Shown here: in pieces, positions 1 through 40,594 of the stretch
Numbering within the stretch: position 1 is the first letter of the stretch
Layout: every line of letters begins with the position of its first letter
NCBI GenBank assembly: GCA_027036775.1
Contig: JALWDS010000014.1
Coordinates: 1-40,594, forward strand
Source of the DNA: Archaeoglobaceae archaeon
Lineage (GTDB): Archaea > Halobacteriota > Archaeoglobi > Archaeoglobales > Archaeoglobaceae
Reading direction: 5' to 3'
Length of the DNA: 40,594 nucleotides
Made by a program: the position numbers and the translations under genes
Notes under the pieces: model-generated
Databases searched by the model: none
What the model was told of the DNA's origin: nothing
Seen by the model: only the letters and a program-made list of their open reading frames with translations

Positions 1-61
1 GACCGAAACCCTTATATTATCACACTATGAGTCAAAGTCACAAAGTAACAAGGTGACGGGT

Positions 62-856
62 ATGTGGATCGGTAAGAGGATTAGGATTGAGAGGATAATA
101 AACAGGGAAACTGGAAACACCGTGATAGTTCCGATGGATCACGGAGTAAGCTTAGGGCCAATAGAGGGATTGAGGGACATGCCGAAGATAATAAATGCGG
201 TAGCGGAAGGTGGTGCAAACGCTGTAGTTTTGCATAAAGGAATGGTCGTTCACGGGCATAGGGGCTACGGTAGGGATATAGGGTTGATAGTTCATCTGAG
301 CGGATCGACTTCTCTCTCACCCGATCCGAACGAGAAGGTTTTGGTTTGCACAGTTGAGGAGGCGATAAGGCTTGGTGCAGATGCGGTGAGCGTTCACATC
401 AACATAGGGAGTAAAACGGAGGCGGAACAGTTAAAGAAGTTGGGAATGATAAGCAAGATATGTGCGGAATGGGGTATGCCCTTACTGGCCATGATGTATC
501 CGAGGGGTGAGGGGATTAACCAGTTCGACGAGAAGGCTGTGGCTTTGGCTTCAAGGGTAGGTGCGGAGTTAGGTGCGGATATCGTAAAGACGAACTTCAC
601 GGGAAGTGTGGAAAGCTTCAAGAGGGTTGTGGAGGGATGTCCAGTTCCCATAGTTGTCGCTGGCGGTCCTAAGATGAAGAGCGTCGAGGACATACTTAAG
701 ATGGTCAGAATGGCGATGGATGCTGGGGCTAAGGGAGTTGCCATAGGTAGGAACATCTTCCAAGCGGAAAATCCCACTCTGATGACCAAAGCAATAGCTG
801 AAATAGTTCACAACAACGCGAGCGTTGAAGAGGCGTTGGAGATTCTGAAGGGTTAA
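62..856 (+). CDS. aroA': 2-amino-3,7-dideoxy-D-threo-hept-6-ulosonate synthase (class I aldolase family)
   Basis: The protein (264 aa from this start) belongs to the archaeal class I fructose-bisphosphate aldolase/DeoC-LacD-like family. Members of the MJ0400 type make ADTH, the first step of the alternative archaeal route to 3-dehydroquinate and aromatic amino acids. Visible signatures are PMDHG near the N-terminus (Asp26), the Schiff-base lysine in ADIVKTNF (Lys176), and the phosphate-binding segments VAGGPK and [10 protein letters not shown] of a TIM barrel. A GTG lies in frame at 53, but ATG at 62 is preceded by GGTGA (52-56) at good spacing, so I chose 62. A TATA-like TTATATTA lies at 12-19. 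The partner dehydroquinate synthase II is not in the window. True fructose-bisphosphate aldolase activity is the main alternative. The stop codon is shared with convergent pheS through a TTAA at 853-856. Confidence 0.85.
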
Positions 857-2280
857 ATTTTTGCTGGCATTTCCCTCAACCATCCTAAGTCCGGCAGATA
901 CAACCTCCTCAAATCTTTCAATCCCAGCTTTAACATTGCAAGCCTTCCTATTCCCAAACCCCAAGCCAAAACCCTACCCTTTATACCCAGAGGCTCTGTA
1001 ACCTCCTTTCTAAAAACTCCAGCCCCTCCCAGTTCGACCCATCCCAATCCCTCAACGTAAACTTCGGGTTCTACACTCGGTTCGGTGTAGGGGAAGTATC
1101 CGGGTCTGAACCTGACGTTCTCGAAACCCATCTTTGCAAAGAACTCCCTCAGCAATCCCAAGAGGTGTCTAAAACCCACATCCCTGTCCAAAACGACTCC
1201 CTCGAGCTGGTCGAACTCGGGTAGGTGTGTAGGGTCTATAGCCTCCCTCCTGTAAACTCTGTCTATGCAGAAGGCCTTTTGAGGTGGCTCGGGATTTTCG
1301 GCCAGATACTTTATAGTTACAGCGGTAGTGTGAGTTCTCAAAACCAACTGCTTAGCTTTGTTTATGTCCCACTTACCTTTCCATCCCGTAGATCCCGTTA
1401 TCCATCCGTTTTCGTGAGTTAGCCTAACCCTTTCTGCCAAATCCTTAGGTATTTCGACGTATCCGTCCAAGTAAAAGGTGTCCTGCATGTCCCTCGCTGG
1501 ATGATCCTGAGGCTGAAAGAGCGCGTCGAAGTTCCAAAAGGCGGATTGAACGTAGTTCCCCTTTATCTCAGTGAAACCCATCTCGAGAAATATCTTCCTG
1601 CACTCCCTTATTATCCTCTCGTAGGGATGAATCTTCCCCCCGTAAATCTCCTTCGAAGGAATCCTAACGTCGTATCTGGCAAACTCTTTGTTTTTCCAAG
1701 ACTTGGATATTATGATTTCTGGAGTTAAGTCCGTTATAACCTCCCCAAGCTCAACATCGGGCTTTCTAACTACTTTAACGTATATCTCCTTTTTCTCCTC
1801 CTCGACTATAAGCTTTCTCCTCTTAAACTCCTTTAAAACGTTCTTTGGAATTTCTTTTCCCTCCAAAATCATCTTCAGATATTCCCTCTCCTTAAAATCG
1901 ATCTCCTTGACGAGTTTTATCTTACCATCTCTTATCTCGATCGCAGACTTCCTTTTCAACCATCCCAAAGCTATGCCTATCGTTTTCTTGTCGAAAAACC
2001 TCTCGAGCTCTTCGAGAGAAACTTCACCTCTCTCCTTGAGAAATTCGTAAAGCCTCTCCTCTGGAAAACCCTCCTCCAGATATTTCATTCCCTCCTCTGT
2101 CAACCTGTATCTCTTCTTGACGACCTCCTTAACATCCGCAAACCCCTTCTCCTTTAGGAGGTAAGCACCCTTCAAAATTGCGTCTTTGCTTATCCCAGCC
2201 ACTCTTTCCGCCTCTTCTATCCTATACTCCCTTCCCAACTCCAACGATTTCAGTATCCTGATCTCGAAGGGCGTTAGCAT
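853..2280 (-). CDS. pheS: phenylalanyl-tRNA synthetase alpha subunit
   Basis: Class II aminoacyl-tRNA synthetase alpha chain that charges tRNA-Phe as part of an alpha2-beta2 enzyme. The 475-residue protein has two or three N-terminal winged-helix-like segments (about residues 1-150), typical of archaeal/eukaryal PheS, then the catalytic core. Motif 2 is seen around [18 protein letters not shown], the phenylalanine pocket around [14 protein letters not shown], and motif 3 as [10 protein letters not shown] near the C-terminus. A GTG at 2283 immediately precedes ATG at 2280, and I prefer the ATG. On the minus strand a TTTTATTT box at 2301-2308 sits about 25 nt from the start, suggesting a leaderless transcript of its own in addition to read-through from the phosphatase gene 34 nt upstream. 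pheT is not in the window. Confidence 0.95.
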
Positions 2281-2314
2281 CACTCGCGAATAGACCTTTG
2301 AAATAAAAGGGTTG

Positions 2315-2977
2315 CTATATCAATCCGAGAAACTCCAAAGCTTCAACGACTCCATCTCCGTTCGGTTTCGAAGTGACCAAATCCGCAACCTCCTTGAGCT
2401 TTTCGTGAGCATTTGCGACGGCAACACCAAAACCGGCAACCTCCAAAAGTTCAACGTCGTTTTCGGAATCTCCAATCGCTATAAAATCCTTCACGTCCAA
2501 ACCGAGTCTTTCCGCTATGAACTTCAATGCCCTCCCCTTGCTAACGTTTTTGTCTATTATGTGGTATGCAAATCCCGTATCGACTATCTTCACGTCCTTT
2601 GGCAGTATTTTCCTTGCCTCCTCTATGGGGAAAGTCCTCCTTAGGCAAACCTCCGCCTTTCTGTATTCGTTGTCCAAAAGCTCAACTTCAAAACGCTCCT
2701 TTAAAACTTCAAGGGCTTTCAGGCACTTACCCTTATCTCCTAAAACAACGTCTTCACCGTCGTAGCTGAACCTGACAACCCCTCCGTTTTCGGCAATCAC
2801 CACGTCCGAAACACCTATCATCTTTGCAACCGCCCTCGCGAAGCAGGATATGTTACCGGTGGCCAACACGACCGGAATCTTCAACTTCCTCAAAGCCTCC
2901 ACCGCCCTGCAGTTTATAGCCCTCTTCATGTCCGTTAGGGTTCCGTCTATGTCCACTACCAATGCCTTGAGCTTCAT
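2315..2977 (-). CDS. phosphoglycolate phosphatase-like HAD hydrolase (archaeal type)
   Basis: HAD-superfamily phosphatase of the Cof/TA0175 group. Archaeal members of this family hydrolyse 2-phosphoglycolate. From ATG 2977 the protein is 220 aa. Motif I is DIDGTLTD with the nucleophile/acid pair Asp9 and Asp11, motif II is the ATGN segment near residue 40, the cap is of the C2 type, and motif IV is GDSENDVELL followed by GVAVANAHEKLKEVAD. The frame is open 54 nt further upstream, but those codons give non-conserved residues and the HAD core begins right after Met 2977. The gene is divergent from flpA across 52 bp and lies just upstream of pheS on the same strand. Substrate assignment is by family only. 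Confidence 0.82.
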   Translation of the reverse strand: MKLKALVVDIDGTLTDMKRAINCRAVEALRKLKIPVVLATGNISCFARAVAKMIGVSDVVIAENGGVVRFSYDGEDVVLGDKGKCLKALEVLKERFEVELLDNEYRKAEVCLRRTFPIEEARKILPKDVKIVDTGFAYHIIDKNVSKGRALKFIAERLGLDVKDFIAIGDSENDVELLEVAGFGVAVANAHEKLKEVADLVTSKPNGDGVVEALEFLGLI

Positions 2978-2999
2978 CCATCCACATGTCGGGAGAACG

Positions 3000-3007
3000 T
3001 ATTTAAG
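3000..3007 (+). promoter_or_regulatory. TATA box of the fibrillarin gene
   Basis: TATTTAAG is centred about 27 nt before the ATG at 3030, which is the archaeal TATA-to-start-site distance. No Shine-Dalgarno sequence precedes the ATG, so the transcript is probably leaderless. Confidence 0.5.
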
Positions 3008-3029
3008 TAATGCTCTGTTAAATACATCC

Positions 3030-3680
3030 ATGAAGGTCAGGGAGGTTATTCACAACGTTTACTTCATAGAGAAGGACGGTGTGAGGATACTCGCAACTAA
3101 GAGCAAATACGGATCACACTACGGTGAGAGGAAGATAGGAGAGTATAGGGAGTGGATTCCTTCAAGAAGCAAGCTTTCCGCAATGTTCATGAAGGGATAC
3201 AAGGTGGACATAAAACCAAACTGGAAGGTTCTCTACTTGGGTGCTGCGAGCGGAACTACGGTCAGCCACGTTGCTGATATAGTGGATAGAGGTGTGGTTT
3301 ATGCGGTTGAATACTCAGCAAAACCGTTTGCAAAGTTCTTGGAGCTTGCAAGGGAGAGGAGAAACATAGTTCCCCTCCTTCAAGATGCCTCGAAACCTTG
3401 GAAGTATAGCGGAATTGTTGAGAAGGTCGATTTCGTTTATCAGGACATAGCCCAAAAGAATCAGATCGAGATTTTCGAAGACAACGCGAGGTTCTTCCTT
3501 AAGGAGGAAGGAGAAGGTCTGATAATGGTCAAGGCAAGGAGCATAGATTCGACCGCCGATCCCGAGGATGTTTTCAAAAACGTGATAAGGAGGCTGAAGG
3601 AGAGCTTTAAGGTTGTGGCTCACGACACCTTGGAACCGTATCACAAGGATCACATATTCGTTCACGTCAAGAAACAATAA
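3030..3680 (+). CDS. flpA: fibrillarin-like rRNA/tRNA 2'-O-methyltransferase
   Basis: The SAM-dependent methyltransferase subunit of archaeal C/D box sRNPs, which works with Nop5 and L7Ae to 2'-O-methylate rRNA and tRNA at guide-selected sites. From ATG 3030 it is 216 aa. The N-terminal small domain contains SKYGSHYGERK. The SAM site is VLYLGAASGTTVSHVAD, followed by VYAVEYSAKPF, VDFVYQDIAQ, the lysine of MVKARSID and the C-terminal EPYHKDHIFVHVK, matching the fibrillarin fold and its conserved Lys/Asp/His residues. The long in-frame extension upstream (to 2850) overlaps the divergent phosphatase gene and is not part of the protein. nop5, often adjacent to flpA in archaea, is absent here. A candidate C/D box guide RNA for this machinery lies at 19695-19750. 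Confidence 0.95.
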   Translation: MKVREVIHNVYFIEKDGVRILATKSKYGSHYGERKIGEYREWIPSRSKLSAMFMKGYKVDIKPNWKVLYLGAASGTTVSHVADIVDRGVVYAVEYSAKPFAKFLELARERRNIVPLLQDASKPWKYSGIVEKVDFVYQDIAQKNQIEIFEDNARFFLKEEGEGLIMVKARSIDSTADPEDVFKNVIRRLKESFKVVAHDTLEPYHKDHIFVHVKKQ

Positions 3681-3729
3681 CTTTAAATTTTTAGATAAAA
3701 ATAGTTTAACATTAATCTCCACCGAAGCT

Positions 3730-3737
3730 TTTATATA
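3730..3737 (+). promoter_or_regulatory. TATA box of the heat-shock operon
   Basis: TTTATATA preceded by the purine-rich CGAAGC, a plausible BRE. The predicted transcription start, about 25 nt downstream (around 3758), falls inside the HSR1 operator. Confidence 0.6.
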
Positions 3738-3748
3738 GTCGATTTTTG

Positions 3749-3763
3749 CTAACCAATAGTTAG
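3749..3763 (+). promoter_or_regulatory. HSR1 operator, CTAAC-N5-GTTAG palindrome
   Basis: CTAAC (3749-3753), five spacer bases CAATA, then GTTAG (3759-3763) form a perfect 5+5 inverted repeat between the TATA box and the start codon of the HSR1-like regulator. From memory this is the motif reported for A. fulgidus HSR1 at its own operon. Its placement over the predicted transcription start suggests repression by blocking polymerase, with release on heat shock (inference). Confidence 0.85.
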
Positions 3764-3787
3764 TAAAAGAGAGTTAAGGTGATTTCA

Positions 3788-4444
3788 ATGAACGTCGACG
3801 ATCTCCTCGACGTCCTCGGAAACGAGAGTAGAAGGAGGATATTGTATCTGCTCTCTCAGAGACCCTGCTACGTCAGCGAGATAGCGTATCGTCTAAAGAT
3901 GGCTCCGAAAGTCGTTTTAGAGCACCTGGATAAACTCGAAAGGGTTGGGTTAGTCAAAAGCTTTGAAGAGGGAAAGAGGAGATACTACTACATCGATAGG
4001 AGCCTGAGGTTGGAGGTAACCTTAACTCCACACAACTTCTCCGCCAAGTTGATAGAGAACGGCAACGTGGACGAAAAGGACATATACGATGTGATAAGAA
4101 ACATAGATGAGGTGAAATACATAGACGGTTTGAGAGATTTGTCCGACACCATACGCAGGATGAAGAGAATGCAGGACGTTCTATCCAAGTTGCAGTATAG
4201 GATAAATTCGAAGATCACGAAGATGCTCGAAGACCTCATTGCAACTTTGGAGAAGTTCACGAGGGACGACGTTGAAAAGATAGTTCTCTACGGCTTGATA
4301 AAGGGATTGAGCGTATTCGAAATAGCGGATTACTTCGGTTTGATGTATTCCGATGTGGAATCCGCCCTGAGGAGGTTGGAAAGTAGGGGTTTGGTTGAGA
4401 GGTTTATCGAAAACGGTAGGGTCGTTTGGAGGTTTAGGGGGTGA
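3788..4444 (+). CDS. hsr1: heat-shock regulator HSR1-like, ArsR-type winged helix
   Basis: DNA-binding regulator of 218 aa. The first winged helix covers about residues 1-75 ([13 protein letters not shown], then [20 protein letters not shown] and the wing [10 protein letters not shown]). A charged, probably coiled-coil linker follows at about 110-155 ([16 protein letters not shown]), and a second HTH lies at the C-terminus ([24 protein letters not shown]). This architecture and the gene order regulator-cdc48-hsp20 match the HSR1 operon of A. fulgidus. A GTG is in frame at 3779, but ATG 3788 has GGTGA at 3778-3782 with five bases of spacing. The stop codon overlaps the cdc48 ATG (TGATG at 4442-4446), implying translational coupling. 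The operator at 3749-3763 suggests autoregulation. Confidence 0.88.
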
Positions 4445-7400
4445 TGTTTGTGGACGAAAAGAAGGAGGTCTATCTTAGGGTTGCTGAAGCGTATTACAGG
4501 GATGTCGGTAGGGGTATCGCGAGGATAGATCCCGAGGTGATGGAGAAGCTTGGATTGCAGAGCGGAGACGTGATAGAGATCGTGGGTAAGGAAAGAGTTC
4601 CAGCCATAGTTTGGCCCGGTTACCCCGAAGATAGGGGGAAGGGTATCATAAGGATAGACGGTAGCATAAGGAACAACGCTGGAGTTGGAATAGGAGACAG
4701 GGTCAAAATAAGAAAGGTTGAAGCGAAACCCGCTGAAAGAATAGTTTTGGCCCCTACGGAGCCCGTCAGGTTGATGGGTGGTGAAGCATATCTACTGAGG
4801 CTCTTGGAGGGAAGGCCCGTAAAGAGGGGTCAGAAGATAAGGGTCGAGGTCTTCGGTCACGTCCTGACGTTCGTCATAGTTTCTACGAAGCCTACCGGTG
4901 TCGTGATAGTCAACAGAAACACGGAGATAGAGCTCAAGGAGAAGCCAGTTGAAGAGGTGAAGAGAAACGTTCCGAACGTAACCTACGAGGACATAGGTGG
5001 ATTGAAGAGGGAGCTTAGGTTGGTCAGAGAGATGATAGAGCTACCTCTCAAGCATCCAGAACTCTTCCAGCGCTTGGGAATAGAACCTCCTAAAGGTGTT
5101 CTGTTATATGGCCCACCGGGAACAGGTAAAACCCTTATCGCTAAAGCCGTCGCAAACGAGGTTGACGCTCACTTCATACCCGTCAGCGGGCCGGAGATAA
5201 TGAGCAAGTATTACGGAGAGAGCGAACAGAGGTTGAGGGAGATATTTGAGGAGGCGAAGGAGAACGCACCTTCTATAATATTCTTTGACGAGATAGATGC
5301 CATTGCACCGAGAAGGGAAGAGGTGACTGGAGAAGTTGAAAGGAGGGTCGTGGCACAGCTTTTGGCTTTGATGGACGGTTTAGAGGCGAGGGGAGACGTC
5401 ATAGTCATAGGAGCAACGAACAGACCAGACGCGATAGACCCAGCTTTGAGGAGACCGGGAAGGTTCGACAGAGAGATAGAAATAGGAGTGCCAGACAGAG
5501 AGGGAAGAAAGGAGATTCTACAAATTCACACGAGGGGAATGCCCATAGAACCCGATTACAACAGGAACGACGTCCTAAAGGTCTTGAGGAAGATGAAGGA
5601 GGAGGGTAAGAAGGTTGACAAGTTCATAGAGAAGGTTGAAAAGGCTACAAGCGAGGAGGAGATCAAGGAGATTTTGAAGGAGGACGAGGAGCTGTTCAAC
5701 GAGGTCAGGAACAGGTTGATCGACCTTATGCTTGAGGAGTTGGCAGATCTGACGGTAGGATTCGTCGGTGCGGACTTGGCGGCTTTGGCTAAGGAGGCAG
5801 CTATGCACGCCTTGAGGAAGAGGATAGAGAGCGGTGAGATAGACGTTGAAGCTGAGGAGATTCCAGAGGAGGTTCTCGAAAACCTCAAGGTCACGAGAGA
5901 AGACTTCTTGGAGGCGTTGAAGTTCATAGAGCCTTCCGCGATGAGAGAAGTGCTTGTTGAAATTCCTAAGGTCACTTGGGATGACGTCGGTGGCCTGGAG
6001 CATGCGAAGCAAGAACTTAGAGAGGCTATAGAATGGCCCTTGAAGTATCCGGACATATACAGGGCTACGGGCATAAAGCCACCTAAGGGTATCCTGCTCT
6101 ACGGGCCACCGGGAACGGGTAAGACTCTCTTAGCTAAGGCTGTTGCAAACGAAGCTAATGCGAACTTCATAAGCGTTAAAGGGCCAGAGCTTTTAAGCAA
6201 GTGGGTCGGCGAATCGATAACGGGTGACGAGAGAGTAGTTGCAAAGGTAAACGGGGTTGTGAAGGTTGTGGAAGTTGAAAAGCTTTACGAGGAGTGGTTG
6301 AAGGGCAACGACATAGAGGTCGTTTCGGTAGTTGACGGAAAGGTTAGGTGGTCTAAGATAGAGAGGATATCGAAGCATCTCAGAAGGTCTCCGATCGTCG
6401 AGATCGTAACGAACTCTGGTAGAAGCGTAAAGGTTACAACAGATCACTCGATATTCACCGTTAAAAACGGTAAGATCGTTTCAGTTCCAACTTCGGAGCT
6501 AAGGAGGGGTGACTGGATAGTTCTCGTGAACAGAGTTCCGTGCGGTGACAGCGATGAGATAGACGGCGTTAAGGTAAACGAGAATGTAGCACTGCTCTTA
6601 GGTCTTTACGTTGCGGAAGGAGACGTTAATCACAACTGTGTTAGGATTCATACGAAATCGAGAGAGATAGTTGAAACTTTGGATAGGATAGTGAGAGAAG
6701 AAGGTTTAGAAGGCAAGTATTATGAAAGAGATTGCTCTTATTGGATAAAGACGAAGTGGATCGTTGACTTATGTAAGAAGTTCGGAGTCGGTGCAAGGAA
6801 CAAGACGATAGAACCTGCACTATCTCTGAGAAAAGATCTGTTGGCCAAATTGCTTAAAGGTTACTTCTCTGGAGACGGAACGTTCTACCTCAGAGATCAC
6901 GAGAGAACCGCATCAATTGAAGCGGTAACTGTAAGCGAGAAACTTGCACACGAACTGCTGATAACTCTATCGATGTTCGGTATATTTGCAAAGCTAAAGA
7001 GCAGGGCCAACACAGTCGGTAACAACGAATACAGAGTGATAATTGGTAGAGCGGAACAGCTAAGGACGTTCGTTGAGGAGATAGGATTCGTCCAAAAGGA
7101 GAAGAACGAAAAGTTGAGGAAGTTCGTCGAAAGCAAGAAGTGGACGAGAGGTAAGAAGGACATACCATCGGAGTTGGTGGGACAGGTTTACGCACACATG
7201 GAGGTCGAGTTCTACTCCGACAGAGTTGTTCTCAAGGCTTTGAAGAGGTTGTCCTTGGATGACGTTTACTTCGACAGAATAAAGGAAATCAGATACGTTG
7301 ATAGAGATGATGTCTTCGTTTACGACGTTGTAGAGGTTAAGGAGGGACACAACTTCCTCAGCGGTTGTGGAATCTTGCTACACAACTCCGAAAGACATGT

Positions 7401-8121
7401 GAGAGAGATGTTCAGAAAGGCAAAGCAGGTTGCACCGTGCATACTCTTCTTCGACGAAATAGACGCCTTGGCCCCAAGGAGGGGATTGGGTGCAGATACT
7501 CACGTCACCGAAAGAGTTGTCAGTCAGCTCTTAACGGAGTTGGACGGTATAGAGGAGTTGAGGGACGTTTTCGTCATAGCCGCGACTAACAGACCAGACA
7601 TGATAGACCCAGCTTTGCTCAGGCCGGGAAGGATTGAGAGGCACATATACATCCCACCGCCAGACAAGGAGGGTAGAAAGGAGATATTCAAAATACACCT
7701 GAAAGGAAAGCCTTTGGCTTACGAAAGAGAAGACGTCGTGAAGGCTCTCGAAATTTTGAAGTCTGAAAACAAGGAGTTCGAGAAGGTCAAGGTCGAGGAC
7801 GTCGACAAGCTACCTGAAGAGCTGAGAAGGGTATTCGAAGAGAAGGTCAGGGATGTAATTTGCGAGTGGCTGGCTGAGAGAACGGAAGGCTACACGGGTG
7901 CGGACATAGAGGCGATATGCAGGGAGGCGGGTATGCTCGCGATAAGAGAGGCGGTAAAGCCCGGTATGACTAAGGAAGAAGCTAAAGAGATCGCGAAGAG
8001 GATTAGGATAACCAAGGAGCACTTGAAGAAGGCGATCGAAAGAATTAAGCCAAGTTTAACCAAAGATGACTTGAAGAGGTATGAGGAGATAATGGAGACG
8101 TTCAGGAAGATGTATGCTTAA
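4444..8121 (+). CDS. cdc48: Cdc48/p97 (VAT-like) AAA+ ATPase precursor containing an intein
   Basis: Double-ring AAA+ unfoldase, in archaea a partner of the 20S proteasome. Order: Cdc48 N domain (residues about 1-180), D1 with Walker A GPPGTGKT near 223 and Walker [11 protein letters not shown]2 with Walker A GPPGTGKT near 554 and, after the intein, Walker [15 protein letters not shown]. The intein (6214-7386) interrupts D2 after SKWVGE and its removal restores [13 protein letters not shown]. The spliced protein would be about 834 aa, longer than many homologues, because each AAA domain carries a charged insertion before the TVGFVGADL / TEGYTGADI segments (DNA about 5551-5740 and 7720-7870). 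The last residues are KMYA, a hydrophobic-Tyr-X end like the proteasome-docking motif. The start overlaps the regulator's stop. It is the second gene of the heat-shock operon. Confidence 0.95.
6214..7386 (+). mobile_element. Cdc48 D2 intein with LAGLIDADG endonuclease domain (391 aa)
   Basis: The first residue is Ser (SITGDERVV), the last two are His-Asn (GCGILLHN) and the +1 extein residue is Ser, so this is an S1...HN/S intein. Block B is seen as [10 protein letters not shown]. The two endonuclease motifs are [10 protein letters not shown] (about 6598) and [11 protein letters not shown] (about 6850), both keeping their acidic residue, so the endonuclease may be active. The downstream splicing region is [19 protein letters not shown]. 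Codon use (AAC, AAG, AGG/AGA) is like the host gene, suggesting long residence. The insertion point lies about 37 residues after the D2 Walker A in a highly conserved stretch, the usual site choice for inteins. Confidence 0.93.
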
Positions 8122-8135
8122 AGGAGGTGACTTGT

Positions 8136-8666
8136 ATGTGGTGGAGGAGGAAGAGAAGGGAGGAGTGGGAACCTTTCGACATATTCGGTAGGGAGTTCGA
8201 GTTCATAGACGAGATATTCGAGAGGATGGTTAGGGACATTGAGGAGATGTTCAGAAGGTTCGAGAGGGGAGGAGAAATTAGACCTATAGTTAGGGGATTC
8301 AGCATAAGGATAGGTCCTGACGGAAAACCTGAGATCAAGGAATTTGGAACGAAACCGGAGACCTTGATAAAGGAGGAGGGCGTTGAGGAGAGGAAACCTT
8401 TGATAGACGTTATAGAAACTGACGACGAAGTCCAAGTCATAGCGGAGATGCCCGGTGTCAACAAGGAGGACATAGAGGTAAATGCAACCGAAAACGAAGT
8501 TGAAATCAAAGCGGAGAGCGAGAACAGAAGGTATCACGAAGTCGTCAAACTGCCGTGCGAGGTAATACCAGATTCCGCCAAGGCGAGATACAACAACGGA
8601 GTTTTGGAGGTGGTTTTCAAGAAGAAGCACCCAGAAAAGAAGGGTAAAAGAATAAAAGTTGAATGA
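8136..8666 (+). CDS. hsp20: small heat shock protein, Hsp20/alpha-crystallin family
   Basis: ATP-independent holdase, 176 aa. An Arg/Trp/Glu-rich N-terminal arm (MWWRRKRREEWEPFD) with amphipathic helices precedes the alpha-crystallin domain at about residues 85-165 (PLIDVIETDDEVQVIAEMPG, ARYNNGVLEVVF). The C-terminal tail RIKVE contains the I-x-I/V contact motif used in oligomer assembly. ATG 8136 has an unusually strong Shine-Dalgarno, AGGAGGTGA at 8122-8130. The in-frame GTG at 8127 lies inside that sequence and is rejected. Only 14 nt separate it from cdc48, so it is the third gene of the heat-shock operon. A T-rich stretch follows the stop. Confidence 0.93.
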   Translation: MWWRRKRREEWEPFDIFGREFEFIDEIFERMVRDIEEMFRRFERGGEIRPIVRGFSIRIGPDGKPEIKEFGTKPETLIKEEGVEERKPLIDVIETDDEVQVIAEMPGVNKEDIEVNATENEVEIKAESENRRYHEVVKLPCEVIPDSAKARYNNGVLEVVFKKKHPEKKGKRIKVE

Positions 8667-8687
8667 TTTTTTAATTTTATCTATTTT
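8667..8687 (+). terminator. T-rich terminator after the heat-shock operon
   Basis: Three T-runs separated by one to three bases follow directly after the hsp20 stop codon, the usual archaeal intrinsic terminator form without a required hairpin. The next gene has its own TATA-like box around 8700. Confidence 0.45.
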
Positions 8688-8730
8688 GGCTGGCAAAAAT
8701 TTTATTAATTTCGTTCGGCAAACTTAGGCA

Positions 8731-9591
8731 ATGAGTATGAGGGTTAAGACTGGTATCTACGGTCTCGATCCTCTGCTTGGAGGGGGATTTTTACCCAACA
8801 CCGTCAATGTCGTTTTGGGGACAACAGGAGTGGGTAAAACCCTCTTCTCTCTCCATTACGCCTTCGAAGGCTTAAAGAACGGGGAGAACTGCCTATACAT
8901 ATCCTTCGACATGAACGAGAACGAGATACTGAAAACCGCGAGGAGCATGGGGTGGGATGTCGATAAATACGTTAACGAAGGCTCTTTAAAGGTCCGCAAG
9001 TTCGTGGTGGAAGACATAACGTTCCTCAACAACGAGCTACTGAGCTTCATATTCAACAACGTCTCTGGCAGAACGAGGATAGTTATCGACTCGTTCACGC
9101 CCCTCGTTTCGACTCACGACTACTCGGTGAGGAAGGACGTTAACTGGTTCTTCGAAAGGTTGAGAGAAGTTGGAACTACCGTTATAACGCTTGAAGAGCC
9201 TTTATCTGGAAACATAGATTACCCCCACATCCTCATGCCCGTATTTTTAGGGGACAGCCTGATTCACATGAAAAAGCTCGGTTACGGGGACGTTTTGGAT
9301 AGGATAATCAGAATTCTCAAGCACAGAAACTCTTGGCATGCTGAAGGCGTTTTCCCCTACAAGATACTGAAGGGCTTGGGAATCGTAGTTGACAGCAAAA
9401 ACTACGTTGAGAGGTTGGAGAGAAAGGTCGAATTGAGAGAGGTCTTGAGCGATGAAGAGATAGAAAACCTGCCCGAAGAACTCTTGGAGAGAATAAAATT
9501 GGCCCTCGAAGATAACGTTTACAACGAGAGAGAGGTCGTTTCTTTGGTAAAGTGGGTGATCGAATGTTATCTGTCCTCGAATCGATCGTAA
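8731..9591 (+). CDS. KaiC/RadA-like RecA-fold ATPase
   Basis: Single-domain KaiC-like protein of 286 aa. TGIYGLDPLLGGGF is the typical KaiC/RadA entry, Walker A is GTTGVGKT (residues 30-37) and Walker B is RIVID (116-120) followed by SFTPL. The paired catalytic glutamates of KaiC (FEE context) are replaced by FDMN at about 59-62, which may mean weak hydrolysis. The C-terminal 60 residues are charged and helical. A TATA-like TTTATTAA near 8700 fits a leaderless ATG at 8731. The 3' end overlaps the next gene by 28 nt, and that gene overlaps the third by 1 nt, so the three genes look co-translated. Archaeal proteins of this kind are often signalling ATPases. The role here is unknown. Confidence 0.8.
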   Translation: MSMRVKTGIYGLDPLLGGGFLPNTVNVVLGTTGVGKTLFSLHYAFEGLKNGENCLYISFDMNENEILKTARSMGWDVDKYVNEGSLKVRKFVVEDITFLNNELLSFIFNNVSGRTRIVIDSFTPLVSTHDYSVRKDVNWFFERLREVGTTVITLEEPLSGNIDYPHILMPVFLGDSLIHMKKLGYGDVLDRIIRILKHRNSWHAEGVFPYKILKGLGIVVDSKNYVERLERKVELREVLSDEEIENLPEELLERIKLALEDNVYNEREVVSLVKWVIECYLSSNRS

Positions 9592-9899
9592 ACCACTTCG
9601 AAGACCCGGACGTTTATCTCGTTGGGATTTTCAGGGTTGACGGAATACCTATAGTGGTTAGGTGCAGGGAGAAGGAGAGGGTGCTTAAAATTGCGGAATG
9701 GTTGGATAGGCATGTTAAGGAGTTTCTGGACAAGATGCTCAAAGGGGAGTTGGAGGACGTGACGACCAGGTTTAAAAACATGTTGGTTAGGGTTTACCCC
9801 CTGACTAAAACCCTCTCCCTCGTTTTGGTGAGTAGCGAGGACATTTCGATCTACAAGTTCGAAATAGATATAACCTCCATAAGGAACATGTTGGGGTAA
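9564..9899 (+). CDS. roadblock/LC7-like small protein (tentative)
   Basis: A protein of 111 aa that I assign only tentatively. The pattern VYLVGIFRVDGIPIVVRC is a beta-hairpin carrying the V-DG-P signature of roadblock/LC7 domains, followed by a long helix (ERVLKIAEWLDRHVKEFLDKML), two strands (NMLVRVYPL, LSLVLVSS) and a final helix (DITSIRNML). Roadblock proteins in archaea usually act with small GTPases or ATPases, and here the upstream neighbour is a KaiC-like ATPase. ATG 9564 is chosen over GTG 9552 because GGTGAT lies just upstream (9555-9560). The gene starts inside the KaiC-like gene and its stop TAA shares one base with the next ATG (TAATG), so it is the middle member of a coupled trio. 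Confidence 0.6.
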   Translation: MLSVLESIVNHFEDPDVYLVGIFRVDGIPIVVRCREKERVLKIAEWLDRHVKEFLDKMLKGELEDVTTRFKNMLVRVYPLTKTLSLVLVSSEDISIYKFEIDITSIRNMLG

Positions 9900-11230
9900 T
9901 GATTCAATACGTTTACACGACCTTCACGAACTACGACGAGATTTTGAGGGATTTGGAGGAGAAGTTGAAGCTCGACTTTGAACCTGAGTTTTACTTCCTC
10001 TTTCTAACCGAAAGCACGTGGAAGCTCTACAAGAAGATTTTGAAGTTCCTCAAATCCAAGTTTCCGAACTGCAAGATGTCAGGGTGCATAGTTGAGGGCT
10101 ACGTAACGAGGGAAGGAATATGGACGAGGGGGTTGGCACTTCTCTTCTTCGAGAGGGGTGTTGACGTATTCTGGGCTAAGGGTAAAACAGCTGAGGAGAC
10201 CTTTGCGAAGCTCAAGGAGAGCATGAAGGATTGGACCTCCGCAATAACCATCTTTCCCCTCTTCAAATTTAAAAGCGGAATCGACTTGATAAACTTCACA
10301 CTGTCGAACAACACCGTTTGGAGGTTCAGATACTGGAAAGCGAGGGATAGGGAGTCGAAAATTAGAGTTTTGGAGAGATATTCAAGGGTTTTGGAGGAGA
10401 GATACGTTTTTCCTGCGAACAAGGCCCTGAGGGTTTTTGATGGAGAAAGGCCAGTTGTTGGCCTGAACTTGCTCCCCTTGGAGGCTGGATACGAAACCCC
10501 CCTGATATTTGCAAACTACGAGGTTTTGGAGAGGTCCGCGGTTGCGGTGTGCCTAAAGGGTAAAACGAACGTAAATTTTCACGACGTTTTCCCTGAGAGG
10601 GGTAAGAGTTTTGAAGAGACGGCGGAGATAATTAAAAATCACTTCACGAGCGTGAGGGAGGTAGAGGTTACGAAAAGGGGAGTTGCCGTAGGCGACGTCA
10701 ACGGAATTCCCGCGGTCGAGTTTCTCAGGAGGGTCAGATACGTAAGGGTTTACGATGAGAAAGAGGTTTTGAACATGCTCGAAAGGGGAAAGCTCAGAAC
10801 GGTTTCACCCTACGCTTTGGCCTTCGTAAGTGAGGAAACGCACGGCTCTTCCCTCCTCGGAATCCTGCCGTATCCCATACTCACGTATCCATCCCTCTTC
10901 GAACTCGATGGGTTCTACGATAGGGCATTCTTCGTCGGAGAGAGGTTTAAAGGAGGAATAAAGGCTTTTAAGAGTCTCTTCGAATCCAAGAGGTTTGAAG
11001 ACTCCTTCGACTTCTTCGTCATAGACGCCAACGTTATACCGATGTTTGCGGGGAGGTGTGCAGAAATAAAGAAATTTGCGGACGAATTCTGCGGTGATTA
11101 CTTCGGAATAATATCGTCAATGCCCTCTATCAAAACGAAAAACCTGCATAAGAGATACTTCTCAGAAATAGAGGTGGGTCTCTGCCTCAACGTAACGGGA
11201 ACTTCGGTAATGGTGGAGTTAAGGTGTTGA
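9899..11230 (+). CDS. FIST-domain-like putative sensor protein
   Basis: Soluble protein of 443 aa with no signal peptide or membrane segment. The N-terminal part has the FIST_N-like signature MSGCIVEGYVTREGIWTRGLALLFF, corresponding to the GCSTAGEI...v.v..f pattern, followed by a helix and TSAITIFPLF. The C-terminal half contains VPFR-type strands and FEDSFDFFVIDANVIPMFAG...GDYFGIISSM, which could be FIST_C. FIST domains are thought to bind small ligands in signal-transduction proteins. Here the protein stands alone, without kinase or methyl-accepting parts, translationally coupled to the roadblock-like and KaiC-like genes. Its 3' end overlaps the convergent ubiA gene by 44 nt. The family call is moderate. 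A profile search would settle it. Confidence 0.55.
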   Translation: MIQYVYTTFTNYDEILRDLEEKLKLDFEPEFYFLFLTESTWKLYKKILKFLKSKFPNCKMSGCIVEGYVTREGIWTRGLALLFFERGVDVFWAKGKTAEETFAKLKESMKDWTSAITIFPLFKFKSGIDLINFTLSNNTVWRFRYWKARDRESKIRVLERYSRVLEERYVFPANKALRVFDGERPVVGLNLLPLEAGYETPLIFANYEVLERSAVAVCLKGKTNVNFHDVFPERGKSFEETAEIIKNHFTSVREVEVTKRGVAVGDVNGIPAVEFLRRVRYVRVYDEKEVLNMLERGKLRTVSPYALAFVSEETHGSSLLGILPYPILTYPSLFELDGFYDRAFFVGERFKGGIKAFKSLFESKRFEDSFDFFVIDANVIPMFAGRCAEIKKFADEFCGDYFGIISSMPSIKTKNLHKRYFSEIEVGLCLNVTGTSVMVELRC

Positions 11231-12098
11231 GTATTACCAGTAGAACTATCGACGCGATGTTTAATGTTAGAGTTCTCTTGAAGTGAGGTAGGGTTTCGGG
11301 TGACAACCTCCAGTCGTTCCTCGCGATAGACCTGAGGTATATCAGGGTGGGTATGAACGTCAGAACGAGAACAAGGCAAACCTTCGAGTATATTTCGAGG
11401 TAGGTGAATATGAAGACCGTTAGGTAGTAAACTATTATAGATGTGTAGGAAAGCTTGAGCAACCTTTTAGGACTAAAGACGACGCCCAAGGTCCTGAGTC
11501 CAGCTTTTTCGTCACCGCTAACGTCCCTCAGATCCTTCAAAAATATTCCGAAGAGGACGAAGAACAAAACGGTAAGGGATAGGGCGAAGGACCTGAAGTT
11601 CAAATCCTCGAAGAAAGTCCAGAGGAGGAGTGTGAACGCTGGATAGGACACGATAAAAGTTGCGAGTTCCGTTAGGTAGTGATCCTTAAGTCTGAACCTC
11701 AGAAACCTGCCGAAGATAATCCTGTCCGAGTAGAACCACGTTAACGTTAGGCATAAAACGAAGAGGATAAGGCTAACGACTTTACCGAGCTTTAGAACCA
11801 TTAAAAAGGATGTCGAGTATAGGAGGAGTGCCATCACCACACCCACAAACCTCAAAGCGGGACTTTCTGCAAAGACGTTATACTTACCTCCCATAACGTC
11901 CTCCTCTATGTCGTTCACGTGGTTCCACAGATTTACCGCAGGATAGAATGTGAAGGAAAAGGCCATTTCCAAGATCAAAGAGTTCAGGTTTCTGTTGGAT
12001 AGTGAAAAAACGAGGAGTTGCAGTATCGGGATTGGGTATATTATGGTTAGGGGTCTTGCGGAAAATTTTAAAATTTCAACAAAATATTTAAAATTCAT
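11187..12098 (-). CDS. UbiA-family prenyltransferase, membrane
   Basis: Integral membrane prenyltransferase, 303 aa, with about eight or nine hydrophobic helices. The two Asp-rich Mg-diphosphate motifs are visible as NHVNDIEEDVMGGK (about residues 59-72) and LKDLRDVSGDEKAG (about 188-201). UbiA enzymes transfer isoprenoid chains to quinone head groups, glycerol-phosphate lipids or porphyrins. The acceptor cannot be told from sequence here. It differs clearly from the second UbiA at 32055-32888. The C-terminal tail (TLTPPLPKFPLR) is encoded over the 3' end of the convergent FIST-like gene. A putative 23-codon upstream ORF ends 8 nt before its ATG, and the likely promoter lies further upstream near 12230. 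Confidence 0.82.
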   Translation of the reverse strand: MNFKYFVEILKFSARPLTIIYPIPILQLLVFSLSNRNLNSLILEMAFSFTFYPAVNLWNHVNDIEEDVMGGKYNVFAESPALRFVGVVMALLLYSTSFLMVLKLGKVVSLILFVLCLTLTWFYSDRIIFGRFLRFRLKDHYLTELATFIVSYPAFTLLLWTFFEDLNFRSFALSLTVLFFVLFGIFLKDLRDVSGDEKAGLRTLGVVFSPKRLLKLSYTSIIVYYLTVFIFTYLEIYSKVCLVLVLTFIPTLIYLRSIARNDWRLSPETLPHFKRTLTLNIASIVLLVILNTLTPPLPKFPLR

Positions 12099-12106
12099 AA
12101 ATTCGT

Positions 12107-12178
12107 TTAACCAAAAGCGAACAGCTTTATCTCCCTCACGGCCTTCTCCGCTTCCTTCTTCTCCACCTTCTTCTCCAT
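12107..12178 (-). CDS. putative 23-residue microprotein or upstream ORF before ubiA
   Basis: On the minus strand ATG 12178 is followed by 22 sense codons and a TAA at 12109-12107. The peptide starts MEKKVEKKEAEKAVREIK and ends LFAFG: a charged amphipathic helix with a hydrophobic tail. A strong Shine-Dalgarno GGAGGTGA is placed five bases upstream (12184-12191), better than that of most genes in the window. A TATA-like stretch around 12228-12239 would start transcription near 12206. The stop lies 8 nt before the UbiA start codon. It may be a leader peptide, a small membrane-associated partner, or only a remnant. Purine-rich composition alone could give K/E codons, hence modest confidence. Confidence 0.45.
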   Translation of the reverse strand: MEKKVEKKEAEKAVREIKLFAFG

Positions 12179-12354
12179 CTCCCTCACCTCCAAATTATCG
12201 TAGGTTTGAAAATAGATAAATTTTTCTAAATTTATAAAATTATTACAATAGTAATTATTCGCTGAAAATTGCTAACAGTTGTCAAACCGATTAAGGCAGA
12301 ATAAAAATAAAATAATAAATATAAATAATAAATAATTAATATTAAAACTATAAA
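12179..12354. other. AT-rich intergenic region without recognised gene
   Basis: The stretch between the microORF and the TFS terminator is extremely AT-rich from about 12297. It holds the presumed ubiA promoter (AAATTTATAAAA at 12228-12239, read on the minus strand). I see no RNA gene, tandem repeat or longer ORF. It is the least GC-rich part of the window. Confidence 0.5.
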
Positions 12355-12377
12355 TATTAAAAGAAAAACTGAAAAAT
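12355..12377 (-). terminator. T-rich terminator of the thiE-nudix-tfs operon
   Basis: Read on the minus strand, directly after the TFS stop there are three successive T-runs (five, five and four T). No other gene on this strand follows for 170 nt. Confidence 0.5.
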
Positions 12378-12683
12378 TTAAGCGTATTCCCTCCAAGTTT
12401 TACCGCATTTCGTGCAACGGTAGAACCTCGTTTCTGGTTCATCCGCAGCTCTCATCTGCCTTATCCACCAATAAGCTTCTGTGTTTCCGCAGTAGGGACA
12501 AACGACCTTGGTTTTAGGTAGAGTTTCGACCTTCTCCTCTATGACTGGTATGTCGTTACCGCTCCTCTTGGACTCTATTACGAACTCCCTCTTTTCGCTT
12601 TCCTCCTCGTATCCGCACTTCCTGCAGACGAACTTCCCTCCCTTCATTATCATAAAGCTCCCGCACTTCGGACAGAACTTCAA
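12378..12683 (-). CDS. tfs: transcription elongation/cleavage factor TFS
   Basis: Archaeal homologue of TFIIS/Rpb9, which rescues backtracked RNA polymerase by stimulating transcript cleavage. 101 aa with an N-terminal zinc ribbon (CPKCG...CRKCGYEE), a linker, and a C-terminal ribbon (CPYCGNTEAYWW...YRCTKCGKTWREY) carrying the catalytic acidic pair in RAADEPETRF. The start codon is TTG at 12683, supported by GGAGGTGG at 12688-12695 with four bases of spacing. No ATG exists upstream of the first zinc ribbon. It lies 47 nt downstream of the Nudix gene in the same orientation. Confidence 0.95.
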   Translation of the reverse strand: MKFCPKCGSFMIMKGGKFVCRKCGYEEESEKREFVIESKRSGNDIPVIEEKVETLPKTKVVCPYCGNTEAYWWIRQMRAADEPETRFYRCTKCGKTWREYA

Positions 12684-12730
12684 GTAACCACCTCCGCAGG
12701 TTGGAAACTACGACGACCCTATTAAAAACC

Positions 12731-13138
12731 TTACCCAAGTAGTTCTATCAGGTAGGGTTTAGCGTCTTCAACCATCTTTTCGTGATCGAATGCGAGTTTC
12801 GGTAAGGAATCGAGTTTGAAAACACCCACATCTTTGGCGTCGCTCCCAGCTTTGAGTTTCCCACCCTTTGGTAAAGCGATAAAGCAGATAGAAACGAAGT
12901 GCCCCCTCGGATCCCTATTCGGATCGGAGTAAACTCCGACGATCTTGTAAGGTTCAACAATTAGGCCAGTCTCTTCTTTAACCTCTCTGATCAGAGCGGA
13001 TTCGACCCTTTCACCGTATTCAACTATTCCTCCCGGTAGGGCGTAGCGATCCTTGAATGGCTCGTTCCTCCTCTTAACCAAGACGATTCCACCCTTGTAT
13101 GGTATTATGGCATCTACCGTTAGTGTTATGCACCTCAT
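12731..13138 (-). CDS. Nudix hydrolase, ADP-ribose pyrophosphatase-like
   Basis: Nudix protein of 135 aa. The full Nudix box G-x5-E-x7-REV-x-EE-x-GL is present (GGIVEYGERVESALIREV, then KEETGL). Upstream is PYKGGIVLVKRRNEPFKDRYALPGG, as in archaeal ADP-ribose pyrophosphatases, and FVSICFIALPKGGKL follows. The exact substrate is not determined by the motif. ATG 13138 lies 5 nt after the thiE stop. A TTG at 13147 that overlaps the thiE stop is an alternative start and the Shine-Dalgarno is weak for both, so coupling to thiE translation is likely. Order on this strand is thiE, nudix, tfs. Confidence 0.88.
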   Translation of the reverse strand: MRCITLTVDAIIPYKGGIVLVKRRNEPFKDRYALPGGIVEYGERVESALIREVKEETGLIVEPYKIVGVYSDPNRDPRGHFVSICFIALPKGGKLKAGSDAKDVGVFKLDSLPKLAFDHEKMVEDAKPYLIELLG

Positions 13139-13143
13139 GAGAT

Positions 13144-13758
13144 TCAATCGCCCAAATACCTTTTAACGATTTCCAGCAACCTCCTTGCAGACTCCGTTGG
13201 ATTTTCGGAATTTGCGATTGCGGATATAACAGCAACACCGCTAACACCTGTTTTCAAAACCTCCTCGATGTTGGATTCGTTTATCCCCCCTATCGCAACT
13301 ACTGGTTTACTTACTGCCGAAACTATCCTTTTCAAACCTTCGATTCCTATCGGTTCCCTCGCATCCCTCTTAGTTTTAGTTTTGAAAACGGGGCCAGCAC
13401 TTACGTAATCAGCATACATTTCAGCTCTCTTAGCCTCTTCAACGTTGTGGGTTGAAACTCCCACTATTCCGTCGAAAATATCCCTCACGATCTCGTAAGG
13501 GAAATCGTCCTGACCCAAGTGAACGCCGTCGGCATCCACAGCTAAAGCCAAGTCAACCCTGTCGTTCACAACGAACCTCGCGGAGTATTCCCGAGTTAAA
13601 ATTCTAAGCCTTTTGGCGATTTCATACATATCCCTGCAACTCATCCTCTTCTCCCTGAACTGAACAAACCTTACACCCGCCTTTAAAACCATCTCAGCCA
13701 ACTCTACATGCCTTTTACCGAACTCAGAAGTCGTTATAAAGTATAGACCGATTTTCAT
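13144..13758 (-). CDS. thiE: thiamine-phosphate synthase
   Basis: Joins HMP-pyrophosphate and thiazole phosphate to make thiamine phosphate. 204 aa TIM barrel. Conserved parts are YFITTSEF at the start, VQFREKRMSCRDMYEIAKRL, FVVNDRVDLALAVDADGVHLGQDD (pyrophosphate/Mg site), VGVSTHNVEEA, DYVSAGPVFKTKTKRDA and VVAIGGINESNIEEVLKTGVSGVAVISAI. A TTG at 13776 is in frame, but ATG 13758 is better placed against the conserved start of the fold. It is divergent from the DUF22-like gene across 51 bp. No thiamine riboswitch is visible in that gap, which is too short for one. Confidence 0.92.
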   Translation of the reverse strand: MKIGLYFITTSEFGKRHVELAEMVLKAGVRFVQFREKRMSCRDMYEIAKRLRILTREYSARFVVNDRVDLALAVDADGVHLGQDDFPYEIVRDIFDGIVGVSTHNVEEAKRAEMYADYVSAGPVFKTKTKRDAREPIGIEGLKRIVSAVSKPVVAIGGINESNIEEVLKTGVSGVAVISAIANSENPTESARRLLEIVKRYLGD

Positions 13759-13809
13759 GTTCTCATTCAGAGGCAAAAGATCATATAGTTTTTTGACTAA
13801 AGAATAGTT

Positions 13810-14304
13810 ATGAGTGAGGTGGAATTCAACGTAGTCTATTGGGAGGACGATGTCGGTGGAAAGTTGAAGAGGGTTGACAAAAGGATGGATGAATACGCAT
13901 ATAAGATAGTTGGGATAGGTGAGTGGAAAGCTCTGATAGCGGATGAAGATAAAACCGTTGAAAAGGGAAAGCCAGAGGTTATAAGGATTAAGAAGGTTGA
14001 GTTTCCTCCAAACTCCGTATGCTTCATTTTAGGGAGGATGAGACACGCCTTGGGTGCCGTTATAGACGTTTTACACGGTGGAATACCGAGATACGTTGAA
14101 ACTGTGAGTTATGCGGATAGAGTTATATTCTTACCTATATGCGACGGAGAAGTTAAGAAGAACGACCTGTTGGGTGTAGTTGATTTGGTTTACGTCAAAC
14201 CCGTTAAAAAGATGCAAATTCTCGATAAAATAAGGAAAATATTTGAACCAGACGTTGAAAAACTCGTTGAGTCTAAGGATTGGCCATATCTATTCTCAAA
14301 GTAA
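13810..14304 (+). CDS. conserved archaeal protein, DUF22-like
   Basis: Protein of 164 aa without signal or membrane segments. The arrangement GEWKALIADEDKTVEKGKPEVIRI, FILGRMRHALGAVIDVLHGGIPRYVE and FLPICDGEVKKNDLLGVVDLVYV recalls the archaeal DUF22 family as I remember it (MRHA-G-VIDV and DLLGVV motifs). The last third (about residues 136-164) is a charged helical extension. The GDLLGVV-like ending resembles a beta-rich barrel. Function is unknown. TATA-like TCATATAG at 13781-13788 is 25 nt from the ATG, suggesting a leaderless mRNA. It converges with rtcB with only 3 nt between the stops. Confidence 0.6.
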   Translation: MSEVEFNVVYWEDDVGGKLKRVDKRMDEYAYKIVGIGEWKALIADEDKTVEKGKPEVIRIKKVEFPPNSVCFILGRMRHALGAVIDVLHGGIPRYVETVSYADRVIFLPICDGEVKKNDLLGVVDLVYVKPVKKMQILDKIRKIFEPDVEKLVESKDWPYLFSK

Positions 14305-14307
14305 TTT

Positions 14308-17205
14308 TTAACCCTTCGCTACTCCCAAAGGTCTCAACCTCGCAACGATCTTTGAGATCCCAGCCCTGTGAACCACTTCGACAACATCGTCGCTCATCTT
14401 GTAAGCCTCTGGAGCTTCCTCAGCCAAAATAGCTCCGTGAGTCGCTCTAACGTATATCCCCTGCTTAAGCAACTTGTTCTTAACCTGATCTCCCCTCAAT
14501 CTCCTCTTCGCTGCAGCTCTGCTCATAACCCTTCCGCTTCCATGACAGGTTGAGCCGAAGGTTTCCTCCATGGCCTTCTCAGTCCCAACCAAAACGTAGC
14601 TCGGTGTTCCCATCGAACCCGGTATTAGGACGGGTTGCCCTATCTTTTGATAGTCTTTGGGTATCTCGGGATGGTTTGGACCGAAAGCCCTCGTCGCACC
14701 CTTTCTGTGAACGCACAACCTAACCTTCCTCCCGTCAACCCTGTGGGTTTCGAACTTCGCGATGTTGTGTGCGACATCGTAAATCAACTCCATTCCCAAA
14801 TCCTCCTCGCTCATCCTGAAGACCTTTTGGAAGGTCTCTCTAACCCAGTGGGTTATTATCTGTCTGTTGCACCATGCGTAGTTTGCCGATGCAGCCATTC
14901 CTCCAAAGTAATCCCTTCCCTCCTTGCTGTTTATCGGAGCACACGCCAACTGCCTGTCCGGCAACCATATTCCATACTTCTTTACCGCCCTATCCAAAAC
15001 GACCAAGAAGTCACTGCAAACCTGATGACCCAAACCCCTACTCCCGCAGTGTACCATCACCGTAACCATTCCCTCCTCAAGTCCCATAGCCTTGGCACAC
15101 TCCTCATCGTAAATCTTCTCAACGTATTGAACCTCCAAGAAGTGGTTTCCACTCCCCAAAGTTCCCAACTGCGGTCTTCCCCTCTCCCTTGCAGTCCTAC
15201 TGACGACCTCTGGTTTAGCTCCTTCCAAAGCTCCGTTCTCCTCACAGTGCTCTAAATCCCTCTCGTAACCGTATCCGTTTTCTACGGCCCACTTCGCACC
15301 TTCAACCAAAATCTCATCCAACTCCCTATCGCTAACTCTCAACCTACCCTCACTCCCAACCCCCGATGGGACAGCAACGAAGAGCTCGTCTATCAACTCT
15401 TTAATCTTGGGTCTGACTTCATCGACGGTTAGATTTGAACGGATGAGCCTCACTCCACAGTTGTGAACGACTACGCCGTTGGCTACGAAGTTGTGGGCAC
15501 CGTGAGCGACACCTATGTCGTAGAACTTGTCGTAATCTGGCTTGAAAACCTCAACCTTAACAACCCTATCGAGGACGAATCCACCGGGTAGAGCGTATCT
15601 GCGTTCGAACTCTTCGAAGGTTGGGAAGCTCTTGGCTATCCTAACCTCTTGGCTCTCATCGTATATGGCCCTCTCTATTAACCTTCTGTTCACGTATCTT
15701 CCTTTGACACTCCTATACGCCTTCGATATACTTCCCGATGCTTTGTAAATCGTTTTCGCTCTTCTCACCGCATCTTCCCTAATCTCCTTGACCTTCCGCT
15801 TTCTCTTCAGATACTCTAAGGCGATCAAACCTCTTTCCTTCTTTCTTCTCGAATACTCGTAACCGATTCGGCTTAGGAAGTTTCTGATACTCCTTTCTCC
15901 GACTATGGAGAGCCTGTATGTAACCTTACCCTCGAGGGATTTTACCTCGTAAACCGTGCTTTCAACATCGAATTCCCTGAGCAAGTCCATCAAATCCTTC
16001 AAGAATTCGAGGAGAGAGTTCTTAAGGTTCTCATCCTTCGATTGGGTTAGGCTTATCGGCAGAGGTGTGTATCTCTTAAATACTACTTCGCTCCCATCCG
16101 CACCGAAGAGTCCAGCCAAGAAACATCTTTTAACCCACTTTGGAGCTATTTTAATCCACTCTGGAACTCTATAGGGTTTCTCGGTCTTCTTTCCGATTGG
16201 CATTCCAAGCTTGCTCATTAGTAAAGCGAAAGCCCTCGAAGAAACCCTTAAGGAGTTTTCATGGCATTCGCTTTCGTATTCACCCCAAGGACTCCTTATC
16301 TTAATTCTTCTGCTCCTCGATCTGATCTTCGAAGGTTTAACTCCGAGTCTCTCAAGGTCTCTCGCTATTTCTTCAAGCGTCTCCCTCTCACCGAAGAAGG
16401 TAAGAACGTATCTACCCCTATCAACGTGTATGCAACCGTCCCCAAGTGCGAATCCCAAAAGGCGTGCAATTATTCCAACTTTAGGATCGTTCATTCTCAG
16501 AGGGATGAGCTTTCTCTCCTTGAGGTGTCTAACGATCTGAGGACTGCATCCTTCGAAGTCCTCCTCTCTCAGTATCACGTAATTGGACTCCTCGTATTCC
16601 ACTCCATCGAAGGGGTAAACGACAACGCACTCACCGACCTCGATTTCGTCCATCTTTTTGTATCCGTCCTTGGTTAAGATTGGATGATCGGTGGAACCCT
16701 CTATAACCCTCCCTCCTTCAGTTACTATTCTCACCGCCCTCTCATCTCCGATTTCCCTCGCGGAAACGAAGAGAATGTCAGATGAATCGTTGTGACCCTC
16801 GTCGATGTCGTAAACCTTGAGTTTTTCCCTCTCTATCCTTGACGGAATATCCTTTATCTCGATCCAGTATCCTTCATCGGTCAAAACCTTTGAATTCGAC
16901 GAAAGACAGTTGATATCAAATCCAACTCCTCCGGGACTGACAACCCCCTCCTCGACGTCGAATCCGGCAACGCCACCGATAGGAAAACCGTAACCGACGT
17001 GAACGTCCGGCATGACCAAACTCGCCTTGACGATCCCGGGCATCGTAGCAACGTTTGCAGCCTGTTCTACAGCATCTCTCTCAAGAATCTGCATCAACTT
17101 CCTGTTTATGTAGAATATAGCTGGAACCCTCATCCCGGGCTTGTAACCCTTAGGCAGTTCCCACTTGTAATCGGTAATCTTTCTGAATAAGCTTTCGAAT
17201 CCCAT
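14308..17205 (-). CDS. rtcB: tRNA-splicing ligase RtcB precursor containing an intein
   Basis: GTP- and Mn-dependent RNA ligase joining 2',3'-cyclic-phosphate (3'-phosphate) and 5'-OH ends, used in archaeal tRNA splicing. The 965-residue precursor gives a 482-residue ligase after removing the 483-residue intein. Extein landmarks: [28 protein letters not shown] then CGVRL across the splice junction (the Cys is a metal ligand), [38 protein letters not shown], and [12 protein letters not shown] with the histidine that is guanylylated. The C-terminus [13 protein letters not shown] is full length. Archease, the usual cofactor, is not in the window. The gene is divergent from the zinc-ribbon gene across 77 bp. 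Confidence 0.96.
15460..16908 (-). mobile_element. RtcB intein with LAGLIDADG endonuclease domain (483 aa)
   Basis: It begins with Cys ([13 protein letters not shown]), ends with VVVHN, and the +1 residue is Cys. Block B is [12 protein letters not shown]. The endonuclease motifs are [11 protein letters not shown] and [11 protein letters not shown], both with their acidic residues. A long basic segment between the second motif and the C-terminal splicing block ([22 protein letters not shown] onward) probably contains an extra DNA-binding domain. Codon use resembles the host. Splicing joins FDIN to CGVRL, so the +1 Cys used in splicing becomes the active-site metal ligand. RtcB inteins are known from Pyrococcus. 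Confidence 0.93.
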
Positions 17206-17282
17206 GTTGTGAGTATGTCTTGGATTTTTAAGGTTTTATCTTCGAGGAAAAAGCTTATATCTAATTGATTTAGCTTTGAAGG

Positions 17283-17537
17283 ATGGCGGTAAAGATAATA
17301 AGATGCCCATACTGCGGTGAAGAGATAGAGCTGAAAGACCTCTACGAAGGAATGGAGATAAAGTGCAACCTCTGCGGAACAGTTTTGATATACAGAAACG
17401 GCAAGTTCTTGAACTTGGATACCAACGAGGAATACGACGTAGAGGATCTGGAGAGGGAAGAGGAGGAAGAGTTGGAGGAACTTGAGGAGGAGTTTGAAGA
17501 GGAAGAGGAGTATTACTACGAGGAGGAAGAGTTTTAA
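17283..17537 (+). CDS. small zinc-ribbon protein with polyglutamate tail, LysW-like N-terminus
   Basis: An 84-aa protein. Residues 1-45 form a zinc ribbon with CPYC (8-11) and CNLC (28-31) and the IELKDLYEGMEIKC spacing seen in the amino-group carrier LysW. LysW, however, ends in a conserved EDWGE, which is absent here. Residues 48-84 are almost all Glu with some Tyr, ending EEEEF. The protein may be an electrostatic adaptor, or a modified-tail carrier, but I do not assign a function. TTATAT at 17255-17260 is 25 nt before the ATG, implying a leaderless mRNA. Bud32 follows 22 nt later in the same direction. Confidence 0.75.
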   Translation: MAVKIIRCPYCGEEIELKDLYEGMEIKCNLCGTVLIYRNGKFLNLDTNEEYDVEDLEREEEEELEELEEEFEEEEEYYYEEEEF

Positions 17538-17559
17538 GCTTTTTTATTAATCCTCAATT

Positions 17560-18174
17560 ATGTGTGAGACAGCTTACGGTAAGCTTGAAAGGATTTACTT
17601 GGGCGGTGAGGCCGAAGTGAGAATTTACGAAAATGTAGTTGAAAAGATAAGAAAGCCGAAACGTTACAGACATCCCAAGTTGGACGAAATTCTGAGAAGG
17701 AGCAGAACGAAAACCGAGGCGAAGATAATATCCTTGGCGAGAAGGAATGGAGTTCCCACACCCGTAGTTCTGGACGTTGAAGGGGATAAGATAGTTATGG
17801 AGAGGATAAGGGGTAAGCCAGTTAAGGAGGTAATGAGCACTGAAATAAGCGAGAAGATCGGGAGATACGTTGCGAGGATGCACAAAGCTGGGATAATTCA
17901 CGGGGATGTAACTCCGATGAACATGATTCTCAGCGGGGATAAGATTTACTTCGTCGATTTTGGGTTGGCCTTCATAGAGGATAGAGTTGAACCCAAGGGG
18001 GTTGATCTCCACGTTTACTTCGAATCCCTAAAGGCGAGTTTCGACAACTGGGAGGAGCTCAAAGAAGCTTTTTTAAGAGGTTACAGGAGTGAATACGAGA
18101 GGGCTGACGAGGTTATAAAGAGGGCTGAGGAGATAGAGTTGAGGGGAAGGTATGTGGAAAGAAGAATGACTTAA
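17560..18174 (+). CDS. bud32: KEOPS complex kinase/ATPase Bud32
   Basis: Small atypical kinase of the KEOPS complex, needed with Kae1 for the t6A37 modification of tRNA. 204 aa. GGEAEV and the EKIRKPKRYRHPKLDEIL segment form the minimal N-lobe, IVMERIRGKPV the hinge, HGDVTPMNMIL the catalytic loop (usually HGDLTTSN, so P and M replace two conserved small polar residues), and VDFGLAFIEDRVEPKGVDLHV the metal loop. The C-terminal YVERRMT matches the basic end used in tRNA binding. It is a stand-alone protein, whereas several euryarchaea fuse Kae1 and Bud32. The stop codon shares TTAA with the convergent radical SAM gene. Confidence 0.93.
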   Translation: MCETAYGKLERIYLGGEAEVRIYENVVEKIRKPKRYRHPKLDEILRRSRTKTEAKIISLARRNGVPTPVVLDVEGDKIVMERIRGKPVKEVMSTEISEKIGRYVARMHKAGIIHGDVTPMNMILSGDKIYFVDFGLAFIEDRVEPKGVDLHVYFESLKASFDNWEELKEAFLRGYRSEYERADEVIKRAEEIELRGRYVERRMT

Positions 18175-19013
18175 AGCTTGAACATCCAATCTCTTCTAAT
18201 TTCTGGGGGTTTTCTTGCAATTGCGTTTCTCCTAACGAACTTCAAATCGTTGACATCATCTATTTGCTTCAGTATCTCATCCAAAGTTACCTTTATGCAT
18301 CCCGGTATAACAACGTTAACAAACTCGCTACACTCATAAACAACCTTTAAGTATTCGTATAGGCTTTCAGACTTTTCCAAATCGAACCCCAAGGCTGTCA
18401 AATCTCTTAAATTCTCTTTATAGACCGAACAAGGTTGAATGAAGTGCTCATCAACCCCCATCTCACCCAAAAGTTTTGAAAGTTCAACCAAATCGTTAAC
18501 GTTTGGGAGATGAACCGATCTAACAGTCAATACGCAATCCATATCCAAGGCGTTTTCAACGTTCTCAAGAACTTGGAAAAACGTATCTTTACCAGTTATC
18601 AGTTTGTAGGTTTTGGGGTTTGCGGTATCCAAACTCACCATAGCGATGTCTATCAAACCGTCTAAATCAGTGAAGTCTATTGTTCCGTTCGTTTGCAGAT
18701 CAATTCTTGCATCAAATCTCTCCCTAAGACCTTCGATTATCCTTGCAACCCTATCGACACCAACCGTTAGGGGTTCTCCGTATTGGGATATCGTGATAGC
18801 CTTAGGATTTAAATCGCCGTAGTAACCTTCCTTCGGAGCGGTTTTGTTGATTAGGGCTACCTTGGAGTAACAGTAAATGCAATTCAAATTGCAAGAAGTC
18901 GTTATCTCGTAAGAGGGATGGTGTTTTGGCTCCTTTATCGATAAATCCAGTCCTTCACAACCTACACAGTGTTTAGGATATTCCAAATTCTTCAAAAAGT
19001 CGTAAAAATCCAT
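18171..19013 (-). CDS. radical SAM protein of unknown specificity
   Basis: 280 aa with the CxxxCxxC cluster motif CNLNCIYC near residue 42, GEPLT for SAM methyl-group contact, and the strand pattern IDLQTNGTI...IAMVSLDTANPKTY of a radical SAM barrel. Two more cysteines at the N-terminus (HCVGCEG) and one in VVIPGCIK might bind an auxiliary cluster. The start ATG is one base after the eS1 stop (TAAcATG), so it is co-transcribed with the ribosomal protein gene. A role tied to translation or RNA/protein modification is possible but not shown. The 3' end overlaps bud32 by 4 nt. Confidence 0.85.
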   Translation of the reverse strand: MDFYDFLKNLEYPKHCVGCEGLDLSIKEPKHHPSYEITTSCNLNCIYCYSKVALINKTAPKEGYYGDLNPKAITISQYGEPLTVGVDRVARIIEGLRERFDARIDLQTNGTIDFTDLDGLIDIAMVSLDTANPKTYKLITGKDTFFQVLENVENALDMDCVLTVRSVHLPNVNDLVELSKLLGEMGVDEHFIQPCSVYKENLRDLTALGFDLEKSESLYEYLKVVYECSEFVNVVIPGCIKVTLDEILKQIDDVNDLKFVRRNAIARKPPEIRRDWMFKL

Positions 19014-19014
19014 G

Positions 19015-19647
19015 TTAAGCTACAGCTTTAACCTCCTGTGGTTGTTCAACTTCGACCTTCTTGGGCTCAGATAATAGTTCTATCTTCCTTATCTCAACCC
19101 TCCTCAAAGGATATATCTTCTTGGCGTTCTTGTAGATTTCCGACGGAATCCTTCCCAAAATGCACTCCTGAAGGAACTGAACGAAGTTCTTCTGGCTTGC
19201 GTTGTTTGTTATTATCTCTCTCATTATCTTTCTTATCGCACTCTTTTGAGACGTTTTGCACCTCTTTATCGTGAAAGCGACAGGCTTAACCCTCAAAACG
19301 TATCCATCCGCAGTTGTGACGTCTATAACGTCGTCTATCTTGCTCGTTCTCCTTCTAACCAAGCTGTTTATGTATTCCCTCATCATTTCGAAGCGATGGA
19401 ACTTCGTGTAAGCGTTATCTCCAGCGACTCTGTAAACCTTGAATATCAACTTCTTGTAGGGGTTTTGATTTGAGTAATCGTTCGTTAGCTCCGCCAAAGT
19501 AACCTCAACCGTTCTGTTTATTACCTTCTGAGGATCGTCAGCCGGAGTTTCCCCAATCTCAGCCAAACCGAAGTATTCTGGAGCTATGAGCGTATACCAC
19601 TTCTTCATGCTCCACTTGTCCTTAACTCTCGCCCTCCTTCTCGCCAT
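19015..19647 (-). CDS. rps3ae: small-subunit ribosomal protein eS1 (S3Ae)
   Basis: Archaeal/eukaryal 30S protein eS1, 210 aa from ATG 19647. It begins MARRRARVKDKWSMKKWYTLIAPEYF and contains GETPADDPQKVINRTVEVTL, FKVYRV, TSKIDDVIDV and YPLRRVEIRKIELL, all typical. The longer form from ATG 19659 is less likely because the TATA box (TTTATTAA, 19670-19677) lies 26 nt from 19647, giving a leaderless start there. The acidic/Pro-rich tail VEVEQPQEVKAVA is a normal variable end. A candidate C/D box sRNA lies directly upstream between this gene and serS. Confidence 0.95.
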   Translation of the reverse strand: MARRRARVKDKWSMKKWYTLIAPEYFGLAEIGETPADDPQKVINRTVEVTLAELTNDYSNQNPYKKLIFKVYRVAGDNAYTKFHRFEMMREYINSLVRRRTSKIDDVIDVTTADGYVLRVKPVAFTIKRCKTSQKSAIRKIMREIITNNASQKNFVQFLQECILGRIPSEIYKNAKKIYPLRRVEIRKIELLSEPKKVEVEQPQEVKAVA

Positions 19648-19669
19648 AAAAGTTGGCATTGGGAATCAA

Positions 19670-19677
19670 TTAATAAA
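19670..19677 (-). promoter_or_regulatory. TATA box of the eS1 gene
   Basis: TTTATTAA on the minus strand, centred about 26 nt from the ATG at 19647. No Shine-Dalgarno precedes that ATG, consistent with a leaderless transcript. Confidence 0.5.
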
Positions 19678-19694
19678 GTTTTTCACTCACAAAA

Positions 19695-19750
19695 AACCTC
19701 AGAAATCGGCAAATTCATCACTTCTCAGCACTGTTTTTTCCTCATCGGTT
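19695..19750 (-). ncRNA. candidate C/D box sRNA (double guide)
   Basis: Read on the minus strand: AACC flank, a C box CCGATGA (19748-19742, core GATGA intact), a 13-nt guide, D' box CTGA (19728-19725), a 3-nt spacer, C' box GTGATGA (19721-19715, perfect), a 12-nt guide ATTTGCCGATTT (19714-19703), D box CTGA (19702-19699) and GGTT complementary to the 5' AACC. Order, 12-13 nt guides, short D'-C' spacer and 56-nt length are those of archaeal C/D sRNAs, which guide 2'-O-methylation with fibrillarin (encoded at 3030-3680), Nop5 and L7Ae. It lies in the 133-nt gap between serS and eS1 and could be processed from the serS transcript. The weak point is the C box, which deviates at its first two bases. 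Confidence 0.72.
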
Positions 19751-19780
19751 GAAGGAATTAAAAGCGTGGGATTATTAAAG

Positions 19781-21142
19781 TTAACTCTTTTTGGGGGTTA
19801 TGAACTCCTTAGGTGCGGAATCTATCGGCTCTAAATACCTCCTCAAAACCTTGGGAATCTCAACCCTCCCATCTTCAAGCTGATAGTTTTCTATTATGGC
19901 TGTTATAGCCCTCGTTGTCGCTATTGCGGTTGAGTTTAGGGTGTGAACGAACCCCTTTGACGGTGCACCTCTCTTTTCAGCATACCTCACGTTCAACCTA
20001 AAGCTCTGCCAGTCCGTGCAGTTGCTACAAGAGACCATCTCCCTAAATTTACCTTGAGCTGGCATCCACGCCTCCAAATCGTATTTTTTAGATGCTACAA
20101 CTCCCAAATCTCCAGAACAGACGTTAACAACTCTATACGGAATACCCAAACCCTGCCAGAGCTTCTCAGCGTTTTCTATTAGCTTTTCGTGCCACTCCCA
20201 ACTCTGATCTGGTAAACAGTAAACGAACTGCTCGACCTTGTTGAAAACGTGAACCCTGAATATGCCCTTGGTGTCCTTGCCGTGGGCACCTGCCTCCTTC
20301 CTGAAGCATGGTGAAAATCCTGCGTAGAGGAGTGGCAGTTCATCCTCGCTCAAAACCTCGTTCATGTGCATGCTCGCAAGGGGATGTTCCGAAGTCGCTA
20401 TGAGATACAAATCTTCGTCTTCGATCTTGTAAAGCATCTCCTCGAAGTCGATTAAGGCTGTAACTCCTTGATAGGCTCTTCTGTTTAGCATGTAGGGAGG
20501 AACTACAACTTTGAAACCCTTTTTTGATAGAAAATCCAATGCATACATAGTTAGAGCAAAATCCAACCAAACGAGATCGTCGAACATGTAGTAAAACCTC
20601 GAACCTGCAACCTTACCAGCCCTAATCGTATCTACAAACCCGAACTTCTCGGTGTAATCCGCATGTCCCAAAATCGGCTTATCCAAAACCTCGTATTCCA
20701 CATCGAACCCTTCGGTCTGCCTCAAAAACGAATCCAGATGATCCTTGTAAACCTTACACTTTCCCCAGAACCTTACGGGAACGTTGTCCTCATCGCTTTC
20801 ACCGTAGGGAACGCTCTCGTGGATTATGTTGGGAATAGACAGCAAGATTTCCTTTAAATTCTCCTCGACCCTCTTTAACTCCTCCTCCTTAGCCTTTATC
20901 GTTTTCGATATCTCCTTCGCCCTTTGAATTAAATTTCTGTTTCCCTTCCTTATCTCATCGGATATCTTGTTCCTCTCGTGCCTAAGTTCATCCAACTCCT
21001 TCATCAGTCTTCTGTAGATTTTGTCGAGCTCTACGGCCTTGTAAACTATTTCGATATCCTCACCTCTTCTCTTTTGAGATTCGATGAGTATATCTGGATT
21101 TTCTCTTAAAGCCCTGAGTATGCTCCAGTGATGGCTCAGCAT
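19781..21142 (-). CDS. serS: seryl-tRNA synthetase
   Basis: Class II synthetase of the common bacterial/eukaryal type, not the rare methanogen SerRS. 453 aa. The N-terminal long coiled-coil arm that contacts the tRNA-Ser variable arm covers about residues 30-105. The core shows GFKVVVPPYMLNRRAYQGV, TSEHPLASMH, AGFSPCFRKEAGAHGKDTKGIFRVHVFNKVEQF (motif 2), DLEAWMP, EMVSCSNCTDWQSFRLNVRY and LNSTAIATTRAITAIIENYQ (motif 3). It starts 31 nt after the leuC stop, probably as one transcript. The C-terminal region downstream of motif 3 is complete. Confidence 0.96.
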   Translation of the reverse strand: MLSHHWSILRALRENPDILIESQKRRGEDIEIVYKAVELDKIYRRLMKELDELRHERNKISDEIRKGNRNLIQRAKEISKTIKAKEEELKRVEENLKEILLSIPNIIHESVPYGESDEDNVPVRFWGKCKVYKDHLDSFLRQTEGFDVEYEVLDKPILGHADYTEKFGFVDTIRAGKVAGSRFYYMFDDLVWLDFALTMYALDFLSKKGFKVVVPPYMLNRRAYQGVTALIDFEEMLYKIEDEDLYLIATSEHPLASMHMNEVLSEDELPLLYAGFSPCFRKEAGAHGKDTKGIFRVHVFNKVEQFVYCLPDQSWEWHEKLIENAEKLWQGLGIPYRVVNVCSGDLGVVASKKYDLEAWMPAQGKFREMVSCSNCTDWQSFRLNVRYAEKRGAPSKGFVHTLNSTAIATTRAITAIIENYQLEDGRVEIPKVLRRYLEPIDSAPKEFITPKKS

Positions 21143-21173
21143 CGAACGTAGTTGAAGTGTAGATATAAAAATG

Positions 21174-22421
21174 TTACAAAAACTCTCTCGGATCCGTTAT
21201 CTCTCCCTTTATTGCCGAAGCTACTGCGGTAGCTGGAGAGGATAGGTATATCTCAGCGTTGGGATTACCCATCCTTCCCTTGAAGTTCCTGTTCTGAGTC
21301 GATAGGCAAACCTCCCCGTCGGCCAAAACGCCCATGTGTATTCCGACGCAGGGCCCGCATCCCGGGGGTAAAACAACACCACCAGCTTCAACTATCGTTT
21401 TGAGGTAGCCTAACTCCAAAGCTTTGATATAAATTCTCCTACTCGCTGGACAAACGAGCAATCTAACATCTCTGTGAACTTTATTGTTCTTCAAAATCCT
21501 TGCCACTACCTCTATATCGCTCAGCCTACCGTTTGTGCATGTGCCAATGTAAACCTGATCCACCTTAATTCCTTCAACCTCGCTGACTGGAGAAACGTTA
21601 TCAACGTTGTGGGGTTTGGCAACCATCGGCTCTATGTCCGCATTGAAATAGAGTTCCTTCTCGTAATCCGCATCCTCGTCGGCCTTAATTTCTCTAAAGC
21701 ATTTTTCTCTTCCCATTTCAGCTAAAAATCTTCTCGTAACTTCGTCGGTTTCAAAAAGACCAGCTTTAGCTCCGCATTCAACTACCATGTTTGCCATGGT
21801 CAATCGGGAATCCATGTCCATACCTTTTACGGTTTCACCGTGAAACTCCAAAGCCTTGTACGTTGCACCATCTACCCCCAACTCACCGATTATGTGCAAA
21901 ATTATGTCCTTCGCAAACACACCCTTAGGCATCTTACCGTCTATCTGAACTCTGAACGTTTCTGGAACTCTGAACCAGTTCTTCCCCAAAACCATCGAAA
22001 TCGCCACATCTGTCGAACCCATCCCCGTTGCAAAACATCCCAGAGCTCCGTAGGTGCACGTGTGTGAGTCCGCACCGACAGCCAAATCCCCGGGACAAAC
22101 GAACTTTTCGACCATCACCTGATGTATGACACCATCTCCGACGTCGTTCATGTCCGCACCGATTTCCTTGGCAAAGCTCCTAATGAGCTTCTGATCGTTC
22201 GCCAACTCCCTTCTTGGAGGGGGTGATGCGTGGTCTATGAAGAAGTGCGAAATCTTTCCAGCCTTAACCTCTCTACCGAGCTCCCTAATCCTCCTTATTG
22301 CGAGCGGTGCGGTTCCGTCTTGGAGGGCTATGAGGTCTATCTTGGCAACCACTATGTCTCCAGCGTAACAATCTTTCCCGCTCTTCTCACTTAGAATTTT
22401 TTCCGCTATCGTTTGACCCAT
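21174..22421 (-). CDS. leuC: 3-isopropylmalate dehydratase / homoaconitase-type large subunit
   Basis: Aconitase-superfamily large subunit, 415 aa, with the [4Fe-4S] cysteines in IGTCTNGR and in the pair CGPCVG. ADSHTCTYGALG and TGMGSTDVA belong to the substrate site. The archaeal short LeuC/HacA form works with a separate small swivel subunit (LeuD/HacB), which is not in this window. In this family isopropylmalate versus homoaconitate specificity is set mainly in the small subunit, so leucine biosynthesis is the more common role but not proven. serS follows on the same strand. The upstream 120 bp is shared divergently with mcm. Confidence 0.88.
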   Translation of the reverse strand: MGQTIAEKILSEKSGKDCYAGDIVVAKIDLIALQDGTAPLAIRRIRELGREVKAGKISHFFIDHASPPPRRELANDQKLIRSFAKEIGADMNDVGDGVIHQVMVEKFVCPGDLAVGADSHTCTYGALGCFATGMGSTDVAISMVLGKNWFRVPETFRVQIDGKMPKGVFAKDIILHIIGELGVDGATYKALEFHGETVKGMDMDSRLTMANMVVECGAKAGLFETDEVTRRFLAEMGREKCFREIKADEDADYEKELYFNADIEPMVAKPHNVDNVSPVSEVEGIKVDQVYIGTCTNGRLSDIEVVARILKNNKVHRDVRLLVCPASRRIYIKALELGYLKTIVEAGGVVLPPGCGPCVGIHMGVLADGEVCLSTQNRNFKGRMGNPNAEIYLSSPATAVASAIKGEITDPREFL

Positions 22422-22541
22422 GCCGACACTAAGTTTTTGAAATTAAACCGTTTCGTATATCGACGAGGTAAAATTCTTCAATTTTATTCATTTCCACCGA
22501 CCGATTAACCTTAAATCCGTTCGTGAAAATTTCGGTTTGCA

Positions 22542-25500
22542 ATGGTGAGCGTCGAGATTTGGAGGGAATTCCTCGAAAATTATTGTAAAGATAAGATAAA
22601 CGAACTCGTCAGCCTGTATGCTGAAAACGGTCGAGTTAAACCGTCTCTTGAGATAGACGTGAATAAGAGGTTGAAGAACTTTCTATACTCAAGGAACCTC
22701 GAAGACGTTTTCGAAAGCAAGCCAGACGTCGTTATAAACATGATAAAGTCCGCTGTTAGGGACATCTGCAGGATGTACGACGTCGAAGTCAAAGACCTCA
22801 ACGTCAGATTCGTAAACTTGCCAAAGAAACTGCTCATAAAGAACCTGAATCACTCTTACATCAACAAGTTCGTATCGGTTGAGGGAATAGTCAGGAAGGT
22901 TTACGAACCCAAGCCGGTTTTGAAATACGCCGTTTTTGAGTGTCCGAGTTGCGGAGCCAAATACGGGAGTGAAGAGGAGGGGGGATTCGTTCAGAAACCT
23001 TTCAAGTGCGAGCAGTGCGATGAAAGGAACCTCATACTGAATGTAGATGAAAGCGAGCTAACCGATATTCAAAAAATCCAGATACAGGACCTACCCGAAA
23101 ATTTGGAGAGTTCGGAGCCACCGAAGCTTTTAGACGTTTATCTCTACGACGACTTGGCTGGAAAGGTCTTACCGGGTGACAAAGTTATAGTCAACGGTAT
23201 TCTTAGGGTTAAAGGCGGTAAGAAGTTTAAGGCTGAGCTCGATACCTACTTGGAAGCTAACTCCATCGAATTCATAGATCAGGACGTTAGAAACATTCAG
23301 ATAACGGAAAGCGATAAGGAGGAGATAAGAAAGTTAGCTAAAAGAGAAGATATATACGAACTTTTGGTTCAATCCCTCGCCCCCTCAATTAGGGGATACG
23401 ATATCATAAAGGAGGCGATAATTCTTCAGCTCTTCGGAGGTATTACGAGGGTTAATCCAGATGGAACTAAGCAGAGGGGAGACATACACATTTTACTTGT
23501 GGGTGACCCAGCTACATCTAAATCCCAATTACTCAGGGCGGTAAAACAAGTGGCTCCTCGTGCAATATTGGCTACTGGCTATGCATCTACTGGTGCCGGA
23601 TTGTGTGTGGCACCGGACTCTATCGTATTCACCGACAGTTGTGCATTGGAAATTGAGAAGTTCGTAGAAGAAAATATGATCTCTCCAGTGAAATACAACG
23701 AAATTGCAGAGTATTCCAAGGTCAAGGGGGTTAGAGTGCAGACTCTTAACGATGCAAAAGTTTCTGAAAAAGCTGTTGAGAAGGTTTGGAGACTTAAATC
23801 ACCTGCAAAGTTAGTGAAGATAACTACTCAAACTGGTAAGGAACTGATAACGACTCCCGAAACGAAAGTCATGGTTTTAGAAGGTAGTAAGATATCTTGG
23901 AAACCCGCAAAGGATCTCACTGAGCAGGATTACGTTGCTACTGTAAAAAGACTGAAGCATAGGGGTAGAGTCGTTACTACGCTTGAACTACTTTCAGACC
24001 TCGACAACTTAATGGTCTACGGTGTAAAGGGTATTGTTAAGAAACTTGTCGATATAGCAACATCCAAGCTTGGAATAACCAAGAAAGAGTTATCCAAGAT
24101 GATCGGAACCTACGAAAACAGCCTGATCTACAACTGGGTCAAGGATAACGCAAGAGGAAACATTAAAATGAAACATCTCAGAAAACTCATTGAAATTGCG
24201 GGAGTTAGTTGGGAGGATGTTGCGAAGGAGGTAGATGAAGTATCTCTAAGGGCTGGAAAAAGAATAAGGATACCGGTTTGTGTGGATGAAAAGCTTGCAT
24301 ATCTTGCGGGATTGATTGCTGGAGATGGATGTGTCGTTAGCAACTCCGACAGGTTCATCATAAGGTTTACCAGTAGTTGCGATGAGCTTAGAAGAAGGTT
24401 TAAGGAGCTCATACGGGATATTTTTGGCATAGAGGCGAGAGATGTAATTTGGAGGGGTAAGGTTCCAACGGTTGAATTTAGCTCAAAAATCGTAGCGCAC
24501 ATACTTAAAAAACTTGGTATCCCTCCCTCACCGAAGTCATCAAAACTCGACATGACACCGCTTTTGTTGACCTTACCTAATGAAGTCTTAGCTGGATTCA
24601 TAAGGGGATTGTTCGACTGCGATGGATGTGTAGTTACAAGAAGAAATGGCTCTTCGATAGTATTAGACACAACGAGCAAGAATTTAGCAAAGAAGCTACA
24701 GTTAGCCCTTCTCAGATTTGGAATAATTGCACACCTCAGAAAGAGAAATGTAAAGGGTAAAACCAACGGAAAAGACGTTGACGATAGGTATTCCTTAGTA
24801 ATCTACGGTGAAAATATCGAGAAGTTTGCAAAATACATCGGATTTGGAAATCCTGAGAAAGCTATGAAGTTGCAGAAACTCCTTGAAAGGAGATGCAAGA
24901 AATCCAATCCAAACTTGGATGTGATTCCGGGAGTGGGAGAAATCATAAATGAGATTAAGAAACTGAAGAATTCATGCGATGGAGATGAAAGGATAAAGTT
25001 GCTCGAATTTTTAGCGAATTCAGATATCTTATGGGAGAGAGTAAAGAATTTAGAGATCATAGATTCCCCATTTGATTTCGTTTACGATTTGACAGTTGAG
25101 AATACGCACAGTTTCATAGCCAACGGTATAGTCGTTCACAATACGGTTACCGCGGTCAAGGCCGAAGACGGTAGATGGACGCTCGAAGCTGGAGCCTTGG
25201 TTTTGGCGGATAGGGGGATTGCTTTGATAGACGAGATGGAGAAGATGGACAAGAAGGATAGGAGATATATGCTGGAAAGTCTCGAACAGCAAACCATTAC
25301 CGTGGCCAAAGCGGGAATAAACGCAACCTTGAACACGAGATGCTCGATTTTGGCATGTGCAAATCCGAAGAGGGGTAGGTTCGACAAGCACGAACCGATA
25401 GTCGATCAGATTGATTTAGATCCCCCACTTCTCTCGAGGTTCGATCTGATATTCGTTGTTTTGGACGAACCCGACGAGGAGAGGGACAAGGAGATTGCAA

Positions 25501-26090
25501 GGACAATACTTTCAAGCGATACGGAGAGCAAAAAGCCGAAGATCGATCCAGAACTTTTCAAGAAATACGTCCTCTTCGCGAGGAACGAGATAAAGAACAT
25601 AGTTCTAACTCCCGAGGCGGAACAGAAGATAATAGATTACTACATAAGTTTGAGAATGAGGAGCAAGGAGCAAGGGGCAATAGCCATAACCGCAAGGCAA
25701 CTCGAAGCTTTGAGGAGGTTGACCGAGGCTTCTGCAAAGATAAGGCTCAGCGGTGTTGCAACGGAAGAGGATGCGGAAAGGGCTATAAGGATTTTCGAGG
25801 AGAGCATAAAGCAGATTGCTATTGATCCAGAAACGGGCAAGTTGGACATAGATTACGCCATAAGCGGTGTTTCCGCCACTCAGAGGGATAGGATAGCCGT
25901 CATAAAGAACATCGTGAAGGAGTTGGAGGATTCGACGTCTTGGGGTGCTCCCGAGGAGGAGATACTTGAGAGAGCCGAACAGGCTAAGATAAGCAGGGAA
26001 AAAGCTTTGGAAACCCTCGAAAAGCTGAAGCAGAGGGGAGAGCTTTACTCACCTCGTCACGGCTACTACAGGGTTGCGGACTATGGGTAA
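22542..26090 (+). CDS. mcm: replicative helicase MCM precursor containing an intein
   Basis: The archaeal replicative helicase subunit, 1182 aa before and 669 aa after splicing. N-terminal domain with a zinc motif (CPSCGAKYGS...CEQCDERN), OB-fold strands (EFIDQD), then the AAA+ core: Walker A GDPATSKS from residue 321, the intein after ATGYASTGAGL, then TVTAVKAEDGRWTLEAGALVLAD (pre-sensor hairpin region), Walker B IALIDEMEKM, sensor 1 ILACANPKRGRF, arginine finger LLSRFDLIF. The C-terminal winged helix ends YSPRHGYYRVADYG. TTAAAT at 22511-22516 suggests a leaderless ATG at 22542. Agl23-like follows 30 nt after the stop. Confidence 0.97.
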   Translation: MVSVEIWREFLENYCKDKINELVSLYAENGRVKPSLEIDVNKRLKNFLYSRNLEDVFESKPDVVINMIKSAVRDICRMYDVEVKDLNVRFVNLPKKLLIKNLNHSYINKFVSVEGIVRKVYEPKPVLKYAVFECPSCGAKYGSEEEGGFVQKPFKCEQCDERNLILNVDESELTDIQKIQIQDLPENLESSEPPKLLDVYLYDDLAGKVLPGDKVIVNGILRVKGGKKFKAELDTYLEANSIEFIDQDVRNIQITESDKEEIRKLAKREDIYELLVQSLAPSIRGYDIIKEAIILQLFGGITRVNPDGTKQRGDIHILLVGDPATSKSQLLRAVKQVAPRAILATGYASTGAGLCVAPDSIVFTDSCALEIEKFVEENMISPVKYNEIAEYSKVKGVRVQTLNDAKVSEKAVEKVWRLKSPAKLVKITTQTGKELITTPETKVMVLEGSKISWKPAKDLTEQDYVATVKRLKHRGRVVTTLELLSDLDNLMVYGVKGIVKKLVDIATSKLGITKKELSKMIGTYENSLIYNWVKDNARGNIKMKHLRKLIEIAGVSWEDVAKEVDEVSLRAGKRIRIPVCVDEKLAYLAGLIAGDGCVVSNSDRFIIRFTSSCDELRRRFKELIRDIFGIEARDVIWRGKVPTVEFSSKIVAHILKKLGIPPSPKSSKLDMTPLLLTLPNEVLAGFIRGLFDCDGCVVTRRNGSSIVLDTTSKNLAKKLQLALLRFGIIAHLRKRNVKGKTNGKDVDDRYSLVIYGENIEKFAKYIGFGNPEKAMKLQKLLERRCKKSNPNLDVIPGVGEIINEIKKLKNSCDGDERIKLLEFLANSDILWERVKNLEIIDSPFDFVYDLTVENTHSFIANGIVVHNTVTAVKAEDGRWTLEAGALVLADRGIALIDEMEKMDKKDRRYMLESLEQQTITVAKAGINATLNTRCSILACANPKRGRFDKHEPIVDQIDLDPPLLSRFDLIFVVLDEPDEERDKEIARTILSSDTESKKPKIDPELFKKYVLFARNEIKNIVLTPEAEQKIIDYYISLRMRSKEQGAIAITARQLEALRRLTEASAKIRLSGVATEEDAERAIRIFEESIKQIAIDPETGKLDIDYAISGVSATQRDRIAVIKNIVKELEDSTSWGAPEEEILERAEQAKISREKALETLEKLKQRGELYSPRHGYYRVADYG
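23604..25142 (+). mobile_element. MCM intein with LAGLIDADG endonuclease domain (513 aa)
   Basis: First residue Cys (CVAPDSIVFTD), last residues GIVVHN, +1 residue Thr, restoring GAGLTVTAVKAEDG. The block B region is ELITTPETKVMV, where the usual Thr-x-x-His is changed to T-P-E-T. The endonuclease motifs are YLAGLIAGDGC and FIRGLFDCDGC, with both acidic residues kept. Codon use is more AT-rich than the host gene (frequent AAT, GAT, GAA, TTA, TCA), unlike the other two inteins, suggesting later arrival. The missing block B His could slow N-S acyl shift. The insertion point is between the Walker A and Walker B motifs. Confidence 0.93.
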
Positions 26091-26120
26091 AATATTTTTT
26101 CAAACCCTTGAGTTAGGGGC

Positions 26121-27593
26121 ATGGATAGAAAGCTGATATTCAGAATTTTCATAGTGGCTCTCGCAATCCTTTTGAGGTTTTACGATTTGGGAAAGGCTCC
26201 ACTGTTTTTCGACGAGAGCGTTCACACCGTTTTCGTTGACGACGTTTTGAATTGGAAATACAGTTACGATCCCGCTTTCCACGGCCCCCTCCTCTTCTAC
26301 CTAACCGCCTGTGTAGTCAGCTTGTTTGGTAAGAGCGAGTTCACTTACAGAATAGTCCCAGCTCTTTTCGGTGTTTTAACCGTTCTACTCCTCTTCAAGT
26401 TTGAGAGGTTTGTGGGGGAGAGGGGAGCAAACTACTCCGCTCTGCTCGTTGCGGTATCTCCAATCATAGTCAACTACTCAAGGTTCTTCAGGAACGACAG
26501 TCAAATTCTGTTCTTCACGTTGGCTTTCGTTTACTTCACCTTCAGCTACCTTAAAGACAAAAGGTGGTATCAGCTCCTGCTGGCATCAGTTTCTCTATCA
26601 CTCTTCGCCTGCTCGAAGGAGAACTTCTACCCCATCGCGTTCCTCATGCTGATATACTTCGCCTTCGACTTCAGGAAGTTCAGGTTGAAAGACTTGGCTT
26701 TGGCCGTTCTGGCATTCCTCATCATATACGTTGCCGTTTATTCGAACTTCTTCACGAACCTCAAGCCTTTCACGAGCTTCAACGATCTGCCTATCGTGAG
26801 GGCGATAGAGTATTGGAAGCACCAGCACGAAATAGCGAGGATCGGTGGGCCTTGGTGGTATTACATACCCCTCCTACTTCTCTACGACCTCCCCGTTTTC
26901 TTCATCGGTATATACACTGTTGCCAAGTGGATTTACGGAAAGGAGAACGACTTCAAGGCCTTTCTGATATACTGGTTTTTGATGAGCTTGACTTTCTACT
27001 CCTACGTTCAGGAGAAGGTTCCGTGGCTCACGGTTCACATAGAGTTACCTCTCTACGTCATCGCGGGAGTTGGTTTGAGCGAAGTTCGAAACGACCTCCG
27101 CAGACGTATTCTGTTGATCCTAACGTTCGCCTTCCTTCTTTACTCGTGCGTCAATCTCAACATAGTAAATCCGACGAATCCGGCGGAGCCAGCTTTGTAT
27201 CTACCGACGTGCATGGACGTTAAGGACTTTGGAAGGGAAATGAGGAGTATGAACGCAACCGTGTGCGTTTTCATGTCCCCCGGTGACTACTGGCCACTAC
27301 CCTGCTACCTCAAGGGAGTCAAAACATACTACTTCTCAAGCTTGAAGGGATTTGAGAGTTCCGTAAGGTATTACGGGTGCAACGTGATCGTGGCGAATCA
27401 AACCAACGCAAAGGTTATTGAGGGTAAAATTCACTACAAGAAAAAATTTGAAGTTTGCATCAGGAGTTGGACTTCTTACACATACGAGAGTCTGAATCCC
27501 GTTAGAATTTTAGAGTTTCTGATATTTAGAAGACCGATGGGCACGGTCAACTACTTCAACCACACCGTGTTCCTGACCTCCTCCCCACCCTAA
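26121..27593 (+). CDS. Agl23-like membrane glycosyltransferase (GT39/PMT_2-like)
   Basis: Polytopic membrane protein, 490 aa, with about ten hydrophobic segments and a C-terminal soluble part. The N-terminal loop ILLRFYDLGKAPLFFDESVHTVFVDDVL carries the catalytic-type Asp-Glu of dolichyl-phosphate-sugar transferases, followed by DPAFHGPLLFYLT, as in the archaeal family named flippase activity-associated protein Agl23. It probably moves a sugar from a lipid carrier outside the membrane, perhaps in N-glycosylation (inference). The last codons (TSSPP) and the stop lie inside the first hairpin of the IS605-like remnant that starts near 27579, so the natural C-terminus may have been replaced. TATA-like AAAATATT at 26091-26098 may give it its own promoter. 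Confidence 0.8.
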   Translation: MDRKLIFRIFIVALAILLRFYDLGKAPLFFDESVHTVFVDDVLNWKYSYDPAFHGPLLFYLTACVVSLFGKSEFTYRIVPALFGVLTVLLLFKFERFVGERGANYSALLVAVSPIIVNYSRFFRNDSQILFFTLAFVYFTFSYLKDKRWYQLLLASVSLSLFACSKENFYPIAFLMLIYFAFDFRKFRLKDLALAVLAFLIIYVAVYSNFFTNLKPFTSFNDLPIVRAIEYWKHQHEIARIGGPWWYYIPLLLLYDLPVFFIGIYTVAKWIYGKENDFKAFLIYWFLMSLTFYSYVQEKVPWLTVHIELPLYVIAGVGLSEVRNDLRRRILLILTFAFLLYSCVNLNIVNPTNPAEPALYLPTCMDVKDFGREMRSMNATVCVFMSPGDYWPLPCYLKGVKTYYFSSLKGFESSVRYYGCNVIVANQTNAKVIEGKIHYKKKFEVCIRSWTSYTYESLNPVRILEFLIFRRPMGTVNYFNHTVFLTSSPP

Positions 27594-27780
27594 AGGGCGA
27601 GGGTTCCCCACAGGGGAACCGGCTCACGTCCGTCTCACGACGGCGTCATCGGCTTCGGTTGGTGTCATTGGGCCGGGTCAGAGCGACCCTCTAAGGAGGT
27701 ATGAAGATGGGGGAGAATAAAAACATTTCGGAAAGAGCGGGCTTTCCTCCCAGCCTTGAAAGGCGAGGCTTCCAGCCCGC
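27579..27780 (+). mobile_element. IS200/IS605-like structured remnant, possible omegaRNA-type sequence
   Basis: Two related hairpin ends bracket about 200 bp: copy A at 27579-27606 and copy B at 27746-27773. Both have the form CCTCCC..CCT..AAGG..CGAGG.TTCC, and the inner stems differ by a compensatory exchange (CCCT/AGGG in A, GCCT/AGGC in B). Copy B is enclosed by GCGGGCT/AGCCCGC (27738-27744 and 27774-27780). Between them are GGTTCCCC/GGGGAACC (27602-27620), CCGTC/GACGG (27630-27643) and GGGTC/GACCC (27675-27689). Such GC-rich ends are typical of archaeal IS605/IS1341 elements, whose right ends encode TnpB guide RNAs. No tnpA or tnpB remains. A tiny ORF with a Shine-Dalgarno (AGGAGGT, ATG 27707, stop 27796) is also present. 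Confidence 0.5.
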
Positions 27781-27800
27781 AAACTCTGGGAGGTGATGGG

Positions 27801-28985
27801 ATGGATTGGGAGGTTTTCGAGGTTGAAAGTCTTACGAGAACCGCTAAGATCGAGAGGGGTAGGTTGAAAATCCTTGAAGGCTGGAAGGAAAGGAGGGTGG
27901 GGGTTAGGGTTGTAGAGAACGGAAGGGTAGGTTTCGTCACGTCAAACGAATTCAGCAAGGATTTAATTGAAGAGGCCTTGAAGTTGGCAAAGATTTCAGA
28001 GGAGAAGCTCGATAGGTTTCCCAAGGGCGAATTCACGAAGGTTGAGGGGATATACGACAGGAGGATCGAGAACCTACGTCCGGAGGACATTAGAGAATTC
28101 GTCGATGAAATGGTTAACTCCGCTTTAAGCTACAGGGTGAATCCGTCTCAGGGGGAGGTAGAGCTTACTGTGGAGAGAGTCAGAATTGTAAACTCCTTAG
28201 GAACAGACATGGAATACAAGTCAACATACTGTTCCGCATACTTGGAGTGCGTTTGCGACGGTTCGAGCGGTTTTGAAGTCGAAGAGAGCAGGAGTTTGAT
28301 CGACTTCGAAGGTGTGGGAAGAAAGGCTGGAGAGTTGGCAGTTGCTTCTAAAAATCCCGAAAAGATAGAAGGGATGTATAACGTCGTTCTATCCCCCATA
28401 GCGGTTCATCAAATTCTAAGTTACACCCTCTATCCAGCCATTACGTTGGAAAACGTTTTGAAGGGTAAGAGTCCACTAACGGATTTGGGGAAGAACTACT
28501 TGGGTAACCTAACTCTTGTAGACGACGGAACGTTGGCGGGAGGTCTCTTCACGTCCCCCTTTGACGACGAGGGTGTTGGAACTAAGAGGAAGGTCGTATT
28601 CGATAGGGGGGTCCTTAGGACATACCTGACCGACTTCAGACACGCTTTAATAGCAAACGTTTCACCCACTGGCAACTGCATCAGAGGTGACGACCTCTAT
28701 CCGAGAACTTCTCCAACGAACGTCGTCCTCGAGTTCGACGAGGTTGCACAGCTTGAAGGTGTTTACGTTCATTCCCTAATTGGTGCCCACACCTCCAATC
28801 CCGTTAGCGGTGACTTCAGCTTGGAAACTATGAACGCCTTCTTGGGAGACAAACCCGTTAGGGCCATGATATACGGAAACGTTTACGATCTGATCAAGAA
28901 GATTACAGCGTTCGGAAGGGACGTTAGACAGGTCGAAAACACCGTTACGCCTTCGATAGAGTTTGAAGAAGTTAAACTCGTCTAA
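27801..28985 (+). CDS. pmbA: PmbA/TldE-type subunit of the TldD-PmbA metalloprotease family
   Basis: 394 aa of the TldD/PmbA fold: an N-terminal domain (RTAKIERGRLKILEGWKERRVGVRVV) and a C-terminal domain with GLFTSPFDDEGVGTKRKVVFDRGVLRTYLTDFRHA, NVVLE and HTSNPVSGDFSLE. The HExxxH zinc motif of TldD is absent, which fits the inactive PmbA/TldE partner. The bacterial pair degrades unstructured peptides and matures small modified peptides. The TldD partner is not in the window. ATG 27801 follows GGAGGTGAT at 27789-27797 at good spacing. The 45 nt of open frame before it belongs to the IS605-like remnant. The remnant may supply the promoter or ribosome binding site. Confidence 0.9.
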   Translation: MDWEVFEVESLTRTAKIERGRLKILEGWKERRVGVRVVENGRVGFVTSNEFSKDLIEEALKLAKISEEKLDRFPKGEFTKVEGIYDRRIENLRPEDIREFVDEMVNSALSYRVNPSQGEVELTVERVRIVNSLGTDMEYKSTYCSAYLECVCDGSSGFEVEESRSLIDFEGVGRKAGELAVASKNPEKIEGMYNVVLSPIAVHQILSYTLYPAITLENVLKGKSPLTDLGKNYLGNLTLVDDGTLAGGLFTSPFDDEGVGTKRKVVFDRGVLRTYLTDFRHALIANVSPTGNCIRGDDLYPRTSPTNVVLEFDEVAQLEGVYVHSLIGAHTSNPVSGDFSLETMNAFLGDKPVRAMIYGNVYDLIKKITAFGRDVRQVENTVTPSIEFEEVKLV

Positions 28986-29017
28986 TTTTATGAAAATATC
29001 GGATTTAAGCGAAAGGT

Positions 29018-29025
29018 AAATATAC
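29018..29025 (+). promoter_or_regulatory. TATA box of the RNase P RNA gene
   Basis: AAATATAC, preceded by the BRE-like GCGAAAGG, is centred 25 nt before 29047, the first base of the P1 helix of the RNase P RNA. The closer TATATA at 29040-29045 is too near to direct that start. Confidence 0.6.
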
Positions 29026-29046
29026 GTCCTTTGACAACTATATATT

Positions 29047-29299
29047 GGGGAGTGGCGGTGGGCGGCTGTCCGAGAGGAGGAAAGTCCCCCCACCGATAAA
29101 AGGCGGACCCCCGCAAGGGGGTGTGCCGAGAGGCACGGCAACGGCACAGAAACGATACCCGCTTGGGGAAACGCGAGGACGCCGAGAGGCCGAGGTCACC
29201 CAAGCGGGATGAAACGGCCGTCCCCGCCGGTGCAAGGCTGTAAGCCGCTTAGACCAATGCCGCCGAGAAACAGAAGGGGGCTTACTACCGCCACTCCCC
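29047..29299 (+). ncRNA. rnpB: RNase P RNA, archaeal
   Basis: Catalytic RNA that matures tRNA 5' ends. A perfect 13-bp P1 helix joins GGGGAGTGGCGGT (29047-29059) with ACCGCCACTCCCC (29287-29299). The universal element GAGGAAAGTCC is at 29077-29087, ACAGAAA at 29146-29152, AGACCAATGCCGCC near 29251 and the 3' element GGGGGCTTACT at 29276-29286. Several GC-rich stems with GNRA/GCAA-type loops (for example CCCCCGCAAGGGGG at 29108-29121) fill the body. Length (253 nt) is at the short side of archaeal type A RNAs. The last 15 nt are also the antisense 3' end of the epimerase gene. Confidence 0.95.
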
Positions 29300-30217
29300 A
29301 CCAATCTCCTCAAGTAAATCCCTTACCGCCATTCTTACCGCTTGCTCCGAATTGTATCTCGGTTTCCATCCCAGAGATTTTAACCTTTCAATTGAAAGCA
29401 ACATCACCGGAACGTCGCCTTTCCAACCCCTATCTCCACCGGTGAATTTAAACTTGGGGTTCAAACCCATCTCCTCGCAGACTATTTCCGCAATCCTCTT
29501 AACCTTTATCTGATCCTCACTTCCGATGTTGAATATGTTTATCCAGTCGTTGGCTTTCAAACCGTGAAACATCGCATCTACGCAATCGGAAATGTAGATG
29601 TAGGACTTGTTCTGTTCACCGTTTCCCAAAATCTCAAGCTCTTTCGGATTCCTCTTGAGCTTCATTATGAAGTCGTAGATTACACCGTGATTGCTCCTCT
29701 TCCCAATGACGTTCGCAAACCTGTAAATCCAAGCCTTCATATCGAACGTGTGGCAGTAGGATGAAATCATAGCCTCGCACGCAACCTTAGAGGCACCGTA
29801 AATGGAGATAGGTATCGTAGGGTAATCTTCGGGAGTGGGAATTACTTTAGCTTCACCGTAAACAGTTGACGTTGATGTGAATATCAACCTATCAACTCCG
29901 TTTCTCCTCATAACTTCAAGCAGGACGTAAGTGGCGGAAACGTTGTTTCTGTATATTTCGTCTGGATTTTCGCTCCCAACCCTAACGTCTGGATTCGCAG
30001 CTATGTGCCAGACCTCCTCGATCTTATGTCTTCTGAAAACCTCGTTTAGTTTGTCGAAATCGTTCAAATCCAACTTGTAGAAAACCGCATTCGGATTGAC
30101 GTAGTTGATGTTTCCCGACGAGAGGTTGTCAACGACCACTACATCGTAACCGTCGTCAACGAGTCTATCGACGACGTGACTGCCTATAAAACCCGCTCCA
30201 CCCGTGACGAGTATCAT
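29285..30217 (-). CDS. NAD-dependent nucleotide-sugar epimerase/dehydratase (GalE-like)
   Basis: Extended short-chain dehydrogenase, 310 aa. GGAGFIGSHVVD is the NAD-binding motif, FTSTSTVYGEA holds the catalytic Ser/Thr, and IYGASKVACE the Tyr-x3-Lys pair. YIYISDCVDAMFHGL is the usual segment for UDP-glucose 4-epimerase-like enzymes. The sugar substrate is not fixed by the sequence. The terminal codons (IGGEWR) are read from the strand opposite the RNase P RNA P1 helix, so coding and RNA constraints coincide over 15 bp. The minus-strand TATA CTATATATA at 30237-30245 fits a leaderless ATG at 30217. Confidence 0.88.
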   Translation of the reverse strand: MILVTGGAGFIGSHVVDRLVDDGYDVVVVDNLSSGNINYVNPNAVFYKLDLNDFDKLNEVFRRHKIEEVWHIAANPDVRVGSENPDEIYRNNVSATYVLLEVMRRNGVDRLIFTSTSTVYGEAKVIPTPEDYPTIPISIYGASKVACEAMISSYCHTFDMKAWIYRFANVIGKRSNHGVIYDFIMKLKRNPKELEILGNGEQNKSYIYISDCVDAMFHGLKANDWINIFNIGSEDQIKVKRIAEIVCEEMGLNPKFKFTGGDRGWKGDVPVMLLSIERLKSLGWKPRYNSEQAVRMAVRDLLEEIGGEWR

Positions 30218-30309
30218 GTTGCGGGTTGTAGTAAGGTATATATAGGATTTGTCTCAACACCGCAACCTTAAAGTATTTCGGAAACGACCGATTAAGAGGG
30301 TGGTAGAAG

Positions 30310-30537
30310 ATGCTTCCGAATCAAATGGTCAAATCTCTGATAGGAAAGATGATCAGGGTGGAAATGAAGGGTGAAGAGAACGAACTCGTGGGAGTGCTTG
30401 AGGGTGTTGACGATTACATGAATCTCTGCCTAACCAATGCAATGGAGTGCAAGAACGGGGAAAAGATAAGAAACTTGGGAACGATCGTCTTGAGGGGAAA
30501 CAACATAGTAATAATCCAGCCGATAGACAGGATCTAA
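30310..30537 (+). CDS. Sm-like archaeal protein, SmAP2 type
   Basis: 75-aa Lsm/Sm protein that forms an RNA-binding ring. Sm1 motif: MVKSLIGKMIRVEMKGEENELVGVLEGVDDYMNLCL, with the conserved D-x-x-MN-L. Sm2 motif: LGTIVLRGNNIVIIQP with the RGN uridine contact. It closely resembles what I remember of AF-Sm2 of A. fulgidus, which crystallised as a hexamer. GAGGGTGGT at 30296-30304 serves as ribosome binding site. TATA-like CTTAAAGTA lies at 30267-30275. The winged-helix gene follows 37 nt later and may be in the same transcript. Confidence 0.93.
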   Translation: MLPNQMVKSLIGKMIRVEMKGEENELVGVLEGVDDYMNLCLTNAMECKNGEKIRNLGTIVLRGNNIVIIQPIDRI

Positions 30538-30574
30538 CCCCGTTCCTTCTCAGAATAATTTTGGAGTGTCGAAC

Positions 30575-30952
30575 ATGGATACGAGAGAGGAGATTCTCAA
30601 GATTCTGAAGGAAAGGGGAGAGATACTCCAAAAGGACCTTTGGAAGGAGTTGAACATAGACAGCAGTAAGTGTTCGAGGATTCTAAGGAAGCTTGAGAAG
30701 GAGGGGCTAATAAAAAGGGTAGAGGTTGTGGTGAACGGCGTTAAGACCTTCAAGATCGTTCCCGCTGATGCGGAGGTTGAGGAGAAGAAGGAAGAGCTTA
30801 GTTTGAAGGAGATTCTTGAGAGGCTTGAAGAAGTTTCAGCTTTACCGCCATGTTTCGGTTGCCTTGAGAGGGACTGCGAGGCGGTAAGGTGTTTGAAGCT
30901 TGAGATCTGGTTCTTGAAGAGGGTTTTCGGGCGTAAGAAGCTCTACGTTTGA
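30575..30952 (+). CDS. winged-helix protein with a four-cysteine C-terminal motif
   Basis: 125 aa from ATG 30575, which has GGAG at 30563-30566 (GTG 30566 overlaps that site). Residues 1-62 form a winged helix (REEILKILKERGEILQKDLWKEL, SSKCSRILRKLEKEGLIKRVEVV and the wing NGVKTFKIV). After a charged helix (about 66-88) comes PPCFGCLERDCEAVRC with Cys 93, 96, 101 and 106 in C-x2-C-x4-C-x4-C, then a hydrophobic/basic end. The layout winged helix plus Fe-S or zinc cluster recalls TFE-beta/RPC39-like factors, but spacing is not clearly the same. It could equally be a redox-sensing regulator. No DNA target is visible nearby. Confidence 0.75.
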   Translation: MDTREEILKILKERGEILQKDLWKELNIDSSKCSRILRKLEKEGLIKRVEVVVNGVKTFKIVPADAEVEEKKEELSLKEILERLEEVSALPPCFGCLERDCEAVRCLKLEIWFLKRVFGRKKLYV

Positions 30953-30986
30953 AAAGCTTTAAATCTCAAGGGCCTTTCTCTCTTAA

Positions 30987-32075
30987 GTGATTCGCGTAAT
31001 TCTTCTGTTCGGTGTAGTCAGCCTTCTCGGAGACCTCATATACGAGGGAGCGAGGAGCGTATACGGGCCCTTTTTCGACAGTCTCGGAGTCGATCCATTC
31101 CTCTTCGGAGTTGTCGTGGGCTTGGGGGAACTCCTTTCATACGGATTGAGACTATTTTCGGGATACGTCAGCGACAGGTTCAAGAGCTACTGGAGTTTGA
31201 CGATAGTCGGGTATCTTCTAACGGTTTCTATACCTTTGATGGGCTTCGCCAAAAGCTGGACAATCGCATCCATACTCCTTATAGTCGAGAGGGTTGGAAA
31301 GGGATTGAGGAGTCCCGCAAGGGACACCATACTGTCCTTCGTAACCAAGAAGTTAGGCAGGGGTTTCGGTTTCGGAATTCACGAGGCTTTGGATCAGTTC
31401 GGTGCGGTTTTGGGACCGATTGCCTTCTCGATTTTAACGGTTTACGGTTACGGTATTGCCTTCAAATCCACGTTCCTACCTTTCTTGGCTTTGATGGCCC
31501 TTCTCCTTTATTTAAGGTTCAAGCTACCCAATCCCGAGGTCGAAGAAGTTGGAAGGCAAAGCGCGGAGATTTTCAAGAGATTCGTCGTTTTCGTTTTTCT
31601 CTCCGGATTGGGATTCGTTAACTTCCCCTTATTAGCCTACCACTACTCGAAACGTCTAAGTCCCTCGGTCGTAGCCCTCTTCTACGCTTTGGCAATGGTC
31701 GTAGATGCGGTGTTCGCTCCTGTGATAGGAAAGGTTTACGATTCCACGGGTTTGAAATCGCTCGTCTTGATACCAATTTTAACCATGCTATCCTCCCTGA
31801 GCTTCTTAAACCCGATCGCATTGGTGTTCTTCGGATTGGCCGTGGCCATGCACGAAACGGTCATGAGAGCGGTGATTGCCGACTATGTCGGAGTTGAAAA
31901 GAGGAGTTTCTCCTACGGACTTTTCAACGCCTTTTACGGTCTCTCACTCTTTCTGAGCAGTTCCATAGTTGGATTTCTCTATCCAAACGTTTTGGCCGTA
32001 GTTGTGTTCGTTGCGATCGTCGAGACTTTGGGGACTTTATACGCCCTTAGTATGTTAAAAGATGGCTCCGAGTAG
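30987..32075 (+). CDS. major facilitator superfamily transporter
   Basis: 362-aa polytopic membrane protein with about 11-12 hydrophobic helices. The MFS loop 2-3 signature is present as GYVSDRFKSYWSLTIVGY, and VERVGKGLRSPARDTILSFV matches a subgroup of prokaryotic MFS proteins of unknown substrate. The GTG start at 30987 has no Shine-Dalgarno, but TTTAAAT at 30959-30965 is 25 nt upstream, consistent with a leaderless mRNA. The 3' end overlaps the convergent UbiA gene by 21 nt. Confidence 0.85.
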   Translation: MIRVILLFGVVSLLGDLIYEGARSVYGPFFDSLGVDPFLFGVVVGLGELLSYGLRLFSGYVSDRFKSYWSLTIVGYLLTVSIPLMGFAKSWTIASILLIVERVGKGLRSPARDTILSFVTKKLGRGFGFGIHEALDQFGAVLGPIAFSILTVYGYGIAFKSTFLPFLALMALLLYLRFKLPNPEVEEVGRQSAEIFKRFVVFVFLSGLGFVNFPLLAYHYSKRLSPSVVALFYALAMVVDAVFAPVIGKVYDSTGLKSLVLIPILTMLSSLSFLNPIALVFFGLAVAMHETVMRAVIADYVGVEKRSFSYGLFNAFYGLSLFLSSSIVGFLYPNVLAVVVFVAIVETLGTLYALSMLKDGSE

Positions 32076-32888
32076 GAATCCCAAGAGACCGAAGAGCATC
32101 GCAAGCAGAGTTACCTTTCTAAGTTCTCTTACGTCTCCAAATCTCAGAAGCTTAAAAACCGTTAACAAAAACAGGATATCCGCTAAAGCCACGGGGACTA
32201 TGTAAAACACGTCCACTCCGTAATGAACTAAGGGGATCGGGCTGAAAGCAACGGCTAAAAGGATAAGTAGGGCTGAGAGTTTGTATGCGAAATCGACACC
32301 CTTAACCCTTGCGACGCTCCTAACGTTTCTGAGTGAATCTCCCTCAACGTCCTCTATACCCTTCATAACCTCCCTTCCCAAGCCGGAGAGGAAGGCCAAA
32401 AAGGAAAGGACTGCAATTTGAACGTTCACACCGCACGATATGATACCTCCGAAGAGGAAGGGAGCACACATCGTGAAGGCTATGTAGACGTTACCGAGTA
32501 TTCCCGTCTCCTTAAGCTTTAGATCGTAGATGTAACCCAGAACGGTAATCGCAAGTGCGAAGACAAAAGCCTCTAAGGAGATCATGTATGCAAACAGAAA
32601 CCCAAAGGGAGACAGAACTAAAGTCAAGAGGAGTGCGTGAGACCTCTTTAGGTCACCCCTAACGAGAGGTCTGTCGAACCTTTCGTTCGCCAAATCCACC
32701 TCGTAGTCAACGTAATCGTTTAAAGCGAAGGATGAAGCTTGACAAAAGAGGGCGGTGAGGAATCCGAGGATGCCATCTTTTAGATTGGGACAACCTGAAA
32801 CGATCATACCGACTATTACCCCAACGCCATACATAAATCCGTGTTCAAGCCTCAGGAGTTCCCATACCGCCTTTATTCGTGAAATCAT
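32055..32888 (-). CDS. UbiA-family prenyltransferase, probably digeranylgeranylglyceryl phosphate synthase
   Basis: 277-aa membrane enzyme with about eight helices. The first Asp motif is ALNDYVDYEVDLANERFDRPLV and the second is GREVMKGIEDVEGDSLRNVRSVA, the arrangement seen in archaeal DGGGP synthases. These attach the second geranylgeranyl chain to make the ether-lipid core. The assignment within UbiA rests on the NDxxDxxxD-NERxxRPL pattern and size. It differs from the UbiA at 11187-12098. The minus-strand TATA-like AGTTTAAAA near 32913 suggests its own promoter. It is divergent from the LysE gene across 71 bp. Confidence 0.8.
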   Translation of the reverse strand: MISRIKAVWELLRLEHGFMYGVGVIVGMIVSGCPNLKDGILGFLTALFCQASSFALNDYVDYEVDLANERFDRPLVRGDLKRSHALLLTLVLSPFGFLFAYMISLEAFVFALAITVLGYIYDLKLKETGILGNVYIAFTMCAPFLFGGIISCGVNVQIAVLSFLAFLSGLGREVMKGIEDVEGDSLRNVRSVARVKGVDFAYKLSALLILLAVAFSPIPLVHYGVDVFYIVPVALADILFLLTVFKLLRFGDVRELRKVTLLAMLFGLLGFLLGAIF

Positions 32889-32959
32889 GAAGGTTCGACA
32901 AACGAGGCAATTTTAAACTTTACCACAAAGTAGATATACAAACCTTCGATCTCTCGATC

Positions 32960-33577
32960 ATGCTCGACTTCCTCGTCAAGGTCTCGCTTATAAGCGCTTC
33001 AGGTGCTTTGGCTCCCGGACCTTTGACAACTGCAACCCTCGCAGTCGGGACAAAAAACGGTTGGAGGGGTGGTTTTAAAATCGCTCTGGGTCACACGTTG
33101 GTGGAGTTCCCTTTGGTAGTTGTGATAGCCTTGGGTCTATACGCTCTATTTAGCGATCCTACCTTCGTAAAGGTTTCGAGCTTCGTCGGTGGTGTTTTCA
33201 TGCTCTTATTCGGCTACCTCACGATCAGGGACGTTAAAAGCGAAATAAAGATGGATTCGAAATTCAACGGATACCCCCTAATGGTCGGAATTGCTTTAAC
33301 CGCTTTGAATCCGTTTTTCGTTCTCTGGTGGGTCGGAATAGGTAGCCCCCTTATCCTCCACTCGATCTTAAATTGGGGACTGATGGGTTTGATTCCCTTC
33401 TACTTGGCACACGTTTGGCTGGATTACGCATGGTTGACTGCTTTAGCTCACGCGACCTCGCTCGGTGGAAAATTTGAGAGGTTATACAGGGCGATCCTTT
33501 TTACTCTGGGAGTAGTTCTGATAGCCTTCGGGGTCGATTTCATAAGCTACGCCCTCTTCAACTTCAAGTTCCTTTAA
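32960..33577 (+). CDS. LysE/RhtB-family exporter
   Basis: 205-aa membrane protein with six hydrophobic helices. The N-terminal ASGALAPGPLTTATLAVGTKNGWRGGFKIALGHTLVE is the LysE/RhtB signature (APGP and the following G-x4-G). LysE-type carriers export amino acids or related small solutes. The substrate is not predictable. TATA-like GATATACA near 32930 fits the ATG at 32960. The stop overlaps the convergent HdrA gene by 14 nt. Confidence 0.85.
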   Translation: MLDFLVKVSLISASGALAPGPLTTATLAVGTKNGWRGGFKIALGHTLVEFPLVVVIALGLYALFSDPTFVKVSSFVGGVFMLLFGYLTIRDVKSEIKMDSKFNGYPLMVGIALTALNPFFVLWWVGIGSPLILHSILNWGLMGLIPFYLAHVWLDYAWLTALAHATSLGGKFERLYRAILFTLGVVLIAFGVDFISYALFNFKFL

Positions 33578-35738
33578 CCTCGTTGTGAGCGTTTTCAATT
33601 ATTTTGGCAAGCTTGTTCCACATTGCAACTCCTACGTATTCGAATCTGACCCTCTTTTCTCCCAAGGCGTTCAAAAGCCTTATTCTCCTGTCCTGTATGT
33701 AGTTACCCCAAATGTGATGGCAGTTCTTAGGTGGACATCCCGCAATTAAAACGTAGTCCGCCTTGTTCTCAGCCAAAATCTTTTCCACGACATCCGGATT
33801 CAGAGATGCGGAGCACCTAACCCTTACACTTCTGAAGGGAGGTAGCTTCAATCCGTAGTAACCCATCAGATCTCCAGCCGCGTAACTGCACCAGTAACAT
33901 AGAAATGCCAAAATCCTCGGCCCCTCGTTGTTCTTGAATGCCACGTCGGCCATTCTCAGAATCTGCTCGTCTTCCAAGTTTACCAGTGTTATAGCTCTGC
34001 TCGGGCAGGTTGCGTAGCACAAACCGCATCCCTTGCAGAAGGCCGGATCTATTCTAAATACCTCCTCAAGCTTTATAGCGTCGTGGGGACATATCGCGTA
34101 GCAGAGACCGCATCTCGAGCACTTCTCAAGGTTCGTCACGGAGTAATACTTCATCTCCTTACCCTTCAAAGCCTCGTAAACCTTCAAAGCTATCGCCCTA
34201 CCAGATTCGACGCTCTCCTGAACGTCCTTAAATCCCTTGGAAGCCAAGAAGATCCTATCGACGTAGCTCTCACCTGGATTGACTACTCTCGGCTGGAACT
34301 CCAAAGGAAATCCGAAGTCGTCAAGCTTCAAACCCAACCTCTTGAAGAGCTTCAAGCTTGAAGGTATCAAAGGCTCGGCTAAAACGACGTAATCAGCCTC
34401 AAACTCCCCATCTTTCGTTTTAACAACCAAATAGTCTTCTCTCTCCTCAATTCCCTCCACATCGGTTTGAACGAACTCGACACCCCTCTTTATCGCTATC
34501 CTCCTAAAGGCTTCGAAAGCCCTCCCGTAGGTCCTCAAGCTCTTGTATATTACCGTAACCTCTGTTTCAGGTCTAATCATCTTGAGCCTGTTGACCTGCT
34601 TGACCGTTACGGGGCAACACAACCTTGAGCAGTAGCCAACCTCGTCCTTCTGGCAGAGAACGAAGACCACGCTCATCGGAACTTCTCCAAAGAGGTTGTT
34701 CGCTATCATCCTCTCGAACTCCAGAAGGGTCATCACCTTCGGGTGGTCGTATCTATACTTCTTCAAAACCTCTCTGTTCGTTTCAAAGCCCGTTGCAATG
34801 ACGATGGCCCCGAAATCCTCCTCAAAAACCTCAGCCTTTGCATCCATGTTTATCGCATTCGTCGGACAAACCTTCAGGCACTCACCACACTTATTGCAAC
34901 CCTCGACTATGTTGTAAACGTCGGGCATGGCCAGTCTGAAGTCCTTGTCTATGGCCTTCCTCTTCGTCATTCCGAAGTTGAAGGGGTTCGGAACCTCTAT
35001 CGGACAGACCTCACTGCATCTGCCACAGCCAACGCACCTCTCTGGATCGACGTATTTCGGTTCCGTTTCTATCTTCACCCTGAAGTTTCCGTCAACCTTC
35101 TCAACATCCAAAACCCTCGAACTCGTCAATATTCTTGCGTTGCTCAGCATCAGCTCTCTGTTTACAACAGGGATCACGCATTCGGACGTGCACATTGAAG
35201 GATAACCTTCACCCTGCCACAGGAAGGGGATCTGACAAACGTGACCGCCCAAATAGGGTTTCTCCTCAACTAAGGTTACGTCGATACCAAGCTCGGCCAA
35301 ACTTTTTGCGCAACTAATTCCAGCAACACCTCCACCTATCACCAAAACCCTCTTCAGAGGTTCGAACGAGTTGTAGAACTTGCTCAGCTTTAACTTCTCT
35401 ATCGCCATCGCTATCAAGTCCTTCGCCTTGTCGGTTGCGGTTTTCCTATCGTGAATCCAAGCACACTGTTCCCTTATGTTTGCGTTCTCCCAGAACCTTA
35501 TACCGTAGGATTTCGCTGTCTTGTGCATGGCGTTTTCGTTGAAGTTTAGAGAGGACCTCTCACTGCAACAGGCAAAAACTATACCGTCGAAATCTCTAAA
35601 ACCTTCGAGGTTCGGATTTTTGCAGAGGAAGTCAAATACCTCAACCCTGTCCGCCATGCCCTCAGCAAATTCCCTGACTTCGTCGAAGTCTATGTTCAGA
35701 GTTCCCCCGCACGTGCATATGGCCACCCCTACCTTCAT
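33564..35738 (-). CDS. hdrA: HdrA-like flavin Fe-S protein fused to a C-terminal MvhD domain
   Basis: 724 aa from ATG 35738 (the open frame before it is not conserved). N-terminal CTC (Cys8, Cys10), FAD site VLVIGGGVAGISCAKSL (about 131-147), and four [4Fe-4S] sets at Cys 235/238/241/245, 281/284/287/291, 540/543/546/550 and 568/571/574/578. Residues from about 605 form an MvhD/FlpD domain (ILAFLCYWCSYAAGD, RVRCSAS, IAGCPPKNCHH). HdrA is the flavin electron-bifurcating subunit of heterodisulfide reductase, MvhD links it to an electron donor. QmoB of sulfate reducers has the same fusion, but qmoA/qmoC and hdrB/C are not next to this gene. Its neighbour across 78 bp is the divergent PyrK-like reductase. 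Confidence 0.9.
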   Translation of the reverse strand: MKVGVAICTCGGTLNIDFDEVREFAEGMADRVEVFDFLCKNPNLEGFRDFDGIVFACCSERSSLNFNENAMHKTAKSYGIRFWENANIREQCAWIHDRKTATDKAKDLIAMAIEKLKLSKFYNSFEPLKRVLVIGGGVAGISCAKSLAELGIDVTLVEEKPYLGGHVCQIPFLWQGEGYPSMCTSECVIPVVNRELMLSNARILTSSRVLDVEKVDGNFRVKIETEPKYVDPERCVGCGRCSEVCPIEVPNPFNFGMTKRKAIDKDFRLAMPDVYNIVEGCNKCGECLKVCPTNAINMDAKAEVFEEDFGAIVIATGFETNREVLKKYRYDHPKVMTLLEFERMIANNLFGEVPMSVVFVLCQKDEVGYCSRLCCPVTVKQVNRLKMIRPETEVTVIYKSLRTYGRAFEAFRRIAIKRGVEFVQTDVEGIEEREDYLVVKTKDGEFEADYVVLAEPLIPSSLKLFKRLGLKLDDFGFPLEFQPRVVNPGESYVDRIFLASKGFKDVQESVESGRAIALKVYEALKGKEMKYYSVTNLEKCSRCGLCYAICPHDAIKLEEVFRIDPAFCKGCGLCYATCPSRAITLVNLEDEQILRMADVAFKNNEGPRILAFLCYWCSYAAGDLMGYYGLKLPPFRSVRVRCSASLNPDVVEKILAENKADYVLIAGCPPKNCHHIWGNYIQDRRIRLLNALGEKRVRFEYVGVAMWNKLAKIIENAHNEVKGT

Positions 35739-35816
35739 GCTTCGAATTAAAACGCTATGACTTATTTTCTTTCGCGTTTTTGCAAAAGATACAAATCCAC
35801 GAAACGTAGGTTTGGC

Positions 35817-36551
35817 ATGTTCTGTTTGAGGGTTAGAAGGGTCGTAAGGCACAGCGAAAAGGTATCGACGCTGATACTCGAAAGGGAAGTTCCGTCCAAA
35901 CCGGGGCAATTTTTGATGGTGAACGTGATCGGCTACGAAGAGATACCTTTAAGCCTGTCCTCCCCAAACTCCATCACGGTTAAAGCTGTGGGGGAAACAA
36001 CGAAAGCTTTGGTGAAATTTAAGGGAGGAGAGATTTTGGGTATAAGAGGTCCATTTGGCAAATCTTTCACACCATCGAACAGAGCTTTGATAATTGCTGG
36101 CGGTATTGGTATCGCTCCATTGAGATACCTCTATCACTGGTTGAATGCCGAAGTAACGGTTTTCTACGGTGCAAGGAGCAGAGATGAGCTCGTCTTTCTC
36201 GAAGAGTTTGAAGACGTTCACGTGTCAACAGACGACGGATCCTACGGTTTCAAAGGAAACGTCGTTCAACTGCTGAAGAGGTCGAATGTGAACTTCGACT
36301 GTTTCGATAGAATCTACTGCTGTGGACCTCCGGTTATGCTTAAGAGCCTTTACGAGTTATTAAAGAAGAACGACGCTCTGAAAAAATCGGAGTTTTCGAT
36401 AGAAAGATTCATGAGGTGCGGGATAGGTTTGTGCGGTTCCTGCGTCCTCGAAAACGGTTTGAGGGTTTGCAGGGAGGGACCGGTTTTTAGGGGTGACGAG
36501 CTAACCCCTGTTTTCGAGAGAAGCCTTTACAAATCCCACGAAGATCGGTGA
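35817..36551 (+). CDS. pyrK: dihydroorotate dehydrogenase electron-transfer subunit-like (PyrK)
   Basis: 244-aa ferredoxin-reductase-type protein from ATG 35817. An FAD domain ([16 protein letters not shown]), NAD domain ([26 protein letters not shown]) and the C-terminal [2Fe-2S] site [20 protein letters not shown] followed by REGPVF, characteristic of PyrK. PyrK passes electrons between the class 1B dihydroorotate dehydrogenase PyrDB and NAD. pyrD is not present here. The convergent gene is pyrG, overlapping by 51 nt, so two pyrimidine genes meet tail to tail. Given the divergent HdrA-MvhD gene, a role as electron-input module for another complex cannot be excluded. Confidence 0.85.
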
Positions 36552-38084
36552 GGGACTGTAAGGTCTCGATTTAAATTCGGGATGGAACTGGGTGCCTATG
36601 AAGAAGTCGTTCTTCGGATACTCTATTATTTCGACCCTCCTTCCGCCATCGGAGTAGCCAGATACGACTAATCCGTGCCTCTTCAAGTCTTCCACATACA
36701 TCGGATTCACCTCGTATCTGTGTCTGTGCCTCTCGTAAACCTTCTCCCTTCCGTAAAGCCTGTATGCCAAGGTATCTTTGACTATCGTTACCTCTATCTC
36801 ACCCAACCTCATCGTCCCTCCCAGCCTGTCTACCTCCTTCTGCTCCGGAAGTAGGTCTATGACCAGATGCCCCTCACTTGCAAACTCCCCGCTGTTCGCA
36901 TCCTCCCAGCCGATAACGTTCCTCGCAAACTCTATTACCGCCAACTGGAATCCGAAGCATATACCCAAAAACGGAACGTTGTTTTCCCTCGCAAACTCTA
37001 TGGCCTTTATCTTCCCTTCAGCCCCCCTCTTACCGAATCCACCCGGAACAAGTATTCCGTCTCCCTCTATCTCAACGCTCTCCTTTCCTTCGAGTTCCTC
37101 GCTCTCTATCCAGTTCACCTTAACCCTGCAACCAGCGTAGATGCCTCCGTGTTTTAAGGCTTCGACTATGCTTATATAAGAGTCTCTAACGTGGGTATAC
37201 TTCCCGACTATTGCAATGGTAACCTCCTCCTTCAAATCCTTTAAACGCTTCACCATCTCTTCCCAATCCCTCTTGTAAGGTCTCTTCTCAAGTTTCAACC
37301 TCTCCACTATGTATTCGTCGAACCTCTCCTCCCTGAACTTCAACGGGACTTCGTAGATGTCTTCAACGTCCTCGTTGCTGACGACAGCTTCAACTGGAAC
37401 ATCGCAGAACAGCGAAATCTTTCTCTTCGTTTCTGGTTTCAACCTTTCCGCACACCTTCCCACTATCGCATCCGGTTGAAGTCCCAGACTTCTAAGCTCC
37501 TTAACGCTGTGCTGTGTCGGTTTGGTCTTTTGCTCCCCTCCCCTGTCCAGAGGAATAAGCGTGACGTGAATAAGCATGAAGTCCTCATGCCTGAGCTCGT
37601 TCTTCATCTGCCTTACCGCTTCGAGGAAGGGCATCCCCTCTATGTCTCCGACCGTTCCACCTATCTCGACCAAACATACGTCAGCGTTGCTCTTTTCTGC
37701 AACCCTCCTTATCCAGCTCTTTATTTCATCAGTTACGTGCGGTATTATCTGGACGGTCTGCCCCAAATACTCCCCCTTCCTCTCCTTCTCTATAACGTTT
37801 CTATATATCTTTCCAGTCGTTATGTTGTGCTCTCCCGTTAGTTCTACACCTATGAAACGCTCGTAATGACCCAAATCCAAGTCCACTTCAGTCCCGTCCT
37901 TCAAGACGTAAACCTCTCCGTGCTGAAAGGGGTTCATAGTTCCAGCGTCTATGTTTATGTATGGATCGATCTTTATCGGGACAACCTTGTAACCCATGTC
38001 AACCAAAAGCCTACCGATCGATGCACACGTAATTCCCTTTCCCAAACCGCTCATCACCCCTCCAGTGACGAATATGAACTTCAT
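36501..38084 (-). CDS. pyrG: CTP synthase
   Basis: Glutamine-dependent conversion of UTP to CTP. 527 aa: amidoligase domain with [46 protein letters not shown] and [17 protein letters not shown], then the class I amidotransferase with [11 protein letters not shown], nucleophile Cys in FLGICFGFQ, and the His/Glu of QFHPEF. The start is 4 nt after the Trm112-like stop, with GGTGA in the overlapping stop region serving as ribosome binding site. The 3' end overlaps pyrK. Confidence 0.97.
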
Positions 38085-38088
38085 GCTC

Positions 38089-38268
38089 TCACCTTAGGTC
38101 AGGGGGAAGCATGTTCGGAATCCCATCTTCGATTGGATACTCCGTCCCGCATTTCGTGCAGATGAGCTTACCAGAAATTACCTCCTCCTCGTTCTCCTCA
38201 AAAACCTCAAGCTTCAAATCGCCCTTGCATATTGGACAGGCCAGTATGTCGAGAAGCTTCTTCCTCAT
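38089..38268 (-). CDS. Trm112-like small zinc protein
   Basis: 59-aa protein, short enough to be missed by many gene finders. It begins [21 protein letters not shown] and continues with [23 protein letters not shown], the Trm112p/YcaR fold with four cysteines (11, 14, 37, 40). In archaea and eukaryotes Trm112 is the activating partner of several SAM methyltransferases acting on tRNA, rRNA and release factor. The stop codon is 4 nt before pyrG and its AAGGTGA tail is the pyrG ribosome binding site, so the two genes are one operon. It is divergent from rfcL across 72 bp. Confidence 0.9.
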
Positions 38269-38313
38269 AACACCCTTGTCGGAGGCACATCAATTTAACT
38301 TTAACGCAAAAGC

Positions 38314-38321
38314 CTTTAAGG
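38314..38321 (+). promoter_or_regulatory. TATA box of the RFC large-subunit gene
   Basis: CTTTAAGG is centred about 24 nt before the ATG at 38341, which has no Shine-Dalgarno, so a leaderless transcript is likely. Confidence 0.45.
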
Positions 38322-38340
38322 TTGTTGGAAACTATATTCA

Positions 38341-39807
38341 ATGCTTTGGGTTGAGAAGTATAGGCCTAAAACGATCAAAGACGTCGTTGCGGACAAGAGC
38401 ATACTTGAGAGGGTCATAGCTTGGGCCAAAAGGTGGCAGGAGGGAATTCCTCAAAAACCTCTCCTCTTGGGTGGACCACCGGGTGTTGGTAAAACCTCCT
38501 TAGCCTTGGCTCTGGCAAACACGTTCGGATGGGAGGTTGTGGAGTTGAACGCGAGCGATCAGAGGAGCTGGCAGATTATAAAGAGGATAGTGGGTGAGGC
38601 TGTCTTCAACGAAACCATAAGCGACGAAGGAGAGTTTCTTTCAAGCGATGAAGGTAGGTTGAAGTTGATTCTCCTCGACGAGGTTGACAACGTAAGCAAG
38701 AAGGAGGACTTCGGCGGTGAATCCGCTTTGATAAAGCTGTTGAAGAAAAAGCCGAGGCAACCCATAATACTCACGGCAAACGACCCCTTCAAGCTTTCGA
38801 AGGAACTTAGGGATCTTTGCGAGTTCATCCAGTTCAAGAGGTTGAGGACGGATCAGATAGTCAAGGTTTTGGAGAGGATATGTGCGAGCGAAGGGATCAG
38901 GTGCGACAGGAGAGCTCTGATTGCGATAGCCCAAAACGCTGGGGGAGATTTGAGAGCAGCTATAAACGATTTGCAAGCTATAGCTGAAGGTAGGAAGGAG
39001 ATAAAAGCTGAGGACGTTGTCGTTGCCAAGAGAACTCAGGAGCTTGACGTCTTCAAGGTCATGCAGAAGATTTTCAAGAGGTTCGATAGAACAGTTTACA
39101 CCGATGCGATGAACCTCGACGAATCTCCAGAGGACCTGATAGTTTGGATAGACGAAAACCTCCCCTTGGAATACGAAGGTGAGGAGTTGTTGAAGGCTTA
39201 CTTGGTTCTATCGAGGGCGGACATGTTCTTGGGTAGGGTGAAGAGGAGGGGATTTTACAGGCTTTGGAGATACGCCACATACCTCATGACCGTGGGAGTT
39301 GCATACGCAAAGCAGAAGCCGAAGGGCGGTTTCACGAGGTATCAAAGGCCCGAGATATGGCAGATGCTGGTTTTAATTAGGGAGAGGAGGGAAAGGATAA
39401 AGAGCATACTGAAGAAGATTGCGAAGAACTCTCACATGTCAACGAAGAAGGCCTTGAACGAGATGTTTTTCTTCGTGGTTTACATGCTCAGGCATGCGGA
39501 CATCGAGACCGCTTCGAAGATTGCGGTCTTCTACGATCTGAGCGAAGAGGAGATTGCCCTTATCGCTGGGGAGAGCAGAGCAAAGGAGATAAAGGAGTTT
39601 GCGAGGAGGAAGGGGATAAAGAGAGTGGAGGTCGTTGAGGAGGAAGAGTTTTTCAAGGCTTTTGAAAGGGAGGAGAAAAGAGAGGAAGTAAAAGTGGAGA
39701 AAAAAGAGGAAGAAGAAAGAGAGGTCGAGAAGGAGAAGAAGGCTAAGAAGAGGAGAAAAAAGAAGAAGGAAAAGGCTGAAGTGACGTTGGACAAGTTCTT
39801 TTCATGA
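38341..39807 (+). CDS. rfcL: replication factor C large subunit
   Basis: Clamp-loader AAA+ subunit, 488 aa, which loads PCNA with RfcS. MLWVEKYRPKTIKDVV start, Walker A GGPPGVGKTS (44-53), Walker B LILLDEVDN, sensor 1 IILTAND, and AGGDLRAAINDLQ (sensor 2). The collar domain covers about residues 230-400. The last 65 residues are a Lys/Glu-rich tail ending TLDKFFS, a PCNA-interacting PIP box in which the usual Gln is Glu (E-V-T-L-D-K-F-F). It overlaps the next gene by 4 nt (ATGA), giving translational coupling. Confidence 0.96.
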   Translation: MLWVEKYRPKTIKDVVADKSILERVIAWAKRWQEGIPQKPLLLGGPPGVGKTSLALALANTFGWEVVELNASDQRSWQIIKRIVGEAVFNETISDEGEFLSSDEGRLKLILLDEVDNVSKKEDFGGESALIKLLKKKPRQPIILTANDPFKLSKELRDLCEFIQFKRLRTDQIVKVLERICASEGIRCDRRALIAIAQNAGGDLRAAINDLQAIAEGRKEIKAEDVVVAKRTQELDVFKVMQKIFKRFDRTVYTDAMNLDESPEDLIVWIDENLPLEYEGEELLKAYLVLSRADMFLGRVKRRGFYRLWRYATYLMTVGVAYAKQKPKGGFTRYQRPEIWQMLVLIRERRERIKSILKKIAKNSHMSTKKALNEMFFFVVYMLRHADIETASKIAVFYDLSEEEIALIAGESRAKEIKEFARRKGIKRVEVVEEEEFFKAFEREEKREEVKVEKKEEEEREVEKEKKAKKRRKKKKEKAEVTLDKFFS

Positions 39808-40322
39808 AGGTCGCAGTGGGTTCGACAAACCCTACGAAGGTTGAGGGTGTCAGGTTGGCTTTCGAGAGCTACTTCAAGGATGTGAAAGTGTTTCCCAAGG
39901 AGGTTGACTCTGGCGTTAGACCTCAGCCGATAGGAGACGAGGTGATAGAGGGAGCTATAAACAGGGCTAAGAACGCCTACGGCGATTGCGACTTCAGCGT
40001 CGGAGTTGAGGCGGGTTTGTTTCCAATGAAGGGGACGATAACGGGTTACGTTGACTTTCAGGTTGCGGTCGTTTACGACGGAAAAAGGCACTCGATCGGA
40101 TTCGGCCCGGGATTCGAATTCCCCCCATTCGTTGTCGAGAGGGCTTTGAAGGGGGAGGAAGTGGGTATGGTTATGAGCGAGTTCACGGGAATAAGGGACA
40201 TAGGCAAAAAAATCGGGGCCATTCACTACCTAACTAAAGGTAAGGTTTCGAGGGTTGAACTTACGAAAATTGCGGTTACCATGGCCTTGATACCTTGGCT
40301 CAACGAAAGACTCTACTGGTGA
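39804..40322 (+). CDS. inosine/xanthosine triphosphatase, YjjX/DUF84 family
   Basis: 172 aa. KVAVGSTNPTKVEGVRLAF at the start, VDSGVRPQPIGDEVIEGAINRAKNA, FSVGVEAGLFP and FGPGFEFPPFVVERAL are hallmarks of the YjjX family, which hydrolyses non-canonical purine nucleotides such as ITP and XTP to protect nucleic acids. Coupling to the RFC gene by a 4-nt overlap fits a replication/pool-cleaning theme. It is followed 4 nt later by a small helical protein. Confidence 0.85.
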   Translation: MKVAVGSTNPTKVEGVRLAFESYFKDVKVFPKEVDSGVRPQPIGDEVIEGAINRAKNAYGDCDFSVGVEAGLFPMKGTITGYVDFQVAVVYDGKRHSIGFGPGFEFPPFVVERALKGEEVGMVMSEFTGIRDIGKKIGAIHYLTKGKVSRVELTKIAVTMALIPWLNERLYW

Positions 40323-40326
40323 TGGT

Positions 40327-40584
40327 ATGGACGCGATAATAATCGGAAGGGTTAGAGAGTTTCTCAACGCATACAGGTCTAACGACTTGGACAAAGCTTT
40401 GGAGTTGTTGAGAGAGCTCGAGGAATTCGTGGAGGGTTTGTTAAACGTTACGAGGGATTCAAAAGCCCTATCTTTGGCCCTAAACGTTTACATGATGATC
40501 CCCCTCTACGAGGACATGATAAGGTTTAAGATCAACCTCGCCGACAAATCGCGTTCGACCTCCCGTAAGGAAGGGGAATTTTAA
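40327..40584 (+). CDS. small helical hypothetical protein
   Basis: 85 aa, not recognised. The body is helical: RVREFLNAYRSNDLDKALELLRELEEFVEGLL and ALSLALNVYMMIPLYEDMIRFKINL look like two or three amphipathic helices, followed by a charged tail RSTSRKEGEF. It starts 4 nt after the YjjX-like stop with GGTGAT at 40318-40323 as Shine-Dalgarno, so it belongs to the rfcL transcript. No signal peptide, cysteines or metal motif. Confidence 0.65.
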   Translation: MDAIIIGRVREFLNAYRSNDLDKALELLRELEEFVEGLLNVTRDSKALSLALNVYMMIPLYEDMIRFKINLADKSRSTSRKEGEF

Positions 40585-40594
40585 GGAACTGTAA

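Follow-up and report, generated by a model that had tools for sequence, protein, structure and literature searches.

The window (the whole stretch of DNA that we analyzed, 40,594 nucleotides long; contig C14 of a 1.53-Mb genome, G000) carries a cluster of four genes coding for a KaiC-like ATPase, a roadblock-like protein, a FIST protein, and a UbiA-type prenyltransferase, which we refer to as K, R, F, and U, respectively (Table 1). K, R, and F are three open frames on the forward strand, and their coordinates exactly confirmed an earlier description of overlapping or abutting genes (28 nt and 1 nt): R overlaps K by 28 nt when started at the ATG at 9564, which the ortholog alignment favors over the first possible start (GTG, 9552), and the stop codon of R (TAA, 9897-9899) and the start codon of F (ATG, 9899-9901) have one base in common. 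The TATA-like stretch is positioned approximately 25 bp upstream of the K start and, judged by its consensus, is a possible separate promoter for a K-R-F operon. U is encoded on the opposite strand and therefore lies outside this operon; it is convergent with F, and the 3' ends of the two genes overlap by 44 nt. K, R, and F may be produced in a fixed ratio, as that description proposed; the spacing between R and F, however, widens to 82-941 nt in several genomes, indicating that strict translational coupling is not universal, and in one genome F has a different place on the chromosome.

Table 1. Features of the window discussed in the text, in order of position.
Feature	Positions	Strand	Basis
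CDC48/VAT-like AAA ATPase frame, 1226 aa, with an apparent intein-like insert in the second AAA domain	4441-8121	+	
TATA-like stretch (tttattaatt)	8701-8710	+	Read directly; consensus only
K, KaiC/RecA-type ATPase of one domain plus a C-terminal extension, 286 aa	8731-9591	+	Pfam PF06745, residue conservation, closest solved relatives KaiC
R, roadblock/LC7-like protein, 111 aa from ATG	9564-9899	+	AlphaFold2 model, Foldseek, ortholog profile
F, FIST-domain protein, 443 aa	9899-11230	+	Pfam FIST_N, AlphaFold2 model, Foldseek
U, divergent UbiA-type membrane prenyltransferase, 303 aa	11187-12098	-	Pfam UbiA, Asp-rich motifs, F neighbor
TFS transcription factor, Nudix hydrolase, and ThiE-like genes, after U	12378-13776	-	
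HgcC RNA	27560-27691	-	Above Rfam gathering score
Archaeal RNase P RNA	29050-29296	+	Above Rfam gathering score
Second UbiA-family gene, higher-scoring than U	32055-32888	-	

K matched Pfam KaiC (PF06745) with 135.7 bits (curated cut-off: 26.6) and its closest solved relatives are KaiC, which bore out its description as a KaiC-like ATPase. It is distinct from circadian KaiC proper, with one domain vs. two in tandem and D or E then mostly M or L vs. EE pairs, and it scored 70.9 bits with NCBIfam circ_KaiC (cut-off: 546). Nor did K reach the cut-off of any named KaiC subfamily in NCBIfam (KaiC_arch_3: 118 vs. 249 bits). The motifs of K comprise a Walker A sequence (GTTGVGKT, including K36 and T37), D60 followed by M61, the Walker B residue D120, E155/E156, and K197/R199. 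Walker A and Walker B are intact, as K36, T37, and D120 were invariant in 40 of 40 orthologs; E155/E156 and K197/R199 were equally invariant. Since the ATPase residues other than the D60-M61 pair are unchanged throughout, K is probably an active ATPase.

R could be assigned as roadblock-like on the evidence of its predicted fold. The single sequence found no match in Pfam or NCBIfam and so falls outside Robl_LC7 (PF03259) membership, and a scan of the genome with the Pfam roadblock model PF03259 did not recognize it; 11 of 39 R orthologs matched Robl_LC7 weakly (best E 4e-4), and a profile built from the orthologs retrieved roadblock chains from the PDB (best E 3.5e-4). The AlphaFold2 model (pLDDT 84.7, pTM 0.76) displayed the order H-E-E-H-E-E-E-H, which is the order of the roadblock/LC7 fold (helix, two strands, helix, three strands, helix). 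Foldseek returned 103 PDB matches to this model at E<=1e-3, with MglC (7ct3) as the top match (E 8.2e-7) and MglB, archaeal roadblocks, and Ragulator/Rag domains among the others. The model and the ortholog profiles agree with the earlier note, which had called R roadblock-like. The sole Pfam-recognized roadblock protein of the genome adjoins a MinD/ParA-like ATPase on another contig (L183; G000:C18, 1426-2793).

F scored 28.5 bits with Pfam FIST_N (curated cut-off: 23.2), and 23 of 36 orthologs matched the same model at E<=0.01. FBXO22 (8ua3_C) was the sole PDB match at E<=1e-3 (E 5e-4, prob 0.99) when the AlphaFold2 model of F (pLDDT 89.4, pTM 0.90) was searched with Foldseek; the global TM of the pair is just 0.36, implying that the domain arrangement of F may differ. 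F carries no added output domain. The FIST assignment made previously was upheld by both lines of evidence; the role of ligand-binding sensor that went with it is suggested by analogy with the family, and F has no conserved His (no alignment column with His in at least 20 of 36 rows). Searching the genome collection with the single F sequence gave no match, and the whole-genome and alignment routes did recover F. In one genome F is found in two pieces (G001:C1 690391-691604; profile positions 62-446 and 2-49), indicating a split or frameshifted gene there, and another genome has two F genes in tandem (G013:C71 1589-2938 and 3054-4409).

U matched Pfam UbiA (PF01040) with 55.2 bits (cut-off: 34.2), and its Asp-rich motifs N59xxxD63xxxD67 and D189xxD192xxxD196 were invariant in 30 of 30 sequences. 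The equivalent residues of AfUbiA (4tq3-4tq6) have Mg/diphosphate roles (PMC4106721). Like this family, U has both Asp-rich motifs in addition to the Pfam match; its sequence, in contrast, has diverged strongly (phmmer E 0.023 against 4tq3), with an invariant His as the second residue of motif 1. By these sequence scores U is remote from every named UbiA subfamily, the best value against the NCBIfam DGGGP synthase, MenA, and chlorophyll synthase subfamilies being 30.4 bits (cut-off: 212).

We examined the distribution of the four genes in a sample of 393 genomes of the phylum, consisting of 59 Archaeoglobi (three families) and 334 others. Among the Archaeoglobi, K and R each occurred in 48 of 59 genomes, F in 47, and U in 44. 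Where K-R was found with no F or U match, the cluster is truncated by the end of its contig. Seven Archaeoglobi without R, each at least 90% complete (G021, G023, G045, G051-G054), were likewise devoid of F, U, and any close K; inheritance is all-or-none. Much of this co-occurrence within the class is due to shared ancestry. Outside the Archaeoglobi, strong R, strong F, and U matches were each obtained in the identical 6 of 334 genomes (G067, G076, G218, G336, G363, and G388; four families), in all of which the four genes lie next to, or almost next to, one another. Besides these, FIST matches outside the class were limited to weak ones in two genomes (G243, G386), and R matches to weak or partial ones in three (G258, G306, G387). 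Two identical six-genome sets would be expected by chance at approximately 10^-12, a value that ignores phylogeny, the genomes being not entirely independent. A recent transfer from Archaeoglobaceae to these six genomes was rejected, as in the F tree they do not fall within the Archaeoglobaceae branch; this placement indicates an ancient module or an exchange in the distant past.

Quantification of the spacing revealed a K-R gap of -28 to +23 nt in 24 of 25 loci, the 25th being a locus in a Geoglobus-like genome in which K is split into two frames by a frame change, with R, F, and U intact (L110; G026:C1 1639346-1640165). U was the 3'-to-3' neighbor of F in 25 of 25 genomes read (19 Archaeoglobi and 6 others). 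K-R and F-U are the two tightest links, and the K-R gaps together with the genome-wide co-occurrence indicate that the coupling of K, R, and F is not due to chance. The earlier note had named folds of R and F other than roadblock and FIST, or a neighborhood limited to this genome, as grounds against its proposal of a three-gene set; the folds agreed, and the neighborhood is conserved beyond this genome, with K and R present in 48 of 59 Archaeoglobi and all four genes clustered in six of 334 other genomes. What changed is the size of the set, which comprises four genes, with U as a constant convergent partner. Beyond K, R, F, and U, no other gene was constant in the cluster in the loci read.

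We tentatively favor, at somewhat less than an even chance, the reading that the four genes constitute a single conserved functional module, in which an ATPase switch, a roadblock protein, and a FIST sensor are tied to a prenylated membrane metabolite. F would be a soluble ligand-binding FIST protein and the likely input. R, a putative homodimer, would dock F onto the NTPase or regulate the NTPase, and K would be a ring ATPase of the RecA/KaiC type that acts as a switch or motor through its ATP state. U is predicted to be an active membrane prenyltransferase, with a product or substrate that would be the metabolite sensed by the module, or one whose synthesis the module would control. A physical complex of the proteins, the direction of signaling, the prenylated nature of the ligand, and an output through K are what we infer; no DNA-binding or receiver domain was recognized in K, R, F, or U. 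A narrower version, in which the dedicated UbiA enzyme of the module makes a prenylated membrane metabolite and the KaiC-type ATPase, with a roadblock dimer, reads it via a FIST receptor, as a self-contained make-sense-switch unit of a new archaeal signaling class, appears doubtful to us.

The emphasis may instead lie on the enzyme, with K and R acting as an ATP-driven chaperone or scaffold and F handling an aromatic or polar acceptor for U, so that a lineage-specific prenylated cofactor is made; we consider this biosynthetic reading rather unlikely. U is the sole recognizable enzyme besides K, its catalytic motifs are intact, its subfamily was absent from every sampled genome without K-R-F (393 genomes), and its link to F is one of the two tightest. 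The genome of the window encodes four UbiA homologs, of which U is the lowest-scoring and the other three are canonical, making U surplus to the usual roles. The weak resemblance of F to chorismatases in Foldseek would fit such a function, but it is not significant (prob 0.15). KaiC-like and roadblock proteins, moreover, are otherwise known as regulators and not as biosynthetic subunits, and the loci read share no further biosynthetic genes in the surroundings of the cluster.

It is also unlikely that U is an unrelated neighbor of a K-R-F signaling trio, retained through its 3' overlap with F. The two genes are convergent, and overlaps of 4-50 nt in most loci would make their separation costly; yet U stays beside F in three loci where they do not overlap and lie 27-203 nt apart (L106, L108, L163), indicating that overlap alone is not holding U in place. 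U also went with F in rearranged genomes: in G014, K-R and F-U are 1.27 Mb apart with both pairs intact, and in G218 the order is inverted (U> <F K> R>) and U still adjoins F. The absence of the U subfamily from genomes without K-R-F likewise argues against a bystander.

An altered acidic pair (FDMN) in K had been pointed out previously, and could be taken to mean that K is a catalytically dead scaffold with R and F as binding partners. The alteration is real, as the EE pair of KaiC is replaced by D60-M61, and it is conserved (position 60: D in 36 and E in 4; position 61: M in 30, L in 8, I in 1, and F in 1; 40 orthologs). It does not show, however, that the switch has been lost or is unusual: K of five listed genomes outside the Archaeoglobi carries EM, with Glu at position 60; most KaiC-like paralogs within the genome of the window also lack EE; and the remaining nucleotide-handling residues examined were invariant in all 40 orthologs. 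ATPases of the RecA superfamily like DnaB have one acid, then Met, at the position of the KaiC EE. Judged by the alignments, the pair is a lineage marker with a DnaB-like single acid and not the sign of a dead switch, and we regard a dead scaffold as very improbable. We give almost no credence to a heme/NO sensor with K replacing the histidine kinase, since, although NosP, too, is a FIST protein on its own and is encoded next to an ATP-using partner under its control (PMC12570481), F has no alignment column of conserved His and scored 10.9 bits with the NCBIfam NosP model (cut-off: 450), disfavoring a conserved-His heme mechanism.

Two more specific roles were considered and rejected. The distribution of MqnA/D (PF02621) does not track the module, which argues against a menaquinone-specific role: the module is present without MqnA/D in G067, G218, and G057, G076 also lacks it among the matches listed, and in family f7 MqnA/D is present and the module is absent. 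Anti-phage defense was set aside, as PADLOC gave no meaningful match, with one weak match of K to mads_8 in the P-loop region.

We compared the favored reading, that of a sensor and switch module with its own prenyltransferase, with known signaling systems. A role as hubs of signal transduction has been proposed for archaeal KaiC-like ATPases (Makarova, Galperin and Koonin 2017, as cited in PMC5847659 and PMC6393860). As far as the proposal is conveyed by those citations, K resembles such hubs in being a single-domain KaiC/RecA ATPase beside regulatory-type partners, and differs from them in its constant pairing with roadblock, FIST, and UbiA proteins, in having no sensor or receiver fusion, and in scoring below the named subfamily cut-offs. 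The conservons, or actinobacterial G-protein systems (CvnA-D with accessory CvnE/F), combine a P-loop NTPase switch, a roadblock protein, and a sensor or modulator in a conserved operon (PMC13343842), a logic which K-R-F resembles. The module is nevertheless not a conservon: there is no small Ras-like GTPase, CvnA-type histidine-kinase-like protein, or CvnC homolog in the cluster, the NTPase is KaiC-like, and a prenyltransferase is added. Similarly, R has the roadblock fold of the MglA-MglB-MglC polarity switch, being closest in Foldseek to MglC, whereas the cluster has no small GTPase. In NosP-NosK nitric-oxide sensing, a FIST protein serves as the auxiliary sensor of an ATP-using partner (PMC12570481); F, too, is a stand-alone FIST protein beside an ATP-using protein, which it would control by analogy, but it lacks the conserved His and its partner is KaiC-like rather than a histidine kinase.

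The searchable literature yielded no description of the K-R-F-U combination, of how far it extends, or of its all-or-none inheritance; an earlier mention of the neighborhood may exist elsewhere. The module is a new combination of parts from known families, and it looks like a signaling or control module that many related archaea have in common, and not a peculiarity of a single genome. To our knowledge, the input and output of most archaeal KaiC-like ATPases are unknown. Here, one KaiC-like subfamily is constantly accompanied by a regulator (roadblock), a potential receptor (FIST), and a potential metabolite enzyme (UbiA), so that input, switch, and chemistry become testable as a single unit. 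Such a unit would also give archaeal FIST and roadblock proteins a role without a kinase or a small GTPase.

The genes that flank the cluster vary between genera, with HSP20/CDC48 here, RadA in nine loci, and others elsewhere. The upstream HSP20/CDC48 genes were rejected as part of the module, as this arrangement was seen solely in the genome of the window and its congener G015; a CDC48/VAT-like frame of similar length to that of the window is present in this sister genome. TFS and Nudix genes were located near U in nine loci. In another locus (L161, 11151-13391), a second KaiC-like pair is followed by a gene that appears roadblock-like on visual inspection alone, and the genome carries the module as well; this arrangement suggests a recurrence of the KaiC-roadblock pairing.
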